Made by a program: the position numbers and the translations under genes
Assembly: GCA_947625015.1 (NCBI GenBank)
Contig: CANQMR010000026.1
Span: 1-43,563, forward strand
Length of the DNA: 43,563 nt
Reading direction: 5' to 3'
Source of the DNA: an uncultured Lachnospiraceae bacterium
GTDB lineage: Bacteria; Bacillota; Clostridia; Lachnospirales; Lachnospiraceae
The notes under the pieces: model-generated
Databases searched by the model: none
The model's input: only the letters and a program-made list of their open reading frames with translations
What the model was told of the DNA's origin: nothing
Shown here: positions 1-43,563 of the stretch, piece by piece
Numbering within the stretch: position 1 is the first letter of the stretch
Layout of the letters: every line of letters starts with the position of its first letter

Positions 1-117
1 GCTATTCAAAAATTTTGCAGATTGGTACGTTTAGGAAGATATACTCAATTTTTTTACAGTTTGCGGAAACTCAAGATTAATTACATATGAATACTATTTC
101 TATATTCAACTGAACAT

Positions 118-123
118 TATAAT
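118..123 (+). promoter_or_regulatory. possible -10 box of the XRE regulator gene
   Basis: TATAAT lies about 27 bp upstream of the start codon at 150. No good -35 hexamer sits 16-18 bp upstream; the best is TATTTC. The flanking 1-149 is AT-rich and shows no other gene. The call rests on the -10 hexamer alone. Confidence 0.3.
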
Positions 124-149
124 GAAGATGATAAGGAGGTTATCAGGTT

Positions 150-455
150 ATGGATGTAATTGAACGCATTGATTTCTTAATGAAAGAACGCAATTGGTCT
201 GATTATAAGCTCTCCATGGAATCCGGTCTGTCATCCTCAACGATTGCTAACATACACAGGCGGCACACTATACCTTCCATTCCTACTTTAGAAGCCATCT
301 GTAACGCATTTGGCATTACCCTTTCACAGTTTTTCAATGAAAACTATTCTTATGTTCAACTGAATAAAGAACAACAGGAACTGTTTCATGTCTGGATATC
401 CCTTACGGAAAAGCAAAAGAAACTTATTGCTGATTTAATTCATGAATTTAAGTGA
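150..455 (+). CDS. XRE-family helix-turn-helix transcriptional regulator (101 aa)
   Basis: This is a small cytoplasmic DNA-binding protein with one Cro/C1-type helix-turn-helix. The domain covers about residues 5-62: the scaffold helix is near WSDYKLSMESGLSS, the recognition helix near STIANIHRR, followed by PTLEAICNAFGITLSQFF, a typical XRE ending. Residues 70-101 form a charged helical tail that could be for dimerisation. An AAGGAGG site lies 10 nt before the ATG. The gene is monocistronic, convergent with dapB, and followed by a shared terminator. Nothing nearby identifies its target. Similar solo XRE proteins occur both as chromosomal regulators and as remnants of mobile elements. The DNA around it is more AT-rich than the dap genes. 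Confidence 0.88.
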   Translation: MDVIERIDFLMKERNWSDYKLSMESGLSSSTIANIHRRHTIPSIPTLEAICNAFGITLSQFFNENYSYVQLNKEQQELFHVWISLTEKQKKLIADLIHEFK

Positions 456-472
456 ATAACGGAATAACAAAA

Positions 473-521
473 GCAAAAAAATAACATCTAAACTTCAAAC
501 CGTTTAGATGTTATTTTTTGC
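473..521. terminator. bidirectional terminator between the XRE gene and dapB
   Basis: The arms at 473-493 and 502-521 are complementary over about 20 bp with one bulged A/T, around an 8-nt loop. The core is TAACATCTAAAC paired with GTTTAGATGTTA. The A-run on one side and T-run on the other let it work in both directions, between two convergent genes. Confidence 0.8.
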
Positions 522-543
522 TCTATTATTCCTTATCGTTCGT

Positions 544-1305
544 TTACTTCGCTGCAATCACATCCGCCATATCATACATTCCGGCTGGTTTTCCGGCCAG
601 AAACTTTGCCGCCTCAAGAGCGCCTTTTGCAAATACGGACTTGGAATACGCCGTATGGTTGAATGTAATCACCTCGTCTGTCCCCGCAAAGATTACATCA
701 TGGATTCCCACAATGGTTCCGCCCCGGACAGAGGAAATTCCAATCTCCTTCTCCGGCCGTTTCTCCCTGCGTCCGCTTCTGTCATATACATATTCGTATG
801 AATTGCCTAACGCTTCGTTCACTGAATCCGCTAACGCCAGCGCCGTTCCGCTGGGCGCATCCACTTTCAGGTTATGGTGCTGCTCCACCACCTCAATGTC
901 ATAGCCTGCGCTGCCGAATACCTTGGCCGCATCCTTCAACAGCTTCATCAATGTATTGATTCCCAGCGACATATTGGCTGATTTCAAAACTGCGGTCTGG
1001 CGGCTGACCTCCTTCATTTTGGCTAACTGTTCTTCACTTAATCCGGTTGTACACAGTACCACAGGCATATTCTGGGCCTTGCAGTAATCCAAAAGATTAT
1101 CCACTGCTGCCGCCGCTGCAAAATCCACAATCACATCCGCATCCACATAGCAGTCAAAAATATTTGTAAATACCGGATAAGGATTCGTCCTGTTATCCGC
1201 AATATCAATTCCTGCCACAATATCAATATCCTCATCCTTTGCAGCTAACCCGGTAATTACCTGCCCCATATGGCCGTTACAGCCATGCATAATTATCTTT
1301 ACCAT
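544..1305 (-). CDS. dapB: 4-hydroxy-tetrahydrodipicolinate reductase
   Basis: The enzyme reduces 4-hydroxy-tetrahydrodipicolinate to tetrahydrodipicolinate with NAD(P)H, the second dedicated step of the diaminopimelate/lysine pathway, in the cytoplasm. The N-terminal Rossmann motif GCNGHMGQ is at residues 8-15. The catalytic region VEQHHNLKVDAPSGTA is near residues 140-155 and carries the family's His-His pair and the Lys before DAPSGT. Length (253 aa) is normal. An AGGAG site sits just before the ATG. The gene lies 68 nt downstream of dapA on the same strand, with no terminator between them, so both are probably made from the lysine-riboswitch-controlled transcript. Confidence 0.97.
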   Translation of the reverse strand: MVKIIMHGCNGHMGQVITGLAAKDEDIDIVAGIDIADNRTNPYPVFTNIFDCYVDADVIVDFAAAAAVDNLLDYCKAQNMPVVLCTTGLSEEQLAKMKEVSRQTAVLKSANMSLGINTLMKLLKDAAKVFGSAGYDIEVVEQHHNLKVDAPSGTALALADSVNEALGNSYEYVYDRSGRREKRPEKEIGISSVRGGTIVGIHDVIFAGTDEVITFNHTAYSKSVFAKGALEAAKFLAGKPAGMYDMADVIAAK

Positions 1306-1373
1306 TCTTTTTCTCCTATATATCCCGCATTTATCTGCTGTAATTATACCCCGTTATGAAACAGCTATACGTT

Positions 1374-2264
1374 CTACGCCAGCTTCAATCCATAGTCTGT
1401 CATGGCTTTTTTGATTTTCTCAACGCTTTGTGGCTCCGCCTCGGTCATCGGCATTCTCACATAGCCGCCGCAAAGACCTGCCAACTCAACGGCCTTCTTC
1501 ACAGGAATCGGATTGACCTCGCAGAACATAGCGTCGCAAAGGTCAATCGCCTTTAACTGCAACGCCAGGGAGCCTGCCACATCCCCGTCTAAATATTTCT
1601 GTACCATATCATGGACGTCCTTGGGGATGATGTTGGCTGTTACGGAAATCACGCCCTTGCCGCCTAAAGCCAGCAGCGGAACTACCTGGTCGTCATTGCC
1701 GGAATAGATATCGATGCAGCCATCTGCAAGCTGCGCCAGCTTAACCACCTGGGAAATGTTGCCGGAGGCCTCCTTGATTGCTACAATATTCTTTACCTTC
1801 TTAGCCAGCGTTACGGCTGTCGCCGGCTGGATATTGCAGCCTGTTCTTCCCGGCACATTGTACATAATGATTGGAATATTCACTGCCTCGGCAATGGCCG
1901 TATAGTGCTGAATCAATCCGTTCTGGGTCGCCTTGTTATAATAAGGCGTTACCACCAGCAGGGCGTCCGCCCCTGCTTTTTCCGCCTCCACAGAAAGCTC
2001 AATGGCCGTCTGGGTACAATTCGAACCGGTTCCCGCAATAACCGGAATCCGCTTATTCACATACTCGATACATTTCCGGATAACCTCCATATGCTCTTCC
2101 TCGGTCATGGTGGAAGCCTCTCCCGTCGTACCGCAGATTACAATGGCGTCCGTCTCATTGGCGACATGGTATTCCACCAGTTCCTTTAACTTGCCGTAAT
2201 CCACTGCCCCGTCTTCTTTGAACGGCGTAACTAATGCAACTGCTGAACCTGTAAAAATTGACAT
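1374..2264 (-). CDS. dapA: 4-hydroxy-tetrahydrodipicolinate synthase
   Basis: The enzyme condenses pyruvate and aspartate semialdehyde to 4-hydroxy-tetrahydrodipicolinate, the first dedicated step of the diaminopimelate/lysine branch. It is a TIM-barrel class I aldolase. Counting from the start used here, the GTTGE motif is at 45-49, the catalytic Tyr of MYNVPGRTG near 135, and the Schiff-base Lys of VAIKEASGN near 164. The longest frame begins with GTG at 2270, but GGAG lies only 3 nt before it and 9 nt before the ATG at 2264, so I chose the ATG (296 aa). A lysine riboswitch and terminator lie in the leader, and dapB follows. Confidence 0.97.
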   Translation of the reverse strand: MSIFTGSAVALVTPFKEDGAVDYGKLKELVEYHVANETDAIVICGTTGEASTMTEEEHMEVIRKCIEYVNKRIPVIAGTGSNCTQTAIELSVEAEKAGADALLVVTPYYNKATQNGLIQHYTAIAEAVNIPIIMYNVPGRTGCNIQPATAVTLAKKVKNIVAIKEASGNISQVVKLAQLADGCIDIYSGNDDQVVPLLALGGKGVISVTANIIPKDVHDMVQKYLDGDVAGSLALQLKAIDLCDAMFCEVNPIPVKKAVELAGLCGGYVRMPMTEAEPQSVEKIKKAMTDYGLKLA

Positions 2265-2317
2265 CTTCACTCTCTCCTTTTCTTCATTCCGGCCCGGAGG
2301 CCTGTATTCATAGACAT

Positions 2318-2356
2318 AAAAAAGACGCTCCGCCGGCAGCGTGCCAACGAAGCGTC
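2318..2356 (-). terminator. intrinsic terminator of the dapA lysine riboswitch
   Basis: On the minus strand GACGCTTCGTTGGCA pairs with TGCCGGCGGAGCGTC around a CGC loop (15 bp including G-U pairs), followed by six T. It sits between the aptamer and dapA, as expected for a transcription-attenuating expression platform. Confidence 0.9.
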
Positions 2357-2372
2357 ATCCATCTTCTTCATT

Positions 2373-2575
2373 CCCGTAGCACTCCACCTGATTCTGACAG
2401 AATATATACTGCCGTTCCTCTTATCGGTGACAGACATATAGCTGTTAACTATACATCCAGATAAAATATCCGCAAGGAGATATTCCTCTTCGGCATGTAC
2501 CCCTTTCCCAGACATTCCTCCGGCCTTACCCGTCCTGTCTGTTACTCTTGGCCCATGCGCCTCTACACATCGACG
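2373..2575 (-). ncRNA. lysine riboswitch (L box) aptamer
   Basis: Read on the minus strand, the leader holds the conserved L-box blocks in order: GTGTAGAGGCGC, CCAAGAGTAACAG, ATGCCGAAGAGG, CTGGATGTAT, TGTCTGTCACC and GGTGGAGTGCTACGG. These match the arrangement I know from the Bacillus subtilis lysC leader (AGAGG, AAGAGTA, GCCGAAG, GCTGG, GCTGTC, TGGAG...CTA). P1 forms between GTAG near 2563-2566 and CTAC near 2376-2379. A terminator follows directly. Lysine binding should stabilise P1 and favour termination before dapA. A short open frame across this region is not a gene. Confidence 0.93.
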
Positions 2576-2595
2576 AACCTATCTTTTCTATATCA

Positions 2596-2624
2596 TTTAT
2601 AACATTATATGCAATTACTGTCAA
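2596..2624 (-). promoter_or_regulatory. sigma-A type promoter of the riboswitch-dapA-dapB transcript
   Basis: On the minus strand TTGACA (2619-2624) is separated by 17 bp from TATAAA (2596-2601). Transcription would start about 15 bp before the riboswitch. The promoter lies immediately after the stop codon of the upstream CobO-like gene. Confidence 0.8.
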
Positions 2625-2643
2625 CCCATTGCTACATTTCTTG

Positions 2644-3111
2644 TCATTTTGATTCAATATGGGACAGCATAGACGCCTTCTTCTTAAGGCTTTCCGGACA
2701 ATTCCGTCCGGTCATAATCAGCTTTACCCTGCTTTTGGTTCTGAGAAGCTCCTCAATATCCTCCGCAAAGACAATATTATAATCCATCAGTCCTAATACC
2801 TCGTCTAAAATTACCACATCCGAACTTCCGGTATCAATGACCTTCTTGGCATACTGAAAGCTGTTCTTTACCTTGGCGCGCTGTTCTTCCCGTTCCCCTA
2901 CGCTTAACTGCCCGAAGGGCTTATCGCTGTTCTCAAAGGTAAAGAAATTAATCTCGTCATACTGGTCTAAAATGCTGTAATCTGCATCCGTTCCCTTTAA
3001 AAACTGTACAATGGTCACCGTATCGCCTGCTCCTGCCGCCTTAACCGCCAGTCCCATAGCAGCCGCCGTCTTACCATACCCGGAACCGTAAATGATATGT
3101 ACATTATCCAT
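2644..3111 (-). CDS. CobO/CobA-like P-loop protein (putative corrinoid adenosyltransferase)
   Basis: The 155-aa protein resembles the CobO/CobA family (ATP:cob(I)alamin/corrinoid adenosyltransferase). The N-terminal VHIIYGSGYGKTAAA (about residues 4-18) corresponds to the family P-loop GxGKGKTTAA, with Tyr where Lys is usual and Ala where the second Thr is usual. VTIVQFLKG at 32-40, VVILDEVLGLMDY near 98-110 and MTGRNCPESL near 133-142 follow family order. It is shorter than typical CobA (about 170-200 aa) and the C-terminal TEM-type ending is absent. There are no cobalamin genes nearby. It may have another nucleotide-binding role; adenosyltransferase activity is inferred from the family only. 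Confidence 0.72.
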   Translation of the reverse strand: MDNVHIIYGSGYGKTAAAMGLAVKAAGAGDTVTIVQFLKGTDADYSILDQYDEINFFTFENSDKPFGQLSVGEREEQRAKVKNSFQYAKKVIDTGSSDVVILDEVLGLMDYNIVFAEDIEELLRTKSRVKLIMTGRNCPESLKKKASMLSHIESK

Positions 3112-3256
3112 ATTTCACCTCATATTACCGTATGCGGTCCTGCATGAATCACAAGTCCCACAGCCGCCAGACAGGCTGACCGGCCTACGGTTTTATCTGT
3201 CCTTAATCAGTACGACTTATACTAGCATATCTGAACGCAAAATGCAACAACTGTTC

Positions 3257-3883
3257 TCACTCCAGACATTCCATCTTGCTGACCGAAACCTCGTAAGCCA
3301 CCCGGTTGATTACCTCGTCATTCTCCAGTTTTTTCTGGTATTCCCGGCTTTGTATCCTGCCCCAGACCGCCACATGCTCGCCCACATCCAGCTTGCCTGC
3401 AAATCTTGCGTTTCTGCCCCAACAGATGCAGGGAATATAATCGGATTTGCCATAGGCCCGGTTCACTGCCAGCAATACATCCGCAATCTCCCGTCCAAGG
3501 GGCGTCATCCGGTAAATAGGCGCTTTGCAGATATAGCCGTCCAAATATATCTGGTTGGGATGCTGCATTTCCTCTTCCTGGTCCAATATATTTAATTCTC
3601 TGACAAACAGAGATAAAATCAGGCGGTTTTTCGTCTCCTCATGCTTATTATAAGAGCGGAACTGTCCTTTTGCCTCGATATGCTCGCCCATATGGCTTTC
3701 ATGCACATCAATCAGCCTGTCTGAAACCATAAGCGGAATCACATCTGTGGCGTCGCTTAACCGGCTGACCAGCAAGTCCACCATATAAAACCCCTCGCCA
3801 AAAATCTCGTGGCTGAACGTAAACTCGGAAATAATCTCTCCTGCCACCACTGCCTGATTGTTACTTAACGCTTTTTCTGTCAT
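3257..3883 (-). CDS. tandem OB-fold single-stranded DNA-binding protein-like
   Basis: The 208-aa protein contains two OB-fold-like halves. Residues about 8-100 begin NQAVVAGEIISEFTFSHE and end with FVRELNIL. Residues about 110-206 begin NQIYLDGYICKAPIYRMTP, continue with GREIADVLLAVNRAYGKSD and CICWGRNARFAG, and end AYEVSVSKME. The second half matches the SSB/PriB pattern well; the first is more diverged. The usual acidic SSB C-terminal tip (DDDIPF-like) is missing, so this is probably not the main replicative SSB. AAGGAG lies 7 nt before the ATG. The gene is followed, on the same strand, by the CobO-like gene after about 145 bp. Confidence 0.72.
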   Translation of the reverse strand: MTEKALSNNQAVVAGEIISEFTFSHEIFGEGFYMVDLLVSRLSDATDVIPLMVSDRLIDVHESHMGEHIEAKGQFRSYNKHEETKNRLILSLFVRELNILDQEEEMQHPNQIYLDGYICKAPIYRMTPLGREIADVLLAVNRAYGKSDYIPCICWGRNARFAGKLDVGEHVAVWGRIQSREYQKKLENDEVINRVAYEVSVSKMECLE

Positions 3884-4001
3884 TTTCTTTCTCCTTCCAT
3901 GTACCTTATAATGTTACACTTGTCTTGTAATATATCTTAGTACAGAAAGTCGATTTATAGAACGGGGATTTTTTTGCTAAAAAGGACTAGTTTTGTCGAG
4001 A

Positions 4002-4808
4002 TTAGGCCTCCCGTTGTCGCATAGCCTCATACATCAGGACGGTTGCCGCCGTTGCGGCGTTTAAGGACTCCACCCTGCCCTTCATGGGTATGCTGATTAT
4101 GGCAGAAAGCGTCTCCATAAGCTCTTTTGACAGCCCGTTTCCCTCATTGCCGATGCAGAATACTGTCGGATTCCGGTAATCTAAGTCGTAAAATCTTGTT
4201 CCCTGCATATGCGCGCCTAACGTACGGTACCCCTGCTCTCCTAATTTTCCTACTGCGGCAGCTAAATTTTCGACATAACAAAAGGGAATCCGGAAAATGG
4301 AGCCCATGGTAGAGCGGATCGTCTTGGGGTTATAAATATCAACCGTATCTTTACTCATCACAATGCCCGTTACCCCGGCTCCCTCGGCGGTCCGGAGTAT
4401 GGTGCCTAAATTGCCGGGATCTTGCAGGTTCTCTAAAGCGAAAAGCAAAGGCGCGCCACTGCAATCTTCCTGCCCCTCCCGCCCTGCAAAGGAGCCGCCT
4501 TTACAGACCTCCTCTAATGAATAATGAAGTCTTTTCACTACGCTTAACACGCCCTGCGGGGTTTTCGTATCCGATATTACATTCATGACATGATCCGACA
4601 CCAGTTCAAACCGCATATCCGAAAACAGCTCCCGGTTTTTCTCATAAAAGCCCTCCGTCACAAAGGTCTCTATATGCAGATTGGACGGAATTTCCCTAAA
4701 CATCCGTATCCCCTCTACAAGAAAAACATCCTGTTTCCTGCGCTCTTTTGCATTATCCCTGTATTTCACTAATTGTTTGATCCGCTCGTTGGATACGCTG
4801 GTTATCAT
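4002..4808 (-). CDS. TrmH/SpoU-family RNA 2'-O-ribose methyltransferase
   Basis: This is a SAM-dependent RNA ribose methyltransferase with a knotted SPOUT fold. The N-terminal substrate-binding domain (VSNERIKQLVKYRDNAKERR to about residue 95) precedes the catalytic domain. Motif 1 is ENLQDPGNLGTILRTAEGAG near residues 123-142, motif 2 is CIGNEGNGLS near 217-226, and motif 3 is IPMKGRVESLNAATAATVL near 239-257. The 268-aa length suits the RlmB/YsgA-like group; the target nucleotide cannot be read from the sequence. It lies 56 nt downstream of dnaE on the same strand, probably co-transcribed. A GGAGAGG site precedes the ATG. Confidence 0.93.
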   Translation of the reverse strand: MITSVSNERIKQLVKYRDNAKERRKQDVFLVEGIRMFREIPSNLHIETFVTEGFYEKNRELFSDMRFELVSDHVMNVISDTKTPQGVLSVVKRLHYSLEEVCKGGSFAGREGQEDCSGAPLLFALENLQDPGNLGTILRTAEGAGVTGIVMSKDTVDIYNPKTIRSTMGSIFRIPFCYVENLAAAVGKLGEQGYRTLGAHMQGTRFYDLDYRNPTVFCIGNEGNGLSKELMETLSAIISIPMKGRVESLNAATAATVLMYEAMRQREA

Positions 4809-4864
4809 CGTATTTCTTTCCTCTCCACACTGATGCTTTCTCCATTTCCCTCCGCCTGTCCGAT

Positions 4865-7800
4865 TTAAGCATATCTTTTAGCAGGTTTTAAGGAAATCTT
4901 TCCATCCATGACTACTACATTATCCTCTCCCAAAAGCTCCTCTAATTCCTGTAACAGCTTCCGGGATATCTCCACTCTGGACTGCCTGCCCAGTTTTTTC
5001 ATCAGTTTTTCCTCTTTCAGATAAACCGTTACCTCGCTTTGGCCGGCATTGGCCTTTACAATTTTTTGCAGGCGGTCCTGTCCGGCCGCAAAATCCTCCC
5101 GGTTCTTAAATCGGAGAAACACCTCCTTTGGCGCCTCGGAAAAAGGCATGGCCTTCTCTAACAGAAGTTTCCCCTCATCCTCACTGACGGAGGCCCTGCC
5201 ATAGACAAAAATCTTGCTGTCCGGCTCTAATATATCCCTGTATTGCTCATATACCTTGGGAAACACCACTACCTCAACGGTTCCCACTAAATCCTCTAAT
5301 GTGATGAACGCCATATTCTGATTATTCTTGGTCAGTTTGACGGTCTTTGCCGCAACCATGCCGCCCATCGTATAATAGAGCTGATCTTTTACCGCCGTCT
5401 CCCCGCTTTCTTCATCCGGAAGGAAATCGTGGGTCACTGCCGTTATATTTTTACTCATCAGACTCCGATAATCCTCTAAGGGATGCCCGCTGACATATAC
5501 CCCTAACACCTCTTTTTCATAGGCAAGCATTTCTTCCTTTTCATACTCCGGCACCTGGGGATAGGAGACGGAAAATTCCTTTTTCTCCTCCTCGTCCATA
5601 AAGTCTAACAGGGACATCTGCCCTGTCACAGCGCTTTTTCTCTCCTGGTTTACCACATCGATAATCTGAAGATAGACCATCATCATCTGCCGCCGGTTCG
5701 CTTCAAAGCAGTCTAAGGCCCCGGATTTAATAAAGCTTTCTATGGTCCGTTTGTTCACCTCTTTGCTGGACAGCCTGCTGATAAAATCCTTCAAATCCAG
5801 ATATGGCCCATGCAGTTCCCGCTCTTTTACAATGGCGTCGATTACCGGTTTTCCCACGCTTTTGAGGGCGGAAAGCCCATACCGGATTCCCTTGTCCGAC
5901 ACAGAGAACCAGCTAAAGCCCTCGTTGATATCCGGCGGAAGAATCTGAATCCCCAACATACGGCAATGGGCAATATACTCGGACACCTTATCCGTCCGCT
6001 CTAAGACGGAGGTAATCAGCGCAGCCATAAATTCTTCCGGATAATGGCATTTGAGATAAGCCGTCTGGTAAGCAACCACCGCATAGGCGGCGGCATGGGA
6101 TTTATTAAAGGCATACTTGGCAAAATCAATCATCTCGTCAAAGATTTTGTTGGCGGTCGCCTCGTCAATGCCCCGGTTAATACAACCCGGTACGCCCTCC
6201 TCTTCATTGCCGTAGACAAAATTCTGCCGCTCCCGCTGCATCACATCGCCCTTTTTCTTGGACATGGCGCGGCGGACTAAGTCACTGCGCCCCATAGTAT
6301 ATCCGGCAAGCTCCATAACAATCTGCATTACCTGCTCCTGATATACGATACAGCCGTAAGTAGGGGACAGGATTTTCTCAAGCTGGGGACAGTCATAGGT
6401 GATATTCTCCGGATGCTCTTTTCCCTCAATATACTGGGGAATAAAATCCATGGGGCCTGGACGGTACAGGGAAATCCCTGCAATCACATCCTCTATATTT
6501 CTGGGTTTCAGCTCTTTCATAAAGCTCTTCATCCCATTACTTTCTAACTGGAATATGCCGTCAGTCCGTCCGGTACAGAGCAGGTCGTAGACTTCCGGAT
6601 CCTCCATATCCAAATGGTCAATATCGATATCCACTCCCTTGCTCTGTTTAATGTTGCGCACCGCATCCTGAATCACAGTCAGCGTACGAAGGCCCAAAAA
6701 GTCCATTTTCAGAAGTCCTAACTCCTCAATCGTCGTCATGGTAAACTGGGTCGTGACAGCTTCCTCCGAACCTCTCGATAGGGGGACAAATTCGTCTAAG
6801 GGCCGCTGTCCGATTACCACGCCTGCGGCATGCATGGAGGTATGTCTGGGCAGACCCTCTAACCGCTTCGACATATCAATGAGATACCGTACCTCCTCTT
6901 CCTCCTCATAAGCCTTTTTCAAGTCAGGGGAAATGCCAAGCGCCTCCTCAATGGTAATATTATGCCCGTTGCCGCCCATGGGAATCATCTTTGCAACCCG
7001 GTCAACCGCGCCATAGGGAATATCCAGCGCCCTGCCCACATCACGCAGTACCATTCTGGCCGCCATGGTACCAAAGGTCACAATCTGCACCACCTTATCC
7101 TTTCCGTACTTATCCACTACATAATCGATTACCTCCTGCCGTCTTTCATAGCAGAAATCCACGTCAATATCCGGCATGGAGACACGCTCCGGATTTAAGA
7201 ACCGCTCAAAGAGCAGACTGTAACGGATCGGATCAATATTGGTAATCTCCAGACAATAGCTGACAATGGAGCCCGCCGCAGAACCGCGCCCCGGTCCGAC
7301 TGCAATCCCATGATCCTTCGCATAACGGATAAAATCCCAGACAATCAGAAAATAATCCACATATCCCATTTTTTCAATGGTGGAAAGCTCGTATTCCAAG
7401 CGTTCCTGCAACTCTTCAGTAACCGGATGATACCGCTTATGCAGACCCTCCTCGCACAGCGTCCGCAGATAAGTCGTAGATGTATACCCTTCCGGCACTT
7501 CATATTTTGGCACCTTCTGCTCTCCAAACACAATCTCCACATTACACCGGTCTGCAATCTTCCCGGTATTTTCCAAAGCCTGCTTCGCATAGGGGAACAA
7601 CTCCTCCATCTCCTCCGGCGATTTCAGATAATACTGGCCGCCATCATAGCGCATCCGGTCTGTATCGGATACCTTTTTACCAGTCTGTATGCAAAGCAGA
7701 ATATCATGGGCCTGGGCGTCGCTTTCCCGGACATAGTGGATATCGTTGGTGGCAACCAACGGAATCCCCGTCTCCTTTGACAGCCGCATCAATCCCTGAT

Positions 7801-8359
7801 TTACCGTTTTCTGGTCGTCTATGCCATGGTCCTGAAGTTCAAGATAATAATTGCCCTCCCCGAATATCTCCAGATGCTCCAAGGCCGCTTTTTTGGCCTC
7901 CTCATAAAAGCCCTGACGCAGATTTAACGCCACTTCCCCTGCCAGACAGGCAGACAGGGCAATCACGCCTTCATGGTATTCCTTAAGCACCTCCCTGTCC
8001 ACTCTGGGCTTATAGTAATACCCTTCTGTAAAGCCTTTAGAGACAATTTTCATCAGGTTGTGGTAGCCTAAATCATTCTCCGCTAACAGCACCAGATGAT
8101 AGTAGCGGTTCTCCCCCTTTCCCACTTCCTTGTCATGCCGGGAGCCGGGCGCCACATAGACCTCGCAGCCGATAATCGGCTTGATGCCCTCTGCTTTAGC
8201 GGCCTTGTAAAAATCAATTACCCCGTACATTACCCCATGATCCGTAATGGCAATGCTGTCCATGCCAAGTTCCTTCGTGCGGCGCACCAGCTCTTTAATC
8301 TTAGATGCGCCGTCCAACAGGCTATATTCCGTATGCACATGTAAATGCGTAAATCCCAT
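4865..8359 (-). CDS. dnaE: DNA polymerase III subunit alpha (DnaE type)
   Basis: This is the catalytic subunit of a C-family replicative polymerase. The PHP domain starts THLHVHTEYSLLDGASK (residues 4-20). The polymerase core contains GPGRGSAAGS near 355, PDIDVDFCYERR near 397 with two catalytic aspartates, and RPGPMDFIPQYI near 635. A helix-hairpin-helix region and an OB domain (MGGMVAAKTVKLTKN, near 1000) follow. At 1164 aa it is normal for DnaE. Clostridia usually also have PolC, so this is probably the second polymerase. The longest frame starts two codons earlier, but GGAGG is only 1 nt from that ATG and 7 nt from this one. Confidence 0.97.
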   Translation of the reverse strand: MGFTHLHVHTEYSLLDGASKIKELVRRTKELGMDSIAITDHGVMYGVIDFYKAAKAEGIKPIIGCEVYVAPGSRHDKEVGKGENRYYHLVLLAENDLGYHNLMKIVSKGFTEGYYYKPRVDREVLKEYHEGVIALSACLAGEVALNLRQGFYEEAKKAALEHLEIFGEGNYYLELQDHGIDDQKTVNQGLMRLSKETGIPLVATNDIHYVRESDAQAHDILLCIQTGKKVSDTDRMRYDGGQYYLKSPEEMEELFPYAKQALENTGKIADRCNVEIVFGEQKVPKYEVPEGYTSTTYLRTLCEEGLHKRYHPVTEELQERLEYELSTIEKMGYVDYFLIVWDFIRYAKDHGIAVGPGRGSAAGSIVSYCLEITNIDPIRYSLLFERFLNPERVSMPDIDVDFCYERRQEVIDYVVDKYGKDKVVQIVTFGTMAARMVLRDVGRALDIPYGAVDRVAKMIPMGGNGHNITIEEALGISPDLKKAYEEEEEVRYLIDMSKRLEGLPRHTSMHAAGVVIGQRPLDEFVPLSRGSEEAVTTQFTMTTIEELGLLKMDFLGLRTLTVIQDAVRNIKQSKGVDIDIDHLDMEDPEVYDLLCTGRTDGIFQLESNGMKSFMKELKPRNIEDVIAGISLYRPGPMDFIPQYIEGKEHPENITYDCPQLEKILSPTYGCIVYQEQVMQIVMELAGYTMGRSDLVRRAMSKKKGDVMQRERQNFVYGNEEEGVPGCINRGIDEATANKIFDEMIDFAKYAFNKSHAAAYAVVAYQTAYLKCHYPEEFMAALITSVLERTDKVSEYIAHCRMLGIQILPPDINEGFSWFSVSDKGIRYGLSALKSVGKPVIDAIVKERELHGPYLDLKDFISRLSSKEVNKRTIESFIKSGALDCFEANRRQMMMVYLQIIDVVNQERKSAVTGQMSLLDFMDEEEKKEFSVSYPQVPEYEKEEMLAYEKEVLGVYVSGHPLEDYRSLMSKNITAVTHDFLPDEESGETAVKDQLYYTMGGMVAAKTVKLTKNNQNMAFITLEDLVGTVEVVVFPKVYEQYRDILEPDSKIFVYGRASVSEDEGKLLLEKAMPFSEAPKEVFLRFKNREDFAAGQDRLQKIVKANAGQSEVTVYLKEEKLMKKLGRQSRVEISRKLLQELEELLGEDNVVVMDGKISLKPAKRYA

Positions 8360-8374
8360 TTTCATTCCTCCCGA

Positions 8375-8923
8375 TTATATTTTCTCCCGCCTGACCTCTT
8401 TTGTCAGAATTTCCCGGCGAATATATGCAAGAGTTGCATCCTCCCCCTGCTCCGCTAACATCGTAAGCAGCCGTTCTAAAAGCTGTGCCGTCTCCGGGTG
8501 CAGCAGATATTTGGCCTTTCCCTTCTGATAATAGGCAAGGGGCATACCGTCGTTGTAATTGTCCCGGTTGTAGTTCTTGCTGGCGGCTACCCGGTCGCAA
8601 AACATCTCCACCACATATTTGACCGGCATTTTCATGCCCGTCATGCCGCCGTCCCTGGTATTATAATCCAGCCAGTATTCCAAATGGTGCTTATTGCGGC
8701 CCTTATGGTGCAGCCAGGCCGATGTATAGCCCTTGTCTTCCCTCTCCGCATTGTTGGGGCTCCGGTCGCCCTGATAATATTTGACGCCCACTAAAAATTC
8801 AGTCGGGCTGTATTTGGAGAGGTCATGCAAAAGGCCCTGCTTGTACATGCCAAGCCGAAAGCAGGATTTCATAACCAGCCATTTGTGATGATTAATCGTC
8901 TTTAAATGCTTCCACCAGTTCAT
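8375..8923 (-). CDS. DUF5662-family protein with HD-like metal-binding residues
   Basis: This 182-aa protein of unknown function is recognised as the DUF5662 type by INHHKWLVMKSCFRLGMYKQ (about 10-29), LLHDLSKYSPTEF (about 31-44), WLHHKGRNKHHLEYW (about 71-85) and the C-terminal TVLAEQ-like helices. The clustered histidines and the His-Asp pair resemble an HD-type metal site, so hydrolase activity is possible but inferred. Its stop codon lies 15 nt before the dnaE start on the same strand, so it is probably in one transcript with dnaE and the methyltransferase. A GAGGACGGAAGA site precedes the ATG. Confidence 0.78.
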   Translation of the reverse strand: MNWWKHLKTINHHKWLVMKSCFRLGMYKQGLLHDLSKYSPTEFLVGVKYYQGDRSPNNAEREDKGYTSAWLHHKGRNKHHLEYWLDYNTRDGGMTGMKMPVKYVVEMFCDRVAASKNYNRDNYNDGMPLAYYQKGKAKYLLHPETAQLLERLLTMLAEQGEDATLAYIRREILTKEVRREKI

Positions 8924-8988
8924 TCTTCCGTCCTCGCCATCCCTTTATGTCCAGTGATTTCTAATGCTTTACAGATAACCTCTGCGTC

Positions 8989-10281
8989 CTAAAAATTCCA
9001 GAGACCATACAGCGGAATATTCAGTATCCCTTTGGCAAAGCCCAATTCACCTAAGGATATGCGGATTGCCATATGATTTCTGTACTTGCTGTTAAAGACC
9101 TTCATGCTCTGGGCCTTTCTGCGCACCTTGGACTGTACATCTACCGGCACCACCTCGCCGTCATCCTCAAAGACAAAATCCACTCTGGCCGTTGCCCCGG
9201 ATATCCAGAAATACAGCTTATCTACGGTCTTGTTCATGGTAAGCTCGGAAAGGACAAACTGCTCTAAGAGGGCGCCATTGATATCCTCTAACTCTCCCTG
9301 CTCCAAATTCAGCCGGTTATGGGAAACTCCGCACATTACCCGCAGAAGGCCATGGTCTAAATGATAAAGCTCAAAGGATTTCTCATCTACCTGCATGGCA
9401 AGAGGGGCAACCCCTTCCCGAATCCGGTTTACCTTCCGCAAAAGCCCGGTATCCACCAGCCAGTCCACAGAGCCTTCATATTCCCTGGCTCTGGCCTTTT
9501 CATCTACATACTGATACATAAACTTGCGGTTCTCTTTTTCCATCTGGGCGGGAATACTGTTCCATATCCGCTCCACCTTGGCCGCGTAGGTCTTAGGCAC
9601 ATACCGTTCAATATGCTCCCGGCACCGGGCCAGCACCGCCTGTAAAATGGAATCTACCCGGTCTAAATCATGGTTCTTCACATAATCGAGAACCACAATG
9701 GGCATTCCGCCGGTAATATAGAAAACCTTCAGATATTCCGTAATCTGCTCAATAATCTCCGGTGCCACAGGCTCTAGCTTCTGATTCTCAATATGCCTGC
9801 ACAAATCCTGCGCCTTATTCGCCGTCAGAAATTCCTCAAAGGTCATGGGATAAAGCTGAAGGCATTGAAATTCACCTTCAAACTCCGCCTCATGGGCGAT
9901 CGTCCCCACCGTAGAGACAATCATGCAGACAGGAAGATCCGGCCGCTGACGTTTTAGGCTCATCACCGCCTCCACCGCTTTGGGATATAAATGAATCTCA
10001 TCAAATACGAACAGGGTATTTCCCTCCTCGCAGGTCTGTTCGCAGTACAGGGATATGGCGGCAATCAGCTTATCCGCTTTGATTCTGGCTCCCTGCTTAA
10101 ACAGTGCGGCAGCCTCCTTGTCCTTCTCAAAATCCACATACATCAGCTTCTTAAAAAAGCCCTGCCCAAAATCAATCATGGTCCAGGTCTTTCCCACGCC
10201 CTTTGCCCCTTTTAACAGCAGAACCTTATCCATTCCGCCCTCATACCACTCCATTAAATCATTCATTATAATCCGATACAT
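8989..10281 (-). CDS. AAA ATPase with C-terminal DUF4143 domain
   Basis: The 430-aa cytoplasmic P-loop ATPase has Walker A GAKGVGKT (residues 25-32) and Walker B TLFVFDEIHLYPKAVEA near 93-109. A central helical part and a C-terminal DUF4143 region carry LYFWISGATARVDFVFED and VPVDVQSKVRRKAQSMKVF. That last stretch resembles the nuclease-like D-x-K pattern of DUF4143/PD-(D/E)XK proteins. The longest frame starts with GTG at 10299, but an AGGAGG ribosome site lies inside it, 6 nt before the ATG at 10281. Such ATPases are widespread and poorly understood. The gene has its own promoter. Confidence 0.88.
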   Translation of the reverse strand: MYRIIMNDLMEWYEGGMDKVLLLKGAKGVGKTWTMIDFGQGFFKKLMYVDFEKDKEAAALFKQGARIKADKLIAAISLYCEQTCEEGNTLFVFDEIHLYPKAVEAVMSLKRQRPDLPVCMIVSTVGTIAHEAEFEGEFQCLQLYPMTFEEFLTANKAQDLCRHIENQKLEPVAPEIIEQITEYLKVFYITGGMPIVVLDYVKNHDLDRVDSILQAVLARCREHIERYVPKTYAAKVERIWNSIPAQMEKENRKFMYQYVDEKARAREYEGSVDWLVDTGLLRKVNRIREGVAPLAMQVDEKSFELYHLDHGLLRVMCGVSHNRLNLEQGELEDINGALLEQFVLSELTMNKTVDKLYFWISGATARVDFVFEDDGEVVPVDVQSKVRRKAQSMKVFNSKYRNHMAIRISLGELGFAKGILNIPLYGLWNF

Positions 10282-10396
10282 CTCTTTCCTCCTGCTCACC
10301 GCATATCATGAATTTCACCCATAGGCTTTCCGCCCCTTTATCTGCAAGTCCGCCTCGTCTGCCTACAATTATGTCACAAAATTCAAACCTAACTTA

Positions 10397-10425
10397 ACTA
10401 TATCATTTTACGGCAAAATTGTAAA
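10397..10425 (-). promoter_or_regulatory. promoter of the AAA/DUF4143 gene
   Basis: On the minus strand TTTACA (10420-10425), a 17-bp spacer and TATAGT (10397-10402). It is located between the stop of the MocR gene and the start of the ATPase gene. Confidence 0.6.
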
Positions 10426-10441
10426 TAGCCGCTTTCACCGG

Positions 10442-11899
10442 TCACATTCTATCCAAAAAAAGACCTTCCCACGCTTTTTGCAGCGCCAAAACCCCCTCTT
10501 TAATCTCTGCCTCCTTTAATCTGGCGTAGCCTAACAGGACTGCGGGCTGCCTTAACTCCTCCCTGATATAAAAATCCGAAAGGGCGTAGATGTGGATTCC
10601 CTCTTTTGCCGCGGCCTCCACCATCCGTTTTTCCTGCTCCGCCGCATCCTCCGTTTTCCCGCCAACGGCCAGCAGAAAATGCAGTCCCGCGCTGCTGCCC
10701 GCTATCTCCACCGGAAGTCTGGATTCCCTCAATTCCTGCAAAAGCATATCATGCTTCGTCTTATAGATTTTGCGCATCCGGTTTAAATGCCGCTCAAAAT
10801 CCCCCTGCAAGAGAAACCGGCTGATTAACCGCTGGTCAATCCTCGACACAGTGGAAAAGTAAAAATCTGCCACCTGATGATACCGGTTTAGCAGCTTTTC
10901 CGGCAGAACCATATAACTAATCCGGATTCCCGGCGCAATGGCTTTGGAAAATGTGCCAATATAGATAACCTTTCCAAAAGGATCCTGGCTGTGCAATGCC
11001 GGAATCGGTTTTCCCGCATAACGAAATTCACTGTCATAATCATCCTCTATAATATACCGCCCTTCCTGTCCGCCCGCCCAGGCTAACAGCTTCTGCCTGC
11101 GGCTGGCAGACAGGACCATGCCCATGGGGAAATGGTGGGCCGGCGTTACATAGGCTAATTCGGCGCCGGTTGCTTCTAACAATTCTGTCCTCATTCCCTG
11201 TTCGTCTACGGACACAGGCGAAATCTGATACCCTAAGCTCTCAAAAAAGGTATACGCCTGCTTGTAAGTGGGATTTTCCATGGCAATATGCTTTTTGCTC
11301 TCAAAAATGCGGCTTAACAACAGCAGCATATAGTCGCTTCCCGCCCCGATGATAATCTGCTCCGGCTTGCAGCGGACGCCCCTGGACTGATAAAGATAAC
11401 TCTGTACGGCCTGCCGCAGTTCCAAATCTCCCTGATGGTCGCCGGACAGGAACAAATCCTTGTTGTCATCGATCAGACATTCCCGCATCAGTTTTCTCCA
11501 GGTCCCATACGGAAAATAATCCATATCCACCCCGTTTAAGGAAAAATCCACCTTATAGGGAATTTTACTCTCAACGGCGCCTTCCCTTCCGTATCCGGTC
11601 TGTTCCCCTTCTGCGGAACCGCCGTTATATAAATTTTCCTTCCGGGCATAGAGGTAATCTAACTTACAGACATAATATCCCTTCTGGGGAACCGGTTCTA
11701 TATACCCTTCTGCCACCAACTGCCCGTATGCCATATCAATGGTATTGCGGCTGACCGATAAATGGGAGGCCAATCCCCGGCCGGAGGGCAGTTTCATGCC
11801 GCAGGGCAGGCTGCCGCTTATGATATCATCCCGGATATATCTGTAAATCTGTTCATAAATAGGCATTTTGCTCTTTGTCTCAATAGGAATGGTAAGCAT
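10442..11899 (-). CDS. MocR/PdxR-type GntR regulator with PLP-dependent aminotransferase domain
   Basis: The 485-aa protein joins an N-terminal GntR winged helix (residues about 8-80, including IYEQIYRYIRDDIISGSL, KLPSGRGLASHLSVSRNTI and PQKGYYVCKL) to a fold-type I aminotransferase-like domain (about 120-480). PLP-binding signatures are visible: IIEDDYDSEFRY and IGTFSKAIAPGIRISYMVLP, where the Lys of FSK is the expected Schiff-base residue. In the family this domain senses PLP or an amino-acid adduct. No pdxS/pdxT or obvious target gene lies next to it in this window, so its regulon is unknown. AAGGAGA lies about 9 nt before the ATG. Confidence 0.93.
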   Translation of the reverse strand: MLTIPIETKSKMPIYEQIYRYIRDDIISGSLPCGMKLPSGRGLASHLSVSRNTIDMAYGQLVAEGYIEPVPQKGYYVCKLDYLYARKENLYNGGSAEGEQTGYGREGAVESKIPYKVDFSLNGVDMDYFPYGTWRKLMRECLIDDNKDLFLSGDHQGDLELRQAVQSYLYQSRGVRCKPEQIIIGAGSDYMLLLLSRIFESKKHIAMENPTYKQAYTFFESLGYQISPVSVDEQGMRTELLEATGAELAYVTPAHHFPMGMVLSASRRQKLLAWAGGQEGRYIIEDDYDSEFRYAGKPIPALHSQDPFGKVIYIGTFSKAIAPGIRISYMVLPEKLLNRYHQVADFYFSTVSRIDQRLISRFLLQGDFERHLNRMRKIYKTKHDMLLQELRESRLPVEIAGSSAGLHFLLAVGGKTEDAAEQEKRMVEAAAKEGIHIYALSDFYIREELRQPAVLLGYARLKEAEIKEGVLALQKAWEGLFLDRM

Positions 11900-11972
11900 A
11901 AGGTGAACTCTCCTTAATATTATGTCAACCGATTGTTTTTATAAAGCCAGAGGGCAGAACCGGCTATAGAAT

Positions 11973-12007
11973 AAACAAGAGGAAAAAGCATCCCCTGCTT
12001 TCTCCTC
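11973..12007 (-). terminator. terminator after the Sel1-repeat gene
   Basis: On the minus strand GAGGAGAAAGCA pairs with TGCTTTTTCCTC (12 bp, one G-U) around GGGGA, followed by TTGTTTATT. It lies 30 nt after the stop codon. Confidence 0.75.
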
Positions 12008-12037
12008 TCCTCTATTTTCCAAAACTATATCTGTCCA

Positions 12038-14791
12038 TTACACAAAGGTCATTCCCTCGTCATCCTCGTCTTTGCTGATTGACAGCATACCGCTGTCTGT
12101 GGTATTAGACATTAACAGCGTCAGGCCAATATGCTTATTGGCCTTTTCCCCTGTTGCCACATAGATCTCGCCGGACTCAACCAATGTCAGGGCAATCTCT
12201 AATGCCTGCTCCTTAAACCGCATCAGCTCCCGCCTGTCAATGGAACTTAGCTTGAACAAATACTGGTTCTTTGAGCTGATCAGAAGAATACTGTACTTAT
12301 TATTCCCGGCCTTCCTCGTCAGCATACCGGAACCTACCATTCTGGAGTTTGCCACCAGAATCTCGGAATTTTCTTCGTCTGCATACTCGCTGTAAATCAG
12401 ATTAAAGATTTTATTATATTCCTCCTCAGAGTTGACATTTACCGGCATCTCCGCAACGGCAAACTCCACTACGGAATCCGCAAAGCGAATGGTTCCGCCC
12501 TCGTCATTAATCACAGCCGTACAACTCTTGGGTACCTGCAAGCGGAAGAACTTATTCTGGATAACCTTATTGGAGCTGTTCTCTTTCGGATTCAGCAATT
12601 CCTTAAACTGTTCCTCAATCAAATGCATACAGCTTAACGCGTCCACATCTCCCTGCTTCACCACTTCTTTCAGCCCTTCATAGAGGTCAATCATGGACTG
12701 GTCAAGACTGTTTACCAGACCGAGCAGCTGTTTAAGCGCAGGAATAGAACCCTTCTTTGCCACATCATAGTAAAGCGTCTGCTTCTCCTCCGGCGTCACG
12801 CCCTTGGAAATCTTATGCTCCACAACCTGGTACAGATATTCCTTTCCAAAATCCTCGTACCCGGCTTCATATGCCTGATAGAAGTAATCCAGACTGCGGA
12901 TTGGACCGGAATAGCCCTCCTCCTTTTCCTTAGCCTGGCAATATGCACCATACTCGTAAGCCGCCTGCACGCTGCCCAACTCAATGGCCTTGGCAAACGC
13001 CTGCTCAATCTCTTCATCACTGGCCAGATAAAATACCTGCTCCCGCTTATTCATAGCCACCTTAAAGGCGGTATCGGCAATACCTTCATTTACCGCGCGC
13101 TCCCACATATCAATGGTAGCCTGCAGCTTCTCCGGCTCGCCTAAGCTTTCAATATCCCGGATATAGGGCTCCGCTTCAAAGATACCGTTCTCCAAGGCTT
13201 TCTTCAAATATTCTAACGCCTTAACGCCGTCCCGTTTGCCGCCAACCAGACCATAGTAGTAAAATCTTCCCAGATAAAACGGCACCCGCTTATGATTCAA
13301 CCGATCTGCATTTTCATACCATGACTTGGCCTCCACATAATTCTTAAGCTGCTGGTCGTAAATGGTTCCGATTAAGAACGCCAGATCCGGGTCCTTATTG
13401 GCCTCGAACAACTGCTTGGCGTAGCTTATGGTCTTATTGATATCCCGGTAAGGACTGTCCTCGTCAAAGTAAAGTTCAATCAACAGATAGCTTGCCTTTT
13501 CACTGCCATTTTGCAGCGCCGTTGTGGCATAGTGCATGGCCTTGTCGTAGTCTTCCATATTGTAATAATATAACGCCTCATTGTAATACTGAATCTCCGT
13601 ACGGTTCGCGCTCTTGTTGCTAAGCAGGGTAGGAATGACAAAGGCAAAGGAGTTAGCTACCTCAAAGATAATCTCATTGTACTGCTCCATGATATCCATG
13701 GTAGAACAGATAAACCGAAGACAGGCCCAGCGGTTCTTCTGCTTAAATACAAAAGTTACAATTCCCTTGTCAATCTCCTTGTGGTAAAACCGGGCGGAAA
13801 TACCGTTGGCATATTCTGTAATATACGGCGTAATATTGACATCCAAATCATACGCCTCATTCATATAGTAGAGGTAATCGTCAATCCTTCTCTCGGAATC
13901 CTTTGGCACTGTCGTATAAGTAACATAAATGGCAAAATCCGTATAGGTATGGCTGGGCGCATAGTACTCCTCATCCGTATCCACATCAATGCTCTTTACC
14001 CAATCTTTGGGCAGCTTGTGTATATATCCCTCCACCTGGTCGTGGACATAGGTATATTGATACTGAAGCTTGGTTGCGTCCTGAGCCTTATAACGAAATT
14101 CAATGCCTCTGGCCTTACGCTTTTCCAAAATCTCAGAGTAAATCTTATCTTTTTCCTCAAACTCGATGCTGTCGGCATGGGTGGCATTGTACTCGATCCG
14201 TTCCACTGCCGCTTTCGCCTTGTCGTCGCCCTTGTCAGCCAGCTTTTGATACCAGGATTTGGCCTTTTCGATATCAATGGGCACGACAAAATCACTTTTC
14301 TGCCCAAACTCATCAATCCGGTTCAAACCCTTTTCATAGATATCCCCCAAACGCATAAACGCCTGGGATACGTTATAGGACGCCGCCTTTTCCAGATAGG
14401 TAATGGCCTTGGAGAAATTCTGCAAATCCAACATAAGCAGACCCAGCTTGTAGAGCAGATTCCCGTCTTCTACCAGTTTGATATACCGCTCATAGTATTT
14501 GGCTGCCATTTCTCTGTCAACCTTCGTCTGGATATTCTGATACTTACCGGTCTCGTATACTTCCCCTAATATCTTCAACGCTTCACAGCCAAACTGCTGG
14601 TACTGCATCTCCATCATACCAATATCTGCAATCTGGTTCAGCGCCTTAATCGCCTCTTCGGAAATTCCATGCTGAATCAGCTCCTGCGCCTTATTGTACT
14701 GCTTTTCCACATTGTTCGTCTGCTCTGCTTCCTGTTTGATATTCTGCTTTACAAAAGGAATCTTATTCAAAAAATTTGCAAAACGCCCCAT
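12038..14791 (-). CDS. large Sel1/TPR-repeat protein with two PsbP/Mog1-like modules
   Basis: This 917-aa protein has no signal peptide or membrane segment and is probably cytoplasmic. Repeated helical pairs of the Sel1/TPR kind occupy about residues 30-200 and 395-740, for example AFMRLGDIYEKG, PFYLGRFYYYGLVGG and AAYEYGAYCQAKE. Two alpha/beta modules interrupt and end the solenoid, at about 255-385 and 746-872. They share one layout: a LPKDW/VPKSC entry, a DFAIYV/EFAVAE strand, a helix, a YSILLIS-type strand pair and a final helix. I compare this with PsbP/Mog1-like (DUF1795-type) folds; that is inference. The longest frame starts at a GTG 13 codons upstream without a ribosome site; AAGGTG lies 6 nt before the ATG used. 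Function unknown. Confidence 0.8.
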   Translation of the reverse strand: MGRFANFLNKIPFVKQNIKQEAEQTNNVEKQYNKAQELIQHGISEEAIKALNQIADIGMMEMQYQQFGCEALKILGEVYETGKYQNIQTKVDREMAAKYYERYIKLVEDGNLLYKLGLLMLDLQNFSKAITYLEKAASYNVSQAFMRLGDIYEKGLNRIDEFGQKSDFVVPIDIEKAKSWYQKLADKGDDKAKAAVERIEYNATHADSIEFEEKDKIYSEILEKRKARGIEFRYKAQDATKLQYQYTYVHDQVEGYIHKLPKDWVKSIDVDTDEEYYAPSHTYTDFAIYVTYTTVPKDSERRIDDYLYYMNEAYDLDVNITPYITEYANGISARFYHKEIDKGIVTFVFKQKNRWACLRFICSTMDIMEQYNEIIFEVANSFAFVIPTLLSNKSANRTEIQYYNEALYYYNMEDYDKAMHYATTALQNGSEKASYLLIELYFDEDSPYRDINKTISYAKQLFEANKDPDLAFLIGTIYDQQLKNYVEAKSWYENADRLNHKRVPFYLGRFYYYGLVGGKRDGVKALEYLKKALENGIFEAEPYIRDIESLGEPEKLQATIDMWERAVNEGIADTAFKVAMNKREQVFYLASDEEIEQAFAKAIELGSVQAAYEYGAYCQAKEKEEGYSGPIRSLDYFYQAYEAGYEDFGKEYLYQVVEHKISKGVTPEEKQTLYYDVAKKGSIPALKQLLGLVNSLDQSMIDLYEGLKEVVKQGDVDALSCMHLIEEQFKELLNPKENSSNKVIQNKFFRLQVPKSCTAVINDEGGTIRFADSVVEFAVAEMPVNVNSEEEYNKIFNLIYSEYADEENSEILVANSRMVGSGMLTRKAGNNKYSILLISSKNQYLFKLSSIDRRELMRFKEQALEIALTLVESGEIYVATGEKANKHIGLTLLMSNTTDSGMLSISKDEDDEGMTFV

Positions 14792-14843
14792 CCCACTCAC
14801 CTTCTTTTCCCCTAATAATAAATATGGCACATAATTATATTAA

Positions 14844-14872
14844 TTTTACCACAACTACTTCCAAAGGGCAAG
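14844..14872 (-). promoter_or_regulatory. promoter of the Sel1-repeat gene
   Basis: On the minus strand TTGCCC (14867-14872), a 17-bp spacer and TAAAAT (14844-14849). Its predicted start near 14837 leaves a short leader to the ATG at 14791 and argues against the longer GTG start at 14830. Confidence 0.5.
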
Positions 14873-14896
14873 TAACTAAACCCTAAAACCTTGATG

Positions 14897-14931
14897 AAAA
14901 AAGAACGCCAAAGGGTTATCCTTCGACGTTC
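14897..14931 (-). terminator. terminator after the FliD-like gene
   Basis: On the minus strand GAACGTCGAAGG pairs with CCTTTGGCGTTC (12 bp with G-U pairs) and is followed by six T. It lies about 40 nt after the stop codon. Confidence 0.82.
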
Positions 14932-14970
14932 TCACTATTCCTATGAAACACTAAATCTATATGTCTGCTC

Positions 14971-15729
14971 CTATAATAAACTATCTAAGATATTACCGGA
15001 CGTATAACTTCCCCATGTGCCTGCCGCAGTATAGGAATTGCTGTTGCCCAATGAATCATTGACATTCAGATAAATGCTGCTTGCTGCGGACTGAATCTGG
15101 GAGCCGTAAGAGCCGTTGCCATTGAACAGGGACTTCACCACGCTCATATCTGCTTCCTTGAACTTCTCCTCATCAATGGATAAAGTATTGTCAGCATTCA
15201 TGGAAATACCAATCTTGCCAAGGAGAGAAGAATTGCTTCCGGTAGCCTGAATCATCCGAAGCGTCTGTCTCAATACCGCGTGATCCTCGCTGCTGGTAGA
15301 ACCCTTCACCATACCATTGTACGCCTCTACCAAACTGTTCACTGCCTTATAAATCTTATCGGCATCATATCCTTTGGTTGTCGTTCCGTCTTCCTCGTTC
15401 TTAATGTCTACCTTCTTAAAGATAGAATCCTTACCTGTTGCGGTAACTGCCTCAGCCGCCTTGTAAAGCTTATCTGCATTGGTCTTAAGAGAGTTCTTGG
15501 TTGCCGTAGAATCCTTATCCTTAGAGCTAACCTTGCTGTTGCTCTCATCCTTGCCATACTTCTGGTAGTAAGCCTTAATCAGCTTGCTGTAGGAGCCTCT
15601 TGTAACAGAAGCATATTCCGCTAAATCAATTCCTAAAATATTGCCTGTGGTGGACCGATTCGTGCTGGTGCTTCCAAACATATACGAATAATCGTTATAT
15701 CCACCCCAAATACCATTCATTCCTGCCAT
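14971..15729 (-). CDS. small protein resembling the C-terminal part of flagellar cap protein FliD
   Basis: The 252-aa protein begins MAGMNGIWGGYNDYSYMFGS. It has a low-complexity Ser/Lys/Asp/Thr-rich stretch (about 60-82), then a region (about 120-235) that reads like the FliD C-terminal domain: KAVNSLVEAYNGMVKG, LLGKIGISMNADNTLSIDEE, KFKEADMSVVKSLFNG. It is rich in Asn, Ser, Gly and Tyr, has no signal peptide or transmembrane helix, and no cysteine. No flagellar gene is nearby. AAAGGAG lies 8 nt before the ATG; the longer frame starting at 15774 places that site inside the coding region. It could be a surface or flagellar-exported protein; the function is unknown and the FliD resemblance comes from pattern recognition only. 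Confidence 0.7.
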   Translation of the reverse strand: MAGMNGIWGGYNDYSYMFGSTSTNRSTTGNILGIDLAEYASVTRGSYSKLIKAYYQKYGKDESNSKVSSKDKDSTATKNSLKTNADKLYKAAEAVTATGKDSIFKKVDIKNEEDGTTTKGYDADKIYKAVNSLVEAYNGMVKGSTSSEDHAVLRQTLRMIQATGSNSSLLGKIGISMNADNTLSIDEEKFKEADMSVVKSLFNGNGSYGSQIQSAASSIYLNVNDSLGNSNSYTAAGTWGSYTSGNILDSLL

Positions 15730-15791
15730 AATCAACACTCCTTTGAAATTAATACGAACATCCTTGTTCTTCATTTACATTCATCAAAATG

Positions 15792-15820
15792 ATTGTAACA
15801 CAGAATCTTTTATTTGAAAA
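15792..15820 (-). promoter_or_regulatory. promoter of the FliD-like gene
   Basis: On the minus strand TTTTCA (15815-15820), a 17-bp spacer and TACAAT (15792-15797). The -35 is a 4 of 6 match. There is no sigma-28 (TAAA/GCCGATAA) signature, so the gene does not look like a late flagellar gene. Confidence 0.45.
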
Positions 15821-15853
15821 CCCTGAAAGCATAAAAAGACTATGGAAAACAGG

Positions 15854-16111
15854 CTATTTTGCATCCTGAAGATATTGGGCAAGGGCATTTACCGCTTTCT
15901 CCTCATCAGCCCCTTCCGCAGTCACAGTAACCTCCTCGTCCTGTCTGAGGCCTAAGCTCATCATGCCCATAATGCTTTTTGCATTAATCTTCTTATCCTC
16001 TGCCATGATGTAGACCTTGCTGTCAAACTGGCTTGCCTTCTGCACCAAAACCGCCACCGGTCTTGCCTCTGCGTCCGCCGCCAAATTTACCATTACCGTC
16101 TTGCTTGTCAT
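15854..16111 (-). CDS. Crh-like HPr-family regulator lacking the catalytic histidine
   Basis: The 85-aa protein has the HPr fold and length. In canonical HPr the motif GLHARPAA carries the phosphorylatable His15. Here the same place reads DAEARPVA, with Glu at position 15. The regulatory site is intact: INAKSIMGMMSLGL has Ser at position 46. Loss of His15 with retention of Ser46 is the pattern of Bacillus Crh (which has Gln15): a CcpA co-regulator phosphorylated by HprK, not a PTS phosphocarrier. The gene directly follows whiA, as crh does in B. subtilis. AAGGAGG lies about 9 nt before the ATG; a longer GTG frame overlaps the whiA stop. hprK is 4 kb upstream in the same block. Confidence 0.9.
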   Translation of the reverse strand: MTSKTVMVNLAADAEARPVAVLVQKASQFDSKVYIMAEDKKINAKSIMGMMSLGLRQDEEVTVTAEGADEEKAVNALAQYLQDAK

Positions 16112-16128
16112 CTCTCTTTTCCTCCTTA

Positions 16129-17130
16129 TCACTGCTCACCTTCACGCAATTCCTGTGCTATGCTGCTTATCTTTCTTAATCTATGATTCACGCCGGATTT
16201 TGATACCGGCGGATTCAACATTTGTCCCAGTTCTGCCAGATTGGCGTCCGGCTCCTGTAACCTCGCCTGCGCAATCTGCCTTAGGGAAGCATTGATGTAC
16301 TTTAGTCCCTTTGTCCTTTCGATATATTCGATATCCTCAATCTGACGTCTCGCCGCATTGACCGTCTTCTTGATATTGGCGGTCTCGCAATTCACCCGGC
16401 GGTTGATATCATTGCGCATGTCCTTTAAGATTCTGACATTTTCCATGTCCATCAGGCTGACATACGCCTCGCAGATATTCAAAATGTCCACAATCATGGA
16501 GCCCTCTTTCAGATATACCACATAATATTTCTTCCGCTTTACAATCCGGGCCTCCAATGAAAAACTGTTGATTGCGCGCTGCACAGCCTCCGCCAGTTCC
16601 TGGCTGCGGACCACAATCTCAAAGTGATAGGCTTTTTGCGGGTCGTTTACCGACCCGGAGGCTAAAAACATACCCCGGATAAAAGCCTTTTTACAGCAGT
16701 CCTTTTGGATTACCTGCCCCGGAAACTGGCAGTTCTGTAAAGAAACGCCATGCATGGACACATAGGTAATGTCATCCTCCCCGATCTGGGAAAGTTCTTC
16801 CTCATTAAGCCAGTCCTCCTCTAAATATTCCACATAATCCGAAAGCTTTACTGTCTGCAACAGCCGCTCCGTCATATCCGGCTGCTCTAATACAATATAT
16901 TTATTCTGCCTGATAAATGGCATTTTATTATCAAAAATCTGCTCGGAAAGCCTGATTAATTTATCTCCTGCCAATTCGTTTTCCAAATGAAAGACCAGCC
17001 TTGCCCCGCCGTCTTGCAATTCCACTTCACCTGTGGCAAGCACCAAGGCTAACAGCTCTGCAATCTGACAATGCCTGCTTTTGCTATAATGCCTCGCAAT
17101 CTCTTCTTTTACCTTTGCAGAAAACGACAT
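16129..17130 (-). CDS. whiA: WhiA-family DNA-binding protein
   Basis: WhiA is a conserved Gram-positive regulator with a degenerate LAGLIDADG homing-endonuclease-like N-terminal part and a C-terminal helix-turn-helix. The protein starts MSFSAKVKEEIARHY, contains CCKKAFIRGMFLASGSVNDP near residues 146-165 (the LAGLIDADG-like region), and ends with ANLAELGQMLNPPVSKSGVN in the helix-turn-helix. Length (333 aa) is normal. It starts 3 nt after the rapZ stop. In B. subtilis glmR (yvcK) usually lies between rapZ and whiA; it is absent here. WhiA influences cell division and chromosome segregation in Bacillus; its role here is inferred. Confidence 0.96.
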   Translation of the reverse strand: MSFSAKVKEEIARHYSKSRHCQIAELLALVLATGEVELQDGGARLVFHLENELAGDKLIRLSEQIFDNKMPFIRQNKYIVLEQPDMTERLLQTVKLSDYVEYLEEDWLNEEELSQIGEDDITYVSMHGVSLQNCQFPGQVIQKDCCKKAFIRGMFLASGSVNDPQKAYHFEIVVRSQELAEAVQRAINSFSLEARIVKRKKYYVVYLKEGSMIVDILNICEAYVSLMDMENVRILKDMRNDINRRVNCETANIKKTVNAARRQIEDIEYIERTKGLKYINASLRQIAQARLQEPDANLAELGQMLNPPVSKSGVNHRLRKISSIAQELREGEQ

Positions 17131-17133
17131 CGC

Positions 17134-18006
17134 TTATCCCTTTCTCACTGCATCCTTTTCCAAATCCCTGTGGTATCTTCTAACCGTATAGGGGAGCGAC
17201 TGAAGCTCCTCATAAATCCCGTTTGCAAGGGTGACAGACCGATGCTTGCCGCCGGTACAACCCACTGCAATAACCAGACCATTTTTCCCTTCCTTTATAT
17301 AATTGGGAATCAAAAACTCCAAGAGGTCAGCTAACTTGTTCATAAACTCCCTTGCCTCGTCAAACTGCATGACAAAATTCTGTACGGCTTCGTCATTGCC
17401 GGTAAGGGGGCGCAGACTCAAATCATAATAGGGATTAGGCAAAAACCGGACGTCAAAGACTAAATCCGCATCTCTGGGAATCCCGTATTTGAATCCGAAG
17501 GAAACCACACTGATAATAAAATTATGATACTCTGCATCCTTTATAAAGATCTTGTCAAGCTCCACCTTCAGTTCCCGGGTGAGAAGACTTGTGGTATCAA
17601 TAATGTAATCGGCCTCTTTTCTCAAAAAGGCAATCCGGCTGCGCTCCGCCTTGATTCCGTCCTCAATGCGGCCGTTTCTTGCCAGCGGATGGTTTCGCCT
17701 TGTCTCCTTATACCGTTTAATCAGCACATCATCATTGGAATCCAAAAACAGAATTTCATAGTCATACCGAGAGGACTTTAACTGCTTAAGACATTCGGAG
17801 AGCTGCTCTAAATATACGCCGCTTCGGATATCCACGCCAATGGCCACATTGTCTATATCGTTGTCGTCCCCATAGGCAATCTCTGCAAAACGCATAATCA
17901 ACTGGATGGGAAGGTTGTCCACACAGAAATATCCCATATCCTCTAAAGTATTTAAGGTCGTACTCTTGCCGGCCCCGCTCATGCCTGTCACAATCACAAA
18001 TCGCAT
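17134..18006 (-). CDS. rapZ: RapZ/YvcJ-family P-loop nucleotide-binding protein
   Basis: The protein starts MRFVIVTGMSGAGKSTT, with Walker A GMSGAGKS at residues 8-15. The FCVDNLP motif follows at 27-33, and the C-terminal half has the family signature VAVGCTGGKHRSVTLAN-like region near 245-265. At 290 aa it is of normal length. In E. coli RapZ controls GlmS through small RNA decay; in Bacillus YvcJ hydrolyses nucleotides and its role is less clear. The gene is packed between murB (3-nt gap) and whiA (3-nt gap), so the three are certainly one operon. Confidence 0.96.
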   Translation of the reverse strand: MRFVIVTGMSGAGKSTTLNTLEDMGYFCVDNLPIQLIMRFAEIAYGDDNDIDNVAIGVDIRSGVYLEQLSECLKQLKSSRYDYEILFLDSNDDVLIKRYKETRRNHPLARNGRIEDGIKAERSRIAFLRKEADYIIDTTSLLTRELKVELDKIFIKDAEYHNFIISVVSFGFKYGIPRDADLVFDVRFLPNPYYDLSLRPLTGNDEAVQNFVMQFDEAREFMNKLADLLEFLIPNYIKEGKNGLVIAVGCTGGKHRSVTLANGIYEELQSLPYTVRRYHRDLEKDAVRKG

Positions 18007-18009
18007 TTT

Positions 18010-18930
18010 TTAACCTTCCTGTTCCATTCCCACAAACCGTACCTCCGGTTCTAACTGTACCTGAAACTTATCATATACCTTACGCTGCACATCTTCCATC
18101 AGGCGCTGCACGTCCGCAGCAGTGGCGCCGCCTTTGTTAATCACAAAACCGCAGTGCTTTTCCGACACCTGCGCGCCGCCTACCGCATATCCCCTAAGCC
18201 CTGCATCCATAATCAGCTTGCCGGCAAAATAACCTTCCGGACGCTTAAAAGTCGAACCGGCGCTTGGGTATTCTAAGGGCTGCTTGGTCTTTCTCGCCAA
18301 CGCCAACTCCTCCATCTTCGCTGTAATCTCTCCGATGTCGCCCTTCTGCAAGGTTAAGGTTGCGCCAATCACAATATATCCCTTTTCTTCTATGATGCTG
18401 TGCCGGTAGGAAAATTCCATCTCCCCGCCGGATTTCTCAAAGAGATTGCCCTGATCGTCCATGAGCTGGACTGCGGTTACAATATCCTTCATCTCTCCGC
18501 CATAGGCTCCGGCATTCATCATGACGGCCCCGCCTAAGGTACCCGGAATCCCGGCTGCAAACTCAAAACCCGTAAGCTCTGCATCCCGGATTTCATTGCC
18601 CAAACGGTTCAGCATAACCCCCGCCTTGGCATATACCTTGCAGCCATCAATGGTAAAATCAGCAAAATTGTTATAAAGCTGAATCACCACGCCCTGTATT
18701 CCCCTGTCGCTGACTAACAGATTACTGCCATGTCCAACGACAAAATATGGGATTTTGCTGTTATTTACGGCCAGCACTACCTGCCCTAACTCCTCCACAG
18801 ACCGGGGCGTCACAAAAATCTGCGCCGGACCGCCAATCCGGAAAGTAGTATGCTTTGCCATCGGTTCTTCTAATTGAACATTCCGTTCCCCGACAATGCG
18901 GTATAATAAATTGATTAAATTCTGTTCCAT
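18010..18930 (-). CDS. murB: UDP-N-acetylenolpyruvoylglucosamine reductase
   Basis: MurB is a cytoplasmic FAD enzyme that reduces UDP-GlcNAc-enolpyruvate to UDP-MurNAc, the second committed step of peptidoglycan synthesis. FAD-binding signatures are TTFRIGGPA (28-36), VGHGSNLLVSD (65-75) and AAGIPGTLGGAVMMNAGAYG (125-144). YPSAGSTFKRP near 222-232 carries the serine proton donor, and AQVSEKHCGFVINKGGATAADV near 255-276 contributes the C-terminal part. The 306-aa length is typical for the short (type II) enzymes. It is the first gene of the murB-rapZ-whiA-crh-like operon and has a good promoter about 70 bp upstream. Confidence 0.97.
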   Translation of the reverse strand: MEQNLINLLYRIVGERNVQLEEPMAKHTTFRIGGPAQIFVTPRSVEELGQVVLAVNNSKIPYFVVGHGSNLLVSDRGIQGVVIQLYNNFADFTIDGCKVYAKAGVMLNRLGNEIRDAELTGFEFAAGIPGTLGGAVMMNAGAYGGEMKDIVTAVQLMDDQGNLFEKSGGEMEFSYRHSIIEEKGYIVIGATLTLQKGDIGEITAKMEELALARKTKQPLEYPSAGSTFKRPEGYFAGKLIMDAGLRGYAVGGAQVSEKHCGFVINKGGATAADVQRLMEDVQRKVYDKFQVQLEPEVRFVGMEQEG

Positions 18931-19000
18931 GCTCCCCCGCCCGCTCTACTGATTCGATAGCTATATAAATAAGAAAGCCTGCACCTTCTCATACTTTCTC

Positions 19001-19030
19001 ATTATATTCTATCCCTTTATGGAAAATCAA
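19001..19030 (-). promoter_or_regulatory. promoter of the murB-rapZ-whiA-crh-like operon
   Basis: On the minus strand TTGATT (19025-19030), an 18-bp spacer and TATAAT (19001-19006). It lies between the glucokinase terminator and murB. Confidence 0.7.
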
Positions 19031-19041
19031 TGTAAGAAGTC

Positions 19042-19080
19042 ACGAAAAAAAGGGGGAGAAAGTTCCCCCTTTCGTCTTTT
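19042..19080. terminator. terminator after the glucokinase gene
   Basis: GGGGGA and TCCCCC pair around a short loop, extended by A-rich and T-rich arms and ACG/CGT at the base. Runs of T on both strands allow function in either direction. On the minus strand it ends transcription from the glucokinase gene before the murB promoter. Confidence 0.72.
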
Positions 19081-19145
19081 TTACCAATTATAGTGTTATC
19101 CGGACCATCCATGCCCAAAATATGGAAAATTTTTCCTGTCATTTA

Positions 19146-20087
19146 CTACTTTGTCAGGATTGCCTCCGCACAGCCGTAGATTCCCGCATCATTGCCCAAT
19201 GTTGCCAGCACGAATTTCGTGTTCTTGCAGGCATGGAACACATACTGCTGGTAATATTTTGCAGTGGTCTCTAACAAAATCTCACCGGCCCTGGACACGC
19301 CGCCGCCAATCACAAAAGCCTCCGGATCGCAGACACAGGCAACGGTCGCTAACGCCTTGCCCAAGGTTCTTCCATGTTCCTCTACCAGCTCTAAGGCTAA
19401 GTCGTCGCCTTCCTTGGCTGCGTCAAAGATTTCCTTGGCGGAAATATACTGCACATTTCTGAGTTTTGACGGCCGCTCCGTATTGTTGAGCGCCCGTTCT
19501 GCCATCCGGGTAATTCCCGTTGCAGAGGTATACTGCTCTAAGCAGCCTTTTTTGCCGCAGCCGCAGACCTCCGTCTCGGAATCATTCACACAGATGTGTC
19601 CGATTTCCCCGCCGGCGCCGTTGGTTCCGTACAGCATCTTGCCGTTAATAATGATACCGCCGCCAACGCCGGTTCCCAGAGTGACCATGACAATAGAGGA
19701 AAATCCTTTTCCGCCTCCCTGCCACATCTCTCCAAGAGAAGCCATATTGGCGTCATTTCCCACCTTGGCCGGCAGTCCGAGGAGCCGTTCCACCTCCTGT
19801 TCCACATTAAAGACGCCCCAGCCTAAATTCACGCAGCGCAGCACCGTCCCGTCGTCACGCACCGGTCCCGGCACGCCGATGCCTACGCCCGCCACATCTT
19901 CCTTGTCCACATTCTTTTCTGCCATCTTGTCTTCAATCGACTGCGCCACATCCGGCAGGATAAACCTTCCGCCTTCGTCCTTTCTCGTGGTAATCTCCCA
20001 CTTGTCAAGCAGTTCGCCGTCAACAGTGAAAAATCCCAGTTTTACTGTGGTTCCTCCTATATCCACGCCAAATACATATTTTTTCAT
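19146..20087 (-). CDS. glk: ROK-family glucokinase
   Basis: The enzyme phosphorylates glucose to glucose-6-phosphate with ATP in the cytoplasm. The phosphate-binding motif FGVDIGGTTVKLG is at residues 6-18, the catalytic Asp of VGNDANMA at 112, and TLGTGVGGGII near 137-147. The ROK zinc site comprises His164 and C-G-C-G-K-K-G-C (Cys175, 177, 182). The His and Cys ligands are all present. Length is 313 aa. Strong similarity to the glucokinase branch of ROK kinases makes another sugar less likely, but substrate is inferred. AGGAGG precedes the ATG. It follows hprK after 72 nt and is probably co-transcribed with it. Confidence 0.92.
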   Translation of the reverse strand: MKKYVFGVDIGGTTVKLGFFTVDGELLDKWEITTRKDEGGRFILPDVAQSIEDKMAEKNVDKEDVAGVGIGVPGPVRDDGTVLRCVNLGWGVFNVEQEVERLLGLPAKVGNDANMASLGEMWQGGGKGFSSIVMVTLGTGVGGGIIINGKMLYGTNGAGGEIGHICVNDSETEVCGCGKKGCLEQYTSATGITRMAERALNNTERPSKLRNVQYISAKEIFDAAKEGDDLALELVEEHGRTLGKALATVACVCDPEAFVIGGGVSRAGEILLETTAKYYQQYVFHACKNTKFVLATLGNDAGIYGCAEAILTK

Positions 20088-20159
20088 CTTATACCCCTCC
20101 TTTTGCTCTCCTGTGAATGTGTTTGTGAACCTTCAAATTCTGTATTCACCATAAGCCAA

Positions 20160-21095
20160 TCACATCTGCTTATTTTTATTCATATTATTCGTTACCCGGT
20201 TATAGATTTCCTGGGCAGCGTCATAACCCATCTCCTTCTGACGGTGGTTGACCGCCGCAGACTCCACAATGATTGCCAGATTCCGGCCGGGACGGATCGG
20301 AATGTTATGGGAAACTACCTTGTTGCCGAGAAATTCCGTATACTGCTCCTCCAGGCCTAACCGGTCGTAGCTTTTATCCTTGTCCCACTCCTCTAAATTG
20401 ATAACCAGATCAATGGACTGCGTCATCTTCACGCACTCAAAGCCAAACAGGGCTTTTACGTCAATAATCCCGATTCCCCTCAGCTCGATAAAATGTCTGG
20501 TAATCTCCGGTGCGGTTCCCACCAAAGTGTCGTCCGACACCTTTTTAATCTCCACCAGATCGTCAGAGACCAGACGGTGTCCCCGCTTAATCAGCTCCAA
20601 AGCCGCCTCGGATTTACCGATACCGCTCTCTCCCATAATCATAACGCCCACGCCGTATACATCCACCAAAACCGCATGGACAGAAATTCTCGGCGCCAGT
20701 TCCACATGCAGCCAGCGCACTGTCTCATGGACAAAAGCAGAGGTAGTGGCGTCCGAGGTAAGCACCGGAACCCCGTATTTCTTGCCAGCCTCTATGACAA
20801 AATCCTGGGGCTGTAATCCCCGGCAGAACACCAGACAGGGAATCTTGTGCTGAAACAGCTTGTCAAATACCATGGCGCTCTCGTCCCTGTCATGGATACT
20901 GTTGATATAGGCATGTTCCACATTTCCGCATATCTGTATCCGGTTAGCGTCAAAATGCTCAAAAAAACCGGAGAGCTGTACCGCCGGACGGTTAATGTCC
21001 GGGTCTGTGATTAAAATCTTATCGGTATCAATCTCCGGAATATGATTGGTCAGATTCATCTTGTCAATCAGTTGTGTCAATGTGATGGAATACAT
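20160..21095 (-). CDS. hprK: HPr kinase/phosphorylase
   Basis: HprK phosphorylates Ser46 of HPr and Crh when glycolytic intermediates are high, and removes the phosphate otherwise, thereby controlling CcpA-dependent catabolite repression. The Walker A motif GESGIGKS is at 155-162, preceded by His140 of ISVHAVLVDVYG, and followed by VSDDLVEI (176-183) and the family signature IELRGIGIIDVKALFG starting near 203. Length (311 aa) is normal. AAGGAGG lies 6 nt before the ATG. Its likely substrate, the Crh-like protein with Ser46, is encoded in the adjacent murB operon. Confidence 0.97.
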   Translation of the reverse strand: MYSITLTQLIDKMNLTNHIPEIDTDKILITDPDINRPAVQLSGFFEHFDANRIQICGNVEHAYINSIHDRDESAMVFDKLFQHKIPCLVFCRGLQPQDFVIEAGKKYGVPVLTSDATTSAFVHETVRWLHVELAPRISVHAVLVDVYGVGVMIMGESGIGKSEAALELIKRGHRLVSDDLVEIKKVSDDTLVGTAPEITRHFIELRGIGIIDVKALFGFECVKMTQSIDLVINLEEWDKDKSYDRLGLEEQYTEFLGNKVVSHNIPIRPGRNLAIIVESAAVNHRQKEMGYDAAQEIYNRVTNNMNKNKQM

Positions 21096-21129
21096 TTTCT
21101 ACCTCCTTCTTTTGAAACCATTTTACCAT

Positions 21130-21145
21130 AGTTACCCGGTAAACT
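21130..21145. repeat. 16-bp near-palindrome upstream of hprK
   Basis: AGTTACCCGGTAAACT is almost self-complementary and lies 35-50 bp before the hprK start, overlapping where a promoter would be expected. It could be an operator; no regulator is assigned. Confidence 0.25.
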
Positions 21146-21193
21146 CTAGCAGTTTTTGGTATAATTGCGCAAAAATTTACGGCGTCCTTTTTC

Positions 21194-23017
21194 CTACTCC
21201 CCGGAGTGAAAAAATTCGTATATTGACCGGGCCGCCTGCGGCGTAATGCCCTTAACCTCCTCTAATTCCGAAACATCTGCCTGTTTAATCTTTTCAATGT
21301 CCTTAAAATGCTGCATCAGATTTTTTCTTCTGGCAGGGCCTATGCCCTTAATATCGTCTAAAATACTGTGAACCTGCTCTTTCCCCCGCAGCAGTTTGTG
21401 ATAGGTAATGGCAAACCGGTGTGCCTCGTCCTGAAGGCGGGTAATCATGCCGAAGACCTCGCTGTTTCTTGGAAAGGAAATCTCCTTATTGCGGTAATAA
21501 AGCCCTCTGGTGCGGTGGTTGTCGTCCTTCACCATGCCGCAGACCGGTATGCGTATGCCTAATTCCGCTAACACCTGCTCCGCGGCATTGACCTGCCCCT
21601 TGCCGCCGTCCATCATGAGAATATCCGGAAACACATCAAACCGCTCGTCGGTAAACCTTCTGGTCAGCACTTCCTTCATGCTTTTATAGTCGTCCGGTCC
21701 GGTTACGGTGCGGAGCTTAAACTTCCGATAGGCGTTTTTTCTGGCCCGCCCTTTTTCAAAGACTACCATGGAGGCCACAGACTGATAACCGCTGGTGTTG
21801 GAGATATCGAAAGCCTCTAACCGGTCTGCGCTGGGAAGTCCCAAAAGCTCGGCTAACTGTCTGGCCGCGCCCACCGTTCTTGCCTCCTCCCGTTTCATCT
21901 TTTCCAAATCTCTTGAGAGAACGACTCTGGCATTCTCCCTTGCCAAATCAATCATTTTGGATTTCTCGCCCTTCATGGGCGTGATGATATGTACCCGGCC
22001 TCCCCGCCGCTCTCCAAGCCACTGTTCCAAAAGCTCCTGCTCCCTGACCGGAAATTCCGTCAAAAGCTCATTGGGCACAAAGGGCGTGCCGTTATAATAC
22101 TGCTTGATAAAGGTTTCCATCAGTCCGCTCCCGCTCTCCTGACCGGACTGCTCGATATGAAAATGCTCTCGCCCTAACAACTTGCCATCCCGGACAAAAA
22201 AGACGGACACCACAGTTTCCTCGCCCTGTCTTGCCAAAGCAATGACGTCCCTGTCGATACCGCCGGTCTTAACCACCCGCTGGGAACCGGTGACATGCCG
22301 GACGCTTTCTATCAAATCCCGGTATTCCGCGGCCTCTTCAAATTCATAGTTTTCCGCCTTTTCCTTCATCTTCCGTTCCAGATCCGACAGCACCTTTTTA
22401 TAATCCCCATTCAAAAAGGCAAGAAGCTTATCCACCCGTTTGGCATACTCTTCTTTGGAAATATACCCCTGACAGGGCCCGGCGCACTGTTTCATCTGAT
22501 AATAAAGGCAGGGCCGTCCAAGTCCGATCTCCTTGGGCAGGGACTTGTTGCAGGTACGAATGCCGTATAGCTTCTGCAAAAGTTCAATGGTATCCTTTAC
22601 TGCCGCCGCACTGGTATAAGGGCCAAAATATCTGGCGCCGTCCCTCTTCATCTGTCTTGCAAACAATACTCTTGGAAAGTCCTCCTGCACCGTCACCTTC
22701 ATAAAGGGATAGCTCTTATCATCCTTTAACATCGTATTGTATTTTGGCCGGTGCTCTTTAATCAGATTATTTTCAAGGACCAAAGCCTCTAATTCCGAAT
22801 CCGTCACAATATACTCAAAATAATCAATCAGGGTAATCATTTTCTCAATCTTCGGACCCCGGTTGTTTACCTTACGAAAATAGGAGCTGACTCTTTTTTT
22901 CAGATTGATCGCCTTGCCCACATAGATAATCTCGTCATCTGCGGCGTGCATCAGATACACGCCGGGCTGATCCGGCAGTTTTTTTAATTCTTCCTTCAGA
23001 TCAAATCCTTCTCTCAT
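21194..23017 (-). CDS. uvrC: excinuclease ABC subunit C
   Basis: UvrC makes both incisions around a lesion in nucleotide excision repair, together with UvrA and UvrB. The GIY-YIG nuclease domain is at the N-terminus (GVYLMHAADDEIIYVGKAIN, residues 19-38). A UVR motif for UvrB contact is near 210-240 (KAENYEFEEAAEYRDLIESV). The RNase H-like C-terminal nuclease domain has EAFDISNTSGYQSVASMVVF near 400, and two helix-hairpin-helix units end the protein (IKGIGPARRKNLM, VKGITPQAARSIYEF). The 607-aa length is normal. It lies 47 nt downstream of ftsH on the same strand. Confidence 0.97.
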   Translation of the reverse strand: MREGFDLKEELKKLPDQPGVYLMHAADDEIIYVGKAINLKKRVSSYFRKVNNRGPKIEKMITLIDYFEYIVTDSELEALVLENNLIKEHRPKYNTMLKDDKSYPFMKVTVQEDFPRVLFARQMKRDGARYFGPYTSAAAVKDTIELLQKLYGIRTCNKSLPKEIGLGRPCLYYQMKQCAGPCQGYISKEEYAKRVDKLLAFLNGDYKKVLSDLERKMKEKAENYEFEEAAEYRDLIESVRHVTGSQRVVKTGGIDRDVIALARQGEETVVSVFFVRDGKLLGREHFHIEQSGQESGSGLMETFIKQYYNGTPFVPNELLTEFPVREQELLEQWLGERRGGRVHIITPMKGEKSKMIDLARENARVVLSRDLEKMKREEARTVGAARQLAELLGLPSADRLEAFDISNTSGYQSVASMVVFEKGRARKNAYRKFKLRTVTGPDDYKSMKEVLTRRFTDERFDVFPDILMMDGGKGQVNAAEQVLAELGIRIPVCGMVKDDNHRTRGLYYRNKEISFPRNSEVFGMITRLQDEAHRFAITYHKLLRGKEQVHSILDDIKGIGPARRKNLMQHFKDIEKIKQADVSELEEVKGITPQAARSIYEFFHSGE

Positions 23018-23064
23018 CGCCAGCTCCTATATCCTTTTTTGTTCTTTTATTTCATTCTTCTATC

Positions 23065-25104
23065 TTATTCTTCCGTCTCGTTTTTGCCGTCTTTTTCCGA
23101 CGCCTCCTCCTCGGTTGCCGCCTTCAACTTCTCTCCGGTAAGCTCCTCGTAAATCTGCATAAATTCTTTGCCGGTAATGGTCTCCTTCTCAATCAGGAAT
23201 TGAGCCAGGGCGTCTAAGAGCTCCTCTCTTTCCTTTAACAGCTCATACGCCTTTTTGTAAGACCGTTTCATAATCTTACGGACTTCATTGTCCACCTTGG
23301 TTGCCGTTTCCTCCGAGCAGTTCATAACCGTTCTTCCGTCTAAATAACGGTTCTGCACAGATTCTAAGGCCGCCATTCCCAATTTGTCCGACATGCCGTA
23401 AATGGTAATCATATTCCGGGCAATATTGGTAGCCTGCTCAATATCATTAGAGGCCCCTGTGGTGACGGAATCAAATTTAATCGCCTCCGCCGCCCGTCCG
23501 GCCATAAAGGTCACGATATCCGCCTCCATCTCCGCCTTGGTCTTTAAGTATTTTTCTTCCTCCGGCACCTGCATAACATAGCCTAAGGAACCCATGGTTC
23601 TCGGAATAATGGTAATCTTCTGAACCGGTTCTGTGTGCTTCTGCAATGCAATGCAGAGCGCATGGCCGGTCTCGTGATAGGCAACGATTTTTTTCTCCTT
23701 CTTGCTGAGAATCCGGTCCTTTTTCTCCTTACCGGCAAAGACCACTTCAATCGATTCAAATAAATCCGACTGGCTGACAAATTCCCTGCCGTCCTTAACC
23801 GCCGCTAACGCCGCTTCGTTAATGATGTTGGCAAGGTCCGCGCCAACGGCGCCGGAAGTCGCCAACGCCAGTTCCTTAAAGTCAACGGTCTCGTCCATCT
23901 TAACATTTCTGGCATGCACCTTTAAGGTCTCGATACGGCCCTTTAAATCCGGCTTCTCCACAATAACCCGGCGGTCAAAACGCCCCGGTCTGAGCAGCGC
24001 CTTGTCAAGAATCTCCGGGCGGTTGGTTGCCGCTAAGATTACAATACCCTTAGAGGTATCAAAACCATCCATCTCCGCCAACAGCTGGTTCAACGTCTGC
24101 TCCCGCTCGGAATCCCCGCCGCCGTATTTGCTGTCCCGGCTTCTGCCGATAGCGTCAATCTCATCGATAAATATAATACAGGGAGCGACTGCGGTTGCCT
24201 GTTTAAATAAATCCCTTACCCGGGAGGCGCCCACGCCTACATATAACTCCACGAAATCGGAACCGGACAGGGAGAAAAACGGAACCTTCGCCTCGCCTGC
24301 CACCGCCTTTGCCAACAAAGTCTTACCGGTTCCCGGAGGACCTACTAACAGGGCGCCCTTCGGCAGCTTCGCACCGATTTCCAGATACCGCTTCGGATTA
24401 TGCAGGAAATCCACCATTTCCTTTAAGGATTCCTTGGACTCCTCCTGTCCCGCCACATCGGCAAAGGTTACGCCGGTCTCCTTTTCCATATACATCTTGG
24501 CTGTGCTCTTGCCCACGCCCATCATGCCGCCGCCCTTGCTCATGGAGCGCATGAACAGCCAGATGATTAAGTAGAACAGGCCGAACATAACCACCCATGA
24601 CAAAATATTCCAAATCATGGCGGAACCGCTCTCGTCCACAGCAGTGTAATCTAATTCACCCTTTTCCTTGGCCGCCTCTAACCGGTCTACCAGATTAATA
24701 TCGGAAATTCTGGTGGCATAATAATGCTTTCCCTCATCTCTGACGCTGATTCCGCTCCTGCCGTCCTCCTCCGACGCCTTTTGCGTCTCCTGTTCTTTCT
24801 GCTCCGTCTTTCCACTGTCGGAAGCCGGATTCTTCTTACCGATATCCTCCTCCTTCTTTGCAATCACCTCTACGGTAGAACTATATACCTTAACTTCTGC
24901 CACCTTGCCCTCGTCTAACATGGTCAGAAACTCACTGTAGGAAATCTCCTCTTTCTGACTGTTCTGGTAACGGCTATAGGCATAGAAAAATAACAGAGTC
25001 AAGCCAACCGATACGATAAGCATAAACATAAAGCCGCGGTTGGGAGATTTTCTGCTGTTATCATTCTGATTATTATCATTATTCTGATTATTGTTTTCTT
25101 CCAA
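23065..25104 (-). CDS. ftsH: ATP-dependent zinc metalloprotease FtsH
   Basis: This membrane-anchored AAA+ protease degrades unneeded or damaged membrane and cytosolic proteins. The N-terminus is an Asn/Gln-rich tail (residues 1-16). Transmembrane helices are at about 24-43 and 163-185. The outer domain between them has a Lys/Glu/Ser-rich insertion at about 83-125. Walker A GPPGTGKT is at 255-262, Walker B IFIDEID at 311-317, the second region of homology ATNRPEILDKALLRPGRFDR at 359-378, and the zinc motif HETGH at 477-481. At 679 aa it is slightly long, mostly because of the insertion and the acidic C-terminus. It has its own promoter and is followed by uvrC. Confidence 0.97.
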   Translation of the reverse strand: MEENNNQNNDNNQNDNSRKSPNRGFMFMLIVSVGLTLLFFYAYSRYQNSQKEEISYSEFLTMLDEGKVAEVKVYSSTVEVIAKKEEDIGKKNPASDSGKTEQKEQETQKASEEDGRSGISVRDEGKHYYATRISDINLVDRLEAAKEKGELDYTAVDESGSAMIWNILSWVVMFGLFYLIIWLFMRSMSKGGGMMGVGKSTAKMYMEKETGVTFADVAGQEESKESLKEMVDFLHNPKRYLEIGAKLPKGALLVGPPGTGKTLLAKAVAGEAKVPFFSLSGSDFVELYVGVGASRVRDLFKQATAVAPCIIFIDEIDAIGRSRDSKYGGGDSEREQTLNQLLAEMDGFDTSKGIVILAATNRPEILDKALLRPGRFDRRVIVEKPDLKGRIETLKVHARNVKMDETVDFKELALATSGAVGADLANIINEAALAAVKDGREFVSQSDLFESIEVVFAGKEKKDRILSKKEKKIVAYHETGHALCIALQKHTEPVQKITIIPRTMGSLGYVMQVPEEEKYLKTKAEMEADIVTFMAGRAAEAIKFDSVTTGASNDIEQATNIARNMITIYGMSDKLGMAALESVQNRYLDGRTVMNCSEETATKVDNEVRKIMKRSYKKAYELLKEREELLDALAQFLIEKETITGKEFMQIYEELTGEKLKAATEEEASEKDGKNETEE

Positions 25105-25151
25105 TACTTTTTCCTCCTGTTAAAATATGTCCGGCAAATTGCCATGGATTC

Positions 25152-25180
25152 ATTATAAAAAAAATTTTTCATTTACGCAA
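25152..25180 (-). promoter_or_regulatory. promoter of ftsH
   Basis: On the minus strand TTGCGT (25175-25180), a 17-bp spacer that includes an A/T tract, and TATAAT (25152-25157), about 47 bp before the start codon. Confidence 0.65.
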
Positions 25181-25214
25181 TCGTATTTTAATGTAGATTT
25201 TGTGAAGTCATATT

Positions 25215-25240
25215 CTTCCTGACCTGTATTTTTCAGGAAG
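25215..25240. repeat. perfect 8-bp inverted repeat upstream of the ftsH promoter
   Basis: CTTCCTGA (25215-25222) and TCAGGAAG (25233-25240) are separated by 10 bp. It lies 35 bp upstream of the ftsH -35 box and about 80 bp after the stop of the binding-protein gene. Without a T-run it is not a clear terminator; it may be an operator. Confidence 0.4.
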
Positions 25241-25323
25241 TTATCGTTCCTTTAACCCATTGGATACCGGCCTGCTTTTTCTTAAAAAATAACGCATTAT
25301 CACAACCGCTTGATTATTTTCAT

Positions 25324-27540
25324 TTACTGTTTTTCTTTTATATAAGTATTAACTCTATTTTGCGTATACTCTATCGTTTCATCCAAACTATTCCTTCCAC
25401 TGAAATAATTTTGTGCTTCCTCGAGCAGAATCTCTGTAATTTCATCATAATAAGCTCCCAGTTTGTTTGTCCGCTTCACCAATTCGACATAGGCATCCGC
25501 CTGTTGCTGCGTTAACGGTCCAAATTCCATGATTTGCTCTCCTATTTGACAATGTAAATCTCTCGGTTCAACCTCAATCCCCAAATCATTTACATAACTC
25601 TCTTCGGTCATAGCTGCTTTCAACGACCAGTCAAAACAGTCTTGTCTGGTTGGCATCACATAATTCGTCGACATTGTTCCCTGATACTCCTTCGTCATAA
25701 AGGTTTTGATTACCTCCCATGCTGCCTCCTTATGCTCAGATTTTATATAGATTCCAAGCCGTATTGGCAGCATAAAATAGCTTCCTTCTTTTTTCGCGTT
25801 GGGATATCCGATATAGTTACATTCTCCCTCATACAGATAATCATATATTTGGATTTCATTTAATCCAACCTCTCCTGTGTTAAATAGTACTTTTCCATCC
25901 CGGATATCCTTTTCCTCCAGATTCGACTCAGCCTCATTCGCATAGTCGGAGCTTCCATGTTCTTTTGCAAACTGAAGTATCTTTCTGTAATTTTCCTGGT
26001 CAAAATTACACGTTCCCTTCGTCCAGTCTATATAATCCGTTACACTACAATCTATCAAACAACCATAAATTTCAATTGGATTATTTGAAACAAATGGTCT
26101 TACATCCTCCGGTTTTTCTTCCACAACGGTTTCAAACTCCTGAAACGTCCAACCGGCAGCATCTCCTACTTCTGAACTTCTTCCCACTAACGTAGCTATA
26201 CTAAATTGCGGTGCTACATAGTATAATTTTCCATCTACTTTCATCGCTTCCAAAACAGAAGGTATTAATTCCTCCATTGCTACCTCAGTATCTTTCTCAA
26301 AGTACGGTGTCAAATCCTCTACTAATCCTTTGGATATGTATGCATCCGAATTTGTCATTGTCAAATCGATAATGTCCGGAACATTTCCGGCAGCCACATC
26401 CAGATTAAATTTTGTACCCGGACTTTCCTCACTCGAATAATCCCTTACTACAATTCGATACTTCTCATTCTCTTTATTAAATGCCATAATGGCATCCCGC
26501 ATATCGTCTTCAAGCCAAAAGGTGCCAAAGCTGATTTCGGTTCTGTCCTCCGGTCCTACATTCGATTTTTTGTACAAAATAAATTCACCCTGTTTTTCCC
26601 TATCCTCTTTTTCCGGTATTGTAAGAAAGCTTCCATCCTCTAAAGAAAGCATTTCCGTTGTAGACATAGGATTAACACCGGAACTGATAAAATCCATGAT
26701 GCCGGTGCAAACTCCCTTTTCTATATCACATCCATAAATTGCTGTCATGTCAGAATAACAAAAATCATACTCCCCAAATCCTGCCATCGTCTTGATTAAA
26801 AGTCCGGATATTTGGATACCGTCTACTGATTGTATTTCTCTTTCTCCCACATTCACCTTTGCAAATTCAGTATACTCACCCTTATAACCATGATACAATA
26901 ATCCCTCATCCTGCGAAACACCAAAATCAATTCGAATATTTTCAATTTCCGGTACTTTCTTTTTTTCAACATTTTTCAAATCTGCATCTAAAAAATATAG
27001 GCATGCGTTATCACTGTCAGACGTTACGACTTCCCCCGCCGCATCCAACCTCACCTCATATACACTGCTGTTTTTCCCTAAAAAGCTGCTACATTCCAAA
27101 TGTGCAGTCTCTTTTCCGGTCCAGTCTGTTTTGACAATATCGGTTAAATGTCTATCTAATCCATTATACGCTTCTTCCTCTTTTAGCTTTTGTATTCCAT
27201 ATACTATTTCTTTATTCGGAGTAAGGTCGAATACTTGAATATATTCGTTATCACTCAAAGGTAACGGCAACTCCTCCAATTCACCACTCTCTATATCATA
27301 AGCATACATTCTCGGTTTATATTCTTCTGATTCCTCTTCCGTAATAAAATACAGACCTCCCTCCTTATATGTATATATGGTAGGATAGCCCTCAACCCCT
27401 TCAATATCAAATTGTGAACTCTCATACACCATATCCTCTGAATTGCTTATCTTCTGCAACACATTGCTATTTCCCTTTCCACAGCCGGAAAGCAATACAA
27501 ATGCTGCTATTATAATTAAAATTCGTTTTCGATTCCACAT
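25324..27540 (-). CDS. orphan extracellular solute-binding lipoprotein
   Basis: The 738-aa protein has a lipoprotein signal (MWNRKRILIIIAAFVLLSGC) with the lipobox cysteine at residue 20. Residues about 45-320 form short repeated strand-rich units (YTYKEGGLYFIT, MYAYDIESGELEELPLPL and others) reminiscent of a beta-propeller. About 340-738 is a family 1 solute-binding domain: DAIMAFNKENEKYRIVVRDY, DVAAGNVPDIIDLTMTNSDAY, FMLPIRLGIYIKSEHKEAAW. The same two-part architecture occurs in the lipoprotein gene at 29484, across pyrG. No permease is adjacent. Base composition is clearly more AT-rich than the neighbouring ftsH and pyrG genes, which suggests acquisition. GAGGAGGAGA precedes the ATG. Ligand unknown. 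Confidence 0.85.
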   Translation of the reverse strand: MWNRKRILIIIAAFVLLSGCGKGNSNVLQKISNSEDMVYESSQFDIEGVEGYPTIYTYKEGGLYFITEEESEEYKPRMYAYDIESGELEELPLPLSDNEYIQVFDLTPNKEIVYGIQKLKEEEAYNGLDRHLTDIVKTDWTGKETAHLECSSFLGKNSSVYEVRLDAAGEVVTSDSDNACLYFLDADLKNVEKKKVPEIENIRIDFGVSQDEGLLYHGYKGEYTEFAKVNVGEREIQSVDGIQISGLLIKTMAGFGEYDFCYSDMTAIYGCDIEKGVCTGIMDFISSGVNPMSTTEMLSLEDGSFLTIPEKEDREKQGEFILYKKSNVGPEDRTEISFGTFWLEDDMRDAIMAFNKENEKYRIVVRDYSSEESPGTKFNLDVAAGNVPDIIDLTMTNSDAYISKGLVEDLTPYFEKDTEVAMEELIPSVLEAMKVDGKLYYVAPQFSIATLVGRSSEVGDAAGWTFQEFETVVEEKPEDVRPFVSNNPIEIYGCLIDCSVTDYIDWTKGTCNFDQENYRKILQFAKEHGSSDYANEAESNLEEKDIRDGKVLFNTGEVGLNEIQIYDYLYEGECNYIGYPNAKKEGSYFMLPIRLGIYIKSEHKEAAWEVIKTFMTKEYQGTMSTNYVMPTRQDCFDWSLKAAMTEESYVNDLGIEVEPRDLHCQIGEQIMEFGPLTQQQADAYVELVKRTNKLGAYYDEITEILLEEAQNYFSGRNSLDETIEYTQNRVNTYIKEKQ

Positions 27541-27656
27541 GTTCTCTCCTCCTCATCCATTATGACAATTCTCTTATATTCCTGACTCTGCATTATTAAT
27601 TCTGAATGCGTTCCCGCTGAAACAACACTTCCATTTTTCGTCAAATATATATTATC

Positions 27657-27684
27657 ATTATACCTAAAGCCAATACAATACCAA
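27657..27684 (-). promoter_or_regulatory. promoter of the orphan solute-binding lipoprotein
   Basis: On the minus strand TTGGTA (27679-27684), a 16-bp spacer and TATAAT (27657-27662), about 115 bp before the start codon. Confidence 0.5.
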
Positions 27685-27729
27685 ATCTACACAATTTTTT
27701 CCAGAATTCTTTTTTATGGAGTTTTTGAA

Positions 27730-27758
27730 TTGACGAACCATTTTATTTCATATACAAT
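27730..27758 (+). promoter_or_regulatory. promoter of pyrG
   Basis: TTGACG (27730-27735), a 17-bp spacer and TACAAT (27753-27758). The leader of about 40 nt is too short for the terminator-based attenuator seen upstream of pyrG in Bacillus. Confidence 0.72.
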
Positions 27759-27806
27759 GGAGCTTAAGTATGTCGTACAAAGAACCAAATATACGGAGGA
27801 AAAATT

Positions 27807-29417
27807 ATGGCAGTCAAATATGTATTTGTTACCGGCGGCGTGGTGTCCGGCCTTGGAAAGGGAATCACAGCTGCTTCTTTGGGAAGGCTTTTGAAGGCGA
27901 GGGGCTATAAAGTAACCTGTCAGAAGTTCGACCCTTATATCAATATTGATCCGGGTACCATGAACCCGATTCAGCATGGCGAAGTGTTCGTAACAGACGA
28001 CGGCGCGGAGACGGATTTGGACCTTGGCCACTATGAGCGTTTTATCGACGAGAACCTGAACAAGAAATCCAATGTCACCACAGGCAAGGTGTACTGGAGT
28101 ATTCTGCAAAAGGAACGCCGGGGCGATTTCGGCGGGCATACGGTTCAGGTAATTCCCCATATTACCAACGAGATTCAGAGCCGCTTTTACCGCAATTTAG
28201 ATTCCACAGAGACGGAATTTGCCATTATTGAAGTGGGCGGCACCGTAGGCGATATTGAGAGCCAGCCCTTTTTAGAGGCAATCCGCCAGTTTCAGCACAC
28301 AGTGGGCCATGAGAACTGTATTATGATTCATGTCACCTTAATCCCCTATCTAAAGGCGTCCGGTGAGATGAAGACCAAACCCACCCAGGCCAGCGTCAAG
28401 AATCTGCAATCTTTGGGTATCCAGCCGGATATTCTGGTCTGCCGTTCCGACTATCCCTTAGAGGACGGCATGAAGGACAAGATTGCCCTGTTCTGTAATG
28501 TGCCAAGTGAAAATGTAATCCAGAATCTGGACGTAGACGTGTTATATGAAGTCCCCTTAGCCATGGAAAAAGAGCGGCTGGCAGATGTGGTATGCAAATG
28601 TCTCCATGTAGACTGTCCGAAGCCGGATTTAGAGGAATGGGTTGCCATGATAGACCGCTGGAAAAATCCGGTCAAGAAAGTAAAGATTGCGCTGGTAGGC
28701 AAATATGTCTCCCTGCACGACGCTTACATCTCCGTTGTGGAAGCCTTAAAGCACAGCTCCTTTTCCTGCAACTCCGATTTGGAAATCCTCTGGATGGATT
28801 CCGAGCTGTTAAATGATAAAAATGTGGCGGAACAACTGCGGGAGGCAGACGGCATCATTGTTCCCGGCGGTTTTGGCGACCGGGGAATTGAGGGTATGAT
28901 TTGCGCCATCCGCTACGCCAGGGAGAACCATATCCCATATCTTGGACTCTGTCTCGGCATGCAGCTTACCATTGTGGAGTTTGCCCGCCATGTCTTAGGC
29001 TACCATGACGCCAACTCCAGCGAGTTTAATCCCAGCAGCGTCCATCAGGTCATTCACATTATGCCGGATCAGGACGGCGTAACCGACCTTGGCGGAACCC
29101 TGCGGCTGGGCGCTTATCCCTGTGTCTTAAAGGAAGACTCCAAATCCTATGCCCTGTATGGAACAAAGAACATTACAGAGCGGCACCGCCACCGCTACGA
29201 GGTCAACAACGATTACCGGGAGGCGCTGTTAAACGGCGGCATGGATTTAGTGGGACAATCCCCGGACGGCCACATTGTGGAGATGATAGAGATTCCCTCC
29301 CACCCATGGTTTGTGGGAACCCAGGCCCACCCGGAATTTAAATCCCGCCCCAACAAGCCCCACCCGCTGTTCAAGGGCTTCATCACCGCAGCGTTGGAAT
29401 ATCAGGAAAAGAGATAA
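27807..29417 (+). CDS. pyrG: CTP synthase
   Basis: The enzyme aminates UTP to CTP using ATP and glutamine. The N-terminal amidoligase domain has the P-loop region [18 protein letters not shown] (9-26) and the metal/UTP-binding segment [18 protein letters not shown] (about 51-68). The C-terminal class I glutamine amidotransferase domain has the nucleophile Cys382 in LGLCLGMQ, and His508 and Glu510 in the HPEF motif. Length (536 aa) is normal. GGAGG lies 7 nt before the ATG. It is the only plus-strand gene between two minus-strand solute-binding lipoprotein genes, with its own promoter and terminator. Confidence 0.98.
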
Positions 29418-29429
29418 CTATTCATATGC

Positions 29430-29465
29430 AAATAAGACTGGCCTTTGCGGCCAGCCTTATTTTTC
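29430..29465. terminator. terminator after pyrG, probably bidirectional
   Basis: AATAAGACTGGCC pairs with GGCCAGCCTTATT around TTTGC with one mismatch, followed by TTTTC on the plus strand. On the minus strand the reverse hairpin is followed by TTATTTG and may end the transporter operon. Confidence 0.8.
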
Positions 29466-29483
29466 GGGAGAGAAAACTTTTTA

Positions 29484-31817
29484 TTATTCAGACAGATACA
29501 AATCCATTTTTGAATTGATTCCGTCCATATAATCTTCAATGGAAATCTCATCATTTAAATAAGCGTCCAGTTTTTCAAATATCATTTCCTCTATCATCTC
29601 ATTCATATTCGCCGGATGTTCCAGCGTCATAAAATATTCTTTAAAACGTTCCCGGTATTCGGGGGCAACCTCAAAGTGATAACTTGTATTAACCCCGTCT
29701 ACCACGCCGCCAAGCAGGGTATCTGTCGGAAGGGTTTCACAATAATATGCATAGGCGTCGAGATTCACCGGCAATCCCTGGGGATAATCCATTTCCGAAC
29801 CGGTCTGCTCTGCTACGGTGAACATCTCCTTAATAAAATCTTTCGCCAGATCAGCGGCGTCACTTTTTGCAGACAGTCCGACAACATATTTGGGAACAAA
29901 GGTATTTGCCATGCCCAGACTGCCGCCGTCTAACACATAGTCTTTATTCCGCTCCATAATCGCCGCTAACTCTACGGTTCTTAACGGTCTTGTAATCACG
30001 CTGAATGCAACATTCTGCTTTGTCGCCTCCGGAGCCCACAGCCCTTCCACGCTTCGCATTTCCCACTCGTAGTACGGAAAATGCTCTGTATTTTCCTCAT
30101 TTTGCTGTAGCTCGTCTTCACTGGTCTGCGCCATTAACGCCTGCCAGACCTTTTTATAGCCGGTGAGAAATTCCTCCATGGCTTCCGCACTGTATTGATT
30201 GTCCACAGACAGGATTTTAGCGGAATATACGGGGTATACCGAGGCGTACAGTTCCTCCTTCGTAAATATGCTTAAGGCGTTATCGATGGCCGGTTCATTA
30301 TCCGATACATACTCCGCCAAAGCGTCTAAGCTTGTAATTTTTTGTATATCTTTTTCATATCCCAAAAGGCCTGCCGCATAAAACCGGGAAGGAATTGCAT
30401 AGACAGACTCTCCGGTCTTATATGCTCCGATTATCTTTTGTGCGCAGGAGGGATTGTCGGCGGCTATCTCCGCATAGATGTCGCTGATATCCGCGAGCAT
30501 ACCGTTTTTGCTATAGGTATTCACATTCAGTCCGTCTAACAAAATCACATCCGGTCCGGTTCCGGATAACAGCTCCGTATTCAGTTTATTAACCGCCTCA
30601 TCCACTGTGGTGTTGCTGTCCGCATCTATGCCGACTTCTATATTGACGGTCACATTCGGCCGCACGCTCTGGTATGCCTGAACAACCGAATCCATGTAAT
30701 CCTCAGGCCGAAGCATATAGATTGTAATTTCCCCTTCCAAATCCTCTACGATTTCCCTCTCCACAGAGATACCGTCCGCACTCCCGGAGGACGCCACTGT
30801 CTCCGTCGTCACCGGCTCCTCTCCATAGGCGTAACGGTTAACAGCCGTCCCGCTGTCTAACATGACCAATGTATGAAAGGCCGTATCACTCTCCACATTA
30901 AAATCCACCATCATGGCATCCTGATTCTGAAACTGGGTATGCGCATCCGAAACCACATATTCTAACAGATTACTGCCTAAGGTATACCGGTAAATGCCGT
31001 CTGCAAGCAGCAGATACACCGACTCCCCTTCCCCCGCCTTCATTATGCGGCTGCACATGCCTACCACGCCATTCACCCTTGTCTGTGCGGTTTCCAACTG
31101 GTCCGCTAAATTTTCCGCCAAAGCCGTATAGGTCTGCTGAAGTTTTGCATCTGAAAGGCTATAGGTACAAAGCTCCTCTGTGCCAAGCACTGCCATGGAT
31201 TCCCCCATTTCGCAGAAATCCAGTATATTGGATTGGGAAATCTGCTGCTTAAGTTTTCCGTCTAAGCCAAATTCAAGAATCATGCCTCCGGTATTCAGAT
31301 AGTAGCTCTCCTGGTCGGAAGAAGCCCTGACGCTCTTCACAGACTGCTCTCTTGCCATCTCCGCCTCTTTAACCGTACCGTCCGCCTTTATATATGCCAA
31401 ATGCTGACCGTTTTCCTCTCCTTCCATAACCTTATAGGCCAGAACAACTCCTCCGTCTTCAAAGCGGTCTGCGGTTAAAAGCATCGCATTTTCATCCAGG
31501 TTTAACGCCTGATTTATGGCGTCCGCCGGTTCCTCCTTATAGCTTTTCCCCGAGTCCTCCGTTTCATAAATTGCAAGCTGCGAGTAATTATCCGCCTTTG
31601 TTCCCAATATATACCATGCGCCGGACTGCGCTGTCATAAATCCCAGCGAACCCTTAAAATCGGGAATCTGTTCCCTCTGGATTTCTGCAAATTCCTTGTC
31701 CGGACTGCTTACGCCGCCTTCCCCGGCAAGCCGGTCTCCGGTCTTTTTCCCGCAGCCCCCAAGCAGAACGCACAGGGCAGCTAACACAAATATCATCATC
31801 TTTTTTCCTGTATTCAT
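29484..31817 (-). CDS. extracellular solute-binding lipoprotein of the ABC/HlyD operon
   Basis: This 777-aa lipoprotein has a signal MNTGKKMMIFVLAALCVLLG and lipobox Cys at residue 22. A strand-rich N-terminal part (about 45-330) resembles a propeller (AYIKADGTVKEAEMA, IYRYTLGSNLLEYVVS). A family 1 solute-binding domain follows (about 345-777), with ITIYMLRPEDYMDSVVQAYQ, KLNTELLSGTGPDVILLDGL and a C-terminal helical lobe. It is the last gene of the operon with two CUT1 permeases, 16 nt after the membrane protein gene. The longest frame starts at GTG; AGGTG lies 6 nt before the ATG used. The ligand is unknown: CUT1 systems usually bind oligosaccharides, but the extra N-terminal domain is unusual. 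Confidence 0.87.
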   Translation of the reverse strand: MNTGKKMMIFVLAALCVLLGGCGKKTGDRLAGEGGVSSPDKEFAEIQREQIPDFKGSLGFMTAQSGAWYILGTKADNYSQLAIYETEDSGKSYKEEPADAINQALNLDENAMLLTADRFEDGGVVLAYKVMEGEENGQHLAYIKADGTVKEAEMAREQSVKSVRASSDQESYYLNTGGMILEFGLDGKLKQQISQSNILDFCEMGESMAVLGTEELCTYSLSDAKLQQTYTALAENLADQLETAQTRVNGVVGMCSRIMKAGEGESVYLLLADGIYRYTLGSNLLEYVVSDAHTQFQNQDAMMVDFNVESDTAFHTLVMLDSGTAVNRYAYGEEPVTTETVASSGSADGISVEREIVEDLEGEITIYMLRPEDYMDSVVQAYQSVRPNVTVNIEVGIDADSNTTVDEAVNKLNTELLSGTGPDVILLDGLNVNTYSKNGMLADISDIYAEIAADNPSCAQKIIGAYKTGESVYAIPSRFYAAGLLGYEKDIQKITSLDALAEYVSDNEPAIDNALSIFTKEELYASVYPVYSAKILSVDNQYSAEAMEEFLTGYKKVWQALMAQTSEDELQQNEENTEHFPYYEWEMRSVEGLWAPEATKQNVAFSVITRPLRTVELAAIMERNKDYVLDGGSLGMANTFVPKYVVGLSAKSDAADLAKDFIKEMFTVAEQTGSEMDYPQGLPVNLDAYAYYCETLPTDTLLGGVVDGVNTSYHFEVAPEYRERFKEYFMTLEHPANMNEMIEEMIFEKLDAYLNDEISIEDYMDGINSKMDLYLSE

Positions 31818-31833
31818 ATTCTTCACCTCGTTT

Positions 31834-32694
31834 TTATTCTTCTCTTCCTGGTTTTCGTTTTACCACTTTTATGGACGGTATTCCAGTCCTTTTCCTTTTC
31901 TTCCATATGAGAATCAATCCAATGAGCAGAAATCCGGCCCATAAACCATATCCAAGCTGTTCCCACATGCGCTGAACAAAATAATTCTCTATCACATCCT
32001 TTTTGCGGTACATAATCTCTTTTCTTCTCGTATTGATATCGGCCAGCCAGGTCTTCCAGTGTCCAAAATCCGACCATTTTACAGGCAGCTCTATCCAATG
32101 GAGCAGATTCATATAATCTTTTACATAATATTGCGCCTCTATATTGGAAAATACCCTCTCCAAAGTTTCCATATTCTGATTTCTGTATAATTCCTCATTG
32201 CAGGAGAGCAAAATTCCGGAGACTCCTTTTTCCTCCTGCCCTCCTTCCCGCCATTGTATAACCATGAGCGGCTGTTCCGAGTGAAGGATTCCCCGCACCG
32301 TATACTGCCTGCCCTGCCAAGAAACCGCCTGCCCCGACGGAATCCCTGTTCCAAACAGCGTATACATGGTGTCCGAATCCAGCAGGCATCCGGAAAAATC
32401 CGTTGTGTGCAGCTGCGCTCCGCAGGAAAACAGACAATCCGATTCAAAATTGACTCTGACTACATCCGCCTGCCTCTCCCTGCGGCTTTCATAACCGTTT
32501 AGCTGCTGGCGCTCATTTACCTGATATCCCCCAATCAGGCAGGCAAGCTCCTTCTGTTTTTCTTTTAATTCCTGAAAATCTATGGTGTCCTGCCCGTTCA
32601 GATACGCCACCTGACATTCCGATGCGTTTTTTTCCTGCCGCTCCAGTGCGCCAAAAGATAATACCGCCCTGCCGGCCGCCATGCAGAAAAGCAC
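31834..32694 (-). CDS. unrecognised membrane protein with N- and C-terminal transmembrane segments
   Basis: I do not recognise the family. The C-terminus has a transmembrane helix (GLWAGFLLIGLILIW) followed by a basic tail, and the N-terminus is hydrophobic. The middle (about 30-245) is hydrophilic and probably outside the cell; it has four cysteines and a segment like IPSGQAVSWQGRQYTVRGIL. The start is uncertain. The frame remains open upstream to about 32757, overlapping the HlyD-like gene. That extension adds a basic stretch (KLKKRKSGVYRIAIS) that completes a signal-anchor helix, but offers no ATG, GTG or TTG. The GTG used lacks a Shine-Dalgarno site. Context: between the adaptor and the binding protein in one operon. 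Confidence 0.68.
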   Translation of the reverse strand: MLFCMAAGRAVLSFGALERQEKNASECQVAYLNGQDTIDFQELKEKQKELACLIGGYQVNERQQLNGYESRRERQADVVRVNFESDCLFSCGAQLHTTDFSGCLLDSDTMYTLFGTGIPSGQAVSWQGRQYTVRGILHSEQPLMVIQWREGGQEEKGVSGILLSCNEELYRNQNMETLERVFSNIEAQYYVKDYMNLLHWIELPVKWSDFGHWKTWLADINTRRKEIMYRKKDVIENYFVQRMWEQLGYGLWAGFLLIGLILIWKKRKRTGIPSIKVVKRKPGREE

Positions 32695-32732
32695 AGAAAT
32701 TGCTATGCGATATACACCGGACTTCCTTTTCT

Positions 32733-33956
32733 TTAATTTTCCTTCAAGCGTACGACATCACCTGCCTCTACCTGTTTATCTGAATTGATAATAATATTCA
32801 TCTCCTTTGACAAGCTGCTGCCGGAGACAGCGCAGTCCGTATCGTTATATTCCTGTATGGTAACCTCCACCATTTGGGCGGTAATGCTTTCCCCCAAAAG
32901 CGTATCTTTGCTCCGGGTTACCAGAATATAGTTCGTTCCCATGGCGTTTGTCCGCACTGCGCTCCAAGGCACGCAGTAATCATACTGCCCGGAGGTCCGG
33001 GTAAAGGTTACATTTACACTGGCCCCAATTTTATATTTTTTTGCGGGCACCCGCATCCGCACATTATAGGCAAAGGGGTTTTCCTGATCCTGGGATACGG
33101 ATTTTACCTCAAAATATTCCCCTTCTTCGGCGGCTGCCGTCTGCACCATGCCCTGATCCCCTTTTTGAATAAAGGCGGCGTCCTCCTCGGAAACCTGCGC
33201 CATCAGATTATACTTACCGCTTAGGGGACTGCCTAAAAAGGCGGCGTCCTCGCCGGAGCTTGAACCTAAGGAAACATTCACATCTGTTATCTGCATATCC
33301 TGTTTGGCCAAAACATTCCCCTCTAAGCTAATCAGACTGGTATACTGATACTTTTCCCTTGAAACCTCGGAAATCTGCCGGTCAATTTCCGCCACAGAAA
33401 GCTCTGCCTTTATGGCCTCCTTTCGCTGCTTATACAGGCTGTTTAACTCGAGGCGTTTCTCCTCGTCCTTTTCCTTAATCTGTTCTAAATCAAAGGTGAG
33501 CAGGACGTCGCCCTCCTTGACCGAACTGCCTTCCTCCACCGATATGGAATCAATCCGGAAACCGGAGGGGACATACACAGGTATCTTTTTTGTCTCCTTT
33601 ACCGTTCCCGAGGTTTTAATCGTATGGGTTATCGTGCCACCCCCCGCCTTTTTACATTCCACAACCGGTATCAGGGAGGCGTTGGCAAACCGGGAAAGAT
33701 AGGTGCATACAATAATCACGATAGCAAAACCAACCAGCAGTCTGCCCGCTCCGGACAGCAGCTTTTTCCGGCGGAGCCTTCTCCTGTGCATGCGCTCCTG
33801 TCTTATATATAGGCGTTCCTGTTCCCTCCTGTCATATAACGCGGGTTCTTTCATTCCCGTTTCTTCCGGCTCTGTTTCGTTCAGTTCCGTTTCCTCCAGT
33901 TCCGTCTCTTCCGTCTCATCTCTTTCATACCTTTCTCTTTTTTCGGTATCCTCCAC
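32733..33956 (-). CDS. HlyD/RND-type periplasmic adaptor-like membrane protein
   Basis: The 407-aa protein resembles membrane-fusion (HlyD/MacA-like) proteins. It has a long cytoplasmic tail, very acidic with repeated Glu-Thr-Glu units (about 13-34), then a basic patch and one transmembrane helix (about 72-89, LLVGFAIVIIVCTYLSRF). Outside, the lipoyl-like half-motifs SGTVKETKKIPVYVPSGF and VEEGSSVKEGDVLLTFD flank a coiled-coil hairpin (about 150-200), followed by a beta-barrel region (YNLMAQVSEEDAAFIQKGDQ) and a C-terminal domain. AAAGGAG lies 9 nt before the GTG chosen; the alternative TTG three codons upstream is adjacent to the site. Finding an exporter-type adaptor inside a CUT1 importer operon is odd. 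Confidence 0.85.
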   Translation of the reverse strand: MEDTEKRERYERDETEETELEETELNETEPEETGMKEPALYDRREQERLYIRQERMHRRRLRRKKLLSGAGRLLVGFAIVIIVCTYLSRFANASLIPVVECKKAGGGTITHTIKTSGTVKETKKIPVYVPSGFRIDSISVEEGSSVKEGDVLLTFDLEQIKEKDEEKRLELNSLYKQRKEAIKAELSVAEIDRQISEVSREKYQYTSLISLEGNVLAKQDMQITDVNVSLGSSSGEDAAFLGSPLSGKYNLMAQVSEEDAAFIQKGDQGMVQTAAAEEGEYFEVKSVSQDQENPFAYNVRMRVPAKKYKIGASVNVTFTRTSGQYDYCVPWSAVRTNAMGTNYILVTRSKDTLLGESITAQMVEVTIQEYNDTDCAVSGSSLSKEMNIIINSDKQVEAGDVVRLKEN

Positions 33957-33976
33957 TATGTTCAACTCCTTTCACA

Positions 33977-34822
33977 TCATTTGTCCTCTAAGCCGGTTCC
34001 CTGAATCGCAATTCCCTGGGCTAAAAATTCCTTTCCAACTATAAAAATCACAACCGCCGGAAGCAGGCTGAACAGAGAAAAGGCAAAGGCATTTCCCGCA
34101 TTTTCCACCGTAAGTTCCGGAATATAGACCGACAGCGTCCACAGCCTTTTTTCCTGCAAAAAGACTACCGGCTGCTCCACCATGTTCCAATACTCCAAAA
34201 AGCCAACCACCATAGCCGCCAAAATTCCCTGAAGGGCGATAGGCACTCCGATATGGCAAAAAATCTGGAACTGCCCTGCGCCGTCTATCTTCGCCGCCTC
34301 TAAAACAGTGGGCGGAATATCTAAAAAGGACTGATATACAATAAATACCGGAAATGTGGAAAATACCAGCGGCAGGATAAGGCTTAGGTGGGTATTGATC
34401 ATGGACAGGGAATTTAAAACCAAATACTGGGATAACATCGTCACCTGAAAGGGCAGCAGCATACAGAAGATATAGACGGAAAATGCAATGCCGCTCCATT
34501 TTCTTCTGCTCTGCGCCATTCCCCACGCGGCGGGTACGGCAAAGATAAACTGTCCCACTAATATTGCAGCCACCACCTTAATGGAGTTCCAAAAAAGCAC
34601 ATAATACTCCGGCGTATCCAGTAAAAGCGCAATCAGATTTTTGAGCGTAGGCCAGGAAGGTATCAGGTGCCAGCCGGCATAGCCCCCTTCCTCCGCCAGA
34701 ACCGGCGCCAAAACAGAGGCAAGCTCGGTATTTCCCATAAGCGTACCCGTCACAACAAACAGCACCGGAATAATACAAATGAACCCCAGAAAATATACCA
34801 ACAGACGACCTATGTATTTCAT
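33977..34822 (-). CDS. carbohydrate ABC transporter permease, MalG-like (CUT1)
   Basis: This is a membrane permease subunit with about six transmembrane helices (first near residues 7-28, LVYFLGFICIIPVLFVV). The EAA loop that contacts the ATPase is VLEAAKIDGAGQFQIFCHIG near 190-209. Length (281 aa) is normal. The start overlaps the stop of the upstream permease gene in an ATGA overlap and has AGGAGGAGG in front; the longer frame by 37 codons is not used. No ATPase gene lies in the operon. In Bacillus, CUT1 importers can share one ATPase (MsmX), and I infer the same here. Confidence 0.93.
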   Translation of the reverse strand: MKYIGRLLVYFLGFICIIPVLFVVTGTLMGNTELASVLAPVLAEEGGYAGWHLIPSWPTLKNLIALLLDTPEYYVLFWNSIKVVAAILVGQFIFAVPAAWGMAQSRRKWSGIAFSVYIFCMLLPFQVTMLSQYLVLNSLSMINTHLSLILPLVFSTFPVFIVYQSFLDIPPTVLEAAKIDGAGQFQIFCHIGVPIALQGILAAMVVGFLEYWNMVEQPVVFLQEKRLWTLSVYIPELTVENAGNAFAFSLFSLLPAVVIFIVGKEFLAQGIAIQGTGLEDK

Positions 34823-35712
34823 TGCGCTTCCTCCTCCCTTTCCTGTATTACCTTTTTCTTTACCGCCTTTTTCGGTTCTGTCCGCTCCGCCCTGCCGATA
34901 ATCAATTTTTTCATTGCGTACAGCATCGTGCACAAAAACAGCGCCGTTACCACAGAGCCGGCCGCCAGCTTGCCAAGCTCTAACTTCTGAAACCAGTTAT
35001 TAAAAACATGCTGTAACAGATAAATGCTGTCGTTGGGATAATTCCCCGCCATCAGATAGGCTTCCCGAAACACCTTAAAGGAGTTGACAAAGGACATTAC
35101 GGTAACGGCGTACAGGCTTTTTCTCAGATTAGGCATAGTAATCTTAAAAAACAAAATGAAAGAACCCGCCCCGTCCACCTTCGCCGCCTCATATATATTC
35201 TGCGGAATGGCCGAAAGCCCCGCAATCCATAAAAGCATACAGTAACCGAGATTTTTCCATACATAGGTGCCTACCAGCACCAAAAAAGCCGCATGGCTTT
35301 CTAAAAAGTCAACGGGCTGGGCAATACCCAGTTTTGACAGAAAGCCGTTTACAATTCCCTGACTGTCGAATAAAAGCCTCCACATGACCGCGATGGAATT
35401 AGACGGCAGCGCTAACGGAACCAGAAATAAAAATTGAATCCACCGGTTTTCCATGCCGTACACAACGACTGCCAGCAGCAGGGAAATCAGAAGAAGTAAA
35501 GGCAGGCAGACCATTTCAAATTTTATGGTGTTCCCCGCCGCCAACCGAAAAGCCTCGTTTCCCATAATCGTTTTATAATTGTCAAAAAATGCAAACTCCG
35601 CGCCCTGCACAAAGGACCTGCGAAATACATCTAACAGCGGAATCAGCAGGAAAACTGCCGTTCCAATCATGCTTGGTAACGCAAACAACAGCATCTTATC
35701 TTTTTTCTTCAT
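34819..35712 (-). CDS. carbohydrate ABC transporter permease, MalF/UgpA-like (CUT1)
   Basis: The first gene of the operon encodes a six-helix permease. Helix one is near residues 7-27 (LLFALPSMIGTAVFLLIPLL); the EAA loop is YEAAKVDGAGSFILFFKITM near 190-210. Conserved LPSNSIAVMWRLLFDSQGI near 112-130 is typical of the MalF/LacF group. AAGGAAGG precedes the ATG used (297 aa). The longest frame starts 16 codons earlier, at an ATG that lies inside a TATAAT -10 box and so would hardly be transcribed. It is co-transcribed with the MalG-like permease (ATGA overlap). Confidence 0.93.
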   Translation of the reverse strand: MKKKDKMLLFALPSMIGTAVFLLIPLLDVFRRSFVQGAEFAFFDNYKTIMGNEAFRLAAGNTIKFEMVCLPLLLLISLLLAVVVYGMENRWIQFLFLVPLALPSNSIAVMWRLLFDSQGIVNGFLSKLGIAQPVDFLESHAAFLVLVGTYVWKNLGYCMLLWIAGLSAIPQNIYEAAKVDGAGSFILFFKITMPNLRKSLYAVTVMSFVNSFKVFREAYLMAGNYPNDSIYLLQHVFNNWFQKLELGKLAAGSVVTALFLCTMLYAMKKLIIGRAERTEPKKAVKKKVIQEREEEAQ

Positions 35713-35758
35713 GCCAGCCTTCCTTTTTCCTATACACTCTTTGCCTTTGCCGCTTTTC

Positions 35759-35764
35759 ATTATA
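35759..35764 (-). promoter_or_regulatory. -10 box of the transporter operon
   Basis: On the minus strand TATAAT lies 46-52 bp before the start codon of the first permease. There is no good -35 hexamer at the right distance (ATTTTT or GATTTT), which fits an activator-dependent promoter. Three ATCTCTAA repeats lie 31-75 bp upstream. Confidence 0.5.
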
Positions 35765-35794
35765 TAAGAAAATGCGCCGGAAAAAATCTAAGCA

Positions 35795-35844
35795 ATCTCT
35801 AAAATCCGCCTGAAATCTCTAATTTATCTCTAAATTTTCCCTTA
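35795..35844. promoter_or_regulatory. tandem ATCTCTAA operator-like repeats between divergent transporter and two-component operons
   Basis: ATCTCTAA occurs exactly at 35795-35802, 35815-35822 and 35826-35833, and a 5 of 8 copy (TTCCCTTA) at 35837-35844. Start-to-start spacings are 20, 11 and 11 bp, so the copies lie on about the same face of the helix. Direct repeats at 10-11 bp are the usual binding pattern of OmpR/PhoB-type regulators. One is encoded 64 bp away. Both flanking promoters have weak -35 boxes. Confidence 0.62.
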
Positions 35845-35870
35845 AATATGTATTTTTAAAGAGAATATGC

Positions 35871-35876
35871 TATACT
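35871..35876 (+). promoter_or_regulatory. -10 box of the two-component operon
   Basis: TATACT lies 32-37 bp upstream of the response regulator start codon. The -35 position (ATGTAT) is poor. The nearest operator-like repeat ends just upstream, which suggests autoregulation. Confidence 0.42.
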
Positions 35877-35907
35877 AATAAGCAGACCAAAACAGGAGGA
35901 ATCGGCA

Positions 35908-36597
35908 ATGCGCATACTGCTGATTGAAGATGACGAAAACTTATGCCAATCGCTGGCTTTTCATTTCCGGCAAAACCAAATGGAACTCCATTTCCGCCAT
36001 AACGCCCATGACGGCTACAGCGAGGCGCTCCATGGAAAATACAGCCTTATCATTTTAGACTGTATGCTTCCGGATATGGACGGGCTTCAGCTTTTAACCG
36101 AGCTTCGGGCAAGCCGGATTTTCATTCCAATCCTGCTGCTGACGGCTCTCGGCTCCTTAGAAGATAAGGTGTCCGGCTTAGAGTCGGGCGCTGACGACTA
36201 TATGGTAAAGCCCTTTGCTTTTCCTGAACTGTTGGCCAGAGTCCACACCCTTATCCGCCGTTCTTCCTTTGCCGCTCCGGCGGGCGTCCGGCGGTTCGGG
36301 GATATCGAATACAGCTATCAGACCCGTACCGTTTCCTGCGGTTCAAAGCGCATTCAGCTTTCCCGAAAAGAGGCGGACCTCTTTGAACTTTTACTGCAAA
36401 GCGGTGGGGAAACCATATTGCGGGACGATATCATCACAAAGGTTTGGGGCAGCTTTACGGAGATAGAAAACGGCAATCTGGACAATTATATCTATTTTCT
36501 CCGCAAACGGCTGACCTCTGTCCAAAGCAGCACCAGAATAAAAACCATACGGGGAATCGGCTTTAGGCTGACTCCGCCCCAAAAGGAGAGCACATGA
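35908..36597 (+). CDS. OmpR/PhoB-family response regulator
   Basis: The 229-aa protein has a receiver domain (1-120) with acidic pocket Asp8-Asp9, phosphoacceptor Asp51 in IILDCMLPDMDG, Thr79 and Lys101. A winged-helix DNA-binding domain follows (about 135-225), containing RKEADLFELLLQSGGETILR and TRIKTIRGIGFRL. AGGAGG lies 8 nt before the ATG. It overlaps the sensor kinase gene by ATGA, so the two are co-translated. It is divergent from the permease/HlyD/binding-protein operon, with tandem repeats in between, and is its probable regulator. Confidence 0.96.
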   Translation: MRILLIEDDENLCQSLAFHFRQNQMELHFRHNAHDGYSEALHGKYSLIILDCMLPDMDGLQLLTELRASRIFIPILLLTALGSLEDKVSGLESGADDYMVKPFAFPELLARVHTLIRRSSFAAPAGVRRFGDIEYSYQTRTVSCGSKRIQLSRKEADLFELLLQSGGETILRDDIITKVWGSFTEIENGNLDNYIYFLRKRLTSVQSSTRIKTIRGIGFRLTPPQKEST

Positions 36598-37865
36598 TTC
36601 ACACCCTTATCAAAAAACTTACGCTTGGTTCCTCTGTTTTTATCTGCGCGATACTTCTGCTCGCCAATATCCTGTATATCCGGATTGCCTATAAGAATCT
36701 TGAACAGCAGACCATATCCAATTTTCAGACAAATATTTTTCAAATCTATCAGGATATAGAGAAAAGTCCCATTCTGAACGCATCTGTCCTGAAACAATAC
36801 ACGCAGAACCACTACGAAATCTACTTAGCAGATTACGAAACCACCCTGTATTATGAATCCGACGCCCCGCTGCCGGACCCCCAGGCTGTCATTGCGGAGT
36901 TAAAAAAGCTGTCCCCCTCCCCTTCGCCGGAGGACAGAAAAAGAACCTCCTATATTGAACATCAGGAATTTTTTTATCAGAGCGGCAAAAAAGATTACTA
37001 TGTCAGTACGGCCCTTATTAAAAACACCGATTATGAAATAAATGCATATATTCTGTATTCCCTTGCGGACCTATACCGCCACACCCGGTATATTATTCTG
37101 CAAAGCTGCATCGTCTGCGTATCCGCCTCGCTCATTCTCTGCGTCTTCGCCTATTTTCTTGTCCGGCAAAGTCTAAAGCCGGTGGCGGATTCCCAGCGCC
37201 GTCAGACGGAGTTTATTGCGGCCGCCTCCCATGAGCTGCGGGCTCCCCTTACCGTCATCATGTCAAATACCTTTGCCATGACAAAAACCACCGGAGACGA
37301 GCAGCGGCATTACTACGAAATTACCGCTAAAGAATGTGAGCGCATGTCCTCCATGATTGAAAACATGCTGACTTTAGCACATTCCGACCGGTTTGCCCTG
37401 CAACTCGATAAATCCTGCTGCCAGCCGGAGGATATTGTAATCGACTGCTATAATTACTTTGAACAGATTATTCTTGCAAAGCATCTGAAATTCCATGTGT
37501 CCCTGCCGGAAAATGCGCTCCCTCCCTGCCTTGTTGACCGCAATAAAATATTGCAGCTTCTTATTATCCTTATAGACAACGCCGTCCACTATACGGAAAA
37601 CGGCAGCATAACACTGAGTCTTTCCCGGAAAAACCAGTATTTAATATTTTGCGTTATCGATACCGGCATCGGTATTCCGGATTATGCCAAAGGCAAGATT
37701 TTTGACCGGTTCTACCGGGTTGACGCTTCCCATTCCGACCGGATGCACCATGGTCTTGGATTAAGCGTCGCAAAAGAAATCGCTCAGGCCCATAACGGCA
37801 AAATTAAAGTCAAAGACACGCCCGGCGGCGGAAGCACCTTCATTGTGGAACTGAAAATCATGTGA
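36594..37865 (+). CDS. membrane sensor histidine kinase
   Basis: The 423-aa kinase has two transmembrane helices (about 11-31 and 166-190) enclosing an extracellular sensor domain of about 130 residues that I do not recognise. No obvious HAMP domain follows helix two: RQSLKPVADSQRRQ leads straight into the HisKA domain. The phosphoacceptor is His213 in FIAAASHELRAPLTV. The ATPase domain has the N box (LIILIDNAVHYTENG), D box (CVIDTGIGIPDYAKG), F box (IFDRFYRVD) and G box (HGLGLSVAKEIAQAHNG). Start codon overlaps the response regulator stop. The signal may be the ligand of the divergently encoded binding protein, or a cell-envelope stress; this is inference. Confidence 0.95.
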   Translation: MIHTLIKKLTLGSSVFICAILLLANILYIRIAYKNLEQQTISNFQTNIFQIYQDIEKSPILNASVLKQYTQNHYEIYLADYETTLYYESDAPLPDPQAVIAELKKLSPSPSPEDRKRTSYIEHQEFFYQSGKKDYYVSTALIKNTDYEINAYILYSLADLYRHTRYIILQSCIVCVSASLILCVFAYFLVRQSLKPVADSQRRQTEFIAAASHELRAPLTVIMSNTFAMTKTTGDEQRHYYEITAKECERMSSMIENMLTLAHSDRFALQLDKSCCQPEDIVIDCYNYFEQIILAKHLKFHVSLPENALPPCLVDRNKILQLLIILIDNAVHYTENGSITLSLSRKNQYLIFCVIDTGIGIPDYAKGKIFDRFYRVDASHSDRMHHGLGLSVAKEIAQAHNGKIKVKDTPGGGSTFIVELKIM

Positions 37866-37937
37866 CAAACAAATAATTTTTAATTCTGTAAATCTTTACT
37901 TCATTTTCTGGTTATACTATCTCCGATTAGCAAATCA

Positions 37938-38131
37938 TTGCGAAACGCTCGAAACCTTTATTATGTTATGCAAGCAAAACAATTACCATAAGCAGGCGCT
38001 GTGAACCCGCCGGTACTTAGGTGGTGCAAAGCAGCACCTTATGTACCGCTGCGAGGTGAGGGCAGCGAAAGCGTGCCTGCGTTGGAATTGTTTTGGCTGC
38101 ATAACTTTCATACTTTGAAAGCGTTTCGCAA
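37938..38131. repeat. 194-bp palindromic element with nested stems
   Basis: The interval between the kinase and PTS genes holds one long imperfect inverted repeat. The outer arms TTGCGAAACGCT (37938-37949) and AGCGTTTCGCAA (38120-38131) are a perfect 12 bp. The middle arms at 37965-37984 and 38086-38105 match at 18 of 20 positions. Inner arms AGCAGGCGCT and AGCGTGCCTGC, and an apical hairpin from CGGTAC to GTACCG (38011-38048), complete a cruciform-like fold. There is no open frame and no T-run. It may be a dispersed palindromic repeat (MITE/REP-like) or a structured RNA. The rest of the interval, 37866-37937, shows nothing clear. Confidence 0.8.
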
Positions 38132-38142
38132 CCATCTATAGT
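38115..38142 (+). promoter_or_regulatory. PTS-bgl promoter overlapped by a cre-like site
   Basis: TTGAAA (38115-38120), a 16-bp spacer and TATAGT (38137-38142). The stretch TTGAAAGCGTTTC (38115-38127) matches 12 of 13 positions of the CcpA cre consensus WTGAAARCGYTTW and overlaps the -35 box, so CcpA binding should repress. Both signals lie largely in the right arm of the palindromic element. Confidence 0.6.
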
Positions 38143-38168
38143 TGAATTATTGTAAAGGAGATTGCGTT

Positions 38169-41479
<3,311 letters not shown>

Positions 41480-41504
41480 ATCCTGTTTCCCTGAGAGATA
41501 AAAA

Positions 41505-41542
41505 ACAGGCGTCTGCAAAACTTCTGTCTTGCAGACGCCTGT
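41505..41542. terminator. strong bidirectional terminator between the GH1 gene and the MCP gene
   Basis: ACAGGCGTCTGCAA (41505-41518) and TTGCAGACGCCTGT (41529-41542) form a perfect 14-bp stem with a 10-nt loop. On the minus strand it is followed by six T; on the plus strand by AATATTTTAT. The flanking genes are convergent. Confidence 0.92.
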
Positions 41543-41563
41543 AATATTTTATCCCTACAATGA

Positions 41564-43273
41564 TTACACAACAAAGTGCTCCGTATGTCCGCTGAGGTCG
41601 TTGGAGATATCCACCAGTTTCCGGGTATCGTCATGGCATTGCTGCACAATGTTGCGGAGCTCCGTCATAGATGCGGAGGTCTCCTCTGTGGCCGCTGCAT
41701 TCTCCTCTGCAATCGCCGCTAACTGCTCTACGCTGTCCAAGACCGTATCCTTCATGCGCTCCAATTCCTCAATGCTTCTCCGCAGACGGTCTACGCCGTT
41801 GGATACCGAGGTAATCTCCGTATTCAGGGAACCAAACATATCCCTCGTGTTATCTAACTTGATATTCTGCTGTTTTACGCTTTCCGAAACATCATTCATG
41901 GTCTCCACACTGGTGTTGGAATTGTGAATCAGCTCAGAGACAATGGCCGTAATCTCCTCCGCCGCATTCTGCGACTGTTCGGAAAGATGGCGTATCTCAT
42001 CTGCCACTACCGCAAAGCCCTTGCCGTTCTCCCCTGCTCTTGCCGCTTCTATGCTGGCATTTAAGGAAAGAAGGTTCGTCTGTGAGGCGATATCTGAAAT
42101 CATATCCGTTGCAGCCTGTATCGCCTGGGCAGAGCGGTTGGTCATATCCGTCTGTTCCCGGACGGTAGTGATTGCATTGCTGGTCTGTTCTGAAAGTCTG
42201 ACTAAATCCTTCAGGGTATCCTCCGCCGACTCGGAGTAATCCTTCATCTTAATCGAATTCTGGTTAAGCACCTCGATATCGTCTGCCGTCACCTCGATGG
42301 AACTACCCATGCGGGAAATCTCCTCATTGGCCTCTACCGTCTCATGGGCCTGATTACCTGCCCCGTTGGCAATCTCATCTACCGCCTGATTGATATTAGA
42401 AATATTATCTGTAATCAGATTAAAGGAGGATTCAAAGCTATTGGAAAACTCCTCTAAGTTATTGGAACTATCTTTGAGGTCATGGATAATGCCCTTAAAT
42501 TTATCGATCAATCCCTGAATGGAGTGAGACATCACGCCAATCTCGTCCGCCCTTGCCAGCATGGACTGGTTAACATCAAAGTCAAGCCTTCCTGTTGCCA
42601 CATCATCTAACCGGCCAATGGCGCTTTTTAGCGCCTTAATAATATTCTTTACCAGAATAAGGATAATGATTACGGTAATCACAAAGAGGAACAAAATTCC
42701 GCCTGCCATCCTTGCCATACTTGCCCGAATCTCTTTTTCCACATCCGCCTTGGCCCGTCCCACAAAGAACAGCCCTACCACATCTCCATTTTCCTGACAC
42801 ATCGGTATGTAATAACCACAATAATCCGCCCCGGCAATCTCCACATCTTCTGCGAAGTGGCTCTTTGATTTGCCTGCCAGAATATCCTTTGCAAAATCAG
42901 TGTCAATGGTGGTGCCAATCGCGCGCTTGCCCGCAGAATCCGTAACTGTAGTCAGCGCTCTCTCATTGCCCCAGAACAGAGTAACCTCCAACCCGGTCTC
43001 CTTCTTAATGGGATCAATCAGGGAAAAGTCATCTGTCAGTACCGTATCCCCCTTCTTTAAAACCTTATCCTCAAAAGAATAATCTCCTTCTGCAAAGGTG
43101 CTGTAAAGACTGTCCACATTAAGGGTAACGGCCTGAAGCTTCTCCTCAATCAGCTTATACACAATCTTCTTCTGGCTGCTGCCGCTCATTATCACGCTTA
43201 TAATACTGATGAATACCAACGGAAACAAGACCATCAGAATCAATTTTGTTGTGATGTTAACGCCCTTTTTCAT
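41564..43273 (-). CDS. methyl-accepting chemotaxis protein with sCache sensor domain
   Basis: The 569-aa transducer has transmembrane helix one at about 10-30 and two at about 188-210. Between them is a single-Cache sensor domain ending in the typical [28 protein letters not shown] region (about 211-265) leads to the MCP signalling domain. Its conserved hairpin tip reads [20 protein letters not shown] followed by [15 protein letters not shown]. There is no C-terminal CheR-binding pentapeptide. No che or flagellar genes are in the window, so whether it drives motility is open. GGAGG lies 7 nt before the ATG. Its mRNA leader contains a long palindromic structure. Confidence 0.96.
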
Positions 43274-43303
43274 ACCTACCCCTCCAAATACTTTGATTTA
43301 TTT

Positions 43304-43432
43304 GTTAAGCCATGCATCCCTCGTGAACACTTCGTGTTCTCTCGGTCACGGGCTTGCGCCCTATGTCGATGCCGTCTGACAAATCTGTCTGCAAGCAGAC
43401 GCTTTGTCATTCGACATCTCCGCATGGCTTAC
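43304..43432 (-). repeat. 129-bp multi-branched palindromic structure in the MCP mRNA leader
   Basis: The outer stem pairs AAGCCATGC (43307-43315) with GCATGGCTT (43422-43430). Inside are three arms: CGTGAACAC with GTGTT and TCACG (43322-43350), GGGC with GCCC (43350-43361), and ATGTCGA with TCGACAT (43363-43417). The last encloses GACAAA/TTTGTC and GTCTGC/GCAGAC. There is no open frame. It lies wholly between the predicted transcription start near 43440 and the MCP gene, so it would form in the 5' untranslated RNA. It shares no obvious sequence with the element at 37938. Confidence 0.78.
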
Positions 43433-43445
43433 TGCTTTCGTGAAC

Positions 43446-43473
43446 ATTATACCACACTTTCGGCAAAAGACAA
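43446..43473 (-). promoter_or_regulatory. promoter of the MCP gene
   Basis: On the minus strand TTGTCT (43468-43473), a 16-bp spacer and TATAAT (43446-43451). It is a sigma-A type, not the sigma-28 type used by many chemotaxis genes. The last 90 bases of the window show no gene. Confidence 0.62.
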
Positions 43474-43563
43474 ATACCCATATTTTCTTGAGTTTCCGCA
43501 GTTTTATCCACAACGGCTTGTTTTTTCATATACCATAATAAACAACTTTCGAAAAATCTTTAA

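Follow-up and report, generated by a model that had tools for sequence, protein, structure and literature searches.

A conserved operon combining CUT1-type importer permeases with a MacA-type adaptor and a motorless MacB-like core protein

Periplasmic adaptors are usually regarded as exporter parts. The EAA loops of permeases form the binding site for an importer ATPase. BceAB-BceS sensing transporters use a long FtsX permease, as opposed to the 2- or 4-transmembrane (TM) protein in the hybrid operons described here. Adaptors of the type studied here are described alongside exporters in parts of a review (PMC4446572), and the same parts call the presence and large hairpins of Gram-positive adaptors hard to explain. 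The window, the whole 43,563-nucleotide stretch of Lachnospiraceae DNA that was analysed, carries a minus-strand operon of five genes. Its products are a pair of CUT1-type permeases, an adaptor of the MacA/RND type, a membrane protein and a binding lipoprotein that carries a propeller; by the ORF list, no ATPase gene lies in the operon. The features are:

29484..31826, minus strand: binding lipoprotein (SBP) with a lipobox-like LGGC, read by eye
31834..32694, minus strand: PCD, a membrane-anchored MacB/YknZ-type core domain in its two-anchor form
32733..33965, minus strand: ADAPT, a MacA/RND-type adaptor with an N-terminal TM anchor, from structure matches and alignment
33977..34822, minus strand: PERM_G, a CUT1-type permease (MalG/UgpE side; BPD_transp_1 3.6e-9, UgpE 9.8e-19)
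34819..35760, minus strand: PERM_F, a CUT1-type permease (MalF/UgpA side; BPD_transp_1 4.8e-10, UgpA 2e-23)
35794..35836, no strand, between the divergent units: direct repeats (A)ATCTCTAA with 20 and 11 bp spacing, resembling an OmpR/PhoB-type operator
35908..36597, plus strand: response regulator of the OmpR/PhoB type
36594..37865, plus strand: sensor histidine kinase; two TMs are predicted, separated by about 145 residues

Part of this operon resembles CUT1 importers that use the multitask ATPase MsmX/UgpC. It has two BPD_transp_1 permeases with EAA loops and a lipoprotein whose C-terminal half (about residues 362-780) is an oligosaccharide-binding-protein fold of the maltose-binding-protein kind. 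Both BPD_transp_1 matches lie above the Pfam cut-off, and the best family matches are UgpA/GlcT for PERM_F and UgpE/GlcU for PERM_G, all under the equivalog cut-offs. The loops read EAAKVDGAG in PERM_F and EAAKIDGAG in PERM_G. By a motif search, 92/101 and 91/100 permeases carry it in the de-duplicated set, from which six contigs common to the sets of 26 and 80, recognised by their equal lengths, were removed. PERM_F has a mean column identity of 47% in a 26-row alignment, with R232/E233 invariant within a conserved C-terminal block. The ATG of PERM_G sits in an ATGA overlap with PERM_F, and its ORF as listed reaches back to a GTG at 34933. Where PERM_G ORFs are long (508 aa in L126) they overlap with PERM_F, and their starts look over-extended; no permease-adaptor fusion was seen.

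It differs from MsmX-powered CUT1 importers in the rest of the operon, which adds a dedicated MacA-type adaptor, a MacB-core protein, a propeller fused to the SBP (about residues 44-335) and permeases of a separate clade. When loci were recruited by the permease alone, the adaptor was present in 77/80, the SBP in 76/80, the PCD in 63/80 and the response regulator in 56/80. Of 592 permease relatives the 80 best were kept, so the counts describe close relatives. Adaptor and PCD were each absent (0/20) from generic control CUT1 loci, 20 hand-picked, mid-ranked rows, seven of which stop early at a contig boundary, the shortest at 5.3 kb. In the tree, the permeases of the hybrid operon form a single supported clade. 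The controls and the tree rule out a chance association of the parts, and we hold with high confidence that the five genes are one functional unit. The sequence-only reading had proposed as much and would have dropped the idea of one machine had the genes rarely been found together; they regularly are.

Co-occurrence could also reflect two machines under one regulon. Here an ordinary CUT1 importer would be co-transcribed with an adaptor-PCD pair that serves other proteins or the wall, without contact between them. This would suit the 4 loci among the best 80 of 592 in which ADAPT-PCD precedes the permeases as a movable cassette. It would also suit 12 loci of that set, uncut by contig ends, that have the adaptor without PCD, so the docking protein is dispensable. 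We consider it quite improbable, since the adaptor follows one permease clade (77/80 loci, against 0/20 outside) and no flanking family besides a merged ABC-ATPase cluster occurs in more than six loci.

The adaptor matches 6vej, 4dk1, 5nik, 3fpp and others at E 7.5e-14 to 1e-10. Its TTG start at 33965 abuts a likely ribosome-binding site, and a GTG at 33956 is a possible alternative. As in MacAB-TolC, YknWXYZ and Spr0693-0695, ADAPT is homologous to MacA/RND adaptors and PCD has the MacB/YknZ extracellular fold. ADAPT also resembles the MesE, ComB and HlyD-type adaptors of bacteriocin exporters, as treated in parts of PMC4446572, in its membrane anchor, its large variable hairpin and hosts without a TolC-type partner. 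It differs from these in its partner, a permease pair of the importer type in place of a bacteriocin exporter. The hairpin region of the window adaptor is unusually short, with 60 residues between the lipoyl halves; in 23 rows from outside the genus it spans 154-464 residues. These lengths come from the alignment of 26, as a regular expression left 46/106 adaptors unmatched.

The membrane protein had been called unrecognised, a label that no longer holds. Its fold is that of a MacB/YknZ core domain: the model of a relative (pLDDT 90; structure predictions were of single chains) has MacB and YknZ as its best PDB matches, and BceB is among the Foldseek matches. A MacB_PCD match at E up to 1 was found in 24/27 PCD members; that of the window protein, at 0.058, is below the cut-off. 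The window PCD lacks TM2-TM3 and an ATPase domain and has a P-x-KWSDF box ahead of its last TM. TM2-TM3 are missing in 7/27 PCDs, the window included. The MacB ATPase-coupling motif occurs in 0/83 de-duplicated PCD relatives and in 3/3 true MacB-like neighbours, the latter counted before the six shared contigs were removed. In both respects the family differs from MacAB-TolC, YknWXYZ and Spr0693-0695. The window operon further differs in having no MacB/LolD-type ATPase of its own, fused or adjacent, and in its link to importer permeases and an SBP. Measured by four FtsX-type TMs plus the coupling motif, the window PCD falls outside the MacAB/YknXYZ-type transporters. As a motorless core, it is a natural docking partner for the adaptor encoded beside it. 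When genomes were searched with a degenerate DNA pattern of the KWSDF box, 4/391 class genomes and 2/398 phylum genomes matched, the window genome included; the pattern is too strict to gauge distribution, so absence means little.

The sequence-only reading noted that CUT1 importers can borrow an ATPase such as MsmX. This fits the genus, where 23/26 genomes have an OB_MalK match, but not the window genome, a 98.2%-complete draft that is one of the three without and in which no MsmX-type ATPase gene was found. Most related operons, like those of MsmX-powered CUT1 importers, have no ATPase gene, and where one is encoded it is UgpC-type except in L092 and L035. A UgpC/MsmX importer-type ATPase lies in or near the operon in five distinct related loci. 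UgpC-type ATPases directly adjoin the operon in L102 (on the contig of L047), L122, L103 and L140, one lies 915 bp off in L117, and a partial one lies 386 bp off in L119. In L092 an exporter-type, lantibiotic-protection-like ATPase ORF overlaps the PERM_F start, and in L035 a CydC-like exporter lies 114 bp upstream of SBP. MacB/LolD-type ATPases, identified by a scan in L094 and by eye in L105, are at a distance of about 5 kb, next to another MacB-like protein, and the remaining ORFs of the cluster are 0.8-7 kb from the operon. The motif filter for ABC ATPases gave ORFs in 18/102 loci and missed some, L092 among them; in the merged cluster of 27 loci, 30 ORFs were re-listed. Nine ATPase ORFs were scanned. 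A hidden exporter ATPase as regular partner, which would have counted against the earlier idea of one machine, is unsupported: none is consistently tied to the adaptor, and adjacent ATPases are mostly UgpC/MsmX type, with L092 and L035 as exceptions.

These two exceptions bear on a further alternative, in which the CUT1 pair and its ATPase are the engine of a MacA-like tube that moves a product outward or does work on the envelope. Hairpin regions of up to 464 residues, the invariant R232/E233 of PERM_F and the exporters alongside which parts of PMC4446572 describe such adaptors agree with it. We judge it very unlikely, given a solute-binding protein in 76/80 loci (best 80 of 592), the UgpC-type ATPase in five distinct loci, and EAA loops retained while the MacB coupling motif is absent.

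The locus also shares with BceAB-BceS an FtsX-superfamily core domain linked to an OmpR-type two-component system. Unlike BceAB-BceS, the window operon has no BceA-type ATPase, and its kinase has an extracellular stretch of its own. The tandem operator-like repeats noted earlier are real and conserved: exact 11-bp spacing recurs in 55/60 comparable gaps, or 58/63 before de-duplication with the six shared contigs included. The response regulator or kinase was not found near the permease in 24/80 and 26/80 loci (best 80 of 592), some cut by contig ends. A genus-wide sister copy, near which no two-component genes were seen in the window genome, has a beta-glucosidase gene upstream in 9/19 loci, a neighbour confined to this copy. 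With the near-identical L234 and the unmatched L225 set aside, sister-copy identities are 38-50% for SBP and 71-92% for the permeases. The adaptor (54-72%) and PCD (44-60%) likewise change faster than the permeases, so rapid divergence is not a peculiarity of SBP. In the wider set, the neighbourhood of the operon shows no recurrent glycosidase family, and apart from the merged cluster of ABC ATPases (in 27 loci, mostly at kilobase distances) no family flanks the operon in more than six loci. A family-wide catabolic cassette was looked for and not found. The cargo is likely an oligosaccharide-type ligand, and a beta-glucosidic one for the sister copy.

A BceAB-like role in sensing or defence would read these data differently. 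The propeller protein would capture an envelope-active compound or wall fragment and turnover would be reported to the two-component system, with nutrient import not the purpose. The linked OmpR-type system with its conserved repeats, the lack of recurrent catabolic genes and the lantibiotic-protection-like ATPase within the L092 operon favour this. So do the nearest ADAPT/PCD relatives, which act on antimicrobial peptides: YknXYZ with SdpC, in parts of PMC4446572, and Spr0693-0695, in parts of PMC5768738. The faster divergence of SBP than of permeases in the sister copy would fit as well, but adaptor and PCD outpace the permeases likewise. The oligosaccharide-binding fold, the beta-glucosidase beside the sister copy and the loci where no regulator or kinase was found near the permease also weigh against it, and we regard it as unlikely.

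Our preferred reading is a hybrid ABC transporter, for which we infer transport direction, substrate and assembly as follows. SBP, PERM_F and PERM_G would form a CUT1-type importer with its own MacA-type adaptor, and a shared MsmX-type ATPase would power the permeases inward. Above the membrane, the adaptor may assemble into a ring or tube, like MacA and Spr0693. It would sit on the motorless MacB-type core, usually present and offering a docking site, or on the permeases where the core is absent, and would hold or feed the binding protein with its propeller. In the sequence-only reading, adaptor and membrane protein would make up an outer scaffold that takes the binding protein to the permeases, or would couple it to the sensor kinase. 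The two-component system would regulate the operon through the 11-bp repeats. That the adaptor serves a CUT1-type importer as scaffold or conduit has, in our estimate, about an even chance. In a Gram-positive wall, no scaffold should be necessary for oligosaccharides that can diffuse. The window hairpin is very short, PCD is missing in 12 uncut loci among the best 80 of 592, and the window draft genome shows no MsmX-type ATPase. L092 and L035 have exporter-type ATPases at the operon, and glycosidase families do not recur beside it in the wider set. A stricter version, a tripartite-style importer of Gram-positive bacteria, is possible though somewhat doubtful. Here a MacA-type ring on the motorless core would be an extracytoplasmic conduit or cage that passes ligand from the propeller SBP to the MsmX-driven CUT1 pair.

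Among the papers searched, and judged from the search results, no description of this combination of importer permeases, adaptor and MacB core was found. It suggests that pump adaptors can also serve importers, and automated annotation would misleadingly label this adaptor an efflux subunit. An adaptor with a motorless MacB core and importer permeases offers a testable answer to the puzzle of Gram-positive adaptors. If the tripartite importer exists, it would be an adaptor machine working inward, and could account for the retention of long-hairpin adaptors in bacteria that lack an outer membrane. The operon is widespread in gut-type Clostridia, on contigs labelled Lachnospiraceae, Oscillospiraceae, Clostridiaceae, Eubacteriaceae, Anaerovoracaceae and Defluviitaleaceae, and the window genome holds three versions of the system. 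Given this spread, it may be a sizeable, unrecognised route of glycan uptake or sensing.

The window is contig C26 in a draft genome of 2.8 Mb (completeness 98.2%). Five of its genes form a single tight unit on the minus strand. A two-component pair is encoded divergently.

35760-34819, minus strand: CUT1-type permease of the MalF/UgpA side (PERM_F)
34822-33977, minus strand: CUT1-type permease of the MalG/UgpE side (PERM_G), with an ATGA overlap with PERM_F
33965-32733, minus strand: MacA/RND-type adaptor (ADAPT)
32694-31834, minus strand: membrane-anchored MacB/YknZ-type core protein lacking an ATPase domain (PCD)
31826-29484, minus strand: large propeller-bearing binding lipoprotein (SBP), last gene of the operon
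35908-37865, plus strand, divergent from the operon: OmpR-type regulator (RR) and sensor kinase (HK), with an ATGA overlap between the two

No ATPase gene lies among the five operon genes and the two-component genes. Reading frames, overlaps and domains bear out the sequence-only reading, which described a five-gene minus-strand operon without an ATPase beside a divergent two-component system. The putative PCD start is GTG at 32694, the first usual start codon; a 95% identical relative uses an ATG four codons further upstream, at a position that reads ATA in the window (32694-32706, minus). A second propeller-type binding lipoprotein of the SBP family (25324-27540, minus) matches the profile with 115 bits over positions 9-764; it lies past pyrG, 2 kb from the operon, on its own and without a neighbouring permease. 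Downstream of the two-component system lie a beta-glucoside PTS IIABC and a 6-phospho-beta-glucosidase-like gene (38142-41479, plus), a pair kept in the near-identical relative L053 and not found in the 18 kb that L054 comprises.

PCD matches occur in 25 of 299 family genomes and 3 of 26 genus genomes, own genome included in each. ADAPT adjoins PCD in all 26 fetched loci (24 family, 2 genus), and both permeases are present in 25, the remaining locus stopping at a contig edge. Since these loci had been chosen by PCD, we recounted in named genomes, starting with only the permease. The best 80 of 592 permease relatives carry PERM_G in 79 loci, ADAPT in 77, SBP in 76, PCD in 63, RR in 56 and HK in 54, so the co-occurrence of adaptor and PCD with MalF/MalG-like permeases that the earlier reading had proposed to search for is found. 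Two of the three loci without ADAPT are cut by a contig edge and one holds an adaptor fragment; 12 have ADAPT without PCD in sequence long enough to show it. The order SBP-PERM_F-PERM_G-ADAPT-PCD occurs in 45 of the 80, and the ADAPT-PCD pair precedes the permeases in four. As a control, 20 loci of generic CUT1 type from this family (hand-picked, mid-ranked matches to an unrelated CUT1 permease of the own genome) carry neither ADAPT nor PCD, even with an adaptor threshold as loose as E 10. In a tree of 123 permeases, a branch with 100/100 support splits all 102 hybrid-operon permeases, own-genome copies included, from 21 generic ones.

Contigs of members are labelled Lachnospiraceae, Oscillospiraceae, Clostridiaceae, Eubacteriaceae, Anaerovoracaceae, Defluviitaleaceae and Sedimentibacter. 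Clostridia-type operons also occur in MAGs labelled Muribaculum (L133) and Desulfovibrio (L157), of other phyla; these labels are probably binning errors from contaminated bins. Near the hybrid operon, a few kb away, L094, L097 and L105 each encode a MacA-like adaptor together with a MacB-like protein that has the coupling motif; a MacB/LolD-type ATPase accompanies them in L094 (by scan) and L105 (by eye). These neighbours are a possible hint of the operon's origin.

In the PDB, a profile of 26 adaptors matched RND adaptors such as MacA, ZneB and MexJ (E 7.5e-14 to 1e-10); EmrA matched at about 2e-6. The inter-lipoyl stretch, the hairpin site of such adaptors, spans 154-464 residues in the 23 aligned rows outside the genus; the window lineage has 59-60. 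PMC5768738 describes the pneumococcal relative Spr0693 as a hexameric nanotube, with a modelled reach above the membrane of about 154 Å together with its transporter.

The permeases keep their EAA loops (strict motif, de-duplicated set: PERM_F 92/101, PERM_G 91/100). A UgpC/MalK-type ATPase lies in or behind the operon at five distinct loci: Hungatella hathewayi (L102, same contig as L047), C. citroniae (L122), Sedimentibacter (L103), Negativibacillus (L140; 430.7 bits, cut-off 432) and UBA1047 (L117; 915 bp away). L119 has a partial UgpC-type ATPase at 386 bp. Two loci run counter to this pattern. In L035 a CydC-like exporter is encoded 114 bp upstream of SBP. In L092 an exporter-type, lantibiotic-protection-like ATPase frame (9387-10942) overlaps the PERM_F start; SBP there is split into two upstream frames, and this copy is possibly remodelled or decaying. 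Most other operons would depend on a shared ATPase as motor; MsmX motors common to several transporters are described in PMC7658222. OB_MalK matches occur in 23 of 26 genus genomes. No OB_MalK-type (MsmX) ATPase was found in the own draft genome, which has several CUT1 permease pairs; its best ATPase matches adjoin permeases that are PotB-like and CysW-like by eye. An assembly gap may be the simple explanation.

An 8-base repeat (at most one mismatch) spaced exactly 11 bp occurs in 58 of 63 divergent regulator-operon gaps, compared with 8.0 in shuffles and 4 to 22 at other spacings between 8 and 25. Tandem operator-like repeats between the divergent units, as claimed earlier, recur at exactly 11 bp (55/60 de-duplicated gaps versus 9.5). 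Tandem sites of the OmpR/PhoB family are arranged in this way, and the repeats support regulation of the operon by the divergent pair.

The own genome holds three copies of the system: the window, C9 (L064; SBP 858, ADAPT 560, PCD 414) and C43 (L065; short SBP, 168-residue adaptor, PCD absent). The C9 type is the genus-wide sister copy: counting the own genome, 20 of 26 have permeases of at least 295 bits in the C9 manner. Its 19 fetched loci have both permeases in all, ADAPT in 18 and PCD in 15, absences falling at contig ends. A GH1 beta-glucosidase is encoded upstream at nine of these 19 loci, directly adjoining SBP (53-423 bp) in seven of the nine, and likewise at the own C9 copy, whose enzyme matches TIGR03356 (461 bits, cut-off 478.5); seven other loci have a different upstream gene, and three too little upstream sequence. 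The surroundings of the own C9 copy showed no two-component genes. The third type (C43 and L239) has a short SBP; in L239, regulator-like and kinase-like frames (by eye) precede SBP on the same strand.

SBP, PCD and adaptor of the sister copy change faster than its permeases: identities are 38-50%, 44-60% and 54-72% versus 71-92% (L064, L220-L238; near-identical L234 left out, L225 unmatched). Inward transport by the CUT1-type part is suggested by its SBP and EAA loops, by ATPases that are mostly of importer type, and by the beta-glucosidase beside the sister copy. No recurrent catabolic genes were found beside the operon across the wider family; this and the fast-changing SBP of the sister copy speak against plain nutrient import and would also fit a sensing or defence role.

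The best-supported anatomy joins a CUT1-type importer to a MacA-type adaptor that rests on a motorless MacB core; the adaptor may act as scaffold, cage or conduit. The hybrid operon is not a MacAB system, because two defining features were tested and found absent, and we also rejected the plain CUT1 importer as its class. No description of the combination was found in the open-access literature searched. We place the hybrid operon among the CUT1-type ABC transporters, as a variant of that group.
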